Source of the DNA: Capillimicrobium parvum
GTDB lineage: Bacteria; Actinomycetota; Thermoleophilia; Solirubrobacterales; Solirubrobacteraceae
Length of the DNA: 64,000 nt
Direction: 5' to 3'
Assembly: GCF_021172045.1 (NCBI RefSeq)
Contig: NZ_CP087164.1
Coordinates: 5,146,001-5,210,000 of the forward strand
Shown here one piece after another: positions 1-64,000 of this stretch (the first letter of the stretch is position 1; each line of letters starts with the position of its first letter). The notes under the pieces were generated by a model. It had not been told where the DNA came from, did no database searches, and saw nothing but the letters and a program-made list of their open reading frames with translations. The position numbers and the translations under genes are program-made.

Positions 1-252
1 GTACGACCAGCCGAGCGAGAGGACGCGCGGCGTCAGCGAGAAGCGCCGCTCCTCGCAGCGCACGAAGCCGAGCTCCTCCAGCGTCAGCAGGATCCGGCGG
101 GCGGTGGCCGGGGTCAGGCCCGTCATCCGGGCGACCTCGCTGAGCGTCATGCGGGGGTGCTCGCGCGAGAACGCGGCGACGACCGTCAGGCCGCGCTCGA
201 GCGACTGCAGTCCGGTGCCGCGCCGGGGCGCGGAGGCGTCGACGCTCGCCAT
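1..252 (-). CDS. IclR-family transcriptional regulator, N-terminal part (runs off left edge)
   Basis: IclR regulators bind DNA through an N-terminal winged helix and sense a small molecule through a C-terminal domain. Only the first 84 residues lie in the window, starting at the ATG at 252. The helix-turn-helix is clear at about residues 36-58 (LSEVARMTGLTPATARRILL), followed by the wing (LGFVRCEERRFSLTPRVLSL), the pattern of PcaR/PobR-type members. The start is 13 bases downstream of the stop of the flavoenzyme gene on the same strand, so the two are probably co-transcribed and the regulator may control it. The effector domain is outside the window, so the ligand cannot be guessed. Confidence 0.85.
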   Translation of the reverse strand, partial: MASVDASAPRRGTGLQSLERGLTVVAAFSREHPRMTLSEVARMTGLTPATARRILLTLEELGFVRCEERRFSLTPRVLSLGWSY

Positions 253-265
253 CGCGCGGACGATT

Positions 266-1930
266 CTACGTCCGGACGACGATCTTGCCGGGGTTCAGGT
301 TGCCGCCCGGGTCGACCCCATCGAACAGCGCGCGCACCATCGCCACGCCCGGCGCGGAGATGTCCTGCTCGAGCCACTGCGCGTGCTCCGTACCGACCGC
401 GTGGTGGTGGGAGAGCGTCGCGCCGTTGTCGACGAACGCCTGCTGGATCGCGCCCTTGACGACGTCGTACTCCTCGAGGGGCTCGCGCGCCCCCGACGGC
501 TTGAACGCGAACGTGAAGTACAGGCACGCGCCCGAGTGATACGAGTGCGACAGGTGGCACATGATGTAGCCAGTGATGCCGAGTCGGGCGAACGCCGCGC
601 GCGCGTCGGCCATCACGTTGTCGTAGAGACGCGGCAGCGCGCCCCACGGTGCCGAGGTCTCCGACACGTCGGCGAGCGTGCCGCGGTCCAGGAGGAAGTC
701 GCGGATGTACGGCGTGTCGAACTTCTTCTGGTCGTAGAGCTCGCCCGGGCTCGCGCCGATGCACAGGCCGCCGTGCTCCTTGACGATCCGGCCGACCGCC
801 CTGCGCTGCGCGGCGACGCGTTCCTCCGAGCCCTCGTAGCCGACGAACGACAGGCACATCTGCTCGGCGTCGATGCCGAGCCGGCGCAGGGCCAGCTGCA
901 GCGCGCGCGACTTGACCTGGTCGAACGCGGTCGGCGCCTTGCGGGTGGCGAAGGAGAACTGCGTCTCGGGGGCGTCGGACACGCGCGTGACCGACGGCGT
1001 CACCTCCGCCTCGGCGAGCGCGCGCATCGCCTCCAGGGCGCGCGGCCAGTCGGGCAGGAGGTAGCCGAGGATGACCCGCTGCGCAGGCAGCGCGTGGACG
1101 TGGATCGTCGCCTCGGTGATGATGCCGAGCCGGCCCTCGCTGCCGAGCACCATCTCGCGCACGCTCGGGCCGGTCGACGTGCTCGGGACCGGGCGCGTGA
1201 CGAGCGTGCCGGCCGGCGTGACGACGCGCACCGCGCGCGTGAGGTCGGCGACGTCGCCGTACTTGTCGGACTGCATGCCCGACGATCGCGTGGCGATCCA
1301 GCCGCCGAGCGTCGAGTGGGTGAAGCTGTCGGGGAAGTGGCCCGCGGTCCAGCCGTGGGCGTGCAGCTGCTCCTCGAGGTGCGGGCCGAACACGCCCGCC
1401 TGCACGCGCGCCAGGCGCGACTCGGCGTCGATCTCGAGCAGCCGGTCCAGGCGGCCGAGGTCGAGCGAGACGATCGTGCGCTCCTCGACGGCGGGCGCCT
1501 CGAGGCTGCCCGAGATGTTCGTGCCGCCGCCGAACGGGATGACGACTGCGTCCGCGTCCAGGGCGGCGCGCAGGATGCCGGCGACCGCCGCCTCGTCGCC
1601 GGGGCGCACGACGACGTCGGGCACCCGGCCGACGTCGCCGGTGCGGTGGCGGACGAGGTCGCGCAGCGCCTTGCCGCGCGCGTGGACCACTCGGTCGTGC
1701 GGGTCCACCGAGACGTGGTCGACGCCGGCCGCCGCGCGCAGGGCGGCGAGCAGCGTCGCGTCGACCTTCGGCTCCGGGACGTCGACCGTCGAGAAGGGCA
1801 CGGGCGGCTCGCCCGGCTGCGCGACGTCGACGTCGAGCGCGCGCTGGATGAACGGCCGCAGCCCCGGCTTGTCCTCGTGCGTGAACGCGACGTCCTCGCG
1901 CCCCCAGCCCCACCATTTCATCGCGTCCAT
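266..1930 (-). CDS. FAD-binding oxidase, alkyldihydroxyacetonephosphate synthase-like
   Basis: A flavoprotein of the vanillyl-alcohol-oxidase/AGPS type, 554 residues, close to the family length. The N-terminus (MDAMKWWGWG) is characteristic of AGPS-like proteins. The FAD diphosphate-binding loop is PFGGGTNISGSL (residues 132-143), and the C-terminus has the AGPS-type His cluster SHHHAVG (near 507-513) and a GNLNPGKI tail. AGPS exchanges the acyl chain of acyl-DHAP for a fatty alcohol to make ether lipids; bacterial homologues may act on other substrates. ATG 1930 was chosen over a second ATG at 1921; the open frame continues to 2635 but overlaps the divergent acyltransferase. Followed by the IclR gene after 13 bases and divergent from plsC with about 40 bases between. 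Confidence 0.85.
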   Translation of the reverse strand: MDAMKWWGWGREDVAFTHEDKPGLRPFIQRALDVDVAQPGEPPVPFSTVDVPEPKVDATLLAALRAAAGVDHVSVDPHDRVVHARGKALRDLVRHRTGDVGRVPDVVVRPGDEAAVAGILRAALDADAVVIPFGGGTNISGSLEAPAVEERTIVSLDLGRLDRLLEIDAESRLARVQAGVFGPHLEEQLHAHGWTAGHFPDSFTHSTLGGWIATRSSGMQSDKYGDVADLTRAVRVVTPAGTLVTRPVPSTSTGPSVREMVLGSEGRLGIITEATIHVHALPAQRVILGYLLPDWPRALEAMRALAEAEVTPSVTRVSDAPETQFSFATRKAPTAFDQVKSRALQLALRRLGIDAEQMCLSFVGYEGSEERVAAQRRAVGRIVKEHGGLCIGASPGELYDQKKFDTPYIRDFLLDRGTLADVSETSAPWGALPRLYDNVMADARAAFARLGITGYIMCHLSHSYHSGACLYFTFAFKPSGAREPLEEYDVVKGAIQQAFVDNGATLSHHHAVGTEHAQWLEQDISAPGVAMVRALFDGVDPGGNLNPGKIVVRT

Positions 1931-1972
1931 GGCGACAGCCTCGCAAATGCGTGAAACCGGTCGCCGCCCGCG

Positions 1973-2704
1973 GTGTTCGGCATGCCGAGGATGAGAGGCC
2001 AGATCAACCGCTGCGCGCAGCTCGACGTCCCATGGGCCCGGTGCCGGACGGCCCGGGTGCTGCGCGAGACGATCCAGCGCTTCGTGCTGTCGCCGATCCT
2101 CACGTACTACACGCGGCGCGGCCGGGCGGGCACCGAGCGCTTCGCGCGCATCGAGCCGCCGGTGGTGTTCGTCGCCAACCACCGCAGCCACCTCGACACG
2201 CCGATCATCCTGCGCGCGCTGCCCTGGAAGTGGCGCCACCGCACCGCGGTCGCCGCGGCGGCGGACTACTTCTACCGCGACCGGCGCATCGCCCGGCTCG
2301 TGTCGCTCGTCTTCAACACGGTGCCGGTGCAGCGCCAGGGCGGCGGCGTCGGGGACCTCGAACACGTCGAGCGCCTGCTGGCCGAGCGCTGGAACCTGCT
2401 CGTCTACCCGGACGGCACGCGGGTGCGCGAGGGGTCCGGCGGGCGGCTGCGCACGGGCGCGGCGGTCCTCGCCGCGCGCCACGGCCTGGCGATCCTGCCG
2501 ATCCACCTCAGCGGGACGGGCGCAGCGATGCCGCCCGGGCAGGCGTGGCCGCGGCGGCGGCTCTGGCGCCGGCGCCATCCGGTGCGCGTCGTGTTCGGCG
2601 AGCCGATCCATGCGGCGAGCCCGGACGACCGCCACGACGCGATCGACCGGGTCCAGGCGTTCTTCGACGCCGAGGACCTCGTGGTGGCGTCAGGCGGGCG
2701 CTGA
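1973..2704 (+). CDS. PlsC-type 1-acylglycerol-3-phosphate acyltransferase
   Basis: Membrane-associated acyltransferase that would move a fatty acyl group onto a lysophospholipid or related alcohol. The catalytic H(X4)D motif is NHRSHLD (residues 69-75) and the glycerophosphate-binding motif is YPDGTR (145-150), a variant of the usual FPEGTR. Length 243 residues from the GTG at 1973; ATGs at 1982 and 1991 are equally possible starts. The gene diverges from the AGPS-like flavoenzyme, which suggests a joint role in making an unusual glycerolipid (inference). Its last 15 bases overlap the converging universal stress gene. Confidence 0.85.
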   Translation: MFGMPRMRGQINRCAQLDVPWARCRTARVLRETIQRFVLSPILTYYTRRGRAGTERFARIEPPVVFVANHRSHLDTPIILRALPWKWRHRTAVAAAADYFYRDRRIARLVSLVFNTVPVQRQGGGVGDLEHVERLLAERWNLLVYPDGTRVREGSGGRLRTGAAVLAARHGLAILPIHLSGTGAAMPPGQAWPRRRLWRRRHPVRVVFGEPIHAASPDDRHDAIDRVQAFFDAEDLVVASGGR

Positions 2705-3154
2705 GGGCACGACGACGACCGGGCGGCGGGCGTGGTGCACGACGCCGCTCGAGACGCTGCCCATCAGCGCCGACTTCACGGCCGAGCGCCCCCGGCTGCC
2801 GACGACGAGCGCGGCGGCGTCGTGCTCGTCGGCGGCGCGCAGCAGCGCGTTCACGACAGGACCGGCGGTGCCGACCGGACACGGTTCCGCGGCGAGGCCG
2901 GCCTCCCGAGCGAGGCTCGCGCCCTGCTCGGCAAGCGCGCGGGCCGCGTCCCCGGCCTCGGCGTCGAGCTTGGCCTCCCCCTCGCGGACGACCGAAGCGG
3001 GAAGGGCGGCGAGGCCCGCCGCGGCCCCGCCGACGAGCGGCGGCCAGACGACAACGACGAGCGCCCGGCGGCCGGGGAACAGCGCCGCCGCCTGGACGAT
3101 CGCCTGGCCGGCGTCCGCGGAGCCGTCGTAGCCGACGACGATCGGGCGGTCCAT
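2690..3154 (-). CDS. Universal stress protein (UspA family)
   Basis: Cytoplasmic UspA-fold protein of 154 residues, the normal length for a single-domain member. The N-terminal strand and turn (IVVGYDGSADA) and the nucleotide-binding signature G-x2-G-x9-G-S (GSRGRSAVKSALMGSVS, residues 119-135) point to the ATP-binding subgroup. It starts at ATG 3154, two bases after the stop of the upstream DUF3817 gene, so the two form a short operon. The 3' end overlaps the converging plsC-like gene by 15 bases. The stress it answers to cannot be read from the sequence. Confidence 0.88.
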   Translation of the reverse strand: MDRPIVVGYDGSADAGQAIVQAAALFPGRRALVVVVWPPLVGGAAAGLAALPASVVREGEAKLDAEAGDAARALAEQGASLAREAGLAAEPCPVGTAGPVVNALLRAADEHDAAALVVGSRGRSAVKSALMGSVSSGVVHHARRPVVVVPSAPA

Positions 3155-3156
3155 GC

Positions 3157-3450
3157 TCAGGCCGTCCGCGGCGGCGTGCGCAGGAACCTCCAGTCGACGA
3201 CGTAGCCGCCGAAGGGCAGCACCGCGCCGATCAGGACGAGGACCGTGGTACCTGCGCTCCAGCCGGCGATCTCGCGGGCGAGGAGCGTGAGGACGACGTA
3301 GGCGAGAAAGAGCGCGCCGTGGATGGGGCCGAGGATCGACACCCCGGTCTCCCCCTGGCCGTCGTGCTTGAAGTAGGCGGCGACGAGGAGGGCGAGGAAG
3401 CTGGTGGCTTCGGCGAAGGCGACGTAGCGAAGGAGGCGAAGGGCGGTCAT
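3157..3450 (-). CDS. DUF3817 small integral membrane protein
   Basis: A 97-residue protein with three hydrophobic segments and the DUF3817 hallmark GPIHGALFLAYV (around residues 41-52) after an N-terminal FAEATSFLALLVA helix. The family is common in Actinobacteria and has no assigned function. Starts at ATG 3450 and ends two bases before the universal stress gene, indicating co-transcription. No other clue to its job is visible. Confidence 0.8.
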   Translation of the reverse strand: MTALRLLRYVAFAEATSFLALLVAAYFKHDGQGETGVSILGPIHGALFLAYVVLTLLAREIAGWSAGTTVLVLIGAVLPFGGYVVDWRFLRTPPRTA

Positions 3451-3554
3451 CGGCGCTGAAGCTACCGACTCGGATCTCCGGTGCGACCTCCCAACCTGCG
3501 CGCGGATCCGGCGTTCTCCTCTGCGACCACATGCGATTCAGGAGGAACCGCCAT

Positions 3555-3953
3555 ATGCGCAAGACCTTGCTGGCGCTTGCGGGCGCCACGGCGCTGTGCG
3601 CGTCGACCGGCACCGCGCTCGCCACCGGAAGCTCCGGTCACGGACCGGACCATCCGCCCGGGAAGGACCGGCCGAACGCGGCGCAGACGTGCAAGGCCCA
3701 GCGCACGGAACTCGGCGTCGCCGCGTTCCGCCAGCTCTACGGGACGAACGCGAACAAGGCCAACGCGTTCGCGCGCTGCGTGGCCAAGACGAAGGCGATG
3801 ACCCAGCAGGAGCGCGAGGACGTGAGCAACGCCGCGCGAGCCTGCCGGGACGAGTGGAAGGCCGACGCTGCGGCATTCGCCCAGAAGTACGGGACGAACG
3901 CCAACAAGCGCAACGCCTTCGGCAAGTGTGTCTCCGCGAAGAGGACGACCTAG
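3555..3953 (+). CDS. Secreted two-repeat Cys protein with YGTNANK motifs
   Basis: A 132-residue exported protein. The signal peptide covers about residues 1-24 (MRKTLLALAGATALCASTGT, then ALA-TG). The mature part is two 50-residue repeats, each with C...F..(L/K)YGTNANKxNAF..CV; the motif lies at residues 62-72 and 112-122 and Cys at 46, 75, 97 and 125, consistent with one disulfide per repeat. An excellent ribosome site (AGGAGG, 3540-3545) sits before ATG 3555 and decides this start over an upstream ATG at 3531. I recall similar repeats in other Thermoleophilia secreted proteins, but no function is known to me. Confidence 0.8.
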   Translation: MRKTLLALAGATALCASTGTALATGSSGHGPDHPPGKDRPNAAQTCKAQRTELGVAAFRQLYGTNANKANAFARCVAKTKAMTQQEREDVSNAARACRDEWKADAAAFAQKYGTNANKRNAFGKCVSAKRTT

Positions 3954-4165
3954 CGGACCAGGCCTGAGCGGTCGGCCGGCGTAAGACCCAGGGGGGCGCC
4001 CGCCGGTGCAGACCGCTTGGAGGCCGGCTGCGGCCCGGTGGTGCGGTCCGAGGCGAATGTGGTTCTCGCCCGTCCGTTGGAGCCCCGCCACCGAGGTCGC
4101 CGGCCGGTCAGACCAGAGACGGGGGCGGGCCGCGGTCGGCGGGACCCGGCGGCCCGTCCCCGTCC

Positions 4166-5809
4166 CTACTCCGTCTTGGCGGCCTCCTTCGCCTGGCCCG
4201 GCGCAAGCGAGCCGGCGGAGTCGGGCTTCTTCGCCTTCCCGGGATGGAAGGCGCTCCCGGCGCTGCCCGCACCGGCTTGGACGGGGTCGGCCTTCTTCGC
4301 CTGACCTGGAGCGACCGAGGCCGGGCCGTTCGAGGCGTTCGGCCTGACCTTCACGGGCTTGACCTTCACGGGCTCGACCGGCTTCACCGGCTTGACGGCC
4401 TTCACCTTCACGGGCTTGACCGGCTTCACGGGCTTGACGGCCTTCACCTTCACGGGCCTGACCGGCTTGACGGGCTTGACCTTCACGGGCTTGACCGGCT
4501 TGACCTTCACGGGCTTGACCGGCTTGGCCTTCTCCGGCTTGACCGGGCGCGTCGCGTTCGTCGCACCGTTGTGGACGGGAGCGTTCGCGATCGCGTTCTC
4601 GCCGCTCGAGCCCGCCCCGGGCTTCGGCTCGCGCCCGAGCGGATGCCGACCGACACCACGCGCCGGTGACGAGCCACTCGTCCCTCGAGGGGCCGGGGCG
4701 ACGGCCACCCGGCGGCCGGGGGTGAAGACGGGCTGCGGCGCGAGCCGGGTCGCGACGGGCGAGGCGAGCACGCGGTCCTTCGCCGGCCGTACGGAGGCGG
4801 CGGCCGGCGGATCGGCCGCCCGGCGGTCCGCCCGGTGGTGCTCGGTGATCGCCACATAGCCGCCGCCGCCGACGCCGGCCACCACGGCGACCGCCAGCAG
4901 CTTCGCCGTCCCGCTCTGCGCGGCGACCAGCAGGCCGCCGCCCACGACGCCGCCGCCCGCGGCCGCGCCGCCGCCGCCCACCGCCGCGGCCCCGAGGACC
5001 GTGGCCTTCAGCGCGGCGCTCGGCGCGACCGGGAGCAGCACGGCGATCGCCGCGCGCTGGCGCGCCACCTCGGCCTCGAACGCCTGGCAGCCCGGGCAGG
5101 ACGCCACGTGGCGGCGCAACAGCCGCCGGCGCAGCGCGCTGCCCCGCAGGGTCGCGAGCTGCTCGCGGATCTCGGAGCACGGCGTCTCGCGTGCCGCCCG
5201 CGCCGCCGCCAGCGCCTCGCGGGCCTGGAAGACGAGCGCCTTGACCTTGGCGGGACGCACCTCGAGCACCTCGGCTATCTCCTCGTGGGAGTGGGCGCCC
5301 AGCTCGGCGAGCAGGAGGGCCGCCCGCTGCTGCTCGGGCAGCCCGCGCAGATCGGCCAGCATCGCCCGCAGGTCCTCGCGCCGCTCGACCTCCGCCGCCA
5401 GCCCGTCGGTTCCCTCCCAGCGCTCGGCGTCCTCGAGCGAGCTCTCCGGGCGACGGGCGCGCAGCATCGAGCGGCAGCGGTTGCGGGCGATCGTGAACAG
5501 CCACGCCCGCAGATGGAGCTCGCGATCCGAGGCCAGCATCGCCCGGTGCGCCGAGAGCATGACGTGCTGCAGGGCGTCCTCGGCGTCCTCGCGCGAGCCG
5601 AGCATGTGGCGGCAGAACGACAGCAGGACAGAGCCGTAGCGGTCGAAGATCGCCTCGAACGCCGCCGGATCCCCGGCGCGCACGCCCGCGACGAGCGCCG
5701 CATCGTCATCGCTGCCCAATGCGCCTGCATGTCTGCGGAAACGCCCGCGACCAACCGGAAGTTGGCCGCTCGGCCGCGGCTGCACGTCGCTCGCCATCGC
5801 ACCCATCAT
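4166..5809 (-). CDS. ECF-type sigma factor fused to an anti-sigma zinc finger, membrane anchor and (KPVK)n tail
   Basis: A 547-residue fusion. Residues 45-117 match sigma region 2 (FDRYGSVLLSFCRHMLGS, EDAEDALQHVM) and 150-202 match region 4 (LPEQQRAALLLAELGAHSHE). Next comes an anti-sigma-type HxxxCxxC zinc motif (HVASCPGC, 234-241), a glycine-rich stretch, one membrane helix (about 303-321) and a long presumably extracytoplasmic part. Residues 421-488 are a lysine-rich KPVK/VKVK repeat (DNA 4346-4549), followed by three PGxAKK-type repeats ending at the C-terminus. This is expected to be a sigma factor held at the membrane, possibly freed by proteolysis (inference). ATGs at 5809, 5806 and 5797 are all possible starts. 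Divergent from the methyltransferase gene at 5853. Confidence 0.85.
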   Translation of the reverse strand: MMGAMASDVQPRPSGQLPVGRGRFRRHAGALGSDDDAALVAGVRAGDPAAFEAIFDRYGSVLLSFCRHMLGSREDAEDALQHVMLSAHRAMLASDRELHLRAWLFTIARNRCRSMLRARRPESSLEDAERWEGTDGLAAEVERREDLRAMLADLRGLPEQQRAALLLAELGAHSHEEIAEVLEVRPAKVKALVFQAREALAAARAARETPCSEIREQLATLRGSALRRRLLRRHVASCPGCQAFEAEVARQRAAIAVLLPVAPSAALKATVLGAAAVGGGGAAAGGGVVGGGLLVAAQSGTAKLLAVAVVAGVGGGGYVAITEHHRADRRAADPPAAASVRPAKDRVLASPVATRLAPQPVFTPGRRVAVAPAPRGTSGSSPARGVGRHPLGREPKPGAGSSGENAIANAPVHNGATNATRPVKPEKAKPVKPVKVKPVKPVKVKPVKPVRPVKVKAVKPVKPVKPVKVKAVKPVKPVEPVKVKPVKVRPNASNGPASVAPGQAKKADPVQAGAGSAGSAFHPGKAKKPDSAGSLAPGQAKEAAKTE

Positions 5810-5852
5810 GTTCCCGCCACGAGGCCGGCTCATCCCTGTCACCCTTGCCGCA

Positions 5853-6686
5853 ATGGACCACGATAGGGCCCTCGCCGCGAACCGCGCGCACTGGGACGCG
5901 CTCGCGGCCATCCACTCGGCGGGCGGGGAGGCCACGTCCTACTACGACGCGGACGCCCTCGTCGCAGGGCGCGACTCGCTCACCGACGCCGAGCGCGCGG
6001 CCGTCGCCGCCGCGGTGGGAAGCGTCGCCGGTCTCGACGTGCTGCACGTCCAGTGCCACCTCGGCTACGACGCGATCTCGCTGGCCCGAGCGGGTGCGCG
6101 CGTGACCGGCGTCGACTTCTCGCCGCGTTCGCTGCAGGAGGCCGCGGCGCTCGCGGAGCGCTGCGGGGTGGCGGTCGACTGGGTGCTCGGCGACGCGACG
6201 GCCCTGCCCGCCGGGCTGCACGGCCGCTTCGACCTCGCGTACGCGACGATCGGCGTGCTCGGCTGGATCGACGACGTCGGCGCGTGGATGCGCTCGGTGG
6301 CGTCCACGCTGAGGCCCGGCGGCCGCCTGGTCCTCGTCGAGATCCACCCGCTGTACCTGATGATCGGCGCGGTCGACCCGTTGACCGTCGACTTCCCCTA
6401 TGCGAACGACGGGCCGCGGGTGTTCGACGAGGACGGCACGTACGCCGCGCCGAATGCGCACCTCGAGGCGACGCGCACGGTCGAGTTCGGCCATTCGATC
6501 GGCGAGGTCGTCACCGCGGCGCTCGGGGCGGGCCTGCGCATCGACGGCCTGACCGAGCACATGGACGTGGCCGCCGACCCGCGCGGCACGATGCTGCGCC
6601 GCGAGGCCGACGGCCGGATGCGCCTGCGCCTCGGCGGCGAGGAGGCGCTGCCGCTGCTCTACGCGCTGCGTGCCAGCGCGCGATGA
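5853..6686 (+). CDS. Class I SAM-dependent methyltransferase
   Basis: A 277-residue small-molecule methyltransferase. The SAM-binding region is unusual at motif I (DVLHVQCHLGYDAISLARAG instead of the E/D-x-G-x-G-x-G form), followed by the acidic end of strand 2 (VTGVDFSPRSL) and motif III (LRPGGRLVLVEIHPLYLM). The HVQCHLG variant occurs in a known actinobacterial methyltransferase subgroup. ATG 5853 begins MDHDRALAANRAHWD, the usual start of the family. Its last 28 bases overlap the converging broken MFS gene. Substrate unknown. Confidence 0.8.
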   Translation: MDHDRALAANRAHWDALAAIHSAGGEATSYYDADALVAGRDSLTDAERAAVAAAVGSVAGLDVLHVQCHLGYDAISLARAGARVTGVDFSPRSLQEAAALAERCGVAVDWVLGDATALPAGLHGRFDLAYATIGVLGWIDDVGAWMRSVASTLRPGGRLVLVEIHPLYLMIGAVDPLTVDFPYANDGPRVFDEDGTYAAPNAHLEATRTVEFGHSIGEVVTAALGAGLRIDGLTEHMDVAADPRGTMLRREADGRMRLRLGGEEALPLLYALRASAR

Positions 6687-7653
6687 GCGAGGACCGCCTC
6701 GGCCGGCGCCGTGCGCTCCGCCCGCCCCAGCGCCACCGCCAGGGCGGCGCCGGCGAGCGACAGCCCGCCGCACGCGTACGCGCCGATCGCGAACGCGTGA
6801 CCGGTGACCGCCGCGGTCATCGCGGTCGCCTCGTCGAGGAACGCGCCGCCGATCGTGGCCACGCCGAGCGCGAAGCACAGCTGCACCGCGGTGTTGACCA
6901 GGCCGCTCGCGTCGGGCGCCGCCTGCGCAGGGACGTCGCTGATCGCCCGGGCGATCAGCGGGCTGAAGCCGGTGCCGAACCCGGCTCCCGCCACCGCCAG
7001 CAGCGGCAGCTGCACGGCGGCGTCCCACGCCCCGTGCCGGGCGGCGAGCCCGAGCCCGGCGTACGCGACCGCCGCGATCGCCAGGCCGAGCGGGGTGAGC
7101 ATCCGGGCGCTGCGGGCGCCGGCACCGGCCATCGCCAGGCTCACGACCGCGAACCCGAGCGCGTACGGCGCGAAGGTCAGGCCCGAGCTCAGTGCGCTGC
7201 GGCCCATCCCGCCCTGCAGGTGCAGCGTCGTCGTGAACAGGAAGCCGCCGTAGGCGACCACCGCCGCGCACACCGCCAGCAGCGCGAGCGTCAGCGGCGC
7301 CCGGCGCAGGAGCCGCAGGTCGACGAGCGGGTCGCCGCCCGCCGTCCGGCGCCGGCCGAGGTGCGCGACGAGCAAGGCGCCGCCCGGGACGCTCGCCGCC
7401 AGGCAGGCGAACGTCCACGGCGCCCAGCCGGCCTGGTGGCCGAACACGAGCGGCACGATGACCAGCAGCACCACCGCGGACAGCAGCGCCACGCCGCGGA
7501 TGTCGAGCGCGCGGCGGACCGGGCTGCGGGTGAGCGGCAGCAGCCGCGGGCCCGCCAGCAGCCGTCCAGGGCGGCCATGAACGTGCCGACGAGGAGCACC
7601 GCGAGCGCGATCCAGTCGCCGCGCGGGGTCTGGGGAGTCGCTGGAGTGGACAT
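6659..7653 (-). pseudogene. MFS (DHA2-type) exporter broken by an internal deletion and frameshift
   Basis: The 5' end encodes a normal DHA2 first helix (IALAVLLVGTFMAALDG, from ATG 7653). At about 7560, where the family continues with VNVALP and helices 2 to 6, the sequence jumps to the middle of the protein in another frame (LLAGPRLLPLTRSPVRRALD), then helices from ALLSAVVLLVIVPLVFGHQA to the end at 6659. Compared with the intact DHA2 gene at 35790 about 150 codons are missing. The remaining 3' part could be translated from an internal GTG/ATG (for example 7492) but would be half a transporter. Lies downstream of the XRE regulator and its operator repeats, so it was probably part of that regulon. 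Confidence 0.75.
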
Positions 7654-7672
7654 GCCCCGGACCGTCGCACGC

Positions 7673-7706
7673 AGAGGTAATGCTGTCGATTACCTCTCAG
7701 GTAATC
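7673..7706. promoter_or_regulatory. Nested inverted repeats with GGTAAT half-sites (candidate XRE operator)
   Basis: AGAGGTAAT (7673-7681) pairs perfectly with ATTACCTCT (7689-7697), and GATTACC (7688-7694) pairs perfectly with GGTAATC (7700-7706). The block lies between the start of the broken MFS gene and the stop codon of the XRE regulator, and overlaps that stop. The 12 bases CTGTCGATTACC (7683-7694) recur inverted upstream of the regulator at 8549-8560, which points to a shared operator. Confidence 0.6.
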
Positions 7707-8502
7707 AGCGGAGGTAGGCGCGCAGCGCGCCGGCGGTCGCCGCGTCCGCCGGGAAGAACGACTCGATCGACAGCTCCGCGGCGGTGACCTCCACGGCGGT
7801 GCCGAAGGTCGTGACGGTGCTGATGAAGCGCAGCTCCTCGCCGTCCGGGCCGGCGATCCGCAGCGGTACCGCGATCGCCGACTCGGCGCCCGCGTGGCCC
7901 TCGTCCCCCGGCGGCCCGGGATAGGCGGCGACCTCGGCGAGCAGCGCCTCGAGCTCGCCGTCCCCGCTGAGGGCGACCTGGCGGCGCAGGCGCTCGAGCA
8001 GATGCGCGCGCCACTCGCCCAGGTTGCGGATCCGCGGCGCCAGCCCCCGTCGATGCAGCGCCAGGCGCATGCAATTGGCCGGCGGCTCGAGCAGCCGCGG
8101 GTCCGCCCCGTCCGTCAGCACCGCGACGCCGCGGTTGGCCGCGAGCAGGTTCCACGTGCGGTCCACGACGAGCGCCGGGTACGGGTCGTGGCCGTCGAGG
8201 ACCAGCTGCATCGCGTCGCGCACGGCCCGCATCTCCGGATCGTCGAGGGACCGCTGGTCGAACGCCGGCGCATAGCCCGCCGCGAGCAGCAGGCCGTTGC
8301 GCTCGCGCAACGGGACCTCGAGCTCGTCGGCGAGGTGCAGCAGCAGCTCCGGGCTCGGGCGCGAACGGCCCGTCTCGACGAAGCTCAGGTGGCGCGCCGA
8401 CACGCCGGCCTCGAGCGCGAGGTCGAGCTGGCTCATGCGCCGCCGCCGGCGCCAATCGCGCAGCAGGGTCCCCACGCGGGGGCGTTCGGCGACATCGGTC
8501 AT
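7705..8502 (-). CDS. XRE-family regulator with MmyB-like ligand-binding domain
   Basis: A 265-residue one-component regulator. The HTH_31-type domain covers residues 9-70 (RRRMSQLDLALEAGVSARHL, then FVETGRSRPSPELLLHLADE), and the rest matches the MmyB-like domain (PYPALVVDRTWNLLAANRGV, FPADAATAGALRAYL at the C-terminus). In Actinobacteria this architecture usually represses a neighbouring efflux or enzyme gene. ATG 8502 is used. It is flanked by matching GGTAAT operator repeats on both sides, upstream facing the divergent SnoaL-like gene and downstream facing the broken MFS gene, so it very likely regulates itself and both neighbours. Confidence 0.88.
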   Translation of the reverse strand: MTDVAERPRVGTLLRDWRRRRRMSQLDLALEAGVSARHLSFVETGRSRPSPELLLHLADELEVPLRERNGLLLAAGYAPAFDQRSLDDPEMRAVRDAMQLVLDGHDPYPALVVDRTWNLLAANRGVAVLTDGADPRLLEPPANCMRLALHRRGLAPRIRNLGEWRAHLLERLRRQVALSGDGELEALLAEVAAYPGPPGDEGHAGAESAIAVPLRIAGPDGEELRFISTVTTFGTAVEVTAAELSIESFFPADAATAGALRAYLR

Positions 8503-8539
8503 GCGGGCGACCGTAGCGCGCGCACCGGGTCGGCGCACC

Positions 8540-8560
8540 TACCTCACAGGTAATCGACAG
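8540..8560. promoter_or_regulatory. Candidate XRE operator in the divergent promoter
   Basis: TACCT-CAC-AGGTA (8540-8552) is an inverted repeat that runs into GGTAATCGACAG (8549-8560), the exact reverse complement of 7683-7694. It lies between the divergent starts of the regulator (8502) and the SnoaL-like gene (8615), where binding could control both. Confidence 0.6.
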
Positions 8561-8614
8561 CCTGACCTCGCGGTGCGACGGTCCCCGGCGTCCAATCCGA
8601 CCGAAGGAGCACCC

Positions 8615-8977
8615 ATGACGGACATCACCACCACCGTCGAGCGCTACATCGCCGCGTGGAACGAGCCCGACGCCGACCGCCGTCGCAGCATCGTCGGCGA
8701 GACGTGGACCGACGACGGCACCTACCTCGATCCGCTCATGGCCGGCGACGGCCCCGACGCGATCGCCGCGATGATCGGCGGCGCGCAGGCGCAGTTCCCC
8801 GGCCACCGCTTCGAGCTGGCCACCGGGCCCGACGCCCACCACGACCGGGTCCGCTTCACGTGGAAGCTGGTCGGCCAGGAGGACGGCGGCGCGGTCGCCG
8901 TCGGCGTCGACTTCGCCACCGTGGCAGGCGACGGGCGCCTGCGCGAGGTCACCGGGTTCCTCGAGTCCGCCGCGTGA
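8615..8977 (+). CDS. SnoaL-like (NTF2-fold) protein
   Basis: A 120-residue protein of the SnoaL/NTF2-like fold, a small cone-shaped domain found in polyketide cyclases, isomerases and many unassigned proteins. It begins TTTVERYIAAWNEPDADRR, the typical first helix, with TWTDDGTYLDP and FPGHRFEL matching the pocket-forming strands. A GAAGGAG ribosome site (8603-8609) precedes ATG 8615. Divergent from the XRE regulator and directly downstream of its candidate operator. The substrate, if any, is not predictable. Confidence 0.82.
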   Translation: MTDITTTVERYIAAWNEPDADRRRSIVGETWTDDGTYLDPLMAGDGPDAIAAMIGGAQAQFPGHRFELATGPDAHHDRVRFTWKLVGQEDGGAVAVGVDFATVAGDGRLREVTGFLESAA

Positions 8978-9066
8978 GCGGCCGGCTCGCGACCGACCCG
9001 AGGACGGACGGACGTACGAGCCGCCGGACGTGCACCGCGGGGCGGCAGCTGAGAGGCTGCCGCCCC

Positions 9067-9579
9067 ATGCGCATCCGCCTGCTGCCCGTGGCCGTCCTGG
9101 CCGCCGCCCTCCTGCCCGCCGCGCCCGCGGCGGCGAAGTCCTACGACGTGCCCGCCGCGCTCGGCTCCGCCGTCGATCGCGTGAAGGACCGTTCGTCGCT
9201 GCCCGTCCTCCTGCCGCAGCGCCTCGCGCTCGACACGAGCGCCCGCCTGTACGGCACCGGGTCCGGCAACACGCGCAGCTGGGAGCTCACCCTCGGCGGC
9301 GCGCCCAACTGCGGCGCGAACGTGTGCATGCTCGCCTTCTTCAGCGCCGAGCGCGGCGGCACCCCCGCGTTCAAACGCCAGGTGCGCCTGCGCGGCGGCG
9401 TGACCGGCTACTTCAAGCCGCTGACCTGCGGCGGCTCCTGCTCGCCGCCGGAGATCCAGTTCGTCCGCGGCGGTGTGCTCTACACGATCCAGGCGAAGGT
9501 GCCCGACGCCAAGGACGCCGGCCAGCGGCGGCGCCTCGTGCGCGCCGCCAACTCCGCCCTGCGCGCCGGCCCGCGCTGA
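9067..9579 (+). CDS. Secreted protein of unknown function
   Basis: A 170-residue exported protein. Residues 1-23 form a signal peptide (MRIRLLPVAVLAAALLPAAP, then AAA). The mature part is beta-rich with four cysteines, in pairs as NCGANVC and CGGSC, which probably form disulfides outside the cell. No family recognised. ATG 9067 gives the signal peptide directly; the open frame to the left lacks one. It stands alone between the SnoaL-like gene and the 25-bp repeats that mark the 3' end of the MMPL gene. Confidence 0.75.
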   Translation: MRIRLLPVAVLAAALLPAAPAAAKSYDVPAALGSAVDRVKDRSSLPVLLPQRLALDTSARLYGTGSGNTRSWELTLGGAPNCGANVCMLAFFSAERGGTPAFKRQVRLRGGVTGYFKPLTCGGSCSPPEIQFVRGGVLYTIQAKVPDAKDAGQRRRLVRAANSALRAGPR

Positions 9580-9613
9580 CCGCCCGCGAGGCGCGTCGCC
9601 CGACGCGCCTCGC

Positions 9614-9683
9614 GATCAGGCCGCCTGGCGCGCCTTGCGATCAGGCCGCCTGGCGCGCCTCCCGATCAGGCCGCCTGGCGCGC
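9614..9683. repeat. 25-bp tandem repeat, three copies, containing the MMPL gene 3' end
   Basis: GATCAGGCCGCCTGGCGCGC starts at 9614, 9639 and 9664 (exact 25-bp period). The copies nearest the secreted-protein gene differ at the last few bases of the unit, and the third copy contains the stop codon of the MMPL gene (9666-9668) and its last codons (RQAA). It therefore looks like local duplication of the gene end. No unique spacers, so not CRISPR. Confidence 0.9.
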
Positions 9684-11846
9684 GCGCTCGCGCTGCTCCT
9701 GCAGCTCGGCGCGGCTCTCGTGGTGGCCCTCGAGCGACACGTTCGGCAGGATCCGGTCCAGCCACCCAGGGATCCACCACGCGCGGTCGCCCAGGATCGC
9801 CATGAGCGCCGGCGAGACGACCATGCGCACGATGAGCACGTCGATGAGGATCGCGGCGCCCAGGCCGATGCCGAACATCTTCACGATCACGTCGCTGCCG
9901 GTGGCGAAGGCGAGGAACACCGAGGCCATGATCAGGCCGGCGGTGAGGATGACCTTGGCGATCCGCGACAGGCCGTGCACGACGCTCTCCGACGGGCTGT
10001 CGCCCTCGAAGTACGCCTCGCGGATGCGCGAGAGCAGGAAGACGTTGTAGTCCATCGAGAGCCCGAACAGGATCGCGAACATCATCAGCGGGACGAACGA
10101 CACGATCGGCACGTCGTCGCCCACGCCGAGCAGCGACGCGCCCCAGCCCCACTGGAAGATCGCCACGACCACGCCGTAGGCGGCGCCGATCGACAGCAGG
10201 TTGAAGACCGCCGACGCCAGCGGGACCCAGATCGAGCGGAAGACGGCGATCAGCAGCAGGATCGACAGCCCGATGACGACCGCGATGAACAGCGGCAGGC
10301 GGCTGGAGATCTTCGCCGACAGGTCGTCGAAGGCGGCGGTCTGGCCGCCGACGAACACCTCGAGCGAGGTGTCGCGGGTCGCCGCGGGGACGACGTCGCT
10401 GCGGAGGCGGTCGACGAGCTGGGACGTCGCCGCGTTCTGGGGCGACGTCGTCGGGGTCACCCGGATGACGGCCGCGTCGCCGGCGTCGTTGACGCTCGGC
10501 TCGCCCACGCTCTTGACGCCCGGCGCGGCCTTGAGGTCGTTCGCGACGCCCGTCAGCTGGGCCTGGTCGATCTCCCCGCCGTCGCGAGCGGCGACCGCGA
10601 GGATCAGCGGCCCGTTGAAGCCCGGCCCGAACGCCTGGCTGAGCTCGTCGTAGGCCTGGCGCTGGGTCATCTTCGTCGGCTGGTTGCCGTCGTCGGGCTG
10701 CCCGAGGCGCAGGTCGGTGAACGGGATGGCGAACACGATGAGCACCAGCGCGCCCAGGATCACCGCACGCCACGGGTGGGCGGTGATCCGCTTGCCCCAG
10801 CGCTCGAACGTCGCCGAGCGCGCCACGTGCGCCGGGTCCTTCGGCCGCAGCCGCTTGGCCAGCGCGCCGGCCAGGATCGGCAGGACCGTCACCGAGGACA
10901 GGACCACCATGAGGATGGCGATGGCGGCGCCGAGGCCCATCTTGCCCACGATCGGGACGCCGACCACCAGCAGGCCGGCGATGGCGACCATCACGATGAG
11001 GCCGGCGGCCACGACCGAGGTGCCGGACGTGGCGTTCGCGCGCGCGGCCGCCTCGGGGGGGTCGTTGCCCGCGGCCAGCTGCTCGCGGAAGCGGCTGAGG
11101 ATCAGCAGCGAGTAGTCGATGCCCGCGCCCAGGCCGAGCATCATCGCCAGCGTCGTGGCGAAGTCCGGAATGCCGATGGGCCCGGAGATCGCGCGCAGGA
11201 TGAGCTGGCTGATCGCCACGCCGACGAGGGCGCCGATGAGCGTCACGAACATAGCGGCGAGCGAACGGAAGAGGATCGTGAGCAGGATGAACGCGATGAA
11301 GATGCCGACGAGCTCGCCGACCGGCGCGTCCTGCTGGCTGGCCAGGTCGACCACCTCGCCACGCAGCTCGACGTGGACCGCGCCGCCCGCCTCGGCGCCC
11401 CGGGCGGCCTCCTCGAGCTTCTCGCCGTCGGACTTCTCGAGGTCGATGCTCTGCTTGTCGTACTGGACGGTGTAGAACGCGGTCTCGCCGTCGTCGGAGA
11501 CGACGACGTCCTTGGCCGGGTCCTTGGACTCGCTGACGTGCGGCAGCTTGTTGACCGCCGTCAGCGCGTCGCCGATCGCCTTGTGCTCCTGCGCCCCCGC
11601 GATGCGGCCGTCGGGCGTGGTGAACACGATGGTGCTCTGAGCGCCCGAGACGGACGGGAACTTCGCCTCGAGGAGGTCCTGCGCCTTCTGGGACTCCGCG
11701 CCCGGAATCGAGAAGTCGGACGTGGGCGTGCTGGAGAACGCGCCGACCACGCCGCCGATGACGACGATCGTCACGACGAGGCCGAGCAGGCCGCGGACCC
11801 AGTGGCCGGCGAGGGCGCGGGCGATGGAGGCGAGAAGAGCGGACAT
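9666..11846 (-). CDS. MMPL/RND-family membrane transporter
   Basis: A 726-residue inner-membrane exporter of the MMPL subfamily of RND transporters, which move lipids or hydrophobic compounds using the proton gradient. Two homologous halves are visible, each with a large external loop between helix 1 and helix 2. Each half has the conserved charged helix motif: GLGAGIDYSLLILSRFRE in the first and GLSMDYNVFLLSRIRE in the second. Length and order are normal for the actinobacterial members. ATG 11846; divergent from a TetR regulator across a short region with GTTGCA repeats, so it is probably induced when that regulator releases DNA. Confidence 0.92.
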   Translation of the reverse strand: MSALLASIARALAGHWVRGLLGLVVTIVVIGGVVGAFSSTPTSDFSIPGAESQKAQDLLEAKFPSVSGAQSTIVFTTPDGRIAGAQEHKAIGDALTAVNKLPHVSESKDPAKDVVVSDDGETAFYTVQYDKQSIDLEKSDGEKLEEAARGAEAGGAVHVELRGEVVDLASQQDAPVGELVGIFIAFILLTILFRSLAAMFVTLIGALVGVAISQLILRAISGPIGIPDFATTLAMMLGLGAGIDYSLLILSRFREQLAAGNDPPEAAARANATSGTSVVAAGLIVMVAIAGLLVVGVPIVGKMGLGAAIAILMVVLSSVTVLPILAGALAKRLRPKDPAHVARSATFERWGKRITAHPWRAVILGALVLIVFAIPFTDLRLGQPDDGNQPTKMTQRQAYDELSQAFGPGFNGPLILAVAARDGGEIDQAQLTGVANDLKAAPGVKSVGEPSVNDAGDAAVIRVTPTTSPQNAATSQLVDRLRSDVVPAATRDTSLEVFVGGQTAAFDDLSAKISSRLPLFIAVVIGLSILLLIAVFRSIWVPLASAVFNLLSIGAAYGVVVAIFQWGWGASLLGVGDDVPIVSFVPLMMFAILFGLSMDYNVFLLSRIREAYFEGDSPSESVVHGLSRIAKVILTAGLIMASVFLAFATGSDVIVKMFGIGLGAAILIDVLIVRMVVSPALMAILGDRAWWIPGWLDRILPNVSLEGHHESRAELQEQRERARQAA

Positions 11847-11870
11847 GAGCGCGGGCAGACTACCACAGCG

Positions 11871-11912
11871 GTTGCAAGTTTGCTGAGAAGGAAAAGTTGC
11901 AATTGATGCAAC
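11871..11912. promoter_or_regulatory. GTTGCA repeats: candidate TetR operator
   Basis: GTTGCA (11896-11901) and TGCAAC (11907-11912) form a perfect 6-bp inverted repeat with a 5-base spacer; a further GTTGCAA lies 25 bases to the left (11871-11877). The sites lie between the divergent starts of the MMPL gene (11846) and the TetR gene (11936), the normal place for a TetR operator. Confidence 0.6.
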
Positions 11913-11935
11913 AATCTGATATCGTGCCGAGGGGC

Positions 11936-12583
11936 ATGGAGATCGGGTCCGACGTCGCGCCGCAGCAGGCGCTGGGGTTGCGCGAGCGCAAGAAGCTGCG
12001 TACGCGCGAGACCATCGCGCGGGTCGCGCTGGAGCTGTTCACCGAGCAGGGCTTCCACGAGACGACGATCCGCGAGATCGCCGACCGCGCCGAGGTGGCC
12101 CCGCGCACGGTCTCGATGTACTTCCCGGTCAAGGAGGAGCTCGTCTTCGCCGACCACGGGGCCTTGTTCGACGAGCTCGAGCAGCGGCTGCACGAGCGGC
12201 CGCTGGGCGAGACGACCGCCGACGCGCTGCGCGCCTGGATCACGGCGGTCCTCGCCGACGACCGCATGGAGCTCGACAAGACGCGCTGCCGGCGCCAGGT
12301 CGTCGAGTCCGACCACGCCCTGCGCACGTACGAGCGGGGCCTAACCGAGCGGGCCGAGCAGCTCATCGCCGGCGCGGTGGCGGTCGACCTCGGCCTGCCG
12401 GCCGACGATCTCGTGCCACGGATGGTGGGCGCGGCGACCATGGCCGCGCTCGACGCGCTCGGCCACGACGCGGGCGACGGGACCATCCCTCCGGCCGAGT
12501 ACCGGCGGCGCGGGCTCGAGCTCGTCGACCAGGCGATGACCTTCATCGGCGCGGGGATACGCGGCCTGCAGGACGCGGCGTAG
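11936..12583 (+). CDS. TetR-family transcriptional regulator
   Basis: A 215-residue repressor from ATG 11936. The N-terminal helix-turn-helix is typical (TRETIARVALELFTEQGFHE, then TTIREIADRAEVAPRTVSMY), with the YFPVKEELVF end. The C-terminal ligand-binding half is not conserved enough to name a ligand. In-frame TTG/ATG codons at 11897 and 11906 were not used because the palindromic operator lies over them. Divergent from the MMPL transporter, which it probably represses. The downstream Ohr gene is only 41 bases away and could be co-transcribed. Confidence 0.9.
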   Translation: MEIGSDVAPQQALGLRERKKLRTRETIARVALELFTEQGFHETTIREIADRAEVAPRTVSMYFPVKEELVFADHGALFDELEQRLHERPLGETTADALRAWITAVLADDRMELDKTRCRRQVVESDHALRTYERGLTERAEQLIAGAVAVDLGLPADDLVPRMVGAATMAALDALGHDAGDGTIPPAEYRRRGLELVDQAMTFIGAGIRGLQDAA

Positions 12584-12624
12584 GCTTGGCATCCGGCAGC
12601 TGCCCCACCTCGAAGGAGAGCTCG

Positions 12625-13056
12625 ATGGCGAAGACGATCTACATGGCCGAGGCGACCGTGACCGGCGGCCGCGATCAGGGCCACGGCCGGACGGGCGACG
12701 GCGCGCTCGAGGTGGACCTGCGCCTGCCGTCCGAGATGGGCGGCTCCGGCGGCGGCACGAACCCCGAGCAGCTCTTCGCGGTCGGCTATGCCGCGTGCTT
12801 CGAGGGCGCGCTCGGCGTCGTCGCGCGGCGCGAGAAGGTCGACGCGGGGGACGCCTCGATCGACTCGCGCGTCTCGCTGATCACGACGGAGGAGCGCGGC
12901 TTCAACGTCGCGGTCGAGCTCGACGTCACGCTCCCGTCGATCCCCGACGACCAGGCCCGCGAGATCGTCGCCGCGGCGCACGAGGTGTGCCCGTACTCGA
13001 ACGCGACGCGCGGCAACGTCGACGTCACGCTGACCGCGAACGGCCGGCCGGTGTAG
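12625..13056 (+). CDS. Ohr/OsmC-family organic hydroperoxide reductase
   Basis: A 143-residue peroxidase of the Ohr/OsmC fold, acting in the cytoplasm to reduce organic hydroperoxides. The two redox cysteines are present as AACFEGAL (C58) and VCPYSNATRGN (C122), and the Arg that activates the peroxidatic Cys is in GRTGDG (near R22). The Ohr signature around C122 separates it from OsmC. Ribosome site AAGGAG (12613-12618) before ATG 12625. It follows the TetR gene closely; no OhrR-type (MarR) regulator is next to it. Confidence 0.92.
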   Translation: MAKTIYMAEATVTGGRDQGHGRTGDGALEVDLRLPSEMGGSGGGTNPEQLFAVGYAACFEGALGVVARREKVDAGDASIDSRVSLITTEERGFNVAVELDVTLPSIPDDQAREIVAAAHEVCPYSNATRGNVDVTLTANGRPV

Positions 13057-13066
13057 GCCGCAGCGC

Positions 13067-13738
13067 CTACGCCGCCGCCTCGCCGCCCGCGCGCAGGAAC
13101 GTCAGCACGGCGAGCACGCGTCGATGGTCGTCGTCGGTGGCCGGCAGGTCGAGCTTGCCGAAGATGCTCGTCACGTGCTTCTCGACCGCGCCGTTCGTCA
13201 CGACCATCGCGCGGGCGATCGCCGCGTTCGTCCTGCCCTCGGCCATGAGCGAGAGGACCTCGCGCTCGCGCGGGGTCAGCGCCTCGAGCGCGTCCGCGCC
13301 GCCGCGGTCGCCGCGGGAGCGCACGAGCTCGGCGACGACCTCGCGGTCGAGCGCCGTGCCGCCGCCGGCCACCCGCTCCACGGCGTCCAGGAAGCCGCGC
13401 ACGTCGCCCACGCGCTCCTTGAGCAGGTAGCCGATCCCACCCTCGCCGGACTCGAGCAGCTCGGCGGTGTACACGGGCTCGACGTACTGGGAGAGGATGA
13501 GGATGCCCAGCCCGGGCTGGCGCTCGCGCGCCGCGATCGCCGCGCGGATGCCCTCGTCGGTGAAGCTGGGGGGCAGGCGGACGTCGACGATCGCGAGGTC
13601 CGGCTTGTGGCCGCCGACGATCCGCACGAGGCCGTCGCCGTCCTCGGCCTGGGCGACCACGTCCACCCCGTGCTCGCGCAGCAGGGCGACGATGCCCTCG
13701 CGCAGGAGGGCATGGTCCTCGGCGATCACGACACGCAC
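13067..13738 (-). CDS. NarL/LuxR-family response regulator (system 1)
   Basis: A 223-residue DNA-binding response regulator. The receiver has the acidic pocket EDH (residues 7-9), the phospho-acceptor D52 (IVDVRLPP) and K107 (YLLKERV). The C-terminal LuxR helix-turn-helix reads LTPREREVLSLMAEGRTNAA and ends with VEKHVTSIFGKL. Starts at GTG 13738, overlapping the end of the partner kinase gene by 13 bases, so translation is coupled. Target genes cannot be inferred; no repeated site was seen nearby. Confidence 0.93.
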   Translation of the reverse strand: MRVVIAEDHALLREGIVALLREHGVDVVAQAEDGDGLVRIVGGHKPDLAIVDVRLPPSFTDEGIRAAIAARERQPGLGILILSQYVEPVYTAELLESGEGGIGYLLKERVGDVRGFLDAVERVAGGGTALDREVVAELVRSRGDRGGADALEALTPREREVLSLMAEGRTNAAIARAMVVTNGAVEKHVTSIFGKLDLPATDDDHRRVLAVLTFLRAGGEAAA

Positions 13739-14793
13739 GGCAGCTCCGCTCGGACGAGGGTGCCCAGCCCGGGTGGGCTGGCGATCTCGAGGCGCCCGTC
13801 GAGCGCCTCCACCCGCTGGCGCAGGCCGGTCAGGCCGCTGCCGGCGGGGTCGGCGCCGCCCGGGCCGTCGTCGGTCACCTCGACCACGAGCATGCCGGCG
13901 CTCTCGGCGATCCGCACGCGGGCGCTGGCGCCCTGCGCGTGCTTGGCCGCGTTCGTCAGCGACTCCGCAACGACGAAGTAGGCGGCGGTCTCGACCACCG
14001 GGATCGGCCGGCGGTCGAGATGCGCGTCCACGGAGACCGGGATGGCGGAGCGGCGGCCGAGCGCGTCGACCGCGGCGGCGAGGCCGCGGTCGGCGAGCAC
14101 CGGCGGCGCGATGCCGCGGGCGAGGTCGCGCAGCTCGGCGATGGCGGCGCCCGCCTCGTCGCGGGCGCGGCGGACGAGCTCCGCCTCGTCGGGGCGGTCC
14201 TTCAGGCGCTCCTCGGCGCGGCCGAGCAGCATGCTCAGCGCGACGAGCCGGGCCTGTGCGCCGTCGTGCAGGTCGCGCTCGATGCGGCGCAGCTCCGCCG
14301 CCTGGACGCTGAGGGCGCCCTCGCGCGTGCGCTCCAGGACGTCGACGCGCTCGGCGAGCTGGCGCTGGCCGGGCAGCCGGTGGTGGTTCTGGACGAGGAG
14401 GAAGACGCCGGCGACCGCGGCGATCGCGCACAGCGGCCACGCGGGCCAGAAGCCGTGGGCTCCGGAGAGCAGCCAGACGGCGACGATGATGCCGCCGGCG
14501 GTGGCGGCCAGGCCGGTGATGAGGAACGTGGCGAGCTCGAGGCCGCGGCGCCGCACCGCGAAGCGGATGACGGCATGCACCGCGACGGTGACGGCGAAGG
14601 CGAACCAGACCCAGACCGGCCAGAACCGCCCGCCGCCCGTGAGGCCCCAGACGAGCGTGAGGAGGATCGCGCCGAAGACGACGATCGCGATGTGCAGCGA
14701 CAGCGCCGAGCCCGCGTGGGCGCGCTCCGGCGCCGGTGCGCCCGGCCCGGACGCCGAGCCCGCAGGTGCGGTGTGTGGAGCGGTCGTCTCCAT
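13726..14793 (-). CDS. Sensor histidine kinase (system 1, HisKA_3 type)
   Basis: A 355-residue membrane kinase. The N-terminus has a 2TM-type pair of helices (about 31-80) and a second pair (about 88-134), without a recognisable sensor domain. The dimerisation/phospho-acceptor box is ERDLHDGAQARLV with H176, and the ATP-binding domain has the N box ESLTNAAKHAQ (N281) and DDGPGG. It pairs with the response regulator that overlaps its 3' end by 13 bases. The lack of an external domain suggests that it senses the membrane itself (inference). Confidence 0.92.
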   Translation of the reverse strand: METTAPHTAPAGSASGPGAPAPERAHAGSALSLHIAIVVFGAILLTLVWGLTGGGRFWPVWVWFAFAVTVAVHAVIRFAVRRRGLELATFLITGLAATAGGIIVAVWLLSGAHGFWPAWPLCAIAAVAGVFLLVQNHHRLPGQRQLAERVDVLERTREGALSVQAAELRRIERDLHDGAQARLVALSMLLGRAEERLKDRPDEAELVRRARDEAGAAIAELRDLARGIAPPVLADRGLAAAVDALGRRSAIPVSVDAHLDRRPIPVVETAAYFVVAESLTNAAKHAQGASARVRIAESAGMLVVEVTDDGPGGADPAGSGLTGLRQRVEALDGRLEIASPPGLGTLVRAELPCVS

Positions 14794-14885
14794 GGGCTCA
14801 GATGGTGGCAGCCCGGTGGGCGCCGATGGCTGGGGCGGACCGCCGGGCGCCGGTGGGGTTCTCCCCCGAACGCGACAATGGGCGC

Positions 14886-15356
14886 GTGCCGCGCCGCCTC
14901 ACGATCGTCGCCCTCGCCGCCGCCCTCGCTGTCGCCGCGTCCGCGGCCGGCTGCGGCGGCACGGACGGCGGCGCCGGGACGGGCGGGCCGGCCACGGCCG
15001 AGGCCGGCCGCGTCACGACGGCCGAGCGGTCGGCGCCACATCGCCATCGCCGCCGTGCGCACCGGCCGCCCGCGCCGCGCTGTGACCCCGCCGCGGCGAA
15101 CTGCGCCGCCGCCGCCGGGCGCATCATCGCGCTCGAGTCCAAGGACCCCGACGGCGACGGCGACCTCCACGTCATCCTGGCCGGCGGGTCGGTGACGCTG
15201 CGCGGGGTGACGGTGCTCGACGTCTCCCGCACGCTGCGGCCGCGGCACGACCCGCGCATCGGCGACTGGGCCGCCGGCGCCGGAACGGTCTACACCGGCA
15301 GCTTCGGCCAGCACCAGATCCAGGTCGAGCGGGTCGTGTTCTTCCCGCGCCGCTGA
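14886..15356 (+). CDS. Putative lipoprotein of unknown function
   Basis: A 156-residue exported protein from GTG 14886. The signal peptide ends in a lipobox-like ASAAGC, so the mature protein is probably lipid-anchored outside the membrane. A disordered Thr/Arg/Pro-rich linker follows, then a small domain with KDPDGDGDLHVIL, reminiscent of a DxDxDG calcium loop, and a beta-rich end. No family recognised. Its last codons and stop lie within a 51-bp tandem duplication shared with the hemW upstream region. Confidence 0.65.
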   Translation: MPRRLTIVALAAALAVAASAAGCGGTDGGAGTGGPATAEAGRVTTAERSAPHRHRRRAHRPPAPRCDPAAANCAAAAGRIIALESKDPDGDGDLHVILAGGSVTLRGVTVLDVSRTLRPRHDPRIGDWAAGAGTVYTGSFGQHQIQVERVVFFPRR

Positions 15357-15436
15357 CGGCGGGACGGCGCGATAGGTTCGCGGGCCGTGTTCTTCCCGCA
15401 CCGCTGAGGGCGGGACGGCGCGATAGGTTCGCGGGC
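15335..15436. repeat. 51-bp tandem duplication between the lipoprotein and hemW genes
   Basis: Two copies, 15335-15385 and 15386-15436, differ at only two or three positions. The unit starts CGTGTTCTTCCCGC and ends GATAGGTTCGCGGGC. Copy 1 holds the last codons and stop of the lipoprotein gene; the next CGTG after copy 2 supplies the GTG start of hemW. Local duplication of a gene boundary. Confidence 0.92.
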
Positions 15437-15437
15437 C

Positions 15438-16622
15438 GTGGCACCCGCGCAGCCCGACGGCCAGCCCGCGCCCGCCGACGGGGCGCTGCCCGGCGCCGCC
15501 CTCGACGGCCTCGGCCGGCAGCCGTTCGGCGTCTACCTCCACGTCCCGTTCTGCCTGTCGCGCTGCGGCTACTGCGACTTCAACACGTACACGACCGGCG
15601 ACCGGCCGGCGTACGTCGAGGCGGTCCTCGCCGAGATCGACCTCGCCGCGCGCGTGCTCGGCGGCCGCCCCGCCGGCGGGGCGCAGACGGTCTTTCTCGG
15701 AGGTGGCACGCCCACGCTGTTGAAGCCCGCGCAGATCGGGCGCCTGCTCGACGCGCTCGACCGCCGCCTCGGCCTGGCGGCCGGCGCCGAGGTCACCGCC
15801 GAGGCCAACCCCGACACCGTGGACGCCGCCTCGCTGCGGGCGCTGCGGGCGGCGGGCGTCACCCGGATCTCGTTCGGGGTGCAGAGCGTGCGCCCGCACG
15901 TGCTCGCCGCGCTCGAGCGCCGCCACGACGGGGCCCGCGCGCTGGACGCGATCGCCGAAGCGCGCGCCGCCGGGTTCGCCCACGTCAGCGCCGACCTCAT
16001 CTACGGCACGCCGGGCGAGCAGCCGGGCGACTGGGAGGCGTCGCTGCGGGCGGTGCTCCTCGCCGGGGTCGACCACCTCAGCGCCTACGGCCTCACGGTC
16101 GAGCCGGGCAGCCGCCTCGCCGCCCAGGTCCGCCGCGGGGAGCGTCCCGCCCCGGACCCCGACACGCTCGCCGACCGCTACGCCGCCGCGGACGCCCTGC
16201 TCGCCGGCCACGGCTTCCACTGGTACGAGCTGTCGAACTGGGCCTCCGGCCCCGAGGCGCGCTGCCGCCACAACGTCGGCTACTGGCGCTCGGGCGACTG
16301 GTGGGGGCTCGGGCCCGGCGCCCACAGCCACGTCGGCGGGGTGCGGTGGTGGAACGTGCTGCGCCCCGGCGACTACGCCGAGCGGCTGCGCACCGGCCGC
16401 TCGCCCGCGCGCGCACGCGAGGTCCTCGACGCCCCCGCCCGCCGGCTCGAGCGGCTCCTGCTCGAGGTGCGCCTGGCCGACGGCGTCGACACCGCGCTGG
16501 CCGCCGGCCCGGCGCTCGACCGCCTAGCCGCGCGCGGGCTGCTCGAGCGGCGCGGGCAGCGCGCCGTCCTCACCCTCGCCGGCCGCCAGCTCGCCGACGC
16601 GGTCGCGCGCGAGCTCGCATGA
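15438..16622 (+). CDS. hemW: HemW-like radical SAM heme chaperone
   Basis: A 394-residue radical SAM protein. The [4Fe-4S] motif CxxxCxxC is at residues 39-46 (PFCLSRCGYC), followed by the extra Phe (CDFNTY) typical of HemW/HemN, then GGGTPTLL and the conserved RISFGVQS. HemW carries heme and hands it to respiratory enzymes; it lacks coproporphyrinogen dehydrogenase activity. The actinobacterial branch, formerly annotated as HemN, fits the length. GTG 15438 lies directly after the 51-bp duplication. The stop overlaps the FUSC gene start (ATGA). Confidence 0.88.
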   Translation: MAPAQPDGQPAPADGALPGAALDGLGRQPFGVYLHVPFCLSRCGYCDFNTYTTGDRPAYVEAVLAEIDLAARVLGGRPAGGAQTVFLGGGTPTLLKPAQIGRLLDALDRRLGLAAGAEVTAEANPDTVDAASLRALRAAGVTRISFGVQSVRPHVLAALERRHDGARALDAIAEARAAGFAHVSADLIYGTPGEQPGDWEASLRAVLLAGVDHLSAYGLTVEPGSRLAAQVRRGERPAPDPDTLADRYAAADALLAGHGFHWYELSNWASGPEARCRHNVGYWRSGDWWGLGPGAHSHVGGVRWWNVLRPGDYAERLRTGRSPARAREVLDAPARRLERLLLEVRLADGVDTALAAGPALDRLAARGLLERRGQRAVLTLAGRQLADAVARELA

Positions 16623-18808
16623 TCCGCTGGCGCCCGCACGACCCCGGCCTGTTCGCACTGCGTGCCGCGGTCCGCGCGTCGCTGGTCACGACGTTCGCGT
16701 TCTTCCTCGGCGAGGTCGTGCTCGACAACGCCAACATCGCGCTGTTCGCCGCGTTCGGCGTGCTGGCGCTGCTGGTCTTCGCGGACTTCGGCGGCCCGCC
16801 CGCCGCCCGCATCGCGGCCTTCGGCGGACTCGCCCTGACCGGGGCGGTGCTCATCACGCTCGGCACGCTCGTCTCCGATCATCTGTGGCTGGGCGCGATC
16901 ACGATGGCGGTCGTCGGATTCGTCGTCCTGTTCGCGGGCGTGATCAACGGCTACCTGGCGGCCGGGTCGATGTCGGCGCTGCTGACGTTCATCCTGCCCT
17001 GCATGGTCCCGGCGGGCAGCGACGCCATCCCGGACCGCCTTGCCGGGTGGGGCATCGCGTGCGGGCTCGCCATCCCGGCGGCGCTGCTGCTGTGGCCGGC
17101 GCGCCCGCGCGACGAGCTGCGGGCGGCCGTCGCGACGGCGTGCCGCGCGCTCGCCGACCTCGTCGCCCAGCCGGGTCCCGAGCGGATGCGCGTCGCGGGC
17201 GAGACCTGCCACGTCATGCACGAGCGGTTCACGGCGACGCCGTACCGGCCCACCGGGCCGACCGGCTCGGCCGGCGCGCTGGCGGCGATGATCGACGACC
17301 TCGACTGGCTCGCCGGCCGCGCGTCGCGGCCCTCGACCGCGGAGCCGCTGCTCGAGCCGATGCCCAGCGAGCAGCGCCTGCGCCGGACGACGGCCGCCGT
17401 CCTGCGCGCGAGCGCCGACGAGCTCGAGGGGATCCCCGCGCCGGAGCCCGACGAGGCGGGCCTGCGCCACGACCGCACCGCCGTGATGCGCGAGCTGCTC
17501 GAGCGGGTGCGACGCCCCGAGAACCGCGACGACGACGACCGGCTCTGGTTCGCGATGAGCAGCGCCTGGGACGTGCGCGTGTACTCCTACGCGGCCGTGC
17601 GGGCCGCGACGCTCGCCCGGGTCGCGAGCCCGGGGCCGGCGCCCGGCACAGGGCCGCGCTGGTCGCGCTTCGCCCGCCGCCAGTCCGTGGCGACCGCGGC
17701 GACCACGCGCCTGGCCGCGGCGCACGCGACGGTGCGGTCGGTGTGGTTTCGCAACAGCGTGCGCGGCGCGGCCGGCCTGGCGATCGCCGTGTTCATCGCC
17801 CAGGCCGCGACGCTGCAGCACGCGTTCTGGGTGGTGCTGGGCACGCTGTCGGTCCTGCGCTCAAGCGCGCTGAACACGAGCTCGACGATCATGCAGGCCT
17901 TCGCCGGCTCGTTCATCGGGATCGTGATCGGCGGGGCGCTCCTCGCGGCGATCGGCGACGACGAAGCGCTGCTGTGGGCCGTGCTGCCGATCGCGGTCGT
18001 CATCGCCGCCTACGCGCCGCGCGCGATCTCGTTCGCCGCCGGTCAGGCGTCGTTCACCGTGGCGGTGCTCGTGTTGTTCAACCTGATCGAGCTGTCCGGC
18101 TGGGAGGTCGGGCTCGTGCGGATCGAGGACGTGTCGATCGGGTTCGGGATCAGCCTCGTGGTCGGGGTGCTGTTCTGGCCGCGCGGCGCCGCCGCGCTGC
18201 TGCGGCGCACGCTCGGCGCCGCGTTCGTTCAGGCCGCCGACTACTCGGTCGCGGCGTTCGCGCGGCTCTTCGACGACGGCCCGTCGGCGCCCGTCGAGGC
18301 GCTCGGCGACGCGGCGGTGACCGCCGACCACCGGCTCGACGCCGCCTTCCGCCAGCGGCTCGCCGAGCGGTCCGGGCCCGACCTGCCCATCCAGGCGATC
18401 AGCCAGCTCGTGGCGATCGCCGTGCGCATCCGCCACACCGCCGACGCGCTGCAGTTCCTCTCCGACCACATCGAGGGCGCACCGCGGCCGCCGGGGCCGG
18501 CCGCCGCGCTGACCCGCAAGGCACAGGCCGAGGGCGAGTGGTACCGCGCCTTCGGCACGGCGTTCGCCGAGGGACGGGCGCTGCCGGCGCGGCGCGACGG
18601 CAGCGACGACCCGGCGTCGCGGGCGGCGACGCTCGCCGCAATGCGCGCCGCGATCGAGGACGACGACCCGCGCGCCGCGGTGGCCGCGGTGACGACGGTG
18701 TGGGGCTCGCTGCACCTCGACCGCCTGCGCATCCACGAGCCGATCGTCCTCGACGCGGTTGCCGCGCTCGAGCGGCCGGGCGACCAGGCGAGCGCGCGCG
18801 GCCGGTAG
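16619..18808 (+). CDS. FUSC-family membrane protein (aromatic acid exporter-like)
   Basis: A 729-residue inner-membrane protein with two hydrophobic blocks: about six helices at the N-terminus (SLVTTFAFFLGEVVLDNANI to LLLWPARP) and a second block after residue 380 (VRGAAGLAIAVFIAQAATLQ to VGVLFWPRG), each followed by a soluble region. This is the FUSC/YccS/AaeB layout; relatives export aromatic carboxylates. ATG 16619 overlaps the hemW stop by four bases, so the genes are co-translated. The stop codon lies in the first copy of a 47-bp tandem repeat. No membrane-fusion partner gene is adjacent. Confidence 0.85.
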   Translation: MIRWRPHDPGLFALRAAVRASLVTTFAFFLGEVVLDNANIALFAAFGVLALLVFADFGGPPAARIAAFGGLALTGAVLITLGTLVSDHLWLGAITMAVVGFVVLFAGVINGYLAAGSMSALLTFILPCMVPAGSDAIPDRLAGWGIACGLAIPAALLLWPARPRDELRAAVATACRALADLVAQPGPERMRVAGETCHVMHERFTATPYRPTGPTGSAGALAAMIDDLDWLAGRASRPSTAEPLLEPMPSEQRLRRTTAAVLRASADELEGIPAPEPDEAGLRHDRTAVMRELLERVRRPENRDDDDRLWFAMSSAWDVRVYSYAAVRAATLARVASPGPAPGTGPRWSRFARRQSVATAATTRLAAAHATVRSVWFRNSVRGAAGLAIAVFIAQAATLQHAFWVVLGTLSVLRSSALNTSSTIMQAFAGSFIGIVIGGALLAAIGDDEALLWAVLPIAVVIAAYAPRAISFAAGQASFTVAVLVLFNLIELSGWEVGLVRIEDVSIGFGISLVVGVLFWPRGAAALLRRTLGAAFVQAADYSVAAFARLFDDGPSAPVEALGDAAVTADHRLDAAFRQRLAERSGPDLPIQAISQLVAIAVRIRHTADALQFLSDHIEGAPRPPGPAAALTRKAQAEGEWYRAFGTAFAEGRALPARRDGSDDPASRAATLAAMRAAIEDDDPRAAVAAVTTVWGSLHLDRLRIHEPIVLDAVAALERPGDQASARGR

Positions 18809-18940
18809 CCCGGGCCGCACCGCTGGACGCGAAAACGCCCGGCGCGGCCGGTAGCCCCGGCCGCACCGCCTGGACGCGAAAACGCCCGGCGCGGCCGGTA
18901 GCCCCGGCCGCACCGCCTGGACGCGAAAACGCCCGGCACG
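18796..18940. repeat. 46/47-bp tandem repeat, three copies, containing the FUSC gene 3' end
   Basis: GCGCGGCCGGTAGCC starts at 18796, 18842 and 18889. Copy 1 contains the FUSC stop codon (TAG 18806-18808); all three end in GCGAAAACGCCCGGC, which in the last copy is the left arm of the terminator hairpin. The duplication has thus multiplied one arm of the terminator. No spacers, so not CRISPR. Confidence 0.92.
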
Positions 18941-18953
18941 AAACCGGGCGTTT
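18927..18953. terminator. Bidirectional hairpin terminator
   Basis: AAACGCCCGG (18927-18936) and CCGGGCGTTT (18944-18953) form a perfect 10-bp stem with a 7-base loop. Flanking A and T runs on either side let it work for the FUSC gene on the plus strand and for the zinc-ribbon gene on the minus strand. Confidence 0.85.
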
Positions 18954-18977
18954 GGCGTCTCACCTCTGTCGGGAGGC

Positions 18978-19079
18978 TCAGCGCGGATGAAGCGCGCCGC
19001 CACAAAATGGGCAGGCGCAGCGATTCTCCACGCGCTCAGCGCTCCAGAGGCGAAGGCAACGGCGGCAGATGTACCGCAT
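18978..19079 (-). CDS. 33-residue zinc-ribbon microprotein
   Basis: A very short gene with a strong ribosome site (GGGAGG, read on the minus strand, about 7 bases before ATG 19079). The product has two CxxC knuckles: CRRC (residues 5-8) and CPFC (24-27), the spacing of a rubredoxin-like or zinc-ribbon fold, plus an extra Cys at 22 and the final GGALHPR. Most of the protein is the ribbon itself, so it probably acts by binding a partner protein or nucleic acid. It ends just before the bidirectional terminator. The frame extends upstream to 19175, but without a ribosome site. Confidence 0.75.
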   Translation of the reverse strand: MRYICRRCLRLWSAERVENRCACPFCGGALHPR

Positions 19080-19303
19080 TCGGTGCCTCCCTTCTCTGTA
19101 TGTCACCCGCGCTCTGGCGGGCGTCAGGGCCGGGCGTCCTCGCGTCGTCGGCGAGCGGCCCGTCCGGCCGTGCACGCCACATTCTAGTGGATGGAGACGC
19201 TGGATTCGAGCGAGATCGCAGACGCGGGGCCGGGCGGCATGCCGGTCCTGTCGCGTTCACGGCGCCCCACGCCGGAATCGCGCCATGCGGCAGACTGCGC
19301 GCC

Positions 19304-20071
19304 ATGGTCATCTGCATCACGGGAGCGTCGAGCGGGATCGGTGAGGCGACGGCCCGGCGCCTCGTCCGCGAGCCGGGCGCCAAGCTCGTGCTCGTCGCCC
19401 GGCGGGGGGAGCGCCTGCGCGACCTCGCGGCGGAGCTCGGCGACGCCACCTGGGTCGCTGCCGACCTGGTCGACGACGACGCGCCCGCGCGCGTGCGCGC
19501 CCACATCGAGGCCGAGCACGGCGGCCGCCTCGACGTGCTGGTCAACAACGCCGGCGGCTCGTTCCCGACGACGTTCGCCGACGGCGGCTACGAGAACGTG
19601 CGCCGCACGATGACCATCAACTTCGACGCGCAGGTGCGCCTGACCGAGGCGCTGCTGCCGCTGCTGCGCGCGAGCGCCCCGAGCTCGATCGTGAACATGG
19701 CCTCGACCGCCGGCAAGGTCGCGCGGGGGACGACGGGCGCCTACTCGGCCTCGAAGGCGGCGCTGGCGGCCTGGAGCGATGCGCTGTGGGTCGAGGAGCG
19801 CGAACACGGCGTGCACGTCGGCGTCGTGCTGCCGGGATGGATCCGCACGGAGGGCTTTCCGCAGCGCGAGCTGCCGCAGTGGCTGGTCTCCGACCCTCAC
19901 GTCGGGGCCGAGGCGATCGCCGACTGCGCGCTGAACCGCGCGCCCGAGCGCTACGTCCCGCGGTACTACTGGATCGCCGCGTGGGGCCGCGTCTGCCTGC
20001 CCGGCATGGTGCGCCGGATCCTCGGCGGCGCGGGCGGGCGCAAGATGCGCACCACGACGCTGTCGCGATGA
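19304..20071 (+). CDS. Short-chain dehydrogenase/reductase
   Basis: A 255-residue classical SDR. The NAD(P)-binding motif is TGASSGIG (residues 6-13), the structural motif NNAG (81-84), and the catalytic residues S134, Y147 and K151 (YSASK). An Arg pair after strand 2 (VARRGERL) favours NADPH. Substrate cannot be told. ATG 19304 begins the first strand directly. The stop overlaps the start of the AlkZ-like gene (ATGA at 20068-20071), so the two are translated together. Confidence 0.9.
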   Translation: MVICITGASSGIGEATARRLVREPGAKLVLVARRGERLRDLAAELGDATWVAADLVDDDAPARVRAHIEAEHGGRLDVLVNNAGGSFPTTFADGGYENVRRTMTINFDAQVRLTEALLPLLRASAPSSIVNMASTAGKVARGTTGAYSASKAALAAWSDALWVEEREHGVHVGVVLPGWIRTEGFPQRELPQWLVSDPHVGAEAIADCALNRAPERYVPRYYWIAAWGRVCLPGMVRRILGGAGGRKMRTTTLSR

Positions 20072-21126
20072 TCGCGCTGCGGCGGCCGCGCGCCGCCGCC
20101 CAGCTGCTGCACCGGCCCCACGCGCTCGCCCCCGAGGGGCTCGTCCGGCGCCTGCTCGCCGTCCAGGCCCAGGACCTCGCCGGCGCGTACCTGGCCCTGC
20201 GCGCCCGCACGCCCGGCCTCACCGCCGCCGCCGTCGGCGCCGCGCTGACCGAGGACCGCTCGCTCGTCGTCACGTGGCTGTGCCGCGGCACGCTGCATCT
20301 CGTCGCGCCCGGCGACCTGCCCTGGCTGCTGGCCCTCACCGCGCCGGGCCGCCTGACCGCGAGCCGGCGCCGGCTCGGCCAGGAGGGCGTGACCCCGGAC
20401 GAGGCCGAGCGCGGGGTGGCGATCGTCGAGCGCGCGCTCGCCGCCGACGGCCCCCTGACGCGCGCGCAGCTCGCCGAGCGCCTCGACGCGCAGGGCGTGC
20501 GCACGGCCGGCCAGGCGCTGATCCACCTGCTGGGCCTCGCCGGCCTGCACGGCCTCGTCGTGCGCGGTCCGGTCGTGGCCGGCGGCGGCCAGGCGTTCGT
20601 CCTGGCGCGCGACTGGATCGGCGAGCCCCCGGGCGGCGCGCCCGACCGCGACGCCGCGCTCGCCGAGCTCGCCCGCCGCTACCTCGCCGCCCACGGGCCC
20701 GCCGGGCCGGCGGACCTCGCCACGTGGTCCGGACTGCCGTTGCGCGACGCCCGGGCGGGCCTGTCCGCCATCGCCGGCGAGCTCGTCGAGCTCGAGGACG
20801 GCCTGGTCGACCTCGCCCGCCGCGAGCCGGTCCCCGAGCGCGTCCCGCCGCGGCTGCTGCCCGCGTTCGACCCCTACCTGCTCGGCTGGCGCGACCGCAG
20901 CTTCGCCGTGCCCGCCCAGCACGCCCGGCGCGTCCATCCGGGCGGGGGCATGCTGCGCGCGGCCGCCACGCGCGACGGCGTCGCGGTCGGCACCTGGAGC
21001 GCGCGGCGCCGCGACGGTCGCCTGCAGGTCGAGTTCGATCCCTTCGCGCCGCTGGACGCGTCCACGGCGGCCGCCCTCGACGACGAGATCGCCGACGTGG
21101 CGCGCTTCGAGGGCCTCAGTCGCTGA
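20068..21126 (+). CDS. HTH_42 winged-helix protein, AlkZ-like DNA glycosylase family
   Basis: A 352-residue protein of the HTH_42 family that includes AlkZ and YcaQ, glycosylases that unhook DNA interstrand crosslinks and excise bulky alkylpurines. The catalytic QxQ motif is present as AVQAQD (Q33, Q35), and the family order of three winged helices and a beta barrel fits the length. LLPAFDPYLLGWRDR near the C-terminus is the usual family signature. Translationally coupled to the SDR gene. The last 12 codons are within a 77-bp tandem duplication shared with the end of pepT. Confidence 0.82.
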   Translation: MIALRRPRAAAQLLHRPHALAPEGLVRRLLAVQAQDLAGAYLALRARTPGLTAAAVGAALTEDRSLVVTWLCRGTLHLVAPGDLPWLLALTAPGRLTASRRRLGQEGVTPDEAERGVAIVERALAADGPLTRAQLAERLDAQGVRTAGQALIHLLGLAGLHGLVVRGPVVAGGGQAFVLARDWIGEPPGGAPDRDAALAELARRYLAAHGPAGPADLATWSGLPLRDARAGLSAIAGELVELEDGLVDLARREPVPERVPPRLLPAFDPYLLGWRDRSFAVPAQHARRVHPGGGMLRAAATRDGVAVGTWSARRRDGRLQVEFDPFAPLDASTAAALDDEIADVARFEGLSR

Positions 21127-21241
21127 CCGCCGCCCACTCGCCGGCCAGGCGCACGATCGTCGCGGCCGCCGACGTCGCGCGCTTCGAGGGCCTCAGTCGC
21201 TGACCGCCGCCCACTCGCCGGCCAGGCGCACGATCGTCGCC
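21091..21241. repeat. 77/74-bp tandem duplication between convergent genes
   Basis: Copy 1 (21091-21167) contains the last codons and stop of the AlkZ-like gene (VARFEGLSR). Copy 2 (21168-21241) repeats it almost exactly and contains the stop of pepT on the opposite strand (21193-21195). A decayed relic of each gene end therefore sits beside the real one. Confidence 0.92.
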
Positions 21242-22461
21242 GCCGACGCCGCCATCTCCTGCAGCGACGCCCACTCGCGCACCGAGTGGTACTCGTGGCC
21301 GCCGGTGAACAGGTTCGGCGTCGGCAGGCCCCGCGCGCTGAGGATCGAGCCGTCGGTGCCGCCGCGGATGGGCTGGTTGACCGGCTCGAGCCCCTCCGCC
21401 CGCATCGCCCGGATCGCCGCGTCGACGATCTCCGGGTGCGGCTCGATGAAACGGCGCATGTTCGGGTACTGCGGCCTGACCTCGACGGTGACCTTGGCCC
21501 GCGGCTCGGCGCCGGCGACCTCCTCGGCGACGCGCCGCAGGAGCGCCGCGTGCCCCTCGAGCTTCTCGTCGTCGAAGTCGCGCAGGATCGCGTGGATCTC
21601 GGCGCGTGCCGCCGTGGCCTGCACCTCGAAGACGTGGATGAAGCCGTCTCGGCCCGACGTCCGCTCGGGCGTGAGCTCGGCCGGCAGGCGGTCGAGGATC
21701 TGCCCCGCCAGCCGGGTCGCGTTGACGAGCTTGCCGGTGGCGAACCCGGGATGGACGTCGTGGCCGTCGATCCGGACGACCGCGCCCGCCGCCATGAAGG
21801 TCTCGTCCGAGAGCTCGCCGAGCGTGGAGCCGTCGATCGTGTAGGCGGCGCGCGCGCCGAAACGCTCGATGTCGAACAGCGACGCGCCTTCGCCGATCTC
21901 CTCGTCGGGCGTGAAGCCGATGCGCAGCGTGGGGCGTGGCAGCTCCGGGTGCGCCGCGAGATGCGCCACCGCGGTCATGATCTCCGCCACCCCGGCCTTG
22001 TCGTCGGCGCCCAGGAGGGTGTCGCCGCTCGACGTGACGAGGTCGTGGCCGACCGCGTCGCGCAGCTCGGGCATCGCCTCGGGGTCGAGGACCGTCCCGC
22101 CGCGCGGCAGAACCACCACGCCGCCGTCATAGCCGCGGTGCACGATCGGCTCGACCCCGTCGCCCGGCGCGTCAGGGCTCGTGTCGACGTGCGCGATGAG
22201 GCCGACGACCGCCGGGCCCGCGCCCTCGCCGGCCGGCAGCGTCGCCATCACGTAGCCGTTGGCGTCGAGGTCGGCGTCCTCGAGGCCGAGCGCAAGCAGC
22301 TCGTCGACGAGCATGCGCGACAGGTCGAGCTGTCCGGGCGTGCTGGGGCTGTGGGTGCGGTCGCGAGCCGACTGGGTGCTCACGCGCACGTACCGCTCGA
22401 AGCGCTCGAGCAGGCCCGGCGCAAGCTCCTCGGCCAGCGCTGACGTATACGCGGCGGTCAC
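21193..22461 (-). CDS. pepT: Peptidase T (tripeptide aminopeptidase)
   Basis: A 422-residue M20B zinc peptidase that removes the N-terminal residue of tripeptides in the cytoplasm. Metal and catalytic residues are in place: H91 and D93 (AHVDTSPD), bridging D153 (GADDKAG), general base E187 and ligand E188 (TPDEEIGEG), D210 (YTIDGS), and the C-terminal ligand in GGHEYHS. GTG 22461 overlaps the upstream aldo/keto reductase stop by four bases (GTGA), so it is the second gene of an operon. Its 3' end lies in the 74-bp duplication. Confidence 0.94.
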   Translation of the reverse strand: MTAAYTSALAEELAPGLLERFERYVRVSTQSARDRTHSPSTPGQLDLSRMLVDELLALGLEDADLDANGYVMATLPAGEGAGPAVVGLIAHVDTSPDAPGDGVEPIVHRGYDGGVVVLPRGGTVLDPEAMPELRDAVGHDLVTSSGDTLLGADDKAGVAEIMTAVAHLAAHPELPRPTLRIGFTPDEEIGEGASLFDIERFGARAAYTIDGSTLGELSDETFMAAGAVVRIDGHDVHPGFATGKLVNATRLAGQILDRLPAELTPERTSGRDGFIHVFEVQATAARAEIHAILRDFDDEKLEGHAALLRRVAEEVAGAEPRAKVTVEVRPQYPNMRRFIEPHPEIVDAAIRAMRAEGLEPVNQPIRGGTDGSILSARGLPTPNLFTGGHEYHSVREWASLQEMAASAATIVRLAGEWAAVSD

Positions 22462-23402
22462 GATGCGGCCGCGCCGGCCGGCTCGCTGGCCGCGGTCAGC
22501 CGCTCGACCTCGCCGGCCGCGAGCTCGAGGCCGGCCAGGGGCAGCAGGTCGGCGAGCTGCTCGGTCGTGCGCGCGCTGGCGATCGGCGCCGTGACCGTCG
22601 GCTGGGCGAGCAGCCAGGCCAGCGCCACCGCGGCCACGGTCGTGTCGTGGGCCGCCGCCACCTCGTCGAGCGCCCCGAGCACCGCGATGCCGCGCTCGTC
22701 GAGGTACTTCGCCGCGCCCTGGGCCCGCGGGCTCGAGCCCTCCGGGGCGCCCGGCCGGTACTTGCCCGTGAGGAAGCCCATCGCCAGCGACCAGTACGGC
22801 AGGCAGCCGAGGCCCTCGCGGGCGACGACGTCGCGCAGCTCACGCTCGTAGCCACGTTCGACCAGGCTGTACTCGGGCTGCAGCGCGACGAAGCGGGCGA
22901 ACCCCTCGCGGTCGCTGACCGCCAGCGCCTCGGCCAGCCGCGGCGCCGAGAAGTTCGACGCGGCGACGTGGCGGACCTTGCCCTCGCGCACGAGCGCGTC
23001 GAACGTGCCGAGCGTCTCCTCGAGCGGCGTGTTGGGGTCGTCGTAGTGGATGTAGTAGACGTCGATGTGGTCGCTGCGCAGACGCTCGAGCGACGCCTCG
23101 GCCTTGGCCCGCACGTTCGCGGCGGTCAGCGGCTGGTCCTTGCCCGCCTTCGTCGCCACCACGATCCGCTCGCGGTTGCCGCGCGCGGCCATCCACTCGC
23201 CGATGATCGCCTCCGACTCGCCCCCGGTGTTGCCGGGCACCCACGCCGAGTACGTGTCCGCCGTGTCGATGAAGTTGCCGCCCGCCGCGGCGAAGGCGTC
23301 GAGCACCGCGAAGGACTGATCGCGATCCGCGGTCCAGCCGAACACGTTGCCGCCGAGGCACAGCGGGAAGACGTCGAGATCCGAGGCGCCGAGCTTGGTC
23401 AT
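22458..23402 (-). CDS. Aldo/keto reductase
   Basis: A 314-residue TIM-barrel NADPH-dependent oxidoreductase. The catalytic tetrad is visible as D46 (NFIDTAD), Y51 (TYSAW), K85 (VVATKAG) and H119 (YYIHYDD). The opening (LGASDLDVFPLCLGGNVFGW) matches the AKR subgroup often called general stress or YhdN-like. ATG 23402 starts it; pepT follows with a four-base overlap. Substrate unknown. Confidence 0.92.
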   Translation of the reverse strand: MTKLGASDLDVFPLCLGGNVFGWTADRDQSFAVLDAFAAAGGNFIDTADTYSAWVPGNTGGESEAIIGEWMAARGNRERIVVATKAGKDQPLTAANVRAKAEASLERLRSDHIDVYYIHYDDPNTPLEETLGTFDALVREGKVRHVAASNFSAPRLAEALAVSDREGFARFVALQPEYSLVERGYERELRDVVAREGLGCLPYWSLAMGFLTGKYRPGAPEGSSPRAQGAAKYLDERGIAVLGALDEVAAAHDTTVAAVALAWLLAQPTVTAPIASARTTEQLADLLPLAGLELAAGEVERLTAASEPAGAAAS

Positions 23403-23473
23403 CGACCGACCGTAGCGCGCCGGGGTCACGGGCGGACCGGCGGCCCGCCCGGCCCCTCCCGGCGCGAGGCGCT

Positions 23474-23956
23474 CTACGACGCCGGCGACGACGGCGGCGC
23501 GCCGTTCGGGAACAGGCTCGACAGCAGGATGACGACGCGCCCGCCCGTGTTGTTCGCGGCATGGTGGACCATGCCGGGCTGCTCGACGATCCAGTCGCCC
23601 GCCCGCAGGCGCGCGGTCTGCCCGGGGCGCAGCGTGCGCAGCTTGCGGGCGCTGCCGGCGTCGCCGCGGTACACGGGCACGGCGCCGTTGCGCTCGACCG
23701 TGTAGGTCAGCGTCCCCTGCTCGATGCGGGCGATCTCGGTGCCCGGGTGGGTGTGCGCGGCGAGCTGCGCGCCGGCGGGGATGGTCACGCGGGTCAGGCC
23801 GAGCGTGCGGCCCTTGCCGCCCACCGGGTCCTTCGCGCTGGCGAGCTCGCTGCGGGTCGGCTGTCCGGCGGCGACGGCGTAGCCGCCGGCGGCGGCAGCG
23901 GGGATGGCGATCGCGACCAGGCCGATGGCGGCGATCCGGCGAGTCCGTGCGGGCAT
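23474..23956 (-). CDS. Secreted or membrane-anchored cupin
   Basis: A 160-residue protein with an N-terminal signal or anchor segment (IAAIGLVAIAIPAAAAGGYA) and a single cupin barrel. The metal site is complete: HTHPGTE gives H68, H70 and E74, and H131 comes from PGMVHHAA. Cupins of this size bind a metal and a small ligand, but no reaction can be assigned. A GGAAGGA ribosome site lies about 10 bases before ATG 23956. Divergent from two-component system 2 and preceded by a box (23996-24019 read on the minus strand) that recurs before two other secreted-protein genes. Confidence 0.82.
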   Translation of the reverse strand: MPARTRRIAAIGLVAIAIPAAAAGGYAVAAGQPTRSELASAKDPVGGKGRTLGLTRVTIPAGAQLAAHTHPGTEIARIEQGTLTYTVERNGAVPVYRGDAGSARKLRTLRPGQTARLRAGDWIVEQPGMVHHAANNTGGRVVILLSSLFPNGAPPSSPAS

Positions 23957-23995
23957 TGGATGAGGTTCCTTCCGTGGAGGTGGGGCGGCCAGCCT

Positions 23996-24019
23996 ACGCG
24001 CGATGGGACTTTGGTCGCA
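23996..24019 (-). promoter_or_regulatory. TGCGAC-AAGGTCC box 1 (before cupin gene)
   Basis: Read on the minus strand the box is TGCGACCAAAGTCC followed by CATCGCGCGT. It matches box 2 (26041-26064) at 21 of 24 positions and ends 39 bases before the cupin ATG. The middle GACC-AA-AGTC is near-palindromic. It also lies within the region upstream of the kinase gene (GTG 24064). Confidence 0.6.
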
Positions 24020-24063
24020 CCGCCCGTGCGGCGGAGGCCGCGGTCGGGGAAGATGCGGGCGCG

Positions 24064-25404
24064 GTGCGCGTCCGGGACAAACGCAGGCGAGGGCCGGCCG
24101 CGGCGGGCCCGCCGCCGAGCATCGGCTCAGCCGTCGCACGGTTCATGCTCGGCAGCATCCTGGCGATCGCCGTGGTGGTCGTCGGCGGCTTCTTCGCGCT
24201 GCGCTCGATCACGGTCGACGAGGCCAAGCGCCAGACCCGCGAGCGCGTCGAGGCCGAGGGGCATCTCGTCGAGGCCGCCGCGCTGACCGACGGGGTGCTG
24301 CGCGGCAACCGCCGGGCGCTGGCCCGGCTCGACGACGTCGTGGTCGGCCAGGTGCTCGCCGGCTCGATCGTCCGCGTGAAGGTCTGGTCCGCGGACGGGC
24401 GGATCCTCTACTCCGACGAGCCGTCGCTGATCGGGCGCCGCTTCGGCCTCGGCGCGGAGGAGCGCGCGCTGCTGCGCACGGGCGGCTCCGACGCGGAGTT
24501 GAGCGACCTGACCCGGCCGGAGAACCAGCTCGAGCGCCCGGCGGGCAAGCTGCTCGAGGCCTACACCCCGATCCGCACGCCCGACGGCACGCCGGTGCTG
24601 TTCGAGATCTACCAGCGCTTCAGCTCGGTGAGCGCGAGCGGCGAACGGCTGCTGCGCGCGCTCGCGCCGCCGCTCCTCGCCGGCCTCGCGGTCCTCCTGC
24701 TGTTCCAGGTCCCGCTCGCCTGGTCGCTGGCGCGGCGGCTGCAACGCGGCCACCGCGAGCGTGAGGAGCTGCTCGAGAGCGCGGTCGATGCGTCCGCCCA
24801 GGAGCGCCGGCGCATCGCCGCCGATCTCCACGACGGGGCGGTGCAGGACCTGGCCGGCGTGGCCTTCGGCCTCGCGCCGCTCGCCGACGAGGCCGAGCGC
24901 CGCGGCGACGCCGACCAGGCCCATGCGCTGCGCGCGGCGACCGCGCGGCTGCGACAGGGCGTGCGCGAGCTGCGGACGCTGCTCGTCGAGATCCATCCGC
25001 CGAACCTCGCGACGGCGGGGCTGGAGGCGGCGCTCGGGGACCTGCTCAGTCCGCTCGACGCCGCGGGCCTGCGCACCGAGCTGCATGTCGACGCGGGTGC
25101 GCCCGATGGCCACGACGAGCTCGTCTACCGGGTGGCGCGCGAGGCGCTGCGCAACGTGGCCAAGCACGCGCAGGCCCGCTCCGTGCGGGTGGACGTGGCG
25201 CCGGGCGCGGGCGGCGCGACGCGGCTCGTCATCGCCGACGACGGGCGAGGGTTCGCGGCGGCGGAGCGCGACGACCACGAGACCGAGGGCCACATGGGCC
25301 TCAGGCTGGTCGCCGACCTGGCCGAGCGGGCCGGCGGGCATCTGACGATCGACTCCGCGCCCGGACGGGGAACGACCATCGACCTGGAGGTGCCCGCGGC
25401 ATGA
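24064..25404 (+). CDS. Sensor histidine kinase (system 2, HisKA_3 type)
   Basis: A 446-residue membrane kinase. Two helices (about 24-46 and 201-222) frame an external domain of about 150 residues with VKVWSADGRILYSDEPSLIG, a dCache/sCache-like fold. The cytoplasmic part has the NarX-type box RIAADLHDGAVQDLAGVAF with H256, then a GHKL ATPase with REALRNVAKHAQ and DDGRGF. GTG 24064 is the only in-frame start before the first helix. Its stop overlaps the response regulator start (ATGA). The external domain suggests that it senses something outside the cell, consistent with secreted targets. Confidence 0.92.
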   Translation: MRVRDKRRRGPAAAGPPPSIGSAVARFMLGSILAIAVVVVGGFFALRSITVDEAKRQTRERVEAEGHLVEAAALTDGVLRGNRRALARLDDVVVGQVLAGSIVRVKVWSADGRILYSDEPSLIGRRFGLGAEERALLRTGGSDAELSDLTRPENQLERPAGKLLEAYTPIRTPDGTPVLFEIYQRFSSVSASGERLLRALAPPLLAGLAVLLLFQVPLAWSLARRLQRGHREREELLESAVDASAQERRRIAADLHDGAVQDLAGVAFGLAPLADEAERRGDADQAHALRAATARLRQGVRELRTLLVEIHPPNLATAGLEAALGDLLSPLDAAGLRTELHVDAGAPDGHDELVYRVAREALRNVAKHAQARSVRVDVAPGAGGATRLVIADDGRGFAAAERDDHETEGHMGLRLVADLAERAGGHLTIDSAPGRGTTIDLEVPAA

Positions 25405-26033
25405 TCCGCGTCCTCATCGCCGACGACCACGGCGTCATCCGCGACGGCCTCGGACGGCTGATCGGCGCGCTGCCCGACATGGAGGTCGTCGGGCTGGCGG
25501 CCGACGGCGAGCAGGCGGTCGCCCAGGCCGCCGCCGCGCAGCCGGATGTCGTGCTCATGGACCTCGAGATGCCGGGCGTCGACGGGATCGAGGCGACGCG
25601 GCGCATCCTCGTCGACGCGCCGCGCACGGCGGTGCTCGTGCTGACGTCGTTCTCGGACCGGCCGCGGATCCTCGGGGCGCTCGAGGCGGGGGCGTGCGGC
25701 TACCTGCTCAAGGACGTCGACGCCGAACAGGTCGCGGAGGGCATCCGCGCCGCGGCGCGGGGCGAGTCGCCGCTCGACCCGCGCGCGGCCCGCACCGTGC
25801 TGGCGGCGCGCAGCGAGCCCGACCCGACCGCCGGGCTCTCCGCGCGCGAGCGCGAGGTGCTCGAGCTGCTCGTCGAGGGGCTGCCGAACAAGCTCATCGC
25901 GCGCCGGCTCGGGATCAGCGAGAAGACCGTCAAGTCGCACCTCACCGCGGTCTACCGCGCCATCGACGTGACCGACCGCACGCAGGCGGCGCTGTGGGCC
26001 GAGCGCAACGGCCTGCGCCCGGCCGGGCGCTGA
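25401..26033 (+). CDS. NarL/LuxR-family response regulator (system 2)
   Basis: A 210-residue response regulator. Receiver residues: DD at 8-9, phospho-acceptor D54 (LMDLEMPG) and K104 (YLLKDVD). The LuxR-type DNA-binding domain starts at LSAREREVLELLVEGLPNKL and ends VKSHLTAVYRAI. ATG 25401 overlaps the kinase stop. The repeated box found before the cupin gene and before the two secreted-protein genes downstream is the natural candidate for its binding site (inference). Confidence 0.94.
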   Translation: MIRVLIADDHGVIRDGLGRLIGALPDMEVVGLAADGEQAVAQAAAAQPDVVLMDLEMPGVDGIEATRRILVDAPRTAVLVLTSFSDRPRILGALEAGACGYLLKDVDAEQVAEGIRAAARGESPLDPRAARTVLAARSEPDPTAGLSAREREVLELLVEGLPNKLIARRLGISEKTVKSHLTAVYRAIDVTDRTQAALWAERNGLRPAGR

Positions 26034-26040
26034 GCCGCGA

Positions 26041-26064
26041 TGCGACGAAGGTCCCATTGCGCGT
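26041..26064 (+). promoter_or_regulatory. TGCGAC-AAGGTCC box 2
   Basis: TGCGACGAAGGTCC followed by CATTGCGCGT, ending 35 bases before the ATG of the next secreted-protein gene. A second TGCGACC starts at 26064, 23 bases after the first. The same 23-base spacing is seen at box 3. Confidence 0.6.
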
Positions 26065-26099
26065 GCGACCGCCCGTGCACCACGGTGGTGGGCTGCGCC

Positions 26100-26570
26100 A
26101 TGACCTCCGCCCGCCACCGCCACCGCCTCCTGACTCCCCGCCGCGCCCTCGCGCTCCTCGGCGTGCTCGGCGCGCTCGGCGCGCCGGCGGTCCTCGGTGC
26201 GGGGCCGGCCCTCGCCCGCGACGGCGGGGATGACGGCGGCGGCCGCGGGGGCGGCGGCGACCGCCGCGAGGTGCGGGTCACCGGCACCTGCGACCGCGGC
26301 GCCTCCATCCGGCTGCGGCTGCGCTCGCGCGACGGCGAGCTGCGCGCAGACGTCGAGCTCGACCACGCGCGACGGGGCTCCTCGTGGCGCCTTGTTCTCG
26401 TCCAGGACCGCCGGGTCGTCTGGCGCGGGCGGGCGCGGATCGGACCGGGCTCGGACTCCGCCGAGATCGAGCGCCGGCTGCGCGACCTGCCGGGGGCCGA
26501 CTCCGTCAGCGCGCGGGCCTGGGGACCCGGCGGCGCGACGTGCTTCGTCGCGGCCACGCTGGCGGGCTGA
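26100..26570 (+). CDS. Secreted protein of unknown function (Gly/Asp-rich N-terminus)
   Basis: A 156-residue exported protein. The signal peptide is LALLGVLGALGAPAVLGAGP followed by ALA (cleavage near residue 40), then a flexible stretch DGGDDGGGRGGGG. The folded part has two cysteines (TGTCDRG and GATCFVA) at its two ends, probably disulfide-linked, around strands rich in Arg and Asp (LRLRSRDGELRADVELDHAR). No family recognised. ATG 26100 places box 2 upstream. Probably co-regulated with the cupin and the His/Asp repeat protein. Confidence 0.75.
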   Translation: MTSARHRHRLLTPRRALALLGVLGALGAPAVLGAGPALARDGGDDGGGRGGGGDRREVRVTGTCDRGASIRLRLRSRDGELRADVELDHARRGSSWRLVLVQDRRVVWRGRARIGPGSDSAEIERRLRDLPGADSVSARAWGPGGATCFVAATLAG

Positions 26571-26594
26571 GCGGTGCGCAGGTCCCGCCGGCGA

Positions 26595-26618
26595 TGCGAC
26601 CAAGGTCCACTGGTGCCT
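26595..26618 (+). promoter_or_regulatory. TGCGAC-AAGGTCC box 3
   Basis: TGCGACCAAGGTCC (26595-26608), with a perfect GACC-AA-GGTC core, 54 bases before the start of the His/Asp repeat gene counted from the end of the 24-bp block. A second TGCGACCG follows at 26618, again 23 bases downstream of the first. Confidence 0.6.
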
Positions 26619-26672
26619 GCGACCGAACCGGTGCGACGGTGACGGTGCTTGCCCCCGACCGAAAGGACCACC

Positions 26673-27080
26673 ATGCGCAAGCGCCTCTCCCCCATCCTCA
26701 TCGCCGCCGTCGCGGCCGCCGCCCTCGGCGGCACCGCGGGCGTCGCGTCGGCCAAGCACGGCGCCGACGATCCCGCCGGCCACGTCCGCCACGGCCAAGG
26801 GGCCGACGACGCGACGGCCCGCATCGCCCGCCACGGCCGCGGCGCCGACGATGGTCCCGGCCACGTCCGCCACGGCCAAGGGGCCGACGACGCGACCGCT
26901 CGCACCGCCCGCCACGGCCGCGGCGCCGACGATGGTCCCGGCCACGTCCGCCACGGCCGCCACGGCCGCGGTGCCGACGACGCGACCGCTCGCACCGCTC
27001 GCCACGGCCGCGGCGCCGACGACGGCCCCGGCCACGTCCGCCACGGCGGCGGCGCCGACGACGGCCCGAACCACACCTGA
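26673..27080 (+). CDS. Secreted His/Asp repeat protein (RHGxGADD repeats)
   Basis: A 135-residue exported protein. After a signal peptide (LSPILIAAVAAAALGGTAGV, then ASA) the whole mature chain is built from short units: RHGQGADDATARxA, RHGRGADDGPGHV and variants, with HGxGADD appearing about eight times. At DNA level the double unit is 81 bp long (copies from 26790 and 26871; a third is 90 bases on with a 9-bp insertion). His and paired Asp at fixed spacing suggest binding of metal ions outside the cell (inference). Ribosome site AAAGGA precedes ATG 26673; box 3 is upstream. Confidence 0.8.
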   Translation: MRKRLSPILIAAVAAAALGGTAGVASAKHGADDPAGHVRHGQGADDATARIARHGRGADDGPGHVRHGQGADDATARTARHGRGADDGPGHVRHGRHGRGADDATARTARHGRGADDGPGHVRHGGGADDGPNHT

Positions 27081-27110
27081 TCGCCCGCTCCACGATCGGT
27101 CCAGCCGCAC

Positions 27111-27136
27111 GCGGCCGCCCCATCCGGGGCGGCCGC
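27111..27136. terminator. Strong hairpin between convergent genes
   Basis: GCGGCCGCCCC (27111-27121) and GGGGCGGCCGC (27126-27136) form a perfect 11-bp stem with a 4-base loop. It sits between the convergent ends of the His/Asp repeat gene and the SnoaL-like gene. No T run follows, as is common for high-GC actinobacteria. Confidence 0.7.
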
Positions 27137-27150
27137 TGTGCTGTCAGCGG

Positions 27151-27564
27151 TCAGGCGTGGTCGCGCGCATGGGACATCGCCGCAGTGCGCGTCGAGAAGA
27201 CCTGACCCGAGGCGACGAGCCCGCCGCGCAGGCGCCAGACCCACACGACCTCGTCACGCAGCGGATCGCCGCCCGAGACGCCGCGGACACGGCCGAAGAC
27301 CACGACCGAGCCGGACACCGCGCGATAGTCGACCGGCTCGACCTCGAGCCCGTCGGGCCACACCCGCGCGACGTCGTCGAAGTACTCGCGGATGCCGTCG
27401 TGGCCCTGATAGCGCTCCCGGCCGGTGAGGCCGACCGTGCCGAGCGGCCGCAGCTCGCAGTCGGGCGTCGCCCAGGCGAGGGCGGCCTCGACGTCGCGCC
27501 GGTTGAACGCGTCCATCAACGAGCTCACCGTCGCGATCAGCGCGTCCCGCGGATCGTCGCTCAT
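27151..27564 (-). CDS. SnoaL-like nuclear-transport-factor-2-fold protein
   Basis: A 137-residue NTF2-fold protein. Features: first helix SSLMDAFNRRDVEAALAWAT, the strand and loop PDCELRPLG, and the GHDGIREYFDDVARVWPDG helix typical of the SnoaL_2 group, ending in a sheet with RDEVVWVWRLRGGLV. Members are isomerases, hydratases, cyclases or unassigned; no catalytic set is obvious here. ATG 27564. Stands alone between a terminator and the next minus-strand gene. Confidence 0.8.
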   Translation of the reverse strand: MSDDPRDALIATVSSLMDAFNRRDVEAALAWATPDCELRPLGTVGLTGRERYQGHDGIREYFDDVARVWPDGLEVEPVDYRAVSGSVVVFGRVRGVSGGDPLRDEVVWVWRLRGGLVASGQVFSTRTAAMSHARDHA

Positions 27565-27614
27565 CGCCGACCGAGCCTACCTGCTCGGGTGCGGTCCGGC
27601 GGCCGCCGGGGGCG

Positions 27615-28667
27615 TCAGCCGGCCGACGCGCCGGTGTCGCCGCCGTCGTCCGACAGCAGCGCCGACCAGGTCGCGGGGTCGAGCGTGCCGGTCGCCGCGA
27701 GCCCGGAGTCGGCCTGGAACGCCTGCACCGCCCGGCGCGTCGTCGTGTCGAAGCGGGTGTCGGTCGTCACCGTGTACCCGCGCTCGCGCAGGTGGTCCTT
27801 GGCCCAGACGACGTAGTCGCTGCGCGAGCCCGGTCGCACCGTCGGGTACGTCGGCTGCGCGGCCGGGAGCGCCGGGCGTCCCACCCGCGGCGTCAGCGCC
27901 GCCCATCCGGACGTGCTGGCGCTGTCCCAGCTCCACCAGCTCACGCCGGTGACGTCGTAGGCGAGCCCCAGGCGCCGGAAGCTCAGGACGTCGGACCGGC
28001 GGGGCCCCTCGTAGAGCTGGCCGATCGGCGCCAGCGGCTTGCCGTACACGCTGTTGTCGGCGACCGTGCGCGCGAACGCGACGCTCGGGCTGTGACCGAT
28101 CGCCTTCCAGTAGATCTGCGGCAGGTTGACCGTCGCGCCGCCCTCGCCGAGGAACACCGAGTAGGGCTCCAGCGGGTGCAGCGACACGTACGGAAAGCTC
28201 GTGAAGCCGACCGGGAAGTCGGGACCGATCCGCTTGCGCAGGGACTTCATGTAGGTGCGCGCCTGGCGGTACTTGCCCTCGAGCTCGACCTCGGCGTCGA
28301 TGACGAAGCAGTCGGCACCGGCGGTCACGGCCGTCGCCGCCGCGGCCGCCTCGGCGGTCGGGCTGGTGCCCAGCAGCCGCTGGTAGCCGCACACGTTGAG
28401 CCCCTCGGCCTTGAGCGCGGCGACCAGCTCCGGCGAGAACTGGCTCCACGGCGCGGGACCGTGCGCCGCCTTGATGAACAGCGTGTCGATGTTGGCCGCG
28501 CGGGCGCGCTCGGCGATGCCGGCCGGGTCGCCGCCGGCCGCCCTCGGCACCTGCCAGATCCACATCCCGTTGCCCGCGAACGGGTCGTCGTCCGCGCCGG
28601 CCGCGGGGGCGAGCGCGAGGCAGGCGAGGAGCACGGCGAGGGGCAGCAGGCGAAGAAGGGGTGGCAC
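27615..28667 (-). CDS. Secreted TIM-barrel protein with C-terminal peptidoglycan-binding domain
   Basis: A 350-residue exported protein from GTG 28667. Signal peptide LAVLLACLALAPAAGA; then a glycosidase-like barrel beginning GNGMWIWQVPRAAGG with the acidic strand DCFVIDAEVELEGKY, comparable to glycoside-hydrolase-like domains of the GH25/DUF1906 type; and a PG_binding_1 domain at about 275-340 (AKDHLRERGYTVTTDTRFDT, then VQAFQADSGLAATGTLDPAT). It probably acts on or binds the cell wall. The catalytic acid cannot be assigned with certainty. Divergent from the metalloprotease gene with 83 bases between. Confidence 0.8.
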   Translation of the reverse strand: MPPLLRLLPLAVLLACLALAPAAGADDDPFAGNGMWIWQVPRAAGGDPAGIAERARAANIDTLFIKAAHGPAPWSQFSPELVAALKAEGLNVCGYQRLLGTSPTAEAAAAATAVTAGADCFVIDAEVELEGKYRQARTYMKSLRKRIGPDFPVGFTSFPYVSLHPLEPYSVFLGEGGATVNLPQIYWKAIGHSPSVAFARTVADNSVYGKPLAPIGQLYEGPRRSDVLSFRRLGLAYDVTGVSWWSWDSASTSGWAALTPRVGRPALPAAQPTYPTVRPGSRSDYVVWAKDHLRERGYTVTTDTRFDTTTRRAVQAFQADSGLAATGTLDPATWSALLSDDGGDTGASAG

Positions 28668-28750
28668 GGCGTCAGGAACACCGTTCGCAGCCCGGAGGTG
28701 CGGTCCTGCGGATTTCAGTGGCGTTCAGGTTGGGTACCAGACTGAGGCAC

Positions 28751-29791
28751 ATGCTCGTGCGCCTCGCCCTGGCCGCCGCCGCTCTCACGGTTCTGCTCCC
28801 GGCCGCCGCCCAGGCCTCCTCGCCGTCGTTCGTCGACCGCGTCGTCGACACCGGCGCCGTGAAGCGCGTGCAGGCCACGGCCGCCCAGAACGACCAGACC
28901 CTCGCCATTCCGACGAAGGAGGGCTACTCGGTTTCGGTCTCGTTCGGCTCGGGCGTGCCGGTCAACCAGGAGCTCGCGCAGTCCTACGTCGGCTTCCTCG
29001 ACGCCCTCCCCCACGGGAGCGAGCTCGACAAGCTCAGCATGGTCATCGCCGACCAGGCCGAGGTGGCGACGCTGTGCGGCGGCGACGAGGGCGACGGCAT
29101 CCTCGCCTGCTACGGCTCCCGCGGGATGCAGATGATCGTCCCGTCCAGCGGCCTGCAGACCACGACGGAGGACGGGGGCTACACGACCGCGTACGTGCTC
29201 ACCCACGAGTACGGCCATCACATCGCGGCCAACCGCAAGAACCAGGGCTTCCAGGCGATCGACTACGGCCCGAAGTTCTGGGCGTCCTACGAGCTCGTCT
29301 GCGACCGCGCGCTGGGCAACCGGCTGTTCCCGGGCGACGAGGGCCGCTCCTACCTGCGCAACCCCGGCGAGGCCTGGGCCGAGGCGTACGCCCGCCTCAC
29401 CTTCCCCGACCAGCCGTGGACGTTCACGAGCCTGCTGCGCCCGGACGCCACCGCGCTCGACGCCGCCCGCCGGGACGTGCTCACGCCCTGGACGAAGAAC
29501 GCGTCCCGGACGTTCATCATGGCCGGCAGCCGCAGCACCCAGAGCTTCGGGGTGCCGCTCACGCTCGACGGCCGCGTGTCGGCCGTCGTGCGCGGACGCT
29601 CGGGCTCGGACGTCGGAGTGACGGTCACGTCGGGGCGCCAGAAGGTCGGCCACAGCGACACGCGCGGCGCCCGCAACCAGTGGACGCTGCGCTCCGGCTG
29701 CCGCGAGCGCCCGACGGAGACGCTGACCTTCAAGGTCACGCGGACGTCCGGCGGTGGCCCGGTGACGCTGCTCGTCAGCTACCCGGGCTGA
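28751..29791 (+). CDS. Secreted zinc metalloprotease-like protein (HEYGHH)
   Basis: A 346-residue exported protein. Signal peptide: first 22 residues (LALAAAALTVLLPAAAQA). The zinc motif HExxH is THEYGHHIA (H152, E153, H156), and NPGEAWAEAYA about 50 residues later supplies the likely third ligand (E207 or E211), a gluzincin-type arrangement. Two cysteines (CGGDEGDGILAC) lie before the zinc motif. The last 100 residues form a beta-rich domain like a P- or C-terminal pre-peptidase domain. No named family recognised. Its end overlaps the converging PilZ gene by 13 bases. Confidence 0.75.
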   Translation: MLVRLALAAAALTVLLPAAAQASSPSFVDRVVDTGAVKRVQATAAQNDQTLAIPTKEGYSVSVSFGSGVPVNQELAQSYVGFLDALPHGSELDKLSMVIADQAEVATLCGGDEGDGILACYGSRGMQMIVPSSGLQTTTEDGGYTTAYVLTHEYGHHIAANRKNQGFQAIDYGPKFWASYELVCDRALGNRLFPGDEGRSYLRNPGEAWAEAYARLTFPDQPWTFTSLLRPDATALDAARRDVLTPWTKNASRTFIMAGSRSTQSFGVPLTLDGRVSAVVRGRSGSDVGVTVTSGRQKVGHSDTRGARNQWTLRSGCRERPTETLTFKVTRTSGGGPVTLLVSYPG

Positions 29792-30237
29792 CCCGCGGCC
29801 CCGGCGCCGGCGCGGACGTAGCGCTCGAGCCGGTCGCGGTCGTCCTCGGGCAGCTCCTCGAAGGCGACGCCCTTGCAGCCGTCCGCGGTCTCGCGCACGA
29901 CGCGCCCGCGGCCGCCGACCGGCTCGCCGAGGTCCAGGCGCACGTCGAGCACCTCGCCCACGGTGAGATCGGAGGGCCCCGCGAGCAGGACCCCGCCCGG
30001 GCTGACGTCGAGGGCGAACGTGCGCTGCTCGTCCAGGCCGCGGCGCACCACGACCGGCCGGGCGACGGGCGCGCGGGCCAGGCGCCGGCGGTCGGGCCCG
30101 ACGTGATGGACGACCGGCTGCTCGAACGGGTCGGGGGCGGGCGCGCGATCGGGCGCACCCACGCCGCCGCGGCCGCGCGACAGCCAGATCGCGCCCAGCG
30201 CGACGACGACCCCCGCCGCCACGATGCTCAGCTCCAT
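29779..30237 (-). CDS. PilZ-domain protein with N-terminal membrane helix
   Basis: A 152-residue protein that probably binds cyclic di-GMP. The N-terminal helix (ELSIVAAGVVVALGAIWLSR) anchors it. The PilZ domain follows, with the RxxxR-type motif RRRLARAPV and the D/NxSxxG motif as LDVSPGGVLLAG, and ends with GVAFEELPEDDRDRLERYV. ATG 30237 is used; an in-frame ATG/GTG at 30258 would add seven residues. Downstream effector unknown. Convergent with the metalloprotease gene. Confidence 0.82.
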   Translation of the reverse strand: MELSIVAAGVVVALGAIWLSRGRGGVGAPDRAPAPDPFEQPVVHHVGPDRRRLARAPVARPVVVRRGLDEQRTFALDVSPGGVLLAGPSDLTVGEVLDVRLDLGEPVGGRGRVVRETADGCKGVAFEELPEDDRDRLERYVRAGAGAAGQPG

Positions 30238-30327
30238 GACCGCCCCCGCCGCCACCATCGCGCGGACCTTACGGTGCGGGCGCCCGGCATGCCACCGATC
30301 ACGCGCACGGCTGCGCCCAGACGAACG

Positions 30328-30349
30328 TCCTGCAAGCGCGCTTGCAGGA
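30328..30349. promoter_or_regulatory. Perfect 22-bp palindrome upstream of the riboswitch
   Basis: TCCTGCAAGCG is followed directly by its exact reverse complement CGCTTGCAGGA. It lies between the PilZ gene start and the c-di-AMP riboswitch. With no loop it is a better candidate for a dimeric regulator site than for a terminator. Confidence 0.6.
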
Positions 30350-30365
30350 AGCAGGAGAACCGGCA

Positions 30366-30528
30366 GCTACGGTGACGGCGCCGAATCGCCGTGCTCCCGA
30401 AGGCACGGCGAGCGGGGGACCCAATGCGGCCATGACAGGCCGCGGGGCGAATCGCCGTCGTGACGACGGCGTAGCGCACCGGTTTGCGCGATCCCTGCAG
30501 CTAACCCCGTAGGCACGCAACCGGAGAT
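30366..30528 (+). ncRNA. c-di-AMP (ydaO/yuaA-type) riboswitch
   Basis: The conserved blocks of this class appear in order: GCGCCGAATCGCC near 30378, GGGGGACCCAA (30414-30424), GGGGCGAATCGCC (30444-30456), GTAGCGC near 30471, and the 3' block CAGCTAACCCCGTAGGC (30498-30514), followed closely by GGAGATGAAGGAG. In Actinobacteria this riboswitch is typically found before cell-wall hydrolase genes and shuts them off at high c-di-AMP. That is exactly its setting here, ahead of the NlpC/P60 gene. Outer boundaries are approximate. Confidence 0.9.
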
Positions 30529-30543
30529 GAAGGAGCCCCGACG

Positions 30544-31461
30544 TTGTCCTGCGTCACGTCTGCCTGCCGCCTCGCGGTGGGCGCCTCAGCCGCCCTCGCG
30601 GTGGCCGCCGCGCCCGCACAGGCCGCCCGCACGATCGAGCGCGGCGACCACGGCGACGCCGTCCGCGCCCTCCAGCGCGCGCTCGGCCAGCCGCCCGACG
30701 GCGCGTTCGGTCCGGGGACCAAGCGAGCGGTCGTCCGCTTCCAGCGCCGCCACGGGCTCACCGCGGACGGCGTCGTCGGGCCGTCGACGTGGACCGCGAT
30801 CCTCGCCGCGCGCAAGCGCCACAGCCCGCTGCGGTCGGCCTCGTCGCGCGGCACCTCGGCGCGGCCGCGCGTCGCGCACCGCGGCCCGGCCGTCCGCACG
30901 CTGCAGCGCAAGCTCGGCCTCGGCGCCGACGGCGTCTTCGGCCCGCAGACGCGCGCCGCGGTCAAGCGCTTCCAGGCGCGCCACGGGCTGACGGCGGACG
31001 GCGTCGTCGGCCCCGCGACGTGGACCGCGCTCGGCATCGGGGGCCATCCGCCGGTGCTCAAGGCGGACCGCGCCGGCGGCGCCGCCACCGCGCCGTCGGG
31101 CCGCGGCGCGAGCGGCGCCCTGCAGCGCGCGGTCGCAGCCGCGAACCGGATCGACCCGCTGCCCTACAAGTACGGCGGCGGCCACCGCAGCTTCACCGAC
31201 ACCGGCTACGACTGCTCGGGCTCGGTCTCCTACGTCCTGCACGCCGCCGGCCTGCTGCGTACGCCGAAGGACTCCTCGCAGCTGATGTCCTACGGCGCCC
31301 CCGGACGCGGCCGGCACATCACGATCTACGCGAACCCCGGCCACGCCTACATGACCATCGACGGGCGCCGCTTCGACACGTCCGGCGACGCGGCCGGGCG
31401 CTGGCAGTCCGACCTGCGTTCGAGCGCCGGGTACACGGTGCGCCACCCGCCGGGCTACTGA
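30544..31461 (+). CDS. Secreted NlpC/P60-like peptidoglycan hydrolase with two peptidoglycan-binding domains
   Basis: A 305-residue wall enzyme starting at TTG 30544, eight bases after GAAGGAG (30529-30535). Signal peptide to about residue 28 ([19 protein letters not shown]). Two PG_binding_1 domains at 33-88 and 114-165 ([20 protein letters not shown], and [20 protein letters not shown]). The catalytic domain has the NlpC/P60 Cys in [16 protein letters not shown] (C224) and the His in NPGHAYMTI (H267). It would cut peptide stems in peptidoglycan during growth. Expression is expected to follow c-di-AMP through the riboswitch in its leader. Confidence 0.92.
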
Positions 31462-32438
31462 CGCCCGATCTCGAGGACGGCGGCGCCCTCGAAGCGCCCG
31501 GCGCGGAGGTCCTCGAGCGCGTCGTTGACGCGCTCGAGCGGGTACGGCGTGACGGTCGGCCGCAGCGGCACGCGCGGCGCGAGCGCCAGCAGCTCCTCCC
31601 CGTCGCGCCGGGTGAGGTTGGCGACCGAGCGGATCTGACGCTCCTCCCACAGGTCGGCGTAGCGCAGCGACGGGATGTCGCTCATGTGGATGCCCGCGCA
31701 GACGACGACGCCGCCGCGGTCGAGCGCCCGCAGCGCGGTGACCACCAGGGCGCCGACCGGCGCGAAGACGATCGCCGCATCGAGCGGCTCCGGCGGCGCC
31801 TCGTCGCTCGAGCCCGCCCACTCGGCTCCGAGCGAGCGCGCGAACGCCTGGCCCTCGTCGTCGCCCGGCCGGGTGAAGGCGAACACCCGCCGACCCTCCC
31901 AGGCCGCGACCTGGCCGATGAGGTGCGCCGACGCCCCGAAGCCGTACAGGCCCACGCGCTCGGGGTCCCCGGCCAGCCGCAGCGCCCGCAGGCCGATGAG
32001 CCCGGCGCACAGCAGCGGCGCGGCGTGCAGGTCGTCGATGCCGTCGGGCAGGGCGAAGCAGAAGCGCGCATCGGCGACGGTGCGCTCGGCGAAGCCGCCG
32101 TCGATGTCACGGCCGGTGAAGCGCGCCCGCGGGCACAGGTTCTCGCGCCCGCTCATGCAGAACCGGCACTCGCCGCACGTCCAGCCCAGCCACGGCACCC
32201 CGACGCGCGCCCCCGGCTCGAATCCCTCGCCGGACAGCACGCGGCCGACGATCTGGTGGCCGAGGACGACGGGCGGGCGCGGGACGCCGACCTCGCCGTC
32301 GAGCAGGTGCAGATCCGTCCGGCACACCCCGCACGTCGCGACCTCGATGAGGACCTGGCCGGCGCCGGAGACGGCCGGCTCGGGGATGTCGGCGGCACGC
32401 AGCGGCCGGTGCGGCGCGTCGAGGAGCATCGCGCGCAT
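31455..32438 (-). CDS. Zinc-dependent alcohol dehydrogenase (AdhA-like)
   Basis: A 327-residue MDR-family alcohol dehydrogenase. The catalytic zinc site begins [11 protein letters not shown] with GHQIVGRV; the structural zinc lobe is [15 protein letters not shown] (four Cys). The NAD-binding domain has [11 protein letters not shown], a slightly altered GxGxxG. The pattern matches the short zinc-binding AdhA-type enzymes of mycobacteria. Start ATG 32438, or ATG 32429 three codons later. Divergent from the secreted glycosidase-like gene across a region with a long inverted repeat. Confidence 0.9.
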
Positions 32439-32455
32439 CGCCTCAGCCGCCGTTC

Positions 32456-32503
32456 GTGCGCTGGCTGCACAGTTCCATGCAGTCATTCTGTGACCCAGCG
32501 CAC
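32456..32503. promoter_or_regulatory. 9-bp inverted repeat in the adh/glycosidase divergent promoter
   Basis: GTGCGCTGG (32456-32464) and CCAGCGCAC (32495-32503) are exact reverse complements 30 bases apart, with an inner CACAG/CTGTG pair. The block lies between the two divergent start codons and may be a regulator site. Confidence 0.45.
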
Positions 32504-32544
32504 ACAGACCGCAACTCGCGCGCCCCCGAGAGGTTCGGGAGGTC

Positions 32545-33492
32545 ATGCCCACCATCAGAACGATCCTCGTGAGCGCGGGATTGGCGCTCATGCTGGCGCT
32601 GCCGGCCGGTGCCTCCGCCGCCAAGGTGAAGGTCGACGTCGGTCTCGGCGACCAGAGCTACACGATGTTCGACCAGTCCAACTACAAGGCCCTCGGCCTG
32701 ACCAAGGTCCGCTACTTCATCAAGTGGGATGCGGCCAAGGACCCGTATCAGCTGCAGCAGGCCGACATCTTCGTCGACCAGGCCAAGAAGGACGGCGCGA
32801 CCGTCTTCATGACGCCGTCCACGAACGACCTGCGCCTGAAGAAGGCCAAGCTGCCCTCCGTCGCCAGCTACAAGCGCGAGGTCGGCAAGCTCGTCGACCG
32901 CTACCGCGCGATGGGGGTCACCGAGTGGGGCGTGTGGAACGAGGCCAACCACCAGTCGCAGCCGACCTACCGGTCGCCGAAGCGCGCGGCGCAGTACTTC
33001 AAGGCCATGTACGGCATGTGCCGGGGCTGCAAGATCGTCGCGCTCGACCTGCTCGACCAGACGGTCGCCGACCGGTACGTGTCGAAGTTCTACGCGGCGC
33101 TCAGCTCGACCTGGGACAAGCGCGCCAAGCTGATCGGCATCCACAACTACTCGGACGTCAACCGCAAGCACCCGACGGGCACGCAGCGCATCATCAGCGC
33201 CGTGCGCCAGAGCGGTCGCAACAAGCAGGCGAAGTTCTGGCTGACGGAGACCGGCGGTCTGGTCGAGTTCGGCCGCGGCTTCCCGTGCGACAAGAGCCGC
33301 GCGGCGAACCGCATCAAGTACATGTTCAAGCTCGCGAAGAAGTACGACCGCTACATCGAGCGCATGTACGCGTACGCCTACTGGGGCAACGACTGCGAGG
33401 AGCGCTTCGACGCCGGCCTCGTGAACGCCGACGGCTCCAAGCGGCCCGGCTACAACGCCTTCAAGAAGGGGCTGCGCAGCTTCACGAAGTAG
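32545..33492 (+). CDS. Secreted glycoside-hydrolase-like TIM-barrel protein
   Basis: A 315-residue exported protein. Signal peptide to about residue 25 (LVSAGLALMLALPAGASA). The barrel has the clan GH-A arrangement: acid/base GVWNEANHQ (E133) and nucleophile FWLTETGG (E235) on strands 4 and 7. The second motif is typical of GH39/GH5-like actinobacterial proteins, but the exact family and substrate cannot be set. GC at third positions is slightly lower and Lys use higher than in neighbours (GKLVDRYRA, KLAKKYDRY). Followed by two strong hairpins. Confidence 0.8.
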   Translation: MPTIRTILVSAGLALMLALPAGASAAKVKVDVGLGDQSYTMFDQSNYKALGLTKVRYFIKWDAAKDPYQLQQADIFVDQAKKDGATVFMTPSTNDLRLKKAKLPSVASYKREVGKLVDRYRAMGVTEWGVWNEANHQSQPTYRSPKRAAQYFKAMYGMCRGCKIVALDLLDQTVADRYVSKFYAALSSTWDKRAKLIGIHNYSDVNRKHPTGTQRIISAVRQSGRNKQAKFWLTETGGLVEFGRGFPCDKSRAANRIKYMFKLAKKYDRYIERMYAYAYWGNDCEERFDAGLVNADGSKRPGYNAFKKGLRSFTK

Positions 33493-33499
33493 GTGGGCT

Positions 33500-33555
33500 G
33501 ACCGCGCGCCTTCGCGCGGTCTCGTCGGGAGGCCGGCCGCTGCAGCGGCCGGCCT
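33500..33555. terminator. Double hairpin terminator
   Basis: GACCGCGCG (33500-33508) pairs with CGCGCGGTC (33513-33521) around CCTT, and AGGCCGGCCGC (33530-33540) pairs with GCGGCCGGCCT (33545-33555) around TGCA. Two stable stems in a row separate the glycosidase-like gene from the convergent gene at 33565. Confidence 0.75.
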
Positions 33556-33564
33556 CGCCGCGTC

Positions 33565-34017
33565 TCAGGCCTCGGGCGACGGACCGCCGAGATCGAACTG
33601 CTGGTCGTCGATGACGACGACGAGCCCCTCGCCCTCCCGGCCCGAGATGACGAGCGTCCGCTCCGGGTCGGCCGTGGGCAGCCAGACGAGGACCACGTGC
33701 GGCGCGCCGAGCGCATGGGCCAGGGCGGCGACGCCGTCGGCCACGTGCTCGAGCCCGCCGATCACGCTCGTCACCTCGCCCCGCTCGGCGTCGACGTCGA
33801 ACGCCGGCAGCCGCCGCAGCTCGACGCCGAGCTCCAGCGGCTCGGCCGTCCGCCAGTCGACCTCGACCGGATCCTCGTCGGCGTCGGGCTCCTGGAGGGT
33901 GACGAGGCCGGTCGCGTCACACGTCACGAGGCCGGCGGGCGTGGCGGCGACCGCCTGCAGGGAGCCGCTGCGCGACACGTAGGACCGCAGCGTCGCGGCC
34001 ACCTCGGGAAGATCCAT
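33565..34017 (-). CDS. Hypothetical acidic protein
   Basis: A 150-residue soluble acidic protein from ATG 34017. No signal peptide or membrane helix. It alternates strands and a helix (LEHVADGVAALAHALGAPHV) and ends in VVVIDDQQFDLGG; residues 46-62 are very acidic (PDADEDPVEVDWRTAEP). I do not recognise a family. It is six bases downstream of the larger secreted-protein gene on the same strand, so the two are probably co-transcribed. Confidence 0.65.
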   Translation of the reverse strand: MDLPEVAATLRSYVSRSGSLQAVAATPAGLVTCDATGLVTLQEPDADEDPVEVDWRTAEPLELGVELRRLPAFDVDAERGEVTSVIGGLEHVADGVAALAHALGAPHVVLVWLPTADPERTLVISGREGEGLVVVIDDQQFDLGGPSPEA

Positions 34018-34022
34018 CGACC

Positions 34023-35666
34023 TCAATCTACGCGCAGGCGCGCCGCGTGGTCGTTCCACGAGCGCAGGCCGTCGAAGCCGGGCGCGAACACGCCGAGCTT
34101 CACCACGTAGTCGCCGGGCGCCGCGTCCTGGCCGACCTTCCACGTCGCGCTGAACGACCGCGCCCGCCCGCGGCGCAGGACGGCGTGGTCGAAGTAGCGC
34201 TGGAAGACCTGGGTGCCGTCGCGGTACACCTCGATCGACACGAGCGCCCTCTGCGACTTCGTCGGGCGCACCGCCGCGCGGATGCGCACCGAGCCGCCCC
34301 GGCGCACGACCTTGCGATCGACCTTCGCGCGGGTGCTGAACCGGCCCGGGTGACGCAGCGTGGCCGGGATGCGCGTCGGCTGCTTGCCCGCGCGCGGCGG
34401 CGCCGGCGTCGTCGCGGGGATCGGCAGTGCGCCGGCCTGGTAGTAGGCGTTCACGCGCGAGCGGAAGTAGCCGCCGTCGTCGTCGGCGCTCAGCGACTCG
34501 CGCGTCGCCGTGCCGTTCGGCGGCGGGTTCGTCACGCCGTCGCGCGCGGCGTCGCATGCGCACGTGCCGTCGCCCTGGCCGGAGCCGAACAGCAGCGCGA
34601 CGACGCCGGCGTCCAGGAACGGCTTGAGGTGCTCGCGCGAGGCGCCCCCGAGCAGCCACTGCACGCGGTTGTCCGCGTAGTGGTGCGGGCTGTCGTCCAT
34701 CGCCCGGTACAGCGTGTTGCCGAGCGGGATCTGCCACAGCACGATCGGGCGCGCGAGCTTCGCGTGGACGTCGCCGATGTAGCGCGCGAACCGGGCGAAG
34801 TCGGCGGCGTCCCACCAGGCGGCGTCGGCGCTGCGGCCGTCGCGCTTGACGGCGTAGCCGGAGTCACGGTCGGCGAACTCGAAGAAGACCGTGTCGAACG
34901 GCGTGTGCAGCGAGCGGTAGAAGTGCACGGACCGGGCGGCGAGCGCGTCGACGGCCTCGTCGCCCTCGTTGGAGACGGCGATGTCCTTGCCGGTGCCCCA
35001 GATCGACACCTGGTAGCCGAGGCGCACGTTCGGCGCATACGTGTCGCGCAGCCGCCGGACGCCCTGGGCGACGCCCGCCGCGGTGTCGGGCAGGGCGCGC
35101 AGGTCGGGCATGCCGGTCGCGGCGACCTGGGCCGGGACCGCCGCGGCGTCGTCGCCGCCCTGGCGCTGGACATAGCCCCACAGGTCCGGCTCGACCTGCA
35201 GGACGACCGGCGTGCCGCTCTCGCCCGCCTTCTGGAAGAAGACCTTGAGGTCCTCGAACCAGGCGCGCATCGTGTCGCGGTCGGCGAGGTTGCCGACGAC
35301 CGCCTGCTGCTCGTCGGACTGGCCCGCGCCGGGCCGGCTCTGGCGCAGCTCGTAGTACGAGAAGACGGGGATCATCCCGTTCGCCGTGGAGTCGGCGATG
35401 AAGCTCGACACGAACGAGCCGCCGCCGGTCGCCCAGCCCTGCCAGCTCTGCCCGGTGTTCACGCCGCCGGCCAGGTAGTGGTAGCGCACGCCGAACGGGG
35501 CGCTCGCCCGCAGCGCGGCGGCGCCGCCCTCCTCGTCGTCGACGCCGATCTGCAGCGTCGGCGACGGCCACGCCAGGGCGGCGTGGGCGGCAGGGGCTGC
35601 GGCCAGCAGGGACAGCAGCGCGCAGAGGACGAGCAGGACGCGGCGCACCTCCCGGAGTATCGGCAC
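34023..35666 (-). CDS. Secreted glycosidase-like protein with C-terminal beta-sandwich
   Basis: About 547 residues from GTG 35666; GTG 35678 or 35648 are alternatives. The signal peptide is LLVLCALLSLLAAAPAAHA. The large N-terminal domain looks like a TIM barrel: opening strand YHYLAGGVNTGQSWQGWATG, acidic strands VVLQVEPDLWGYV and TVFFEFADRD, and QIPLGNTLYR. Its aromatic-rich loops suggest a carbohydrate site. The last 110 residues form an Ig-like or beta-sandwich domain (VVRRGGSVRIRAAVRPTKSQ) of the type seen in other secreted proteins of this window. The enzyme family is not identified. Confidence 0.7.
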   Translation of the reverse strand: MPILREVRRVLLVLCALLSLLAAAPAAHAALAWPSPTLQIGVDDEEGGAAALRASAPFGVRYHYLAGGVNTGQSWQGWATGGGSFVSSFIADSTANGMIPVFSYYELRQSRPGAGQSDEQQAVVGNLADRDTMRAWFEDLKVFFQKAGESGTPVVLQVEPDLWGYVQRQGGDDAAAVPAQVAATGMPDLRALPDTAAGVAQGVRRLRDTYAPNVRLGYQVSIWGTGKDIAVSNEGDEAVDALAARSVHFYRSLHTPFDTVFFEFADRDSGYAVKRDGRSADAAWWDAADFARFARYIGDVHAKLARPIVLWQIPLGNTLYRAMDDSPHHYADNRVQWLLGGASREHLKPFLDAGVVALLFGSGQGDGTCACDAARDGVTNPPPNGTATRESLSADDDGGYFRSRVNAYYQAGALPIPATTPAPPRAGKQPTRIPATLRHPGRFSTRAKVDRKVVRRGGSVRIRAAVRPTKSQRALVSIEVYRDGTQVFQRYFDHAVLRRGRARSFSATWKVGQDAAPGDYVVKLGVFAPGFDGLRSWNDHAARLRVD

Positions 35667-35789
35667 GGACCCTCGGACGCCTTGAGGGTCCAGGAGTCTG
35701 TTGATCTCCCATCCGTCGATGCGTGAGGACGTGACCGTGGATGCCGGGGACGCGTTCTCTCGCGCGGCGGGGAAGTTCAACAGGCTCCT

Positions 35790-37253
35790 CTAGGCGTGGA
35801 CCGTCTCGACCTCGCGAGAGGCACCGACCACCGCACCGCCGGGGCAGTCCGCGGCGCACACGTCGCGCTTGGGGTTCTCGATGCCGAGCGCGCTGAGCAC
35901 GCCGCCGATCGCCACCAGCGCGCCGGTGACGAGCACGGCGACGTGGAAGGCGTGCTCGGCGGTGCCGGTCGCCACGGAGGCGAACGACGTGCCGCTGCCG
36001 CCGAGCTGCGAGGCGACGACCGCGCCGATCGCCGCGATGGCGAGCAGGCTGCCGATGCGCGCCACCGCGTTGTTGATGGCCGAGGCCATCCCCGCCTGGC
36101 TCTCCGGCACGCCGCCCAGCACGGTGGCGGTCAGCGGAGCGACGGTCAGCGACAGGCCGAAGCCGAACACCACGATCGCCGGAAGCACCTGCGAGGGGTA
36201 GTCGGCGCTCGCGTCGATGCGGGCGAACAGCGCGATCCCCGCTCCTGCGACCACGGGCCCGGCGCCCATGAACAGCCGTGGGCCCCAGCGGTCGGCGAGC
36301 GCGCCGAAGCGCCGGGACAGCAGGAACATGATGATGGTCACCGGCAGTGTGGCGAGACCTGCCTCGAGCGCGTTGTAGCCGCCCACCTGCTGGAGGAAGA
36401 GCACGAGGAAGAACGGCGAGGCGCCCAGCCCGCCGTACACCGCCAGCGTCGAGGCGTTGCCGACCGCGAAGTTGCGCTGGGCGAACAGCGCGAGCGGCAG
36501 CATCGGATGCGGGGCGCGCCGCTCGTAGCCGATGAAGGCGGCCAGCAGCGCGAGCCCACCCACGAGCGTCACGACGATCACCGGATGGCCCCAGCCCAGC
36601 TGCGGCTGCTCGATCAGCGCGAACACCGGGCCCGCCAGCCCGAGCGTGCCGAGCACGGCGCCCACGACGTCGACCCGCCCGGCGGACGGGGTGTCGTGCT
36701 CGGCGTCGACCTGCCGGACGATCGCCAGGGCCGCGAGCACGGGCAGCACGTTGATGGCGAAGATCCAGCGCCAGGACGCGGAGTCGACGATGAGCCCGCC
36801 GATGAGCGGGCCGCCGACCATCGCGATGCCCGACCAGGCGGTCCACGACCCGATCGCCGCACCGCGCTCGTTGCGGGGGAACTTCGCCACGATCAGCCCG
36901 AGCGTGTTCGGCACGAGCAGCGCCCCCGCCGCGCCCTGCAGTGCCCGTGCGACGACGAGCGTCTCGATCGTCGGCGCGAGCGCGCACAGGATCGACGTGA
37001 CGCCGAATGCCACGAGGCCGATGGTGAACATGCGCCTGCGCCCGTGGAGGTCCCCCAGCGAGCCGCCGACGAGCAGGAGCGCGCCGAGGGTGAGCAGGTA
37101 CGCGCCGCTGAGCCACTGCTGGCCGGCCAGCCCGCCGCCGAGGTCGTCGGCGATCGCCGGCAGGGCGACGTTGACCACGGTCGAGTCCACGAAGACGACG
37201 ATCGACCCGAGGACCGCGGCGGCCACGGTGAGCCGGGCCTGGCGCGGGGACAT
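35790..37253 (-). CDS. MFS drug exporter, DHA2 (EmrB/QacA) family
   Basis: A 487-residue proton antiporter with about 14 helices. Hallmarks: motif D1 in helix 1 (VVFVDSTVVNVALPAIADDL), motif A in loop 2-3 (GSLGDLHGRRRMF), motif C in helix 5 (GIAMVGGPLIGGLI) and GSWTAWSG. Likely exports toxic compounds or a metabolite; substrate not predictable. ATG 37253. Intact, in contrast with the deleted relative at 6659-7653, which it helps to interpret. The cytosolic C-terminus has two Cys (VCAADC). Confidence 0.92.
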   Translation of the reverse strand: MSPRQARLTVAAAVLGSIVVFVDSTVVNVALPAIADDLGGGLAGQQWLSGAYLLTLGALLLVGGSLGDLHGRRRMFTIGLVAFGVTSILCALAPTIETLVVARALQGAAGALLVPNTLGLIVAKFPRNERGAAIGSWTAWSGIAMVGGPLIGGLIVDSASWRWIFAINVLPVLAALAIVRQVDAEHDTPSAGRVDVVGAVLGTLGLAGPVFALIEQPQLGWGHPVIVVTLVGGLALLAAFIGYERRAPHPMLPLALFAQRNFAVGNASTLAVYGGLGASPFFLVLFLQQVGGYNALEAGLATLPVTIIMFLLSRRFGALADRWGPRLFMGAGPVVAGAGIALFARIDASADYPSQVLPAIVVFGFGLSLTVAPLTATVLGGVPESQAGMASAINNAVARIGSLLAIAAIGAVVASQLGGSGTSFASVATGTAEHAFHVAVLVTGALVAIGGVLSALGIENPKRDVCAADCPGGAVVGASREVETVHA

Positions 37254-37308
37254 GCCCAGAGTCTGGCACGCCGCGGCACCTCAGCCTGGGCGCCGCCTCA
37301 AACCTCAG

Positions 37309-37337
37309 TGGACAGGGCGCAGATCGGGCGCTACTAT
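37309..37337 (+). promoter_or_regulatory. Housekeeping sigma promoter of lon
   Basis: -35 TGGACA (37309-37314) and -10 TACTAT (37332-37337) are 17 bases apart, close to the vegetative consensus. Transcription would start near 37344, giving a leader of about 36 bases before the lon ATG at 37380. No HAIR or CIRCE element is visible. Confidence 0.7.
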
Positions 37338-37379
37338 GTGTCCTCGACTGTTGCCTACCTCAAAGGTTTGCCTGCTCTA

Positions 37380-39698
<2,319 letters not shown>

Positions 39699-39743
39699 CC
39701 CTTCGCGGCGCACCCTGCCGCGCACCAAGCTCCTTCGCGGGAG

Positions 39744-39789
39744 AAGCGAAAGCAGAGCGGCCGGGCCTTCGGGCCCGGCCGTTTCGCTT
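39744..39789 (+). terminator. Intrinsic terminator after lon
   Basis: CGGCCGGGCC (39758-39767), TTCG loop, GGCCCGGCCG (39772-39781), then TTTCGCTT. The outer AAGCGAAA (39744-39751) also pairs with TTTCGCTT (39782-39789), so it could work in both directions. Confidence 0.9.
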
Positions 39790-39907
39790 GGCGCTGGCGC
39801 GCGCGTACCGGGCGGGCGTATGCTCGCCGCGCCCGGGGCGGATCTTCGTCCAGCGCTCTCCCGAAGGCGCGAGCTTTGCCTTTCATCCGCACTAGAGTCG
39901 CCCGCCG

Positions 39908-42520
39908 ATGGCGCTGAAGCTGCGACCGATCGCGCCCGCCGCCGGCGTCATGCTGCTGGTCGCGGTCGTCGACCTGGCGCTGGGATCCTCCGTGTCCCTG
40001 CTCCCCCTCCTCGTGCTCGGGCCGCTGCTCGCCGCCGCCATGACGGGCCCGGCGCCGACGGCGTGGATCGGCGCGGTGGCCGTCGTCATCGCGATCGCCA
40101 TCGCCGGGGCGACCGACATGTTCGACGAGCGCCGGTTCTACGTCGGCGTCGGCACCGTGCTCGCCGGCGCCGTGCTCGCACCGATCCTGTCGGCGTCGCG
40201 CACCCGCGAGCACCGCCGCCGGCTGGCCGCCGAGCGGGGGCGCGTGCGTGCCGACCTGCTCGCCCGGGCGGGCGAGCTCTTCGAGACGGGCACGGACCCG
40301 CTCGACCACCTCGACGAGCTCGCCGCGCTCGCGGTGTCGGGCCTGGCCGACCTCGCCGTCGTCGACCTGATCGGTCCGGACGGCGCCCTGCGCGCGGCGG
40401 GGGCCGCGGGGGCTCGGCCCGGCAGCGCCGAGGCCATCCGCGCGAGCCGCATCGCCAGTCCCGTCGACCTGCAGAGCAACCATCCCGTCGCGGTGGTCGC
40501 GCGCTCGGGCGATCCCCTGCTGCTGCGCGACATCGCCGAGCGCGACAGCGAGGAATGGGCGACCTCGCGCGAGCACTTCGAGATCATCCACCGGCTCGGG
40601 TACGGCTCGGCGGTGATCGTCCCGCTCAGCGCCCGCGGCCGCCCGATCGGCACGATGGCGCTCGTCCGCTTCCGCGGCCGCCGCGCCTTCAGCCGCGCGG
40701 ACCTGTCGACCGCGGCCGACCTCGCCCGGCGGGCCGGCGTGGCGATCGACCACTCGCGGCTGGGCGCCGAGCTCGGCGAGACGACGACGGAGCTGCGGAC
40801 CGTCCTGGGCGCTCTCGCGGAGGCCGTCACGGTGCAGCGCGCCAACGGCGAGGTCGTGTACGCCAACCAGGCCGCGGCGCAGCTCACCGGCTTCGACTCG
40901 GTGGAGGACCTCCTCGCCACGCCGCTGTCGGAGTACCCCCAGCGCTGGGAGGTGCGCGACGAGCACGGCGACGAGATCGACTTCGAGCGGCTGCCGGGCC
41001 GTCTGGCGCTGGCCGGCGAGGCGAACCCCGCACCGCTGCTCATGCAGATCGTCAACCGCGCCACCGGGGTGCGCAGCTGGCGGCTGGTCAAGGCGCGGCC
41101 CATCCTCGACGCCGGCGGGCAGCCCCGGCTGGCGGTCAACGTCATCGAGGACGTCACCGAGCAGCGTGACCACGAGATGGCGCAGGCGTTCCTCGTGCGG
41201 GCGAGCAAGCTGCTCGGCGCGTCGCTGGATCCGGCGGAGACGCTCGACAACCTCGCCGACGCGGTGGTGCCCGACCTGGCGGACTGGTGCGCGGTCGACA
41301 TGCCCGACGAGCGCGGCGTGCTGCGGCGCGTGGCGACCGCCGACCGGCGCCCGGAGCGCACCCGCGAGGCGTCGCTCATCGTCCGCGAGCGCAGCGGCGA
41401 GCGAGCCCTGCCCGTGGGGCCGCCGCAGGTCATGCGCAGCGGCCGGCCCGAGTACTACCCGCAGATCGACGACGCGCTGCTGCAGGCGGCGGCACTCGAC
41501 GCCACGCAGCTCGATCGCCTGCGGGCCGTGGGCGCCCGCTCCGCGATCGTCGTGCCGATGATCGCCGCATCGGGCGTGATCGGCACGATCACGATCGGCA
41601 CCATCGAATCCGGCCGGGCGCTGACGCCCCGAGACCTCGAGTTGGCCGAGGAGCTCGGCCGCCGCGCCGGCATCGCGGTCGAGCACTCGCGGGTGCACGG
41701 GGAGCGCTCGGAGATCGCCGCGACGCTGCAGGCGGCGCTGCTGCCTCCGCGCCTGCCCGCCGTGCCCGGCGTGGCGATCGCGGCGCGCTTCCGCGCCGTC
41801 GGCGGCGGCGACACGGTCGGCGGCGACTTCTACGACCTGTTCCCGCTGAGCGGCGCCCCGCCGGGATGGATGGTCGTCATGGGCGACGTCACCGGCAAGG
41901 GGCCGGAAGCGGCCGCGGTGACGTCGCTCGTGCGCTACTCGATGCGCACCGCCGCGATGTACGAGCGCGACCCCAGCAGGGTGCTGCGGCGCCTCAACGA
42001 CGTGCTCGCGCGCGACGACCACGACCGGCGGCCGTGCACCGCGGTCTGCGTCCGGGTGCTCACCCGGAACGGCCGCGTGCGGATCACGGTCGCCTGCGCC
42101 GGGCACCCACCGCCGCTGCTGACGCGCCGCGACGGCGCGGTCGAGCCGTTCGGGCGGCCCGGCACGCTGCTCGGCGCGTTCGACGAGGGCCACTGGACGA
42201 GCGTCTCGATCGACCTGCGGGCCGGCGAGAGCCTCGTGCTGTTCACCGACGGCGTGACCGACACGCGCGGCGCGGCGGGCCGCTTCGGCATCGGGCGGCT
42301 GCGGCGGGTCGTCGCCGAGACGGCGGGGCGAACGCCGGACGAGATGGCCGCCGCGCTGGACGAGGCGCTGCTCGCGTTCCAGGAGGGCCGCCAGCGCGAC
42401 GACGTGGCGGTGCTCGTCCTGCAGGCCGACCCGCACGACGACGCCGCGTCGACCGCCGGCGGGGCGAGCGACGCGCACGACTCCACGGAGGATGCGGGGT
42501 CTTCTCCGGCCGCTGCTTGA
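39908..42520 (+). CDS. Membrane-bound GAF-PAS-GAF-SpoIIE (PP2C) phosphatase
   Basis: An 870-residue signalling protein. Two to three N-terminal helices (PAAGVMLLVAVVDLALG to VLAGAVLAPIL), a GAF domain (about 115-285), a PAS domain (about 295-420, VTVQRANGEVVYANQAAAQL), a second GAF (about 425-600) and a C-terminal SpoIIE/PP2C phosphatase. The metal-binding motifs are GGDFYDLFPL, VVMGDVTGKGPEAAA and VLFTDGVTDTRG, and QRDDVAVLVL is near the end. Such proteins dephosphorylate anti-sigma-factor antagonists and so control alternative sigma factors. No antagonist or anti-sigma gene is adjacent. ATG 39908. Confidence 0.92.
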   Translation: MALKLRPIAPAAGVMLLVAVVDLALGSSVSLLPLLVLGPLLAAAMTGPAPTAWIGAVAVVIAIAIAGATDMFDERRFYVGVGTVLAGAVLAPILSASRTREHRRRLAAERGRVRADLLARAGELFETGTDPLDHLDELAALAVSGLADLAVVDLIGPDGALRAAGAAGARPGSAEAIRASRIASPVDLQSNHPVAVVARSGDPLLLRDIAERDSEEWATSREHFEIIHRLGYGSAVIVPLSARGRPIGTMALVRFRGRRAFSRADLSTAADLARRAGVAIDHSRLGAELGETTTELRTVLGALAEAVTVQRANGEVVYANQAAAQLTGFDSVEDLLATPLSEYPQRWEVRDEHGDEIDFERLPGRLALAGEANPAPLLMQIVNRATGVRSWRLVKARPILDAGGQPRLAVNVIEDVTEQRDHEMAQAFLVRASKLLGASLDPAETLDNLADAVVPDLADWCAVDMPDERGVLRRVATADRRPERTREASLIVRERSGERALPVGPPQVMRSGRPEYYPQIDDALLQAAALDATQLDRLRAVGARSAIVVPMIAASGVIGTITIGTIESGRALTPRDLELAEELGRRAGIAVEHSRVHGERSEIAATLQAALLPPRLPAVPGVAIAARFRAVGGGDTVGGDFYDLFPLSGAPPGWMVVMGDVTGKGPEAAAVTSLVRYSMRTAAMYERDPSRVLRRLNDVLARDDHDRRPCTAVCVRVLTRNGRVRITVACAGHPPPLLTRRDGAVEPFGRPGTLLGAFDEGHWTSVSIDLRAGESLVLFTDGVTDTRGAAGRFGIGRLRRVVAETAGRTPDEMAAALDEALLAFQEGRQRDDVAVLVLQADPHDDAASTAGGASDAHDSTEDAGSSPAAA

Positions 42521-42672
42521 CGGGCGCGGCGCCGACCTGCTCGGGTGCGCGCACGGCCGATGGAGCCTCCCGCCTTCATCTACGCGTCGTCCGCGCACCG
42601 TCGCGACCGGACCTGGTCACGCCGCCGTCGCCGCCGTTGGTGGCGCCGAGCGGCGCCCCGCCCCCGGGCCGG

Positions 42673-43632
42673 CTACACGCGTGCGCGTTCGACCGAGACG
42701 GCCCGCTGACGTTCGCGCGAGACCGCCGGCGTCAGCGTGCCGGCGGCCGCCGTGGCCCACAGCAGGGCGAGCCACGTGCAGGTCGCCAGCGCGACGTGGA
42801 TCCACACGATCTCCGGCGGCAGCTCGTTCTCGTACTGGATGAAGCCGACGATCCCCTGCACCGCGATGAGCACGCAGACGACGGTCATCGCCTTGCGCAC
42901 CTGGGCATTCGCGCTGCGCCGCCACAGGAGGAACCAGATCAGCACGGCGCTGACCCCGAGGATCGTCGACATGCGGCCGTGCCAGTGGATGATGTCCGTC
43001 ATCGTCGTGCCGCCCCAGAAGTCCAGCCGCGGCACCACCTCGCCCGTGCCCGAGGCGCCCGCGTGCGGACCCGCCCCCGTCGCGGCGGTCCCGGCGAACA
43101 GCACGAGCCCGCCCCACACGAGCAGCGCGCGGACCGGCAGGACGCTGAGGCGGTCGGCGACGCGCGGCCGCTCGCCGGGCTCGTGGCGCGCGCGCCAGGC
43201 CAGGGCCACCGCCGCGGCGAGCACGAGCTGCGACAGCAGGAAGTGGCTCATGACGAAGCCCGGCGCGAGCCCGTAGAGGACCGTCAGCCCGCCGAGGACC
43301 GCCTGCCCGACGACGCCGAGCGGGAGCAGCACGCCGATGATGGCGAGGTCCTTGCGGAACGGCCGGCGCAGGAACGCGCACAGCGCTGCGGCGATCGTCG
43401 CGATGCTCACGACGCCCGTGAACAGCCGGTTGCCGTACTCGATCGCCGCGTGCGAGTCGAGCTCGGTCTGGATGACCTTGCCCTCGCAGCGCGGCCAGGT
43501 CGGGCACCCGAGCCCCGACCCGGTCAGCCGCACCGCCGCGCCCGTGAACACGATGACCACGAGCGTGATCAGCGCGATCAGCGTGATGAGCGCGTAGGTG
43601 CGCGGAGAGATGCGGGGCACGCGGGCGAGCAC
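42673..43632 (-). CDS. ctaA: Heme A synthase (CtaA/COX15)
   Basis: A 319-residue membrane enzyme that oxidises heme O to heme A for aa3-type cytochrome oxidase. Eight hydrophobic helices are visible in two similar halves. The conserved residues are E in AAIEYGNRLF, the heme-ligand His in FVMSHFLLS and DIIHWHGRMS, and a late VWIHVALATCTW. The paired Cys of Gram-positive enzymes are seen in the first loop (GLGCPTWPRCEG). GTG 43632. Lies just downstream of rfbC on the same strand, but is metabolically unrelated. Confidence 0.92.
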   Translation of the reverse strand: MLARVPRISPRTYALITLIALITLVVIVFTGAAVRLTGSGLGCPTWPRCEGKVIQTELDSHAAIEYGNRLFTGVVSIATIAAALCAFLRRPFRKDLAIIGVLLPLGVVGQAVLGGLTVLYGLAPGFVMSHFLLSQLVLAAAVALAWRARHEPGERPRVADRLSVLPVRALLVWGGLVLFAGTAATGAGPHAGASGTGEVVPRLDFWGGTTMTDIIHWHGRMSTILGVSAVLIWFLLWRRSANAQVRKAMTVVCVLIAVQGIVGFIQYENELPPEIVWIHVALATCTWLALLWATAAAGTLTPAVSRERQRAVSVERARV

Positions 43633-43681
43633 CGGTCGACAGGATAGGACGGCCTCGCCGCTTGCCTGCCCGGGTGGACGC

Positions 43682-44227
43682 CTACTCCGGCAGGTCCTCC
43701 GGCGGCACGTCGCGCAGCATCGGCTGGTTGTCGTCGCGCTCGGACGTCTGCAGCTCGAGGCCGTCGGGCCAGGCGATGCCGATGTCCGGATCGCGGTAGG
43801 AGATGCCGCGGTCGCGCTGCGGGTCGTAGTAGTCGTCCTGCAGGTAGACGACGTCGGCGATCTCTGAGAGGACGACGAAGCCGTGCGCGAACCCGGCCGG
43901 CACGAAGAGCTGGTGGTGGGTCTCGTCGTCGAGCGTGAACGCCTCCCACTGGCCGAAGCACGGCGAGGTGCGGCGCACGTCGACGACGACGTCGAGGATG
44001 CGGCCGCGCGCGCAACGCACGTGCTTGGCGAGGCCGAGCTGGTAGTGCATGCCGCGCAGCACGCCCCGGCTCGAGCGCGAGTGGTTGTGCTGGACGAACT
44101 CGGTCGTGATCCCGACCTCGTCGAACGTCTCGCGGCGGAAGGTCTCCACGAAGAACCCGCGGGCGTCGCCGTGGATGGTCGGCTCGAGCAGGATCGGTCC
44201 GTCGAGGCGGGTGTCGAGGCGTCGCAT
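43682..44227 (-). CDS. rfbC: dTDP-4-dehydrorhamnose 3,5-epimerase
   Basis: A 181-residue RmlC-type cupin enzyme of dTDP-L-rhamnose synthesis. The catalytic base is in SRGVLRGMHYQ (H61) and the acid is Y128 in DVVYLQDDYYD; FVPAGFAHGFVVLS is the family signature. ATG 44227. It is the last gene of the minus-strand glycan group (Wzt, Wzm, methyltransferase, RfbC). RfbA, RfbB and RfbD are not in the window and must be elsewhere. It suggests that the exported glycan contains rhamnose or a related deoxysugar. Confidence 0.93.
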   Translation of the reverse strand: MRRLDTRLDGPILLEPTIHGDARGFFVETFRRETFDEVGITTEFVQHNHSRSSRGVLRGMHYQLGLAKHVRCARGRILDVVVDVRRTSPCFGQWEAFTLDDETHHQLFVPAGFAHGFVVLSEIADVVYLQDDYYDPQRDRGISYRDPDIGIAWPDGLELQTSERDDNQPMLRDVPPEDLPE

Positions 44228-44262
44228 AGGCGGTCGCAGGCTAGTACTTCCGGACGGCTGCA

Positions 44263-44943
44263 CTAGTGGAAGGCGCGCAGCGTGATGAGCAGCTCGTACG
44301 CGGGATCGTCGGTCGCGAACGCGGCGGCGTCGACCTCGTGGTCGGCCAGCCCATAGAGGAACGCGGCGGCCGTGCGCACGTTGCCGTGGGCGCCGACCTC
44401 CGCCGCGTCGAAGACCTCTGCCGCGAGCGCGCGCAGGCCGTGCGTCGTGTAGCGGACGTGGTCGGGGAACGTCTCTCCGGGCGCGATCTGGCTGATGCCG
44501 GGAACGGTCAACAGCAGCACGCCGCCCGGCGCGAGCGCGTCGCGCGCCTGGCGCAGCGCCGTCAGCGGGTCGGCGATCAGCTGCAGGGTCTGGGTGCAGA
44601 CGAAGCAGTCGAACGTGCCCGCGGGCAGCGCGCCGAAGTCACCGCGGATCGTGGCGTGCGCGGCGTCCGGGTCGGCGTCGAGGACGTCCATGCGCTCGCA
44701 CGCGCCGAAGCGCTCGAGGTACGTCGGCTCATAGATCTCGACGCCGCGGCCGCGGAGGTCGGCGCGATGGCGCTCGAGGAAGCGCTCGATGTAGACGCGG
44801 TCGACGGGCCGCCCCCGGTCCAGGCCGAACCGGCGCGACAGCGGCTGCTGCGGCAGGTACGGCGCGACCCGCGCCGACCGCGGCCGCCCGCGCTGCCAGG
44901 CCCGCGTGTATGCGCGGCCGGCCGCCGCGCGCCAACCGCTCAC
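44263..44943 (-). CDS. SAM-dependent methyltransferase in the glycan locus
   Basis: A 226-residue class I methyltransferase from GTG 44943, overlapping the Wzm stop by four bases. Its SAM site is shortened and starts from the acidic strand MDVLDADPDAAH; motif II is the Methyltransf_11 pattern GTFDCFVCTQTLQLIADP, followed by LAPGGVLLLTVPG. An N-terminal Arg-rich segment and SRRFGLDRGRPVDRVYIERF are typical of methyltransferases in O-antigen clusters, where they may cap or modify the glycan. Substrate unknown. Confidence 0.82.
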   Translation of the reverse strand: MSGWRAAAGRAYTRAWQRGRPRSARVAPYLPQQPLSRRFGLDRGRPVDRVYIERFLERHRADLRGRGVEIYEPTYLERFGACERMDVLDADPDAAHATIRGDFGALPAGTFDCFVCTQTLQLIADPLTALRQARDALAPGGVLLLTVPGISQIAPGETFPDHVRYTTHGLRALAAEVFDAAEVGAHGNVRTAAAFLYGLADHEVDAAAFATDDPAYELLITLRAFH

Positions 44944-45797
44944 AGGTCCTCGGCGAGCCGCGGCGCCGCGCGCCGGAAGACCGCGTAGCCGAGCGCGAAC
45001 ACGCCGAAGATGATCGCCAGCGGGATCAGCAGCCGCCAGGTCCCTCCGATCGCGGACGCGGCGGTGTCGTACTCCGGGCTGACCATCGCGTGGCGAGCCT
45101 GCTGGAGGATCGCCGCGAACGGGTTGAGCATGAGCACCTTGGCGACCCATGTCGGGGCGGTCTCCTGCACCGTCTCGATCATGTAGAAGATCGGCGAGGC
45201 GTAGAAGAGGATCTGCAGGACGACGTCCCAGATCGGCTTGACGTCGCGGGCCCGCACGAACGAGGCCGACAGCAGCATCGCCATGCCGCTCGACACGATG
45301 GCCAGGAGCGCCACGAGCGGGATCAGCTCGAGCCAGGACCAGCGCACGCTGCCACCCGACGCGAGCAGGAACACGACCACCACGCCGAAGTTCAGCACGA
45401 GGTTGAACATCGCCGTCAGCACCACCGACATCGGCACCGCCAGCCGCGGGAACTCGATCTTGCGCACGAGGTTCTCACGGTCGACGATCGACGTCACCGC
45501 GGTGCCGGTCGACTCGCTGAAGAACGTGTAGAGGACGAGCCCGAGCAGCAGCGCCACGCCGTAGAACGGGACGTCGTTGCCGACGTCGATGATCTGCGTG
45601 AACAGGACGTAGAGCACGCCGAACAGCAGCAGCGGCCGCATGACCTGCCACGCGTAGCCGAGCACCGAGCCGAAGAAGCGCAGCTTGAACTCGGTGACCG
45701 CGAGCGCGCGGGTGAGGTGCCAGAAGCGGCGCGGGTCGGTCCCGACCGCCGAGGGCCCCTTGATCTGGCGGCCGAGGCTGGCCTCAGCGGCGCTCAC
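44940..45797 (-). CDS. ABC-2 type polysaccharide export permease (Wzm-like)
   Basis: A 285-residue membrane permease with six helices and the ABC-2 polyol/polysaccharide exporter pattern: amphipathic start FKLRFFGSVLGYAWQVMRPL, then NLVRKIEFPRLAVPMSVVLT and NPFAAILQQARHAM. It transports finished lipid-linked glycan across the membrane with the adjacent ATPase. GTG 45797, preceded by a GGAGG site, overlaps the ATPase stop by 14 bases, so the two subunits are translationally coupled. Confidence 0.92.
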   Translation of the reverse strand: MSAAEASLGRQIKGPSAVGTDPRRFWHLTRALAVTEFKLRFFGSVLGYAWQVMRPLLLFGVLYVLFTQIIDVGNDVPFYGVALLLGLVLYTFFSESTGTAVTSIVDRENLVRKIEFPRLAVPMSVVLTAMFNLVLNFGVVVVFLLASGGSVRWSWLELIPLVALLAIVSSGMAMLLSASFVRARDVKPIWDVVLQILFYASPIFYMIETVQETAPTWVAKVLMLNPFAAILQQARHAMVSPEYDTAASAIGGTWRLLIPLAIIFGVFALGYAVFRRAAPRLAEDL

Positions 45798-47016
45798 GGC
45801 TGAGCACCTCCAGGTCGAACGGAAGGTCGAGCACCGCGTCGGTCGAGCGCGCACCGGTGACGACGACCGAGGCGAACCGCTCGCGCCGGTCGATCCACGC
45901 GACGCCGCTGCCACCGCGCGCGATGGCGGGAGTCGCCTCGTAGCGCCCGGACGACAGCACGCAGTCGAACGCGATCCGGATCGTCGCCTCGTCTCCGGCC
46001 GCGAACCCCCCGCAGGCGGGCAGCAGCACGTTGGAGGCCTCGAAGACCGGCGTTCCCCGATCGTCGGCGAGGACGACCCCGAAGAGCGGATCGGCGACCG
46101 GCTCGCGGAAGCGCGCGCGGAAGCAGAAGGCGGCGCGCTGGCCGGTCGGGACCGTCTTGGCGCGCTCGCCCGCCTCGTCCTCGAACCACGCCTCGACGAT
46201 CTCGGCGCGCCGGTCGCCGTAGCGGCCGGCGTCGGACTCGTCGCGCGGCGTGCCGTCGTCGGTCTCGCCGCGGTTGAAGTTCAGCTCGAGATAGCGGGCG
46301 GCGACGCGGTCGGGTTCGCCGAGCTCGACGATCGAGCCGCGCTCGAGCAGCATCGCGCGGTCACAGAAGCGCTGGACGTTGCCCATGTCGTGGGTGACGA
46401 GCAGGACGGTGCGGCCCTCCCGGCGGATGCGCGCGAACTCGTCGAAGCACTTCTGCTGGAAGGCGGCGTCGCCGACCGCGAGCACCTCGTCGATGAGCAG
46501 CACCTCGGCGTCGACCTGCATCATCACGCTGAAGGCGAGCCGGACCTCCATGCCGCTCGAGTAGTTCTTCAGCTTGAGGTCCTCGAACTCGCGCAGCTCG
46601 GCGAAGTCGATGACCGCGTCGTAGCGGCGGCGCGCCTCGCGGGGGGAGAGCCCGAGCATCGTCGCGTTGATCATCACGTTGTCGCGCGCGGGCAGGTCGT
46701 TGTTGAAGCCGACCCCGAGCTCGATGAACGTCGACATCCGGCCGTTGACGTAGATGCGGCCCCGATCGACGGCGTAGATCCCGGCCAGGCACTTCAGCAG
46801 CGTCGACTTCCCCGACCCGTTGCGCCCGACGATGCCGAAGAACTCGCCGTCGTCGACGGCGAAGGACACGTCGCGCAGCGCGGGGAACGCCTCGTGACCC
46901 ATGCGCCGCATCGGGTGCAGCGCCCGCTCCTTGAGCGTGTGGACGCGCTCGTGCGGCAGGCGGAAGGTCTTCGAGACACCGTCGACGGCGACAGCCGGAA
47001 GGGCGGGGCTCGACAC
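45784..47016 (-). CDS. Polysaccharide ABC exporter ATPase with glycan-binding tail (Wzt-like)
   Basis: A 410-residue ATPase. Walker A GRNGSGKST (64-72), signature NYSSGMEVRLAFS, Walker B VLLIDEVLAVGD and H-loop LVTHD are all present. After about residue 260 comes a C-terminal beta-sandwich (from AEIVEAWFEDEAGE to LPFDLEVLS), like the Wzt carbohydrate-binding domain that recognises the glycan end before export. GTG 47016. Partner of the Wzm-like permease. About 230 bases separate it from the upstream CgeB-like gene. Confidence 0.92.
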   Translation of the reverse strand: MSSPALPAVAVDGVSKTFRLPHERVHTLKERALHPMRRMGHEAFPALRDVSFAVDDGEFFGIVGRNGSGKSTLLKCLAGIYAVDRGRIYVNGRMSTFIELGVGFNNDLPARDNVMINATMLGLSPREARRRYDAVIDFAELREFEDLKLKNYSSGMEVRLAFSVMMQVDAEVLLIDEVLAVGDAAFQQKCFDEFARIRREGRTVLLVTHDMGNVQRFCDRAMLLERGSIVELGEPDRVAARYLELNFNRGETDDGTPRDESDAGRYGDRRAEIVEAWFEDEAGERAKTVPTGQRAAFCFRARFREPVADPLFGVVLADDRGTPVFEASNVLLPACGGFAAGDEATIRIAFDCVLSSGRYEATPAIARGGSGVAWIDRRERFASVVVTGARSTDAVLDLPFDLEVLSRERR

Positions 47017-47091
47017 GCAGAGAGCGTACTCGCGGCGGTGGGCGGCTCCGGTGCCCGCGCGAGCGGTGGCGCGCCGGTGCGATCCACCGTC

Positions 47092-47250
47092 ATGACCCGC
47101 TGCCGCCTGGCGGTGGCCGCCGCGCTGGCGTGCTGCTTCGCGCTGCCCGCCTCGCCGGCCGTCGCGGCGCACGCGCCCGCCGACCTCGCCGCCGCGCAGC
47201 GACAGCCGCAGCCTCGGCTACACGCCCGGCAGGCCGCCGCGGCCGTCGAC
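47092..47250 (+). pseudogene. Possible remnant of a secreted-protein gene (signal peptide only)
   Basis: ATG 47092 opens a convincing signal peptide (CRLAVAAALACCFALPASPA, then VAAHAPADLAAA). After about 40 codons the frame loses the codon pattern of real genes and runs antisense into the CgeB-like gene, whose stop is at 47251. No recognisable mature protein follows in any frame. Best read as the 5' end of a gene lost when neighbouring genes moved in; a chance resemblance is possible. Confidence 0.35.
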
Positions 47251-48207
47251 CTATGGAGCGCTCGCGGCGGACGCGTCGCGGGCCGAGCCGAACGTCCGGA
47301 CGTCGGCGAGCAGGTCGCCGACGATCCGCGGCCAGACCCGGCTGGCGCGGTAGTCGTCGGCCTTCGCGCGGCCGCGGTGGCGGACGCGCTCGAAGGTCTC
47401 GGGCCGGCGCTTGAGCTGGTAGAGCAGCGTCATCAGCTCGTCCGGGCGGCGGATCTCGAGGAAGTCGATGCCGGCCTCGAGCCCGTACGTGGGATCGAGC
47501 GGCTCGGATATGACGAGGTGGCCGGCGGCGAGATGCAGCAGCACGCGGTTCTCGAAGCTGGGGTACGGCTCCCCGTGGAGGTTCAGCGCGACGTCGGTGC
47601 GGGCGAACACGTCGCGCAGCTCGTCGCCGTGCAGGCCGTGCGCGTAGTGCAGGACGTCGTACTCGTGCTTGGCGTTGATGAGGAAGCGCTCGCGATGGTC
47701 GGTCGAGTACCCGACGAAGAGGATCCGCGGCGGCGCGGCGCTCGGAGCGACGGGGGCGTACAGGCGGTCGTCGACGGGCAGCGGCAGGGAGCGCCACACG
47801 CGCGCATGGCGGTCGGCGGTCGCGACGACGTGGGGGTCGAAGGCGACGACCCGGTCGAAGTTCGCCGGGTCGGTGAGGGCGAGCTCGGACTCTCGCCACT
47901 CGAGGTCGGGGTGCTCGTCGCCGCCGCTGCGCTTCAGCGGCTCGGTGACGAAGCCGAGCGTGATCGCGTCGAGCGTGACGAACGCCCCCGGCGCGATGAT
48001 CTCGGGCCGGAAGACGACGACGACGTGCGCGCCCCAGTCGGCGAGCGCGTCCCTGAGGGCGGTCACGTCGTCGCCGACCCCGGCGCGGAAGTCGAAGAAG
48101 CGCGGCTTGAGGTCGCGCGTCGGCGCGTGCAGGGCGCACTGGGCGAAGTACGTCTCCTGGCCGACGAAGGCGACGCGCGTGGGCTCTCCGAAGCGGGGTT
48201 CGCGCAT
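47251..48207 (-). CDS. CgeB-like glycosyltransferase (copy 1)
   Basis: A 318-residue GT-B-type protein related to CgeB and the Glyco_trans_1_2 family. The N-terminal Rossmann half starts RVAFVGQETYFAQCAL; the donor half has RILFVGYSTDHRERFL, VALNLHGEPYPSFENRVLLH and AAGHLVISEPLDPTYGLEAG, the nucleotide-sugar-binding pattern of the family. ATG 48207. It is paired head-to-head with a GT4 gene, an arrangement repeated at 51994-55107 with paralogous genes. Sugar and acceptor unknown. Confidence 0.82.
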   Translation of the reverse strand: MREPRFGEPTRVAFVGQETYFAQCALHAPTRDLKPRFFDFRAGVGDDVTALRDALADWGAHVVVVFRPEIIAPGAFVTLDAITLGFVTEPLKRSGGDEHPDLEWRESELALTDPANFDRVVAFDPHVVATADRHARVWRSLPLPVDDRLYAPVAPSAAPPRILFVGYSTDHRERFLINAKHEYDVLHYAHGLHGDELRDVFARTDVALNLHGEPYPSFENRVLLHLAAGHLVISEPLDPTYGLEAGIDFLEIRRPDELMTLLYQLKRRPETFERVRHRGRAKADDYRASRVWPRIVGDLLADVRTFGSARDASAASAP

Positions 48208-48232
48208 GGCCGGGCCGTACAGTAACCCGCCC

Positions 48233-49477
48233 ATGCGCGTGGCCTTCCTCACCCAGGATCTGCAGCTGTCGGGCGGGGTCGGCGTGGTCGTCGAGCACGC
48301 GTCGCAGCTCGCCCGCCGCCACGGGTTCGACGTCTCGCTCGTGCTGACGCAGCAGCAGGCCGAGCCGGACTGGGCGTTTCGCGGACTCGAGCACCTGCAC
48401 GTCGTGCCGCTCGACGAGGCGCGGCGGATGCGCTTCGACGTCGCCGTCTCGACGTGGTGGGAGACCGCGGACCAGCTCTTCGACCTGTCCGCGGCGCGCT
48501 ACGCCTCGTTCGTGCAGTCCTTGGAGGACCGCTTCTACCTGCCGGAGGAGCCCGAGCGGATGGCGGCGGCCCTGGCGCTCGACCTGCCGGTGCGGTTCGT
48601 CACCGAGGCGCGCTGGATCGTGCGCTGCCTCGAGGCGCTGCGGGGGCCGGGCGGCGACCGGGTCCTGTTCGTGCGCAACGGCGTCGCCAAGGACGTGTTC
48701 GTCTCGCCGCCGGCGGCGCCGGTCGCGCTGCGCGGGCCGCTGCGGGTGCTGGTGGAGGGTTCGGCGCAGATCGCGTTCAAGGGGGTCGGCGAGGCGCTCG
48801 CCGCGGCGGGGGCGATGGACGAGGCGCGGTCGGTCACGCTCGTCACGCCGGATCGCGAGGGCGAGGTGCCCACCGGGGCCGACGAGGTGGTGCGCGCCGT
48901 GCCGCACGGCGAGATGGCGCGCCTGTACGCCGCGCATGACGTGGTGCTGAAGCTGTCGCGCGTGGAGGGGATGTTCGGCCCGCCGCTGGAGGGCTTCCAC
49001 ATGGGCGCGACGTGCGTCGTGACGCCCGTGACCGGCCACGAGGAGTACGTCCGCCACGGGGTCAACGGGATGGTCGTCGACTGGGACGACGTGCGCGGGA
49101 CCGCGCGGATGCTCGACCTCCTGGCGAGCGACCGGGCGCTGCTGCACCGGCTGCGCACCGGGGCGCTCGCGACGGCGCGGGCATGGCCGTCGGTCGAGCA
49201 GTCGGGGGCGTTCATGGCGCTCGCGCTGCGGCGGATCGCGGCCGAGCCGCCGCCGTCGCCGCAGGCGGTGGGCCGGCGGCTCGTGCGCGATCTGCAGGCG
49301 AACCTCGCGGTGTCGCAACGGCTGACGATCGACCACACGATCACGTCGGGCGTGCTCAAGGACCTGCGCGAGCAGAACGCCTACAAGGTCGGCGTGTGGC
49401 TGCGCGGGGCGTTCCTCCGGCTGAGCGCGCCGGTGCGGCGCGTCCGGTGGTGGCTGCGATCGCGGAGCGAGAGCTGA
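48233..49477 (+). CDS. GT4-family glycosyltransferase (copy 1)
   Basis: A 414-residue GT-B glycosyltransferase. It opens MRVAFLTQDLQLSGGVGVVV and has the donor-binding C-terminal half SRVEGMFGPPLEGFHMGATC, with the EX7E-type acid pair displaced in the family manner, then VTGHEEYVRHGVNGMVVDWD. The last 60 residues are a basic helical tail that may hold it to the membrane. Head-to-head with CgeB-like copy 1 (starts 25 bases apart), and its stop overlaps the next gene (TGATG). The paralogue at 53896 is very similar throughout. Confidence 0.88.
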   Translation: MRVAFLTQDLQLSGGVGVVVEHASQLARRHGFDVSLVLTQQQAEPDWAFRGLEHLHVVPLDEARRMRFDVAVSTWWETADQLFDLSAARYASFVQSLEDRFYLPEEPERMAAALALDLPVRFVTEARWIVRCLEALRGPGGDRVLFVRNGVAKDVFVSPPAAPVALRGPLRVLVEGSAQIAFKGVGEALAAAGAMDEARSVTLVTPDREGEVPTGADEVVRAVPHGEMARLYAAHDVVLKLSRVEGMFGPPLEGFHMGATCVVTPVTGHEEYVRHGVNGMVVDWDDVRGTARMLDLLASDRALLHRLRTGALATARAWPSVEQSGAFMALALRRIAAEPPPSPQAVGRRLVRDLQANLAVSQRLTIDHTITSGVLKDLREQNAYKVGVWLRGAFLRLSAPVRRVRWWLRSRSES

Positions 49478-49968
49478 TGCGCACGGCGTTCGTCTCGGTG
49501 GCGCTCGCGGTGGCCGGCCTGGGCGCGATCGTCGGCGTGGCGAGCACGGCGGGCCCACCGGAGGGGTACGCCCGCTTCTCCTCGCAGGGCGCCCACGTCT
49601 ACCGGCCGACCGCGTTGACCGAGGTGGCCTCGGGCGGGCGCTCGGTCGTGCTCAACGCGCGCGGGGCGCCGGGCGCGGTGCGGATCGCAACGCTGCCGGC
49701 GAAGGGCCGGGCGCTCGGTCCCGCGGCACGGGCGGCGCTCGCGGAGGGCGGTGGCGGGCACGTCGCCGGCGACAAGGCGGTCGACGTCACGGGCGCCGAC
49801 GCGGCCCGGGAGGTCGTCGCCGACGACGCGCAGCGGCGGGTGCGGCGGGTCGCCGTGGTCGCCCGCCAGGACGACCGGCTCTACGTCCTGACGGTGTCGG
49901 TGCGGCGCGGGACGCCGGCGCGGGTGCTCGACTCGCAGACGGTGCTCGACTCGTTCTACCTGGACTGA
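49477..49968 (+). CDS. Membrane-anchored protein of unknown function in the glycan locus
   Basis: A 163-residue exported or anchored protein: the N-terminal helix (AFVSVALAVAGLGAIVGVAS) is followed by a single beta-rich domain with EGYARFSSQGAHVYRPTALT and a C-terminal DSQTVLDSFYLD, the general form of PsbP/DUF1795-like proteins, though not matched firmly. Translation is coupled to the GT4 gene (TGATG). It may help glycan assembly outside the membrane, but nothing in the sequence proves it. Confidence 0.65.
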   Translation: MRTAFVSVALAVAGLGAIVGVASTAGPPEGYARFSSQGAHVYRPTALTEVASGGRSVVLNARGAPGAVRIATLPAKGRALGPAARAALAEGGGGHVAGDKAVDVTGADAAREVVADDAQRRVRRVAVVARQDDRLYVLTVSVRRGTPARVLDSQTVLDSFYLD

Positions 49969-49988
49969 GCGGGGCGCGCAGCTGCGCG

Positions 49989-50966
49989 TCAGAAGATGCC
50001 GTACTCGCGCACGAGCGGCAGGAGCGGCGTCTCGAACAGCAGCGCGAGGAGCCCGTTCTGGAGGTCGTCGGCGTCGCGCCGCGCGGTCCGGAAGGCACGG
50101 TTGCGGTCGCCCTCGTCGCGCGTGAGCGACGACAGCTCGGCCCGGACGTCGTCGTCGCCGAGCATCCCCAGCCACCGGTCGTACGCCGACATCGCGCGCA
50201 CCCCGGCGTCGGGATCGAACTCGAGGAAGACCTCGGCGAGCCGGTCGGTCGCGGGCATCTCGAACTGGCGCAGCAGCTCGCCCCGGATCTGGCCGGCGCG
50301 CAACCGGTGGCACAGAAGCAGCGGCAGCAGCCCGCCGGCGAACAGGACCTTGCGGTTCAGGCGCAGCTTGAGGTTGCGCAGCGCACCCTTCTCACCGCCC
50401 CCGGCGCGCTCCTTGCCGACGAAGTCGACGGTGATCGTGCGCCAGTAGCGGATGACGTCGTTGAGGAAGAAGCGCGGCGGCCGGTGGTCCTTGACGTCGC
50501 CGCGCAGGTAGCCGTCGAGGACGTGCTCGCGGCTCGTTCGCCATGCGTCCTCGCCGCCGACCCAGACCGACTCCAGCAGAAGCAGCATCCGCCGGGTCAG
50601 GTTGCGGTTGGTGTCCTCGTCGAGCCCGATCCGCCCGGCGAGCTCCCCGGCGAAAGCGGTCTCCCCGAACAGGGCCTGGCCGCCCGGCTCGCGGACGAGC
50701 ACCGCCTCGACGTCGCCCACCGGCGGCCACACGTCATCGCGGCGGTCGCCGGCGACGAGCACCAGCCAGTCGTCGTCGCTGCCGGGCGTGAGCTCCTGTC
50801 GCCCCCATGAGCCGAACAGCACGACGGCGACGTCGTCATCGAACGGCAGCGCGGCGAGGCGATCGCGCGCGGCCGCGAGCTCCCGCGCGGTCCGCTCGCG
50901 CGCCGCGGTCAGGTTCGGGAAGCCGTCGGCGGTGCGCGCGGCGAGCCTCTCGAGCGGGGCGGTCAC
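49989..50966 (-). CDS. Nucleotidyltransferase-fold protein
   Basis: A 325-residue protein from GTG 50966 with a polymerase-beta-type nucleotidyltransferase motif: VVLFGSWGRQELTPGSDDDW, i.e. GSxxR (52-56) and paired Asp (63-67). The third Asp is probably in VEAVLVRE or nearby. The rest is helical, with a conserved DVIRYWRTITVDF, as in DUF294/GlnD-like uncharacterised nucleotidyltransferases. It could nucleotidylate a protein or a small molecule. It is on the opposite strand to the flanking GT genes and is followed upstream by an epimerase-like gene. Confidence 0.75.
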   Translation of the reverse strand: MTAPLERLAARTADGFPNLTAARERTARELAAARDRLAALPFDDDVAVVLFGSWGRQELTPGSDDDWLVLVAGDRRDDVWPPVGDVEAVLVREPGGQALFGETAFAGELAGRIGLDEDTNRNLTRRMLLLLESVWVGGEDAWRTSREHVLDGYLRGDVKDHRPPRFFLNDVIRYWRTITVDFVGKERAGGGEKGALRNLKLRLNRKVLFAGGLLPLLLCHRLRAGQIRGELLRQFEMPATDRLAEVFLEFDPDAGVRAMSAYDRWLGMLGDDDVRAELSSLTRDEGDRNRAFRTARRDADDLQNGLLALLFETPLLPLVREYGIF

Positions 50967-51054
50967 CCCGCCAGCATCGCGGACCGCCTCATCGCGTGCT
51001 CGCCGGCACCGCGCGCGCCCGCGACGAGCGCCGGCGCCGGCGCCGACGCGTCGC

Positions 51055-51741
51055 TCAGGACGCCAGCGGGGCCTCGAGGATCCACGGCACATCGCGGCAG
51101 CGCCGCAGCACCGAGGTCCACGCCTGTTCGTCGGCGTCAGCGAGCGGGATGTGGTGGCAGTCCTCGTCCAGCGAGGAGACGTGCAGGTGGCGCAGGCGCC
51201 CGCAGAAGCGGTCGAGCAGGCGGTGGGCCTCCTGGAGGCTGGGGTCGACCGCGGCCGCGTGGGCGACGTCGAAGCAGAAGCCCGCCTCGGGAAGCTGGGC
51301 CATGAGCGGCGCGAGTTCCGCGGCGGTGCGGCCCGCCGGCTTGCGCGGATCCATGTTCTCCACGACGAGCGCGGAGCCGAGCCGCCGGTAGAGCGCAGGA
51401 TCGTCGATGACGTCGGGATGCACGACGATCGCATCGACCCACGGCGGCAGCGCGGCCAGCCGCTCGACCAGCGCGGCCTCGCCGACCATGCGGTGCTTCA
51501 CCGGGGCGTGCACCGAGAGGTAGCGGAACGGCAGGGCCGGCGTCGAGTCCAGGTACTCGAGCAGCCCCGGCAGCTCGCGTTCGGAGAGCGCCGCGAGCTC
51601 GACCGCGAACGACGACGTGACGAGCGCCTGCTCGACCAGCGCCTCCCAATCGCCCCGGTCCTCGGCCATGTAGCCCGTCGACGCACCGAGCGGATGATGC
51701 TGGGCGACGGGGCCGCGTTCGAGGAGCTGGAGGGGAACCAT
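51055..51741 (-). CDS. Sugar isomerase/AP-endonuclease-2-like TIM-barrel protein
   Basis: A 228-residue protein of the xylose-isomerase-like TIM-barrel superfamily. Metal-binding positions typical of the fold can be seen: HAPV (strand 3), VVHPDV, ALVVENMDPRK (E on strand 5), FCFDVAHAAAVDP (D, H) and HLHVSSLDEDCHHIPL (H). It opens MVPLQLLERGPVAQHHPLGA. Likely a sugar or sugar-phosphate isomerase/epimerase rather than a nuclease, given its place in a glycan locus (inference). ATG 51741. Confidence 0.75.
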   Translation of the reverse strand: MVPLQLLERGPVAQHHPLGASTGYMAEDRGDWEALVEQALVTSSFAVELAALSERELPGLLEYLDSTPALPFRYLSVHAPVKHRMVGEAALVERLAALPPWVDAIVVHPDVIDDPALYRRLGSALVVENMDPRKPAGRTAAELAPLMAQLPEAGFCFDVAHAAAVDPSLQEAHRLLDRFCGRLRHLHVSSLDEDCHHIPLADADEQAWTSVLRRCRDVPWILEAPLAS

Positions 51742-51923
51742 GGGGTCGGCAACGTTAGTCGGCTGATCGGACGGCGAGACGCAACCGCCCGCACGCAGCG
51801 GAAAACCGTTCCGAGCCGCCTCGGCCTCGTCGCGCTCGACCCCTGACTCGACAACCCCGCCGCCGCCCAGGGCTCCGGTCGGCTCATCCTCGAGCGGCCG
51901 CGGCCCGCCCCACCGCCGCCCGC

Positions 51924-52007
51924 GCTCAGCGGCCGCGGCCACCCCTGACGCCCGCGCGCTCAACGGCCGCGGCCACCCCTGACGCCCGCGCGCTCAGCGG
52001 CCGCGCC
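51924..52007. repeat. 34-bp tandem repeat, nearly three copies, containing the CgeB-like copy 2 gene 3' end
   Basis: GCTCAGCGGCCGCGGCC (or GCTCAACGG) starts at 51924, 51958 and 51992 with an exact 34-bp period; inside each unit is ACCCCTGACGCCCGCGC. The third copy holds the stop codon (51994-51996) and last codons of the CgeB-like gene. Between the repeat and the epimerase-like gene start (51741) no gene is evident. Confidence 0.9.
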
Positions 52008-52947
52008 GAGACGTGCCGAACGCCTCGACGTCCGCGAAGGCATCCTCGACGAGCCGCGGCCAGACGCGGCTCGCGCGGTACTGCTCCGACTTGCGGCGCC
52101 CCCGCACGCGCACGCGCCGGTAGGCCTCGGGATGGCGCGAGACGGTCCGCAGCATCGACAGCAGCTCGTCCGGCTCGGAGAACTCCAGGTAGTCGATGCC
52201 CGGCTCGAGCCCGTGCGTCGGCGACAGCGTCTCGCTGACCACCAGATGGGCGGCGGCGAGGTGCAGGCACACGCGGTTCTCGAAGCTCGGGTACGGCTCG
52301 TTGTGGAGGTTGATGGCGACGTCGACGTCGCGCATCAGCGCGTCGAGCTCCTCGCCGTGGAGCCCGAACGCGACATGGAGGATGTCGAGCTCGTGCTTGG
52401 GGTGGCGCAGGAAGGTCTCGCGGTGCGGCGTCGAGCGGCCGACGAACGCGAGCCTGGGGGCCCGGCCCCCATCGCGTGGCGCGGACGCGTAGAAGCGGTC
52501 GGCGACCGGGATGGGCAGCGCCCGCCAGACCGGCAGGATGGCGTCGGCGGTCGGCACGATGAGCGGGTCGAACGCCACCGTGCGATCGAAGTTGCCGGGG
52601 TCGGCCTTGCGCAGGTCCGCGCGGCGGCGCCGCAGGTCCGGATGCGCCTTGCGGCCGGCGACGCGCGGGATGGGCTCGGTGAGGAAGCCGACCGTGAGCG
52701 CGCGCAGGCCGTCGAACGCGTGGGCCGGAACGATCTCGGGCCGGAACACGACCACCGCGTGCGGCACGAAGCGATCGAGCGCCGCGCGCATCGCATCGGC
52801 GTCGGCGCCTTCGCGGAAGTCGACGTACACGGTGCGCACGCGGTCGGAGCGTTCGTCGAGCGCGCACGCCTCGAAGTACGTCTGCTGACCCACGAACGCC
52901 AGCCGCAGCGGCTCGCCGAAGCGCGGGCTCGGATAGACAGGCGCCAT
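51994..52947 (-). CDS. CgeB-like glycosyltransferase (copy 2)
   Basis: A 317-residue paralogue of the gene at 47251-48207. The shared blocks are RLAFVGQQTYFEACALDERS, VVVFRPEIVPAHAFDGL, VAINLHNEPYPSFENRVCLH and LSPTHGLEPGIDYLEFSEPD. It is aligned over its whole length with copy 1 and also stands head-to-head with plus-strand genes, here a methyltransferase followed by a GT4 gene. ATG 52947. The 3' end carries the 34-bp repeat. Confidence 0.82.
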   Translation of the reverse strand: MAPVYPSPRFGEPLRLAFVGQQTYFEACALDERSDRVRTVYVDFREGADADAMRAALDRFVPHAVVVFRPEIVPAHAFDGLRALTVGFLTEPIPRVAGRKAHPDLRRRRADLRKADPGNFDRTVAFDPLIVPTADAILPVWRALPIPVADRFYASAPRDGGRAPRLAFVGRSTPHRETFLRHPKHELDILHVAFGLHGEELDALMRDVDVAINLHNEPYPSFENRVCLHLAAAHLVVSETLSPTHGLEPGIDYLEFSEPDELLSMLRTVSRHPEAYRRVRVRGRRKSEQYRASRVWPRLVEDAFADVEAFGTSRRGR

Positions 52948-52976
52948 CGCGCCCGCAAGATACGCTGCGGCACGCC

Positions 52977-53867
52977 ATGGCCGACTGGCAGGAGCGCATC
53001 ACGCGCGACACCAAGCCCTCGATCCGCGTCGAGCACGACCTGCGCTACGCGGCCGCCGCGCCGATCGTGCGCGGCGCGCCGTCGTGGGCGGATCTCGGTT
53101 GCGGGGCGGGCGTCGCCGCGGCCGACGCGCTCGGCTCGGATGCGCTGGGCCGCGTGGTGCTCGTCGACGCCGACGCCGACGCGCTCGGCCAGGCCGGCCG
53201 CGACCTGCGGGCGCGCGAGATCGTCCGCATCCGTGCCGATCTGGCGACCGATGCCGGCGTCGCGGAGGTCCGCGCCGCGGTGAGCGCCGGCAGCCCGGGC
53301 GCCATCACCTGCTTCGAGGTCATCGAGCACCTGGAGACGTTCGTCCCGCTCGTCGAGGCGCTGATCGAGCTCGGGTCCGAGGGCTGGACCGTCGTCCTGA
53401 GCGTGCCCAACGACGCGTTCTGGGCGCTGGAGAACCCGTACCACCACACCATGTGGGGCGAGGGCTCGTTCGAGGAGCTCCGCCGGCTGCTTCCGGCGGA
53501 CGCGGTGATCGCCCACCAGGTCCCCCTCGACGGCTCGCACCTCGTCCTCGAGCACTTCGACGGCACCCTCGACATGCCGCCCGTGCGCCCGCGGGCGGAC
53601 GCGGTGCCATCGCACTTCCTCGCCGCGTTCGGCCCCCAGGCGGGCCTGCTCGCCTCCCAGGCGCTGGCGATCCCGTCCGACCTCGACGGCCGGCGCACGT
53701 GGGAGCGCCAGCGCGAGTCGACGCTCGCGGTGCTCGAAGCAGAGCTCGCCGAGCTGCGCGCGTACGTGAAGTGGTCGTCGGACGAGCTGGCGCGACTCAA
53801 TGCGCCCCAGGAGGTGCGCGACCAGACGCCGGAGACCCTGGCGCGGCGCGGCGCGGCCGCTCCGTGA
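52977..53867 (+). CDS. SAM-dependent methyltransferase with C-terminal coiled coil
   Basis: A 296-residue methyltransferase. The SAM motif I is ADLGCGAGVAAADALGS, motif II-like acid VLVDADADALG, and post-I SPGAITCFEVIEHLETFVPL is the Methyltransf_23/Ubie-like pattern; VVLSVPNDAFWALENPYHHT follows. The end (from WERQRESTLAVLEAELAE) is a charged helix that may bind a partner, as in methyltransferases that cap glycans for Wzt-type exporters. ATG 52977. The next gene starts 28 bases after its stop. Confidence 0.85.
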   Translation: MADWQERITRDTKPSIRVEHDLRYAAAAPIVRGAPSWADLGCGAGVAAADALGSDALGRVVLVDADADALGQAGRDLRAREIVRIRADLATDAGVAEVRAAVSAGSPGAITCFEVIEHLETFVPLVEALIELGSEGWTVVLSVPNDAFWALENPYHHTMWGEGSFEELRRLLPADAVIAHQVPLDGSHLVLEHFDGTLDMPPVRPRADAVPSHFLAAFGPQAGLLASQALAIPSDLDGRRTWERQRESTLAVLEAELAELRAYVKWSSDELARLNAPQEVRDQTPETLARRGAAAP

Positions 53868-53895
53868 GGGGCGCCTTGACGAGGAGGACCGCCCG

Positions 53896-55107
53896 ATGAA
53901 GGTGGCGTTCCTCGTCAACGACCTGCAGCTCTCGGGCGGCGTCGGTGTCGTGGTCGAGCACGCCCGCCAGCTCGCGCGCCATGGGATCGAGGCATCGCTC
54001 GTGCTCGCGCGGGAGCGGGAGGATCCGGACTGGCGGTTCCGCGGGCTGGGCGAGGTCGGCGTGCTGTCGCTCGGCGACGCGCGCGCGCAGCCGTTCGACG
54101 TGGCGGTCGCCACCTGGTGGGAGACCACCGAGGCGCTGTTCGCGATGGACGCCGGCCGGCGGGCGTACTTCGTGCAGTCGCTCGAGGACCGGTTCTACCG
54201 GCGCGACGAGCCGCAGCGCCTCGGCGCCGCCCTGACGCATGACCTGCCGGTGCACGTCATCACCGAAGCGCGGTGGATCGCCGAGACGCTCGAGGAGCTG
54301 CGGCCGGAGGTGCGCGCGCTGTTCGTCCGCAACGGGATCTCGAAGGACGTGTTCCGGTCGCCCGCGGAGCTCGACGTTCGGCTGCGCGGCCCGCTGCGGA
54401 TCGTCATCGAGGGCAATCCCGCGGTGTGGTTCAAGGGCGTCGGCGAGGCTCTGGCGGCGGTGGGGTCGATGCGCGAGCCGCGGTCGGTGACGGTGGTGAC
54501 GGGAGCCCGCGACTTCGACTCCGCGGGCGCGGACGAGGTCGTCGGCCCGCTCTCGCATGACGAGATGGCCGCGCTCTACGCGCGGTCGGACGTCGTCCTG
54601 AAGCTCTCGCGCGTGGAAGGGATGTTCGGGCCGCCGCTCGAGGGCTTCCACATGGGCGCGACGTGCGTGGTGACGGCGGTGACGGGTCACGAGGAATACG
54701 TGCAGCACGGCGTCAACGGGATGGTGGTGGACTGGGACGACCCGCGCGGCACCGCGCGCACGCTGGACCTCCTCGCCCGGGATCGCGCGCTGCTGCACCG
54801 GCTGCGCTGCGGCGCGCTGGCGACCGCGCGGACGTGGCCCTCCTGGGAGCAGGCCGGCGCGGTGATGGCATGCGCGTTGCGCGAGGTGGCACGACGTCCC
54901 GAGCCGCAGGCCGCCCCCGGCGTGGCGCGGGCGCTCGGCGACGTTCGGGCGGCGATCGAGGCGCAGGCGCTCGTGGTCTCCCAGCGCGACAAGCTCCGGT
55001 ACCGCGTCGTCCCGCTCGAGCGACTGGACGCGGTGGTCGAGCGAGCGCCATGGCGGTGGCTGCTGGCGCCGCTGCGGCGTGTGTGGCGAAGGGTGCGGCC
55101 GACGTGA
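53896..55107 (+). CDS. GT4-family glycosyltransferase (copy 2)
   Basis: A 403-residue paralogue of the gene at 48233, with long near-identical runs: LQLSGGVGVVVEHA, YFVQSLEDRFY, SRVEGMFGPPLEGFHMGATC and VNGMVVDWDDPRGTARTLDL. A strong ribosome site GAGGAGGA (53881-53888) precedes ATG 53896. The C-terminal tails of the two copies have diverged, which suggests different partners or acceptors. The stop overlaps the start of the WsaF-like gene (GTGA). Confidence 0.88.
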   Translation: MKVAFLVNDLQLSGGVGVVVEHARQLARHGIEASLVLAREREDPDWRFRGLGEVGVLSLGDARAQPFDVAVATWWETTEALFAMDAGRRAYFVQSLEDRFYRRDEPQRLGAALTHDLPVHVITEARWIAETLEELRPEVRALFVRNGISKDVFRSPAELDVRLRGPLRIVIEGNPAVWFKGVGEALAAVGSMREPRSVTVVTGARDFDSAGADEVVGPLSHDEMAALYARSDVVLKLSRVEGMFGPPLEGFHMGATCVVTAVTGHEEYVQHGVNGMVVDWDDPRGTARTLDLLARDRALLHRLRCGALATARTWPSWEQAGAVMACALREVARRPEPQAAPGVARALGDVRAAIEAQALVVSQRDKLRYRVVPLERLDAVVERAPWRWLLAPLRRVWRRVRPT

Positions 55108-56291
55108 ACGCCCGCGACCTCGCCCGGCGGGTGCTCGGACGGCCCGACGCCGGGCCGCTGCAGGTGACGACGCCCGAGGCGCTGCTCGAGTACCTGCGCG
55201 ACGGCCAGGCGCCGCTCGCACCCTCGACCGAACCGGCCCCGGCGGCTGCCGCCTCGGGCGCCGGCCGCCTGCGGGTGGCGGTCGTCGTGCCGCAGTTTCG
55301 CCGGGGGTCCGGCGGGCACTCGACGGTCATGCACCTGCTGCGGGGGCTGGAGGCGCGCGGGCACACGTGCTCGGTCTGGATCGAGGATTCAGACGGCACG
55401 CACTCGGGCCGGTCCCCCGACGACGTCGAGGCGTCCTTCCGCGGATGGTTCGGCGGCCTCTCGGGCGACGTGCACGCGGACTTCGCGGCATGGCGGGGAG
55501 CTGACGTCGTGCTCGCCACGGGTTGGCAGACCGTCTACCGCGTGCTCCGCCTGGACCGGGCACGCGCACGCGGCTACCTCGTGCAGGACCACGAACCCGA
55601 GTTCTACGGAACGTCGGCCGAGCGGATGTGGGCGGAGCAGACGTACGCGCTGGGCCTGCCGGCGATCGCCGCCTCGCCATGGCTGGCGGGCGTGCTGCGC
55701 GAGCGGTACGGCGCCCGCGCCGACGCGTTCGATCTCGGCATCGACCACGCCGTCTACGCCCCCGTTGCCGGCGTGGACCGCCGGGCGGACACGGTCGTCT
55801 TCTACGCCCGCGCGGTCACCGCGCGGCGAGCCGTGCCGCTGGGCGTGCTCGCATTGCGCGAGCTGGCCCGCCGCCGGCCGCGCCTGCGGATCGTGCTCTT
55901 CGGGGAGGCGCGGCCGATCGACGCCGGCTTCCGTCACACGGACGGCGGCGTGCTGGACGGCGATTCGCTCGCGGCGCTCTACTGCGAAGCCACGCTGGGC
56001 ATGGTGCTCTCGCTGACGAACCCCTCTCTGGTGCCGACCGAGATGCTCGCGTGCGGCCTGCCCGTCGTCGACGTGGCGAGCGAGTCCATGGTCGCGACGT
56101 TCGACGAGGACGGCCCGATCGCCCTCGCGCGCCCGGACCCGATGGCGCTGTGCTCGACGATCGAGCGGCTGATGGACGACGATCACGAGCGTGCCCGGCG
56201 CAGCGCCGCCGGCGTCGAGTACGCGCGCGGGCGCACGTGGCCGCGAGCGGCCGAGCAACTCGAGACCGCGCTGGTGAGATGGCTGACGTGA
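55104..56291 (+). CDS. WsaF-like rhamnosyltransferase/glycosyltransferase
   Basis: A 395-residue GT-B transferase resembling WsaF, the rhamnan beta-1,2-rhamnosyltransferase. After a Pro/Ala linker (about 1-55) the acceptor half begins RLRVAVVVPQFRRGSGGHST with MHLLRGLEARGHTCSVWIED. The donor half has YLVQDHEPEFYGTSAERMW, a diagnostic block of this group, and LTNPSLVPTEMLACGLPVVD. GTG 55104 is coupled to the GT4 copy 2 stop. Together with RfbC it supports a rhamnose-containing glycan. Confidence 0.82.
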   Translation: MNARDLARRVLGRPDAGPLQVTTPEALLEYLRDGQAPLAPSTEPAPAAAASGAGRLRVAVVVPQFRRGSGGHSTVMHLLRGLEARGHTCSVWIEDSDGTHSGRSPDDVEASFRGWFGGLSGDVHADFAAWRGADVVLATGWQTVYRVLRLDRARARGYLVQDHEPEFYGTSAERMWAEQTYALGLPAIAASPWLAGVLRERYGARADAFDLGIDHAVYAPVAGVDRRADTVVFYARAVTARRAVPLGVLALRELARRRPRLRIVLFGEARPIDAGFRHTDGGVLDGDSLAALYCEATLGMVLSLTNPSLVPTEMLACGLPVVDVASESMVATFDEDGPIALARPDPMALCSTIERLMDDDHERARRSAAGVEYARGRTWPRAAEQLETALVRWLT

Positions 56292-57028
56292 GCCGTGAGC
56301 CGGGCGACGTTCTCGTCGCGGTCCCCGAACGGGGCCGCGTGTTCACGGGCAGCGCGCGGGGTCGTCTCGGCGACGTCACGCCCGCGGGCCGGGTGCGCAT
56401 GGACACTCTCGCGCGCTGGCTGCAGGACGTCGCGTACGACGACGTCGCTCACGCCGGCCTGGCCGAGGCGGGGTCGTGGGTCGTGCGCCGCACGCGACTG
56501 CTCGTCCGTCGCTTTCCCCGCTTCGACGAGCCCGTCACGCTGCACACGTTCTGCAGCGGCATCGGCCCACGATGGGCCCAGCGCCGCACGAGCCTGCGCG
56601 GAGAGGGCGGGGCCGAGGTCGAGGCGGACGCGCTCTGGATCTTCCTCGACTGGGAGACGCTCCTGCCCGCCCGCTTCGACGATCGCTTCCTCGACGTCTA
56701 CGGCGAGGCCGCCGCGGGCCGCCGCGCCGCGCGCGCACGCGCGCGCCATCCCTCGCCGCCCGACGGCGCGCGTCGCTTCGACTGGCGTTTTCGCGCGTCC
56801 GACACCGACCTCGCCGATCACGTGAACAACGCCGCCTACTGGGAGGTGCTCGAGGAGCGCCTCGCGCTCGGCGACGAACCGGCGGAGCTCGATGCCGAGA
56901 TCGAGTACCGCGATCCCGCCCAGCCCGGGCCGGCGCGGGTCGCACACGATGGGGACATGCTGTGGATCACGAACTCCGATGGGGTGATCCTCGCCTCGAT
57001 CGCCGCCGGCGGAACCGCGGCGGCGTGA
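56279..57028 (+). CDS. Acyl-ACP thioesterase
   Basis: A 249-residue double hotdog protein of the acyl-ACP thioesterase (FatA-like) family. The first hotdog has MDTLARWLQDVAYDDVAHAG and VRRFPRFDEPVTLHTFCSGI; the second has ASDTDLADHVNNAAYWEVLE, the conserved Asn/His region. It would release a fatty acid from acyl carrier protein in the cytoplasm. ATG 56279 is used; GTG 56288 is possible, and both overlap the upstream glycosyltransferase gene. Its position in a glycan operon is unusual. Confidence 0.85.
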   Translation: MADVSREPGDVLVAVPERGRVFTGSARGRLGDVTPAGRVRMDTLARWLQDVAYDDVAHAGLAEAGSWVVRRTRLLVRRFPRFDEPVTLHTFCSGIGPRWAQRRTSLRGEGGAEVEADALWIFLDWETLLPARFDDRFLDVYGEAAAGRRAARARARHPSPPDGARRFDWRFRASDTDLADHVNNAAYWEVLEERLALGDEPAELDAEIEYRDPAQPGPARVAHDGDMLWITNSDGVILASIAAGGTAAA

Positions 57029-57049
57029 CGTCGCGGCCTTCTGCGGTGC

Positions 57050-57364
57050 TCATCGGCACAGGGTCTGCAGCGTCTCGAGCGCGTGCTCCGGCGCCCGCGG
57101 CATCGCCTCGAAGGCCGCCGCCGCGGCGCGCACCTCCGCGACGGTGGCCGCGGGGCGCTCCACGCAGAACCGGGCGAGCCAGCGCACGGCCGCGCGCTCG
57201 AACCGGCCGGGCTCGGCCTGCGAGATCGCCATGCACACCGACAGGGCGTCGCCGAGGTTCACCTGCGGCAACTCGGCTGCGGCGGCACGGATCAGGTCCA
57301 TGTTGCCCGTGGCGAGGGCGCGGCGGAAACGGGCATACGGTCTGCCGGAAGAGGTCACGAACAT
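57050..57364 (-). CDS. Small protein of unknown function under a LexA-type box
   Basis: A 104-residue soluble helical protein: RFRRALATGNMDLIRAAAAE, LPQVNLGDALSVCMAISQAE, RAAVRWLARFCVERPAATVA and APEHALETLQTLC. I recognise similar unassigned proteins in Solirubrobacterales. The ATG at 57362-57364 lies inside a perfect SOS box (57358-57371), so if LexA binds there the gene should be DNA-damage-inducible. A later start at Met 22 is an alternative that would leave the box upstream of the coding region. Divergent from the GT2-NodB gene. Confidence 0.7.
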   Translation of the reverse strand: MFVTSSGRPYARFRRALATGNMDLIRAAAAELPQVNLGDALSVCMAISQAEPGRFERAAVRWLARFCVERPAATVAEVRAAAAAFEAMPRAPEHALETLQTLCR

Positions 57365-57371
57365 ATGTTCG
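57358..57371. promoter_or_regulatory. Perfect LexA (SOS) box
   Basis: CGAACATATGTTCG is a 14-bp perfect palindrome identical to the Gram-positive/actinobacterial SOS consensus CGAAC-N4-GTTCG. It covers the start codon of the 104-residue gene and lies 85 bases before the start of the divergent GT2-NodB gene. No second box was noticed elsewhere in the window. Confidence 0.65.
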
Positions 57372-57455
57372 CATCTGGAGCCGACGACCGCGGCGACGCT
57401 TCGCGGCTCTGGTGGGTCTCCCGGGTTGCGGCGGGCCCACTAGTAGCTTGAGCTC

Positions 57456-59300
57456 ATGCCGACGATCCGCGTGGCCGTCTGCCTCGATCGCTTGTCCTCC
57501 GCGCTTCCCGAATGCCTCGGCGTGCTCGGCCGAGAGGTCGACGAACCGATCGTCGCTGCGGCCGGCCTCGCCCCCGCCGAGGTCGTCGCGCTGCGCCAGC
57601 TCGCCGGCCGGCTCGCCCCGGGGGCGGAGGTGGTCGAGGCGGCGCCGGGCATCGCGCAGGCCCGGAACGCGGCGCTTGCCGCCTGCGGCACCGAGGTCAT
57701 CGCGTACCTCGACGACGACGTCGCCGTCGCCCGGGGGTGGCGTCAGGCACTGCGTTCCGCCTGGGACTCGGCGGCCGACGACCGGGCCACGATCGGCGGC
57801 CCGATCGCCCTGCGCTTCGACGCCCCACGCCCGCGGTGGCTCGGCGACGGCCTCCTCGTCGCGCTCGCCCCGCTCGACTACGGGACCGAGGCGATGGAAC
57901 TGGACGCGCAGCAGCGCACCTTCCACGGCGGCAACGTCAGCTTCCGCACGGCCGCGCTGCGGGGCGCCGGCGGGTTCTGGCCGTCACGCGGCGGGCAGCG
58001 CGACTGGTTCTCGGAGGAGCATCACGCCCAGCGCGAGCTCGCCGCCGCCGGATGGACCGCGGAATATCGCCCGGAGCTTCGGGTCGAGCGCGTCGTCCGC
58101 GTCAGCGAACTGCGCAGCCGCGATCTCGCCGCACGCCGGCTGCGCTACGGCGGGCGCTCACAGCTCGTAGGGCGCCGGCGCGACGTGGCTGACGCGCTCC
58201 GGAACGCGGCGAGCGGCGCGGCCGGGGCCGGAGCGGCGCTCGTGCGCGGCGACCTGGCGACCGCCACCGACCGGGCCGGGCGCGCGGCCGAGAACGCGGG
58301 CGCCCTCGCGGCGCCCATCGTGGCCCACCGCGACCTGCAGCCCGCCACGGATGCCACGCCGTTCCGTCCCAGCGTCCCCGAGCCGCAGCGGCGCCTGCCG
58401 CGAATTCCGGCCCTCCGGCGCGCCTCGGACGCGCCCCGCGCGACGGCCCTGCTCTACCACCGGGTCGCGGACGTGGCCCACGACCCGCTGGGGCTCGCGG
58501 TCTCGCCCGCGGACTTCGTCTCGCACATCGACGCCTTGGGCGACCGCATCGTGCCCCTCGAGCAGCTGGCCTCCGGCGACTTCCCGGACGGGGCCGTGGC
58601 CATCACGTTCGACGACGGCTACGCCGACAACCTGCCGGCGCTGCGGAACGTCGGCGTCCCGGTCACGGTGTTCATCTCGACGGGCCACGTCGCCGACGGC
58701 CGCGGGTTCTGGTGGGACGAGCTGGTGCGCCTCCTGCACGCCGCACAGGCGACCCAGCCGCTCACGGTCACGCTCGACGGCGATGTCCGCACCTGGCCCG
58801 CGCACGACGCCGTGCAGCGCGAGCTCGCGCGGCGCGGCCTGCACGGATGGCTGCAGGTGCAGACACCCGAGCGCATCGAGACCGCGCTCGCGCAGGTCCG
58901 AGCTTGGGCGGCCGCGCCGGATGCCGAGGATCCGCGCCCGCTCACCGTCGACGAAGTGCGAGAGCTCGCCAAGCACGTGACGATCGGGGCGCACGGCCGC
59001 AGGCACGTCTCGCTGCGCTGGATGACGGCGGACGTCCGACGGACCGAGATGCAGGACAGCCGCGCCGACCTGGCCCGCTGGGTCGGATATCCGCCGACGG
59101 CGTTCTCGTATCCGTTCGGCGTCCCCGACCGAGACGTCGACGACTCGGTACAGCAGCTCGCCCGTGCTCTTGGATACACCGCCGGGGTCGTCAACGCGCC
59201 GGAGCTCGTGACGCCCGCCAGCCCACCGCTCGCGATTCCCCGCTTCGTCGCACCGCCGGTGCGCGGCGACGAACTCGTTCTACGAGTTTCCGGCAAATAG
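57456..59300 (+). CDS. Fusion of a GT2-type glycosyltransferase and a NodB polysaccharide deacetylase
   Basis: A 614-residue two-domain enzyme. Residues 1-250 are a GT-A glycosyltransferase: AQARNAALAACGTEVIAYLD with the metal-binding DDD (86-88), FHGGNVSFRTAALRGAGGFW and the acidic SEEHHAQRELAAAG. Residues about 325-614 are a NodB domain: catalytic Asp pair in ITFDDGYADN (384-389) and metal His pair HGRRH (513, 517), with FSYPFG later. A 75-residue Ala-rich linker joins them. One protein could add an N-acetyl sugar and then deacetylate it, although the compartments would need to match; no signal peptide is present. Confidence 0.85.
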   Translation: MPTIRVAVCLDRLSSALPECLGVLGREVDEPIVAAAGLAPAEVVALRQLAGRLAPGAEVVEAAPGIAQARNAALAACGTEVIAYLDDDVAVARGWRQALRSAWDSAADDRATIGGPIALRFDAPRPRWLGDGLLVALAPLDYGTEAMELDAQQRTFHGGNVSFRTAALRGAGGFWPSRGGQRDWFSEEHHAQRELAAAGWTAEYRPELRVERVVRVSELRSRDLAARRLRYGGRSQLVGRRRDVADALRNAASGAAGAGAALVRGDLATATDRAGRAAENAGALAAPIVAHRDLQPATDATPFRPSVPEPQRRLPRIPALRRASDAPRATALLYHRVADVAHDPLGLAVSPADFVSHIDALGDRIVPLEQLASGDFPDGAVAITFDDGYADNLPALRNVGVPVTVFISTGHVADGRGFWWDELVRLLHAAQATQPLTVTLDGDVRTWPAHDAVQRELARRGLHGWLQVQTPERIETALAQVRAWAAAPDAEDPRPLTVDEVRELAKHVTIGAHGRRHVSLRWMTADVRRTEMQDSRADLARWVGYPPTAFSYPFGVPDRDVDDSVQQLARALGYTAGVVNAPELVTPASPPLAIPRFVAPPVRGDELVLRVSGK

Positions 59301-59377
59301 CGCGAATCGGCGGGAACGCCCCTCAGACGGTCGTCCATTTGTTGCGCCGGCACCGTTTGACGGTTGCTATCTCCGCG

Positions 59378-59452
59378 TGCCTCCAGGGGGCGAAGTACCC
59401 GCCTCCGGAGCCTTAGGGGAGCACGGAGCTCCCCTCGTACCGCTCAAGGAGG
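59378..59452 (+). other. Structured 5' leader before the secreted-protein operon
   Basis: AGGGGAGC (near 59415) and GCTCCCCT (near 59428) can form an 8-bp stem with a short loop, preceded by a GGG-loop-CCC motif around 59386-59399 and followed by the AAGGAGG ribosome site (59446-59452). The arrangement resembles a regulatory RNA leader but does not match a riboswitch class I know. Confidence 0.3.
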
Positions 59453-59462
59453 CACACCCCGC

Positions 59463-61295
59463 ATGGGCAGCAGTTGCCGTCGCCGGTCCGTCCTGGACCG
59501 CAGACACCGTCCCGTCGTCCTCGCGGCCGTCACGGCCGTCGCATTCGCCATGGCCGGCGAAGCGCGCGCGGCGACCGGCGACCTTCACGTGCACTCCGGT
59601 GCGCTGCCCGACGGGCAGCCGACCGTCGTCGGCCCGTGGGCGGGCCTGACGTCGAACACGCCGGGCGGCACCGGCACCTACGGACTCAACGCCGGTCCGG
59701 TCGGCGAGGGCTACGCCGCGACGTCTTCACTCACACCACCCTCCAACCTCGCATTCGCGAAAGCGGCGGCCTACCGCTCCTATACCGCTCCCCCGTCGTC
59801 GAACCATTCGCAGCCCCAGGTGTCCACGACGTGGGAGAACGCGGGATGGCCGTACACGGGCGGCTCCGGAGGCGGCGGGTTCATCGGCGACGCCGCCACC
59901 GGGCCGGTCTCGATCAACACGCCGTCAAGCCTCTCGACGCGCATCGCCTGCGTGGCGTTCGACGGCGTCCCCGGCTCGTGCACGGGTGGGGTCAGCTACC
60001 TCATCCAGCGCCTCGACCTGACCCTGAACGACGCCGAGGGACCGACGATCAGCGGCCCGATGTCCGGCGAGTTGCTCGACGGGACGTGGAAGACGTCGGC
60101 GACGGGGGAAGTCCGGTTCACGGCCGCCGACGTCGGCTCGGGCGTCTACCGCGCCTGGATGCGCGAGGGCTCGATCACGCATTACGCGAGCGTCGATCCG
60201 TCGAGCCTGCGCTGCCGCGACGCGTACACGGCCAACGCGGATCCCTATGACTTCGTGCCCTCGGCGCTGTCGCTCGTCCCCTGCCGCACCGCGAGCACCG
60301 ACTATGCCCCGGCGTTCAACCTGCCGGCCATCGGCGATGGCGTGCACGCGGGCGTGTCGTTCGGCCTCGAGGATGCGGGTGGCAACGAGCGCACCGTGCT
60401 CACGAACCGGACGCTGCGGATCAACGCGCCCGGGGGCGGGCTCCCGGACGCCGGGACGGCCGGACCCGGCGGCTGCATCTGGGCCGCCGACGGGACGACG
60501 TGCACGGCATCCGGTGGCGGTGGCGGGGGCGGGGGCGGAGGTGCCGGCGCGGCAGGCGGCGTGACCCCGATCGGGTCGTCCCCCCTCGCTCGGGTCACGG
60601 TGACGCCCGAGACGCCGCCGGCAGCGCCGCCGGCGCTGCGCGCGTGCAACGGCGAGCGCTGCAGCTCGACCGCGCGGATCACGGTCAAGGCGGGAATGCC
60701 GGGCTCGCAGACCATCGCGGTGCGCTACGGCGGCCACGCGCACGTCGTCGGCCGGCTCGAGGCGCCCGACGGCGCGCCGATCGCCGGCGCGACGGTCGAC
60801 GTGGTCGCCGTGTCCGACCGTGACGGAGCCCGCGCCGCGACCCGCGCCGCGGCGAGGACCGACGCCACCGGCCAGTTCGTCTACGACGCGCCGGCCGGCC
60901 TGTCGGGCGCGATCGCGTTCTCGTACCGGATGCATCTCGACTCCGCCGACGAAGCGGCCCGCTACGAGGTGCGCGTGCGGATGACCGCCGGCGTCCGCCT
61001 GTCGGTCGACCCGACGCGCACCCTCAACAAGCACGCCGTGACCTTCACCGGCCGCATCCTCGGATCGCCGCCGCGACACCGCAAGGTCGTCGAGCTGCAG
61101 GCGCGCTCGGAAGGCCGCTGGGTCACGTTCGCCACGGCGCGCAGCGACGGCACCGGCCGCTACCGGTACCGCTACCGCTTCGAGCGCACGTTCAGCCGCC
61201 AGACGTACGGGTTCCGGGCCGTCGTGCGCAACGAGACGGGTTGGCCGTTCCTGACCGGCTTCTCGAATCGGGTCTACGTGACGGTGGCGCCATGA
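59463..61295 (+). CDS. Large secreted protein with Ig-like C-terminal module (paralogue 1)
   Basis: A 610-residue exported protein from ATG 59463, after AAGGAGG. Signal peptide to about residue 37 (VLAAVTAVAFAMAGEARA). Then come a lectin-like N-terminal domain (GDLHVHSGALPDGQPTVVGP), a central domain VGSGVYRAWMREGSITHYAS to GGNERTVLTNRTLRINAPGG with paired Cys, a Gly-run linker, and two Ig/CarboxypepD_reg-like modules ending GRYRYRYRFERTFSRQTYGF. The same order is found in the next gene. Overlap ATGA with the next gene, so translated together. Confidence 0.75.
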   Translation: MGSSCRRRSVLDRRHRPVVLAAVTAVAFAMAGEARAATGDLHVHSGALPDGQPTVVGPWAGLTSNTPGGTGTYGLNAGPVGEGYAATSSLTPPSNLAFAKAAAYRSYTAPPSSNHSQPQVSTTWENAGWPYTGGSGGGGFIGDAATGPVSINTPSSLSTRIACVAFDGVPGSCTGGVSYLIQRLDLTLNDAEGPTISGPMSGELLDGTWKTSATGEVRFTAADVGSGVYRAWMREGSITHYASVDPSSLRCRDAYTANADPYDFVPSALSLVPCRTASTDYAPAFNLPAIGDGVHAGVSFGLEDAGGNERTVLTNRTLRINAPGGGLPDAGTAGPGGCIWAADGTTCTASGGGGGGGGGGAGAAGGVTPIGSSPLARVTVTPETPPAAPPALRACNGERCSSTARITVKAGMPGSQTIAVRYGGHAHVVGRLEAPDGAPIAGATVDVVAVSDRDGARAATRAAARTDATGQFVYDAPAGLSGAIAFSYRMHLDSADEAARYEVRVRMTAGVRLSVDPTRTLNKHAVTFTGRILGSPPRHRKVVELQARSEGRWVTFATARSDGTGRYRYRYRFERTFSRQTYGFRAVVRNETGWPFLTGFSNRVYVTVAP

Positions 61296-63436
61296 CCGGC
61301 ACTCGGCAGATCCTGCGTCGCCGCGCTCCGCGAAGGCTGATCGCCGTGGCGCTGGTCGGAGCGGGCGCGGCCCTTGCCGCTCCGCCGTCGGCCCGGGCGG
61401 CCGGCGACCAGTACCTGGTTCAGATCGGGCGCTTCTCGGACGGCGCGCCCACCGGGGTGAATCCGGCGAGCGTGCTGTCGGGCCTGACGGTCAACGCTGC
61501 CCCCGGCGGGTCGTTCGGCGTCAATCCGCCGCTCGGCGCCGCCACCACGACGGAGACGTTCGGCTTCACGCCTCCCGCCGGCGTGTCGGTCGACCGCGCC
61601 GACGTGTGGCCCTACATCAAGGTCTTCGGATGGTGGGCCGTGGAGGGGTACGGCGACATCTTGTCGCCGTGGGGCGCCTTCGGCGCGGCGGTGGGCCAGG
61701 ACAACATGACGGTGGATCGCCGTCATGCGGTGGGTGGACCACCCATGAACGCGGCGCGCCCGCCTGCGGTGACCGTGTCGGCGACGACCACGAACCTCGG
61801 CTCGGGCTGGTCGTCGGGCGCCCGCGCGACGTTCCTGGCCGACAAGCTCGACCTCTACCTGTCCGACACGAGCGATCCCGCCCTCGACGCGACACCGGCC
61901 GCGAGCGCGGTCTTCGGGCCGGCGAACCCGTCGGGCTGGTACACGACGGGCGGCGCGACCCTCAGCGCGACGGCGCGCGATCTCGGCGCGGGTGTGCGGT
62001 ACCTGCTCGTGCGCGAGGGCGCCACCGTGCGGCGGTACCCGGTGGCCCCGGCGAGCCCCACCTGCCGCACGTTCGACGCGGGTCAGTTCGGGGGCAACAG
62101 CTACACGGTCGCGCAGCCGTGCCCGGCGGCGGGGGCGCCCTACACGCTGCCCGTCGATCTCGCCGCTCTGGGCGACGGCAGCCACACCTTGCAGTTGGGC
62201 GTCCAGGACGCCGCCGGCAACCAGGTGTTCTCGCCCGCCGAGTACTTGGCGCGGATCAACGCTCCCGGCGGCACGCTCGCCGATCCCGGCACGCCGTGCC
62301 TGAACGGCACGGTCGCCGACTCGGGCGCCTGCGTGCCCCGGCCGCCGGTCACCACGAGCCTGCCCGCGCTGTCGGGAGCCCCCGCCGTCGGCTACTCGCT
62401 GGCGACGGACCCCGGCGCGTGGACCGACATCTCCGGGGTCGCGTGGTCGTACGCGTGGGAGCGCTGCGCCCCCGATGGCACCGGATGCGTCGGGCTGAGC
62501 GGCGCGAGCACGGCGACGCTCCCGCTGACCTCCGGTCTCGTCGGCTCCCGCGTCCGTTCGGTCGTCGGTGCGACCACGAACTGGGGGACGGTGCAGGCGC
62601 GTTCGGCTCTGTCTCCCGTCGTCGAGGCGACGGCCGGCAGCGGTGGCGGAGCCGCCGGGAGCATCACCGAGGTGGATCCGAGGCGCGGGGCGGCCGGCGG
62701 CGGTGGCGGCACGAGCCGCCCGCGGCCTGAGGAGCCAGACCTCCCGATCCCGCCGCCCCCGGCTCGGCCCGAAGCCGACGGCATCCTCAACGGACAGGGC
62801 GCGGACAACACCGCGCCGCGGCTGACCGTCGCGTTCACCGGCGCCCGTCGCACCGTCATCACCCGGCGCTGGGGCACGACCGTCGAGGTCGCGGGTCGTC
62901 TCTCCACCGGCGCGGGAACGCCGATCCGGCGCGCGCAGGTCGACGTGCTCGGCCAGGTGATGGTGACGGGCGCACGAGGTCGTGTGCTCGGCGCCGTTCA
63001 CACCGATGACCAGGGCGCATTCCGCTACACGGTGCCGGCCGGCGTGTCCGAGATCGTCACGTTCGGCTACCGGCGGACGCTCGCCGACCGCAGCTACGCG
63101 ACGACGGCGTCGGTCCAGGCGCGGACGCGCGCGGCCGTCGTCCTGCATAGTGCAGCCGCCCGGCTGCGCAACGGCGGGGGCCTGCTGCTCCGCGGCCGGG
63201 TCTCCGGTGCGCCACCTACGTCGCGGCGACTCGTGTCGCTCCAAGCCTGGACGGGAGGCCACTGGACGACCTTCGCCACGACCCGGCTGCACAGCGGCCG
63301 CTTCACGTACCGCTACCGGTTCACGCGCACCCGAACCACGACGCGGTACCAGCTCCGCGCCCTCGTGGCACGCGGGCCGGGCTGGCCGCTGGAGACGGGC
63401 GCGTCCAGGCCGATCACCGTGACGGTGATCGCATGA
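61292..63436 (+). CDS. Large secreted protein with Ig-like C-terminal module (paralogue 2)
   Basis: A 714-residue exported protein, homologous over its length to the preceding gene product: N-terminal domain GDQYLVQIGRFSDGAPTGVN, central domain LGAGVRYLLVREGATVRRYP to ARINAPGG with matched Cys (TCRTFD, QPCPAAG), an additional Ig-like insert (PALSGAPAVGYSLATDPGAW, an Ig_3/Big-type A-domain), a Gly/Pro linker and a C-terminal module with HWTTFATTRLHSGRFTYRYR. Signal peptide to about residue 36. It is coupled to the subtilase gene downstream (ATGA), suggesting that the proteases and the surface proteins work together. Confidence 0.75.
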   Translation: MTGTRQILRRRAPRRLIAVALVGAGAALAAPPSARAAGDQYLVQIGRFSDGAPTGVNPASVLSGLTVNAAPGGSFGVNPPLGAATTTETFGFTPPAGVSVDRADVWPYIKVFGWWAVEGYGDILSPWGAFGAAVGQDNMTVDRRHAVGGPPMNAARPPAVTVSATTTNLGSGWSSGARATFLADKLDLYLSDTSDPALDATPAASAVFGPANPSGWYTTGGATLSATARDLGAGVRYLLVREGATVRRYPVAPASPTCRTFDAGQFGGNSYTVAQPCPAAGAPYTLPVDLAALGDGSHTLQLGVQDAAGNQVFSPAEYLARINAPGGTLADPGTPCLNGTVADSGACVPRPPVTTSLPALSGAPAVGYSLATDPGAWTDISGVAWSYAWERCAPDGTGCVGLSGASTATLPLTSGLVGSRVRSVVGATTNWGTVQARSALSPVVEATAGSGGGAAGSITEVDPRRGAAGGGGGTSRPRPEEPDLPIPPPPARPEADGILNGQGADNTAPRLTVAFTGARRTVITRRWGTTVEVAGRLSTGAGTPIRRAQVDVLGQVMVTGARGRVLGAVHTDDQGAFRYTVPAGVSEIVTFGYRRTLADRSYATTASVQARTRAAVVLHSAAARLRNGGGLLLRGRVSGAPPTSRRLVSLQAWTGGHWTTFATTRLHSGRFTYRYRFTRTRTTTRYQLRALVARGPGWPLETGASRPITVTVIA

Positions 63437-64000
63437 GAGGCGTTGCGAGGTGGATATCCGCGGCTGCGGTCCTCACGACAGTGGGCGTGGCCGGAGCGCC
63501 GGGCGCATGGGCGAACGCCGAAGGACCCGGCACCCCGCAAGCGACCGCCGCCAACGCGACGTTCCTGTCGAACGCCCCCGCCCCGCCCGGCGGAGCCGCC
63601 GGCGTGTGCGTGATCGACTCGGGCGCGGATACGGACACGGACCTCGGACCCGCGCTCGCGGGCCGGACGGCGTTGCTCGGCGGAGTTCCCGGCGATCCTT
63701 CAGACCAGGGCGCAACGCTCGACACAGGCGTCGCACTGTCGAAACACGGGACGTACGTTGCGGGCGTCATCGCCAGCCAGGTCGACGGTGTTGGAACGAG
63801 TGGCATCTGGCCGGCGGCGAGGGTCTTCTCGACTCGCGTCTTCACAGGCGGTGCAACGGCGGCAGCGGCCGACTACATCCGTGCGATGAACTGGTGTTCC
63901 AGCCAGCCGGGCGTGACCGTCATCAATCTCTCGTTGTCTGGCTTGGGAACCGCAACTCTGGTCGAGCGTCAGCAGCTCGACAACAAGATCGCTGAAGTCC
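63433..64000 (+). CDS. Secreted S8 (subtilisin-like) serine protease, N-terminal part (runs off right edge)
   Basis: The first 189 residues are visible from ATG 63433, which overlaps the previous stop (ATGA). Signal peptide to about residue 28 (VLTTVGVAGAPGAWA). The catalytic Asp is in GVCVIDSGADTDTD (D62), the His in SKHGTYVAGVIASQ (H105), and the strand before the oxyanion region is VTVINLSLSG. The catalytic Ser lies beyond the window. There is no long prodomain before the Asp motif, which is unusual for subtilases. Codon bias weakens slightly from about 63650 on. Confidence 0.88.
   Translation, partial: MRGVARWISAAAVLTTVGVAGAPGAWANAEGPGTPQATAANATFLSNAPAPPGGAAGVCVIDSGADTDTDLGPALAGRTALLGGVPGDPSDQGATLDTGVALSKHGTYVAGVIASQVDGVGTSGIWPAARVFSTRVFTGGATAAAADYIRAMNWCSSQPGVTVINLSLSGLGTATLVERQQLDNKIAEV

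What the first reader, a model, noticed from the sequence alone, without database searches (positions are those of the whole stretch)
57050..57371. Perfect SOS box over the start codon of an unknown small gene
CGAACATATGTTCG at 57358-57371 is exactly the consensus bound by LexA of Firmicutes and Actinobacteria, and a chance 14-bp palindrome of this sequence is unlikely in a 73% GC genome. It straddles the ATG of a 104-residue protein without recognised domains. A LexA-controlled unassigned protein is a good candidate for a new DNA-damage function. The box could also influence the divergent GT2-NodB gene.
Basis: partly seen in the sequence, partly recalled or inferred. Interest (0 to 1): 0.62.

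Follow-up and report, generated by a model that had tools for sequence, protein, structure and literature searches.

The report
Conserved DNA-damage-controlled small helical protein gene
A small gene of unknown function in a soil actinobacterium carries the on/off switch of the bacterial DNA-damage (SOS) response fused to its start codon, and this arrangement is kept in dozens of related species, so it is very probably a real and so far undescribed member of the DNA-damage response.

Summary
CGAACATATGTTCG at 57358-57371 is the only exact copy in the 5.95 Mb genome, where about 0.0016 are expected by chance. The host lexA, dnaE2, imuB, dinB and uvrA carry the same operator type. The start codon is probably GTG 57358 (102 aa), not ATG 57364. 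In 54 aligned promoters the box is embedded in (A/G)TG-CGAACAT-RY-GTTCG, and translation starts at box base 14 or a few bases after it. This fits an extended -10 element inside the operator and a leaderless mRNA. The composite TGCGAACATRYGTTCG occurs in 131 of 151 genomes of the order (none in the reversed-pattern control) and also precedes dinB, dnaE2, imuB and a radical-SAM gene. The protein family is restricted to this class of Actinobacteria in the samples searched, is under purifying selection and matches no known family. AlphaFold predicts three helical hairpins resembling a mini-TPR domain. In all seven closest relatives ligD (end joining) lies nearby. SOS control is very likely; the molecular role is unresolved.

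The parts
57358..57371 (-). LexA operator (SOS box) CGAACATATGTTCG, a perfect palindrome
   Evidence: conserved at the same place in orthologues
57365..57373 (-). putative extended -10 promoter element TG-C-GAACAT embedded in the operator; it predicts +1 at 57358
   Evidence: TG 93-96% and A6/T7 96-98% conserved in 54 promoters although the palindrome does not require it; inference, no transcription start was mapped
57050..57358 (-). 102-aa SOS-controlled small protein with GTG start; predicted three-hairpin (mini-TPR-like) all-helical fold
   Evidence: orthologue alignment, dN/dS 0.10-0.29 in nine close pairs, AlphaFold pLDDT 91
57362..57364 (-). alternative ATG start inside the box (104-aa version), judged less likely
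   Evidence: comparison of orthologue starts
57456..59300 (+). divergent GT2-NodB gene: neighbour, not considered part of the unit
   Evidence: the divergent neighbour is not conserved

Best explanation
This is a stand-alone SOS effector gene. In undamaged cells a LexA dimer sits on CGAACATATGTTCG. That operator also contains the extended -10 promoter element and the first base of the start codon, so LexA blocks RNA polymerase directly. After DNA damage, RecA-stimulated LexA self-cleavage frees the site and transcription starts at about base 57358, giving a leaderless mRNA that begins with its GTG start codon. The product is a neutral, soluble protein of about 102 residues made of three helical hairpins (mini-TPR-like), which most likely works as a protein-protein adaptor or inhibitor during the damage response; a partner in double-strand-break repair or in division control is the leading guess. 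Shown: operator, its conservation, its sharing with lexA and SOS polymerase genes, coding constraint, predicted fold. Inferred: LexA binding, promoter position, leaderless initiation, damage induction, adaptor role.
For: The box is exact and far above chance. It lies at the start of 28/30 best loci with at most 1 core mismatch (27 exact), and of 26/46 weaker or more distant homologues, against a background of 0.043 per 150-bp window. LexA is present with its own upstream box, and it has LexA_DNA_bind and Peptidase_S24 domains. dnaE2, imuB, dinB and a radical-SAM gene in the same genome have start codons at -1 to +2 nt from the box end. The composite motif occurs in 131/151 genomes of the order, with 0 control hits, and 48 of 50 sampled sites abut a start codon. 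The box ends so close to the start that no Shine-Dalgarno sequence fits. The protein is under purifying selection. Two AlphaFold models from two orders agree (pLDDT 91 and 96), and the second has mostly TPR chains as its best structural neighbours. ligD lies nearby in all 7 closest relatives, and these form a clade with the window gene (support 0.96).
Against: No expression or binding data. The -10 hexamer GAACAT has G rather than T at -12, and no -35 was identified; a partial TTGAC at about -25 to -21 remains unexplained. Structural matches are all weak (no Foldseek E below 0.1; best Z 7.2). ligD linkage is confined to one clade and absent in this genome (ligD at 4.46 Mb). The family is patchy (47/151 genomes of the order).
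Confidence: 0.83

Rival explanations
1. The gene is the lineage's SOS cell-division inhibitor: a soluble, fast-evolving protein made only after damage that blocks the divisome, working like SulA, YneA, DivS or SidA but unrelated in sequence.
For: Small, fast-evolving, stand-alone gene under tight LexA control. From general knowledge, such inhibitors are usually lineage-specific.
Against: No division-gene neighbourhood, no similarity to a named inhibitor. Absent from most genomes of the order.
Confidence: 0.2
2. The protein is an accessory factor of double-strand-break repair (LigD/Ku end joining), induced by SOS.
For: ligD lies nearby (within about 1.5 kb, directly adjacent in three of the loci read in full) in 7/7 closest relatives despite local rearrangements. 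A paralogue lies about 1 kb from another ATP-dependent ligase gene. Ku is present in 44/47 genomes with the family and 65/104 without it.
Against: Linkage is limited to one clade and may be a single inherited event. Ku co-occurrence is only p=0.03 after allowing for genome size, and phylogeny was not corrected for. Three genomes have the family but no detected Ku. Unlinked in the window genome.
Confidence: 0.2
3. It is a mobile-element gene (plasmid, integrative element or prophage origin) that uses SOS for timing and has been domesticated on the chromosome.
For: Some paralogues, each with its own box, lie near a ParA-like gene or an integrase, and others near what look like IS110-type and ArdC-like genes. 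Patchy distribution and multiple copies per genome.
Against: No match in the plasmid, phage or viral-contig collections. Most copies, including this one, lie among ordinary chromosomal genes.
Confidence: 0.15
4. The box mainly controls the divergent GT2-NodB gene, and the small ORF is incidental.
For: The divergent start is only 85 bp away.
Against: The box follows the small gene, not the glycosyltransferase, through the relatives examined. The promoter signature is directional. The ORF is conserved as a protein.
Confidence: 0.03
5. Chance occurrence of the palindrome.
For: None.
Confidence: 0.005

Closest known systems
LexA (SOS) regulon of Actinobacteria, e.g. Streptomyces venezuelae (PMC9380542)
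   Same: CGAAC-N4-GNNCG-type operator; dnaE2, DNA polymerase IV, uvrA, lexA and a radical-SAM gene are also LexA targets there.
   Different: In the 'Selected members' table of that paper the listed boxes lie mostly 14-200 bp before the start, with no shared spacing. Here the box abuts the start codon in nearly every target sampled, as part of a fixed 16-bp composite. The small protein family was not found outside the class.
Leaderless SOS-related gene lexA of Mycobacterium tuberculosis (PMC2897130)
   Same: Transcription and translation start coincide.
   Different: There it is lexA itself. Here lexA has its box about 40 bp upstream of the start, while the effector genes look leaderless.
Tetratricopeptide-repeat (TPR) domains
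   Same: Three antiparallel helical hairpins; weak TPR hits in single members; TPR chains dominate the structural neighbours of the second model.
   Different: No significant profile match; much shorter and more divergent than standard TPR proteins.
SOS cell-division inhibitors (SulA, YneA, DivS, SidA, SosA)
   Same: Small, lineage-specific, LexA-controlled (analogy from general knowledge).
   Different: No sequence relation detected; no functional evidence.

Membership tests
LexA/SOS regulon | Operator matching the host LexA consensus at the promoter or start | tested here: met
   Exact CGAACATATGTTCG at 57358-57371; lexA, dnaE2, imuB, dinB and uvrA of the same genome carry the same operator type
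LexA/SOS regulon | Operator conserved before orthologues | tested here: met
   28/30 best loci (own included) and 26/46 distant homologues with at most 1 core mismatch
LexA/SOS regulon | Host encodes a cleavable LexA | tested here: met
   LexA_DNA_bind plus Peptidase_S24 domains; aligns along its length with solved LexA repressors
LexA/SOS regulon | LexA binding in vitro and induction by DNA damage | not testable with these tools
   needs EMSA and RNA measurement
Leaderless SOS genes | Start codon at or next to the operator, no room for a Shine-Dalgarno sequence | tested here: met
Leaderless SOS genes | Transcription start coincides with the start codon | not testable with these tools
   needs 5'-end mapping
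TPR proteins | Significant TPR profile match | tested here: not met
   Only single members reach E 0.009-0.02
TPR proteins | TPR-like helical hairpin fold | tested here: inconclusive
   Two confident models; TPR chains among best neighbours but Z at most 7.2
NHEJ (LigD/Ku) accessory factor | Genetic linkage to ligD or ku | tested here: inconclusive
   7/7 closest relatives linked to ligD, but not the window genome or other clades
Known SOS division inhibitors | Sequence homology to a named inhibitor family | tested here: not met
   No such Pfam or NCBIfam hit

The most novel reading that the evidence does not exclude
Thermoleophilia-type Actinobacteria possess a private class of SOS effectors: a mini-TPR adaptor, induced from a fused operator, promoter and start codon, that steers a core damage process (end joining or the division checkpoint) in a way not known from other bacteria.
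Probability: 0.3. Interest if true: 0.75.

Novelty: new variant of a known kind. Interest (0 to 1): 0.56.

Why it matters
It adds an uncharacterised, conserved protein family to the DNA-damage response of a large and little-studied class of soil Actinobacteria. It also shows that in this order the SOS regulon uses a compact design in which repressor site, core promoter and start codon are one element. That gives a 16-base signature able to read out SOS regulons across hundreds of uncultured genomes, and it makes the function of this protein directly testable.

Tried and rejected
(1) Chance palindrome: rejected by genome-wide counts and orthologues. (2) Control of the divergent GT2-NodB gene: rejected, neighbours not conserved. 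(3) Known families: Pfam, NCBIfam, PHROGs, PADLOC and PDB sequence searches gave nothing significant across members. (4) Phage or plasmid family: no match in phages, plasmids or IMG/VR, although some paralogues sit near mobile-element genes. (5) DNA mimic or DNA-binding protein: median pI 6.4 and near-zero charge argue for neither. (6) Fold identification: Foldseek against PDB and BFVD gave no E below 0.1; only TPR-like resemblance. (7) PafBC-type promoter: the spacing of upstream TTGAC/TG elements does not fit the published RecA-independent consensus (recalled, not tested). (8) Family outside the class: phylum-wide samples gave only two weak hits inside long unrelated frames. (10) Literature: no LexA study found for Solirubrobacter, Conexibacter or Thermoleophilia.

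Full report
Observation. CGAACATATGTTCG occurs at 57358-57371 exactly as reported and is the only match within two mismatches in the window. The window lies in a single-contig genome of 5.95 Mb. There the pattern has six sites with at most one mismatch and none in the reversed control, and CGAAC-N4-GTTCG has 16 sites against 3 in the control. Base composition predicts 0.0016 exact copies per genome.

Start codon. Orthologues whose first possible start lies 1-4 bases after the box begin MTS(Q/D/E)GS.Y.RF. In the window this corresponds to GTG at 57358, whose G is the last base of the box, giving 102 aa.

Conservation. A search of 151 genomes of the same order found homologues in 47. Of the 30 best loci (own included), 27 carry an exact CGAAC-N4-GTTCG at the predicted start and one has a single mismatch. 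Of 46 further loci, many of them weak homologues or from other families of the class, 26 do with at most one mismatch. The background rate is 0.043 per 150-bp window, giving binomial p values of 3e-36 and 8e-24 (phylogeny is ignored, so these are only indicative).

The host SOS system. lexA is at 1,764,210 with a box about 40 bp upstream of its start, and its product has LexA and S24 peptidase domains. Boxes lie at the starts of dnaE2, imuB, dinB and a radical-SAM gene, and just upstream of uvrA. A similar radical-SAM gene, DNA polymerase IV, dnaE2 and uvrA are LexA targets in Streptomyces venezuelae (PMC9380542).

A composite element. Aligning 54 promoters of the family gives (A/G)TG-CGAACAT-(A/G)(C/T)-GTTCG followed by the start codon at box base 14 or slightly later. 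The TG before the box (93-96%) and A6-T7 in the centre (96-98%) are far more conserved than their palindromic counterparts, so LexA alone does not explain them. Read as promoter positions, TG falls at -15/-14 and GAACAT at -12 to -7, which puts +1 on box base 14, the G of GTG. This is an inference, but it agrees with leaderless initiation, because the box leaves no room for a Shine-Dalgarno sequence. The 16-mer TGCGAACATRYGTTCG is present in 131 of 151 genomes, with no control hit in any. Of 50 sampled sites, 48 abut a start codon: by inspection imuB (16), radical SAM (8), dinB (6), dnaE2 (5), HTH-type and HNH-type proteins, XRE regulators, and this family. That sample was drawn with the TG required, so it does not independently test the TG. 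Among own-genome SOS genes found without requiring it, five of six have TG (with the window gene).

The protein. It is a real coding sequence: dN/dS is 0.10-0.29 for nine close pairs (pairs with the window gene give 0.42-0.49, probably inflated by saturation). It matches no Pfam, NCBIfam, PHROGs or PADLOC family above cut-off and no PDB sequence. AlphaFold gives six helices at pLDDT 91 for the window protein and the same fold at pLDDT 96 for a member from a different order of the class. Structural neighbours are weak, but for the second model they are mostly TPR domains, and single members give marginal TPR and HEAT hits. The most conserved residues (L35, D37, A38, L39, R59, W60, R63, E67 in the 102-aa numbering) lie on helices 3 and 4, and R59-R63-E67 would form one face of helix 4. 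A protein-protein adaptor is the most natural reading.

Context. The family was found in this order and in a second order of the class, and not elsewhere in the phylum sample or in phage, plasmid or viral collections. Neighbours differ between clades, so the gene is a stand-alone unit. In the seven closest relatives ligD lies nearby: directly upstream on the same strand in three loci read in full, and with intervening genes in others. These seven and the window gene form one clade (support 0.96), but in the window genome ligD is about 0.74 Mb away. Ku is commoner in genomes with the family (44/47 against 65/104), but genome size accounts for most of this (residual p = 0.03). Some paralogues with their own boxes lie near mobile-element genes.

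Verdict. LexA control of a conserved small gene is as well supported as sequence allows, and the whole order uses this operator-on-start design. The biochemical role is open; the leading guesses are an adaptor in break repair or a division checkpoint protein. The finding is a new protein family in a known response plus a compact regulatory variant, and is of moderate to good interest.

Noticed in passing
L002:1501-2089 (own genome 394,314 onward): A LexA box (CGAACGTATGTTCG) sits 42 bases before a tRNA-Lys(TTT) gene, followed by an HNH-like ORF and a tRNA-Glu. An HNH-like relative with the composite box but without the tRNA is in L174, which suggests an SOS-controlled HNH/tRNA cluster.
   Followed up: partly
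L006:2-1501 (-) (own genome about 3.14 Mb): The SOS-controlled radical-SAM gene appears to contain an intein (weak Hint and Intein_splicing hits); the related ORFs in L172, L184 and L189 show similar insertions by eye.
   Followed up: partly
L052:111-122 (own genome 1,648,109): A strong LexA box precedes what look like phage-type genes, possibly a LexA-controlled prophage.
   Followed up: no
L083, L084, L086: Paralogues of the small protein, each with its own box, lie near an integrase (L083), a ParA-like gene (L084) and apparent IS110-type and ArdC-like genes (L083/L086).
   Followed up: partly
upstream of family genes, 8-12 bases before the box: TTGAC or TTGAA occurs at a fixed spacing in about a quarter of the promoters, too close to be a normal -35 element.
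   Followed up: no
L180:1518-1706 and L190/L193: Other small SOS-controlled ORFs: a 63-aa protein (MTSREAQELG...) and an XRE-type regulator, both starting directly at a composite LexA box.
   Followed up: no
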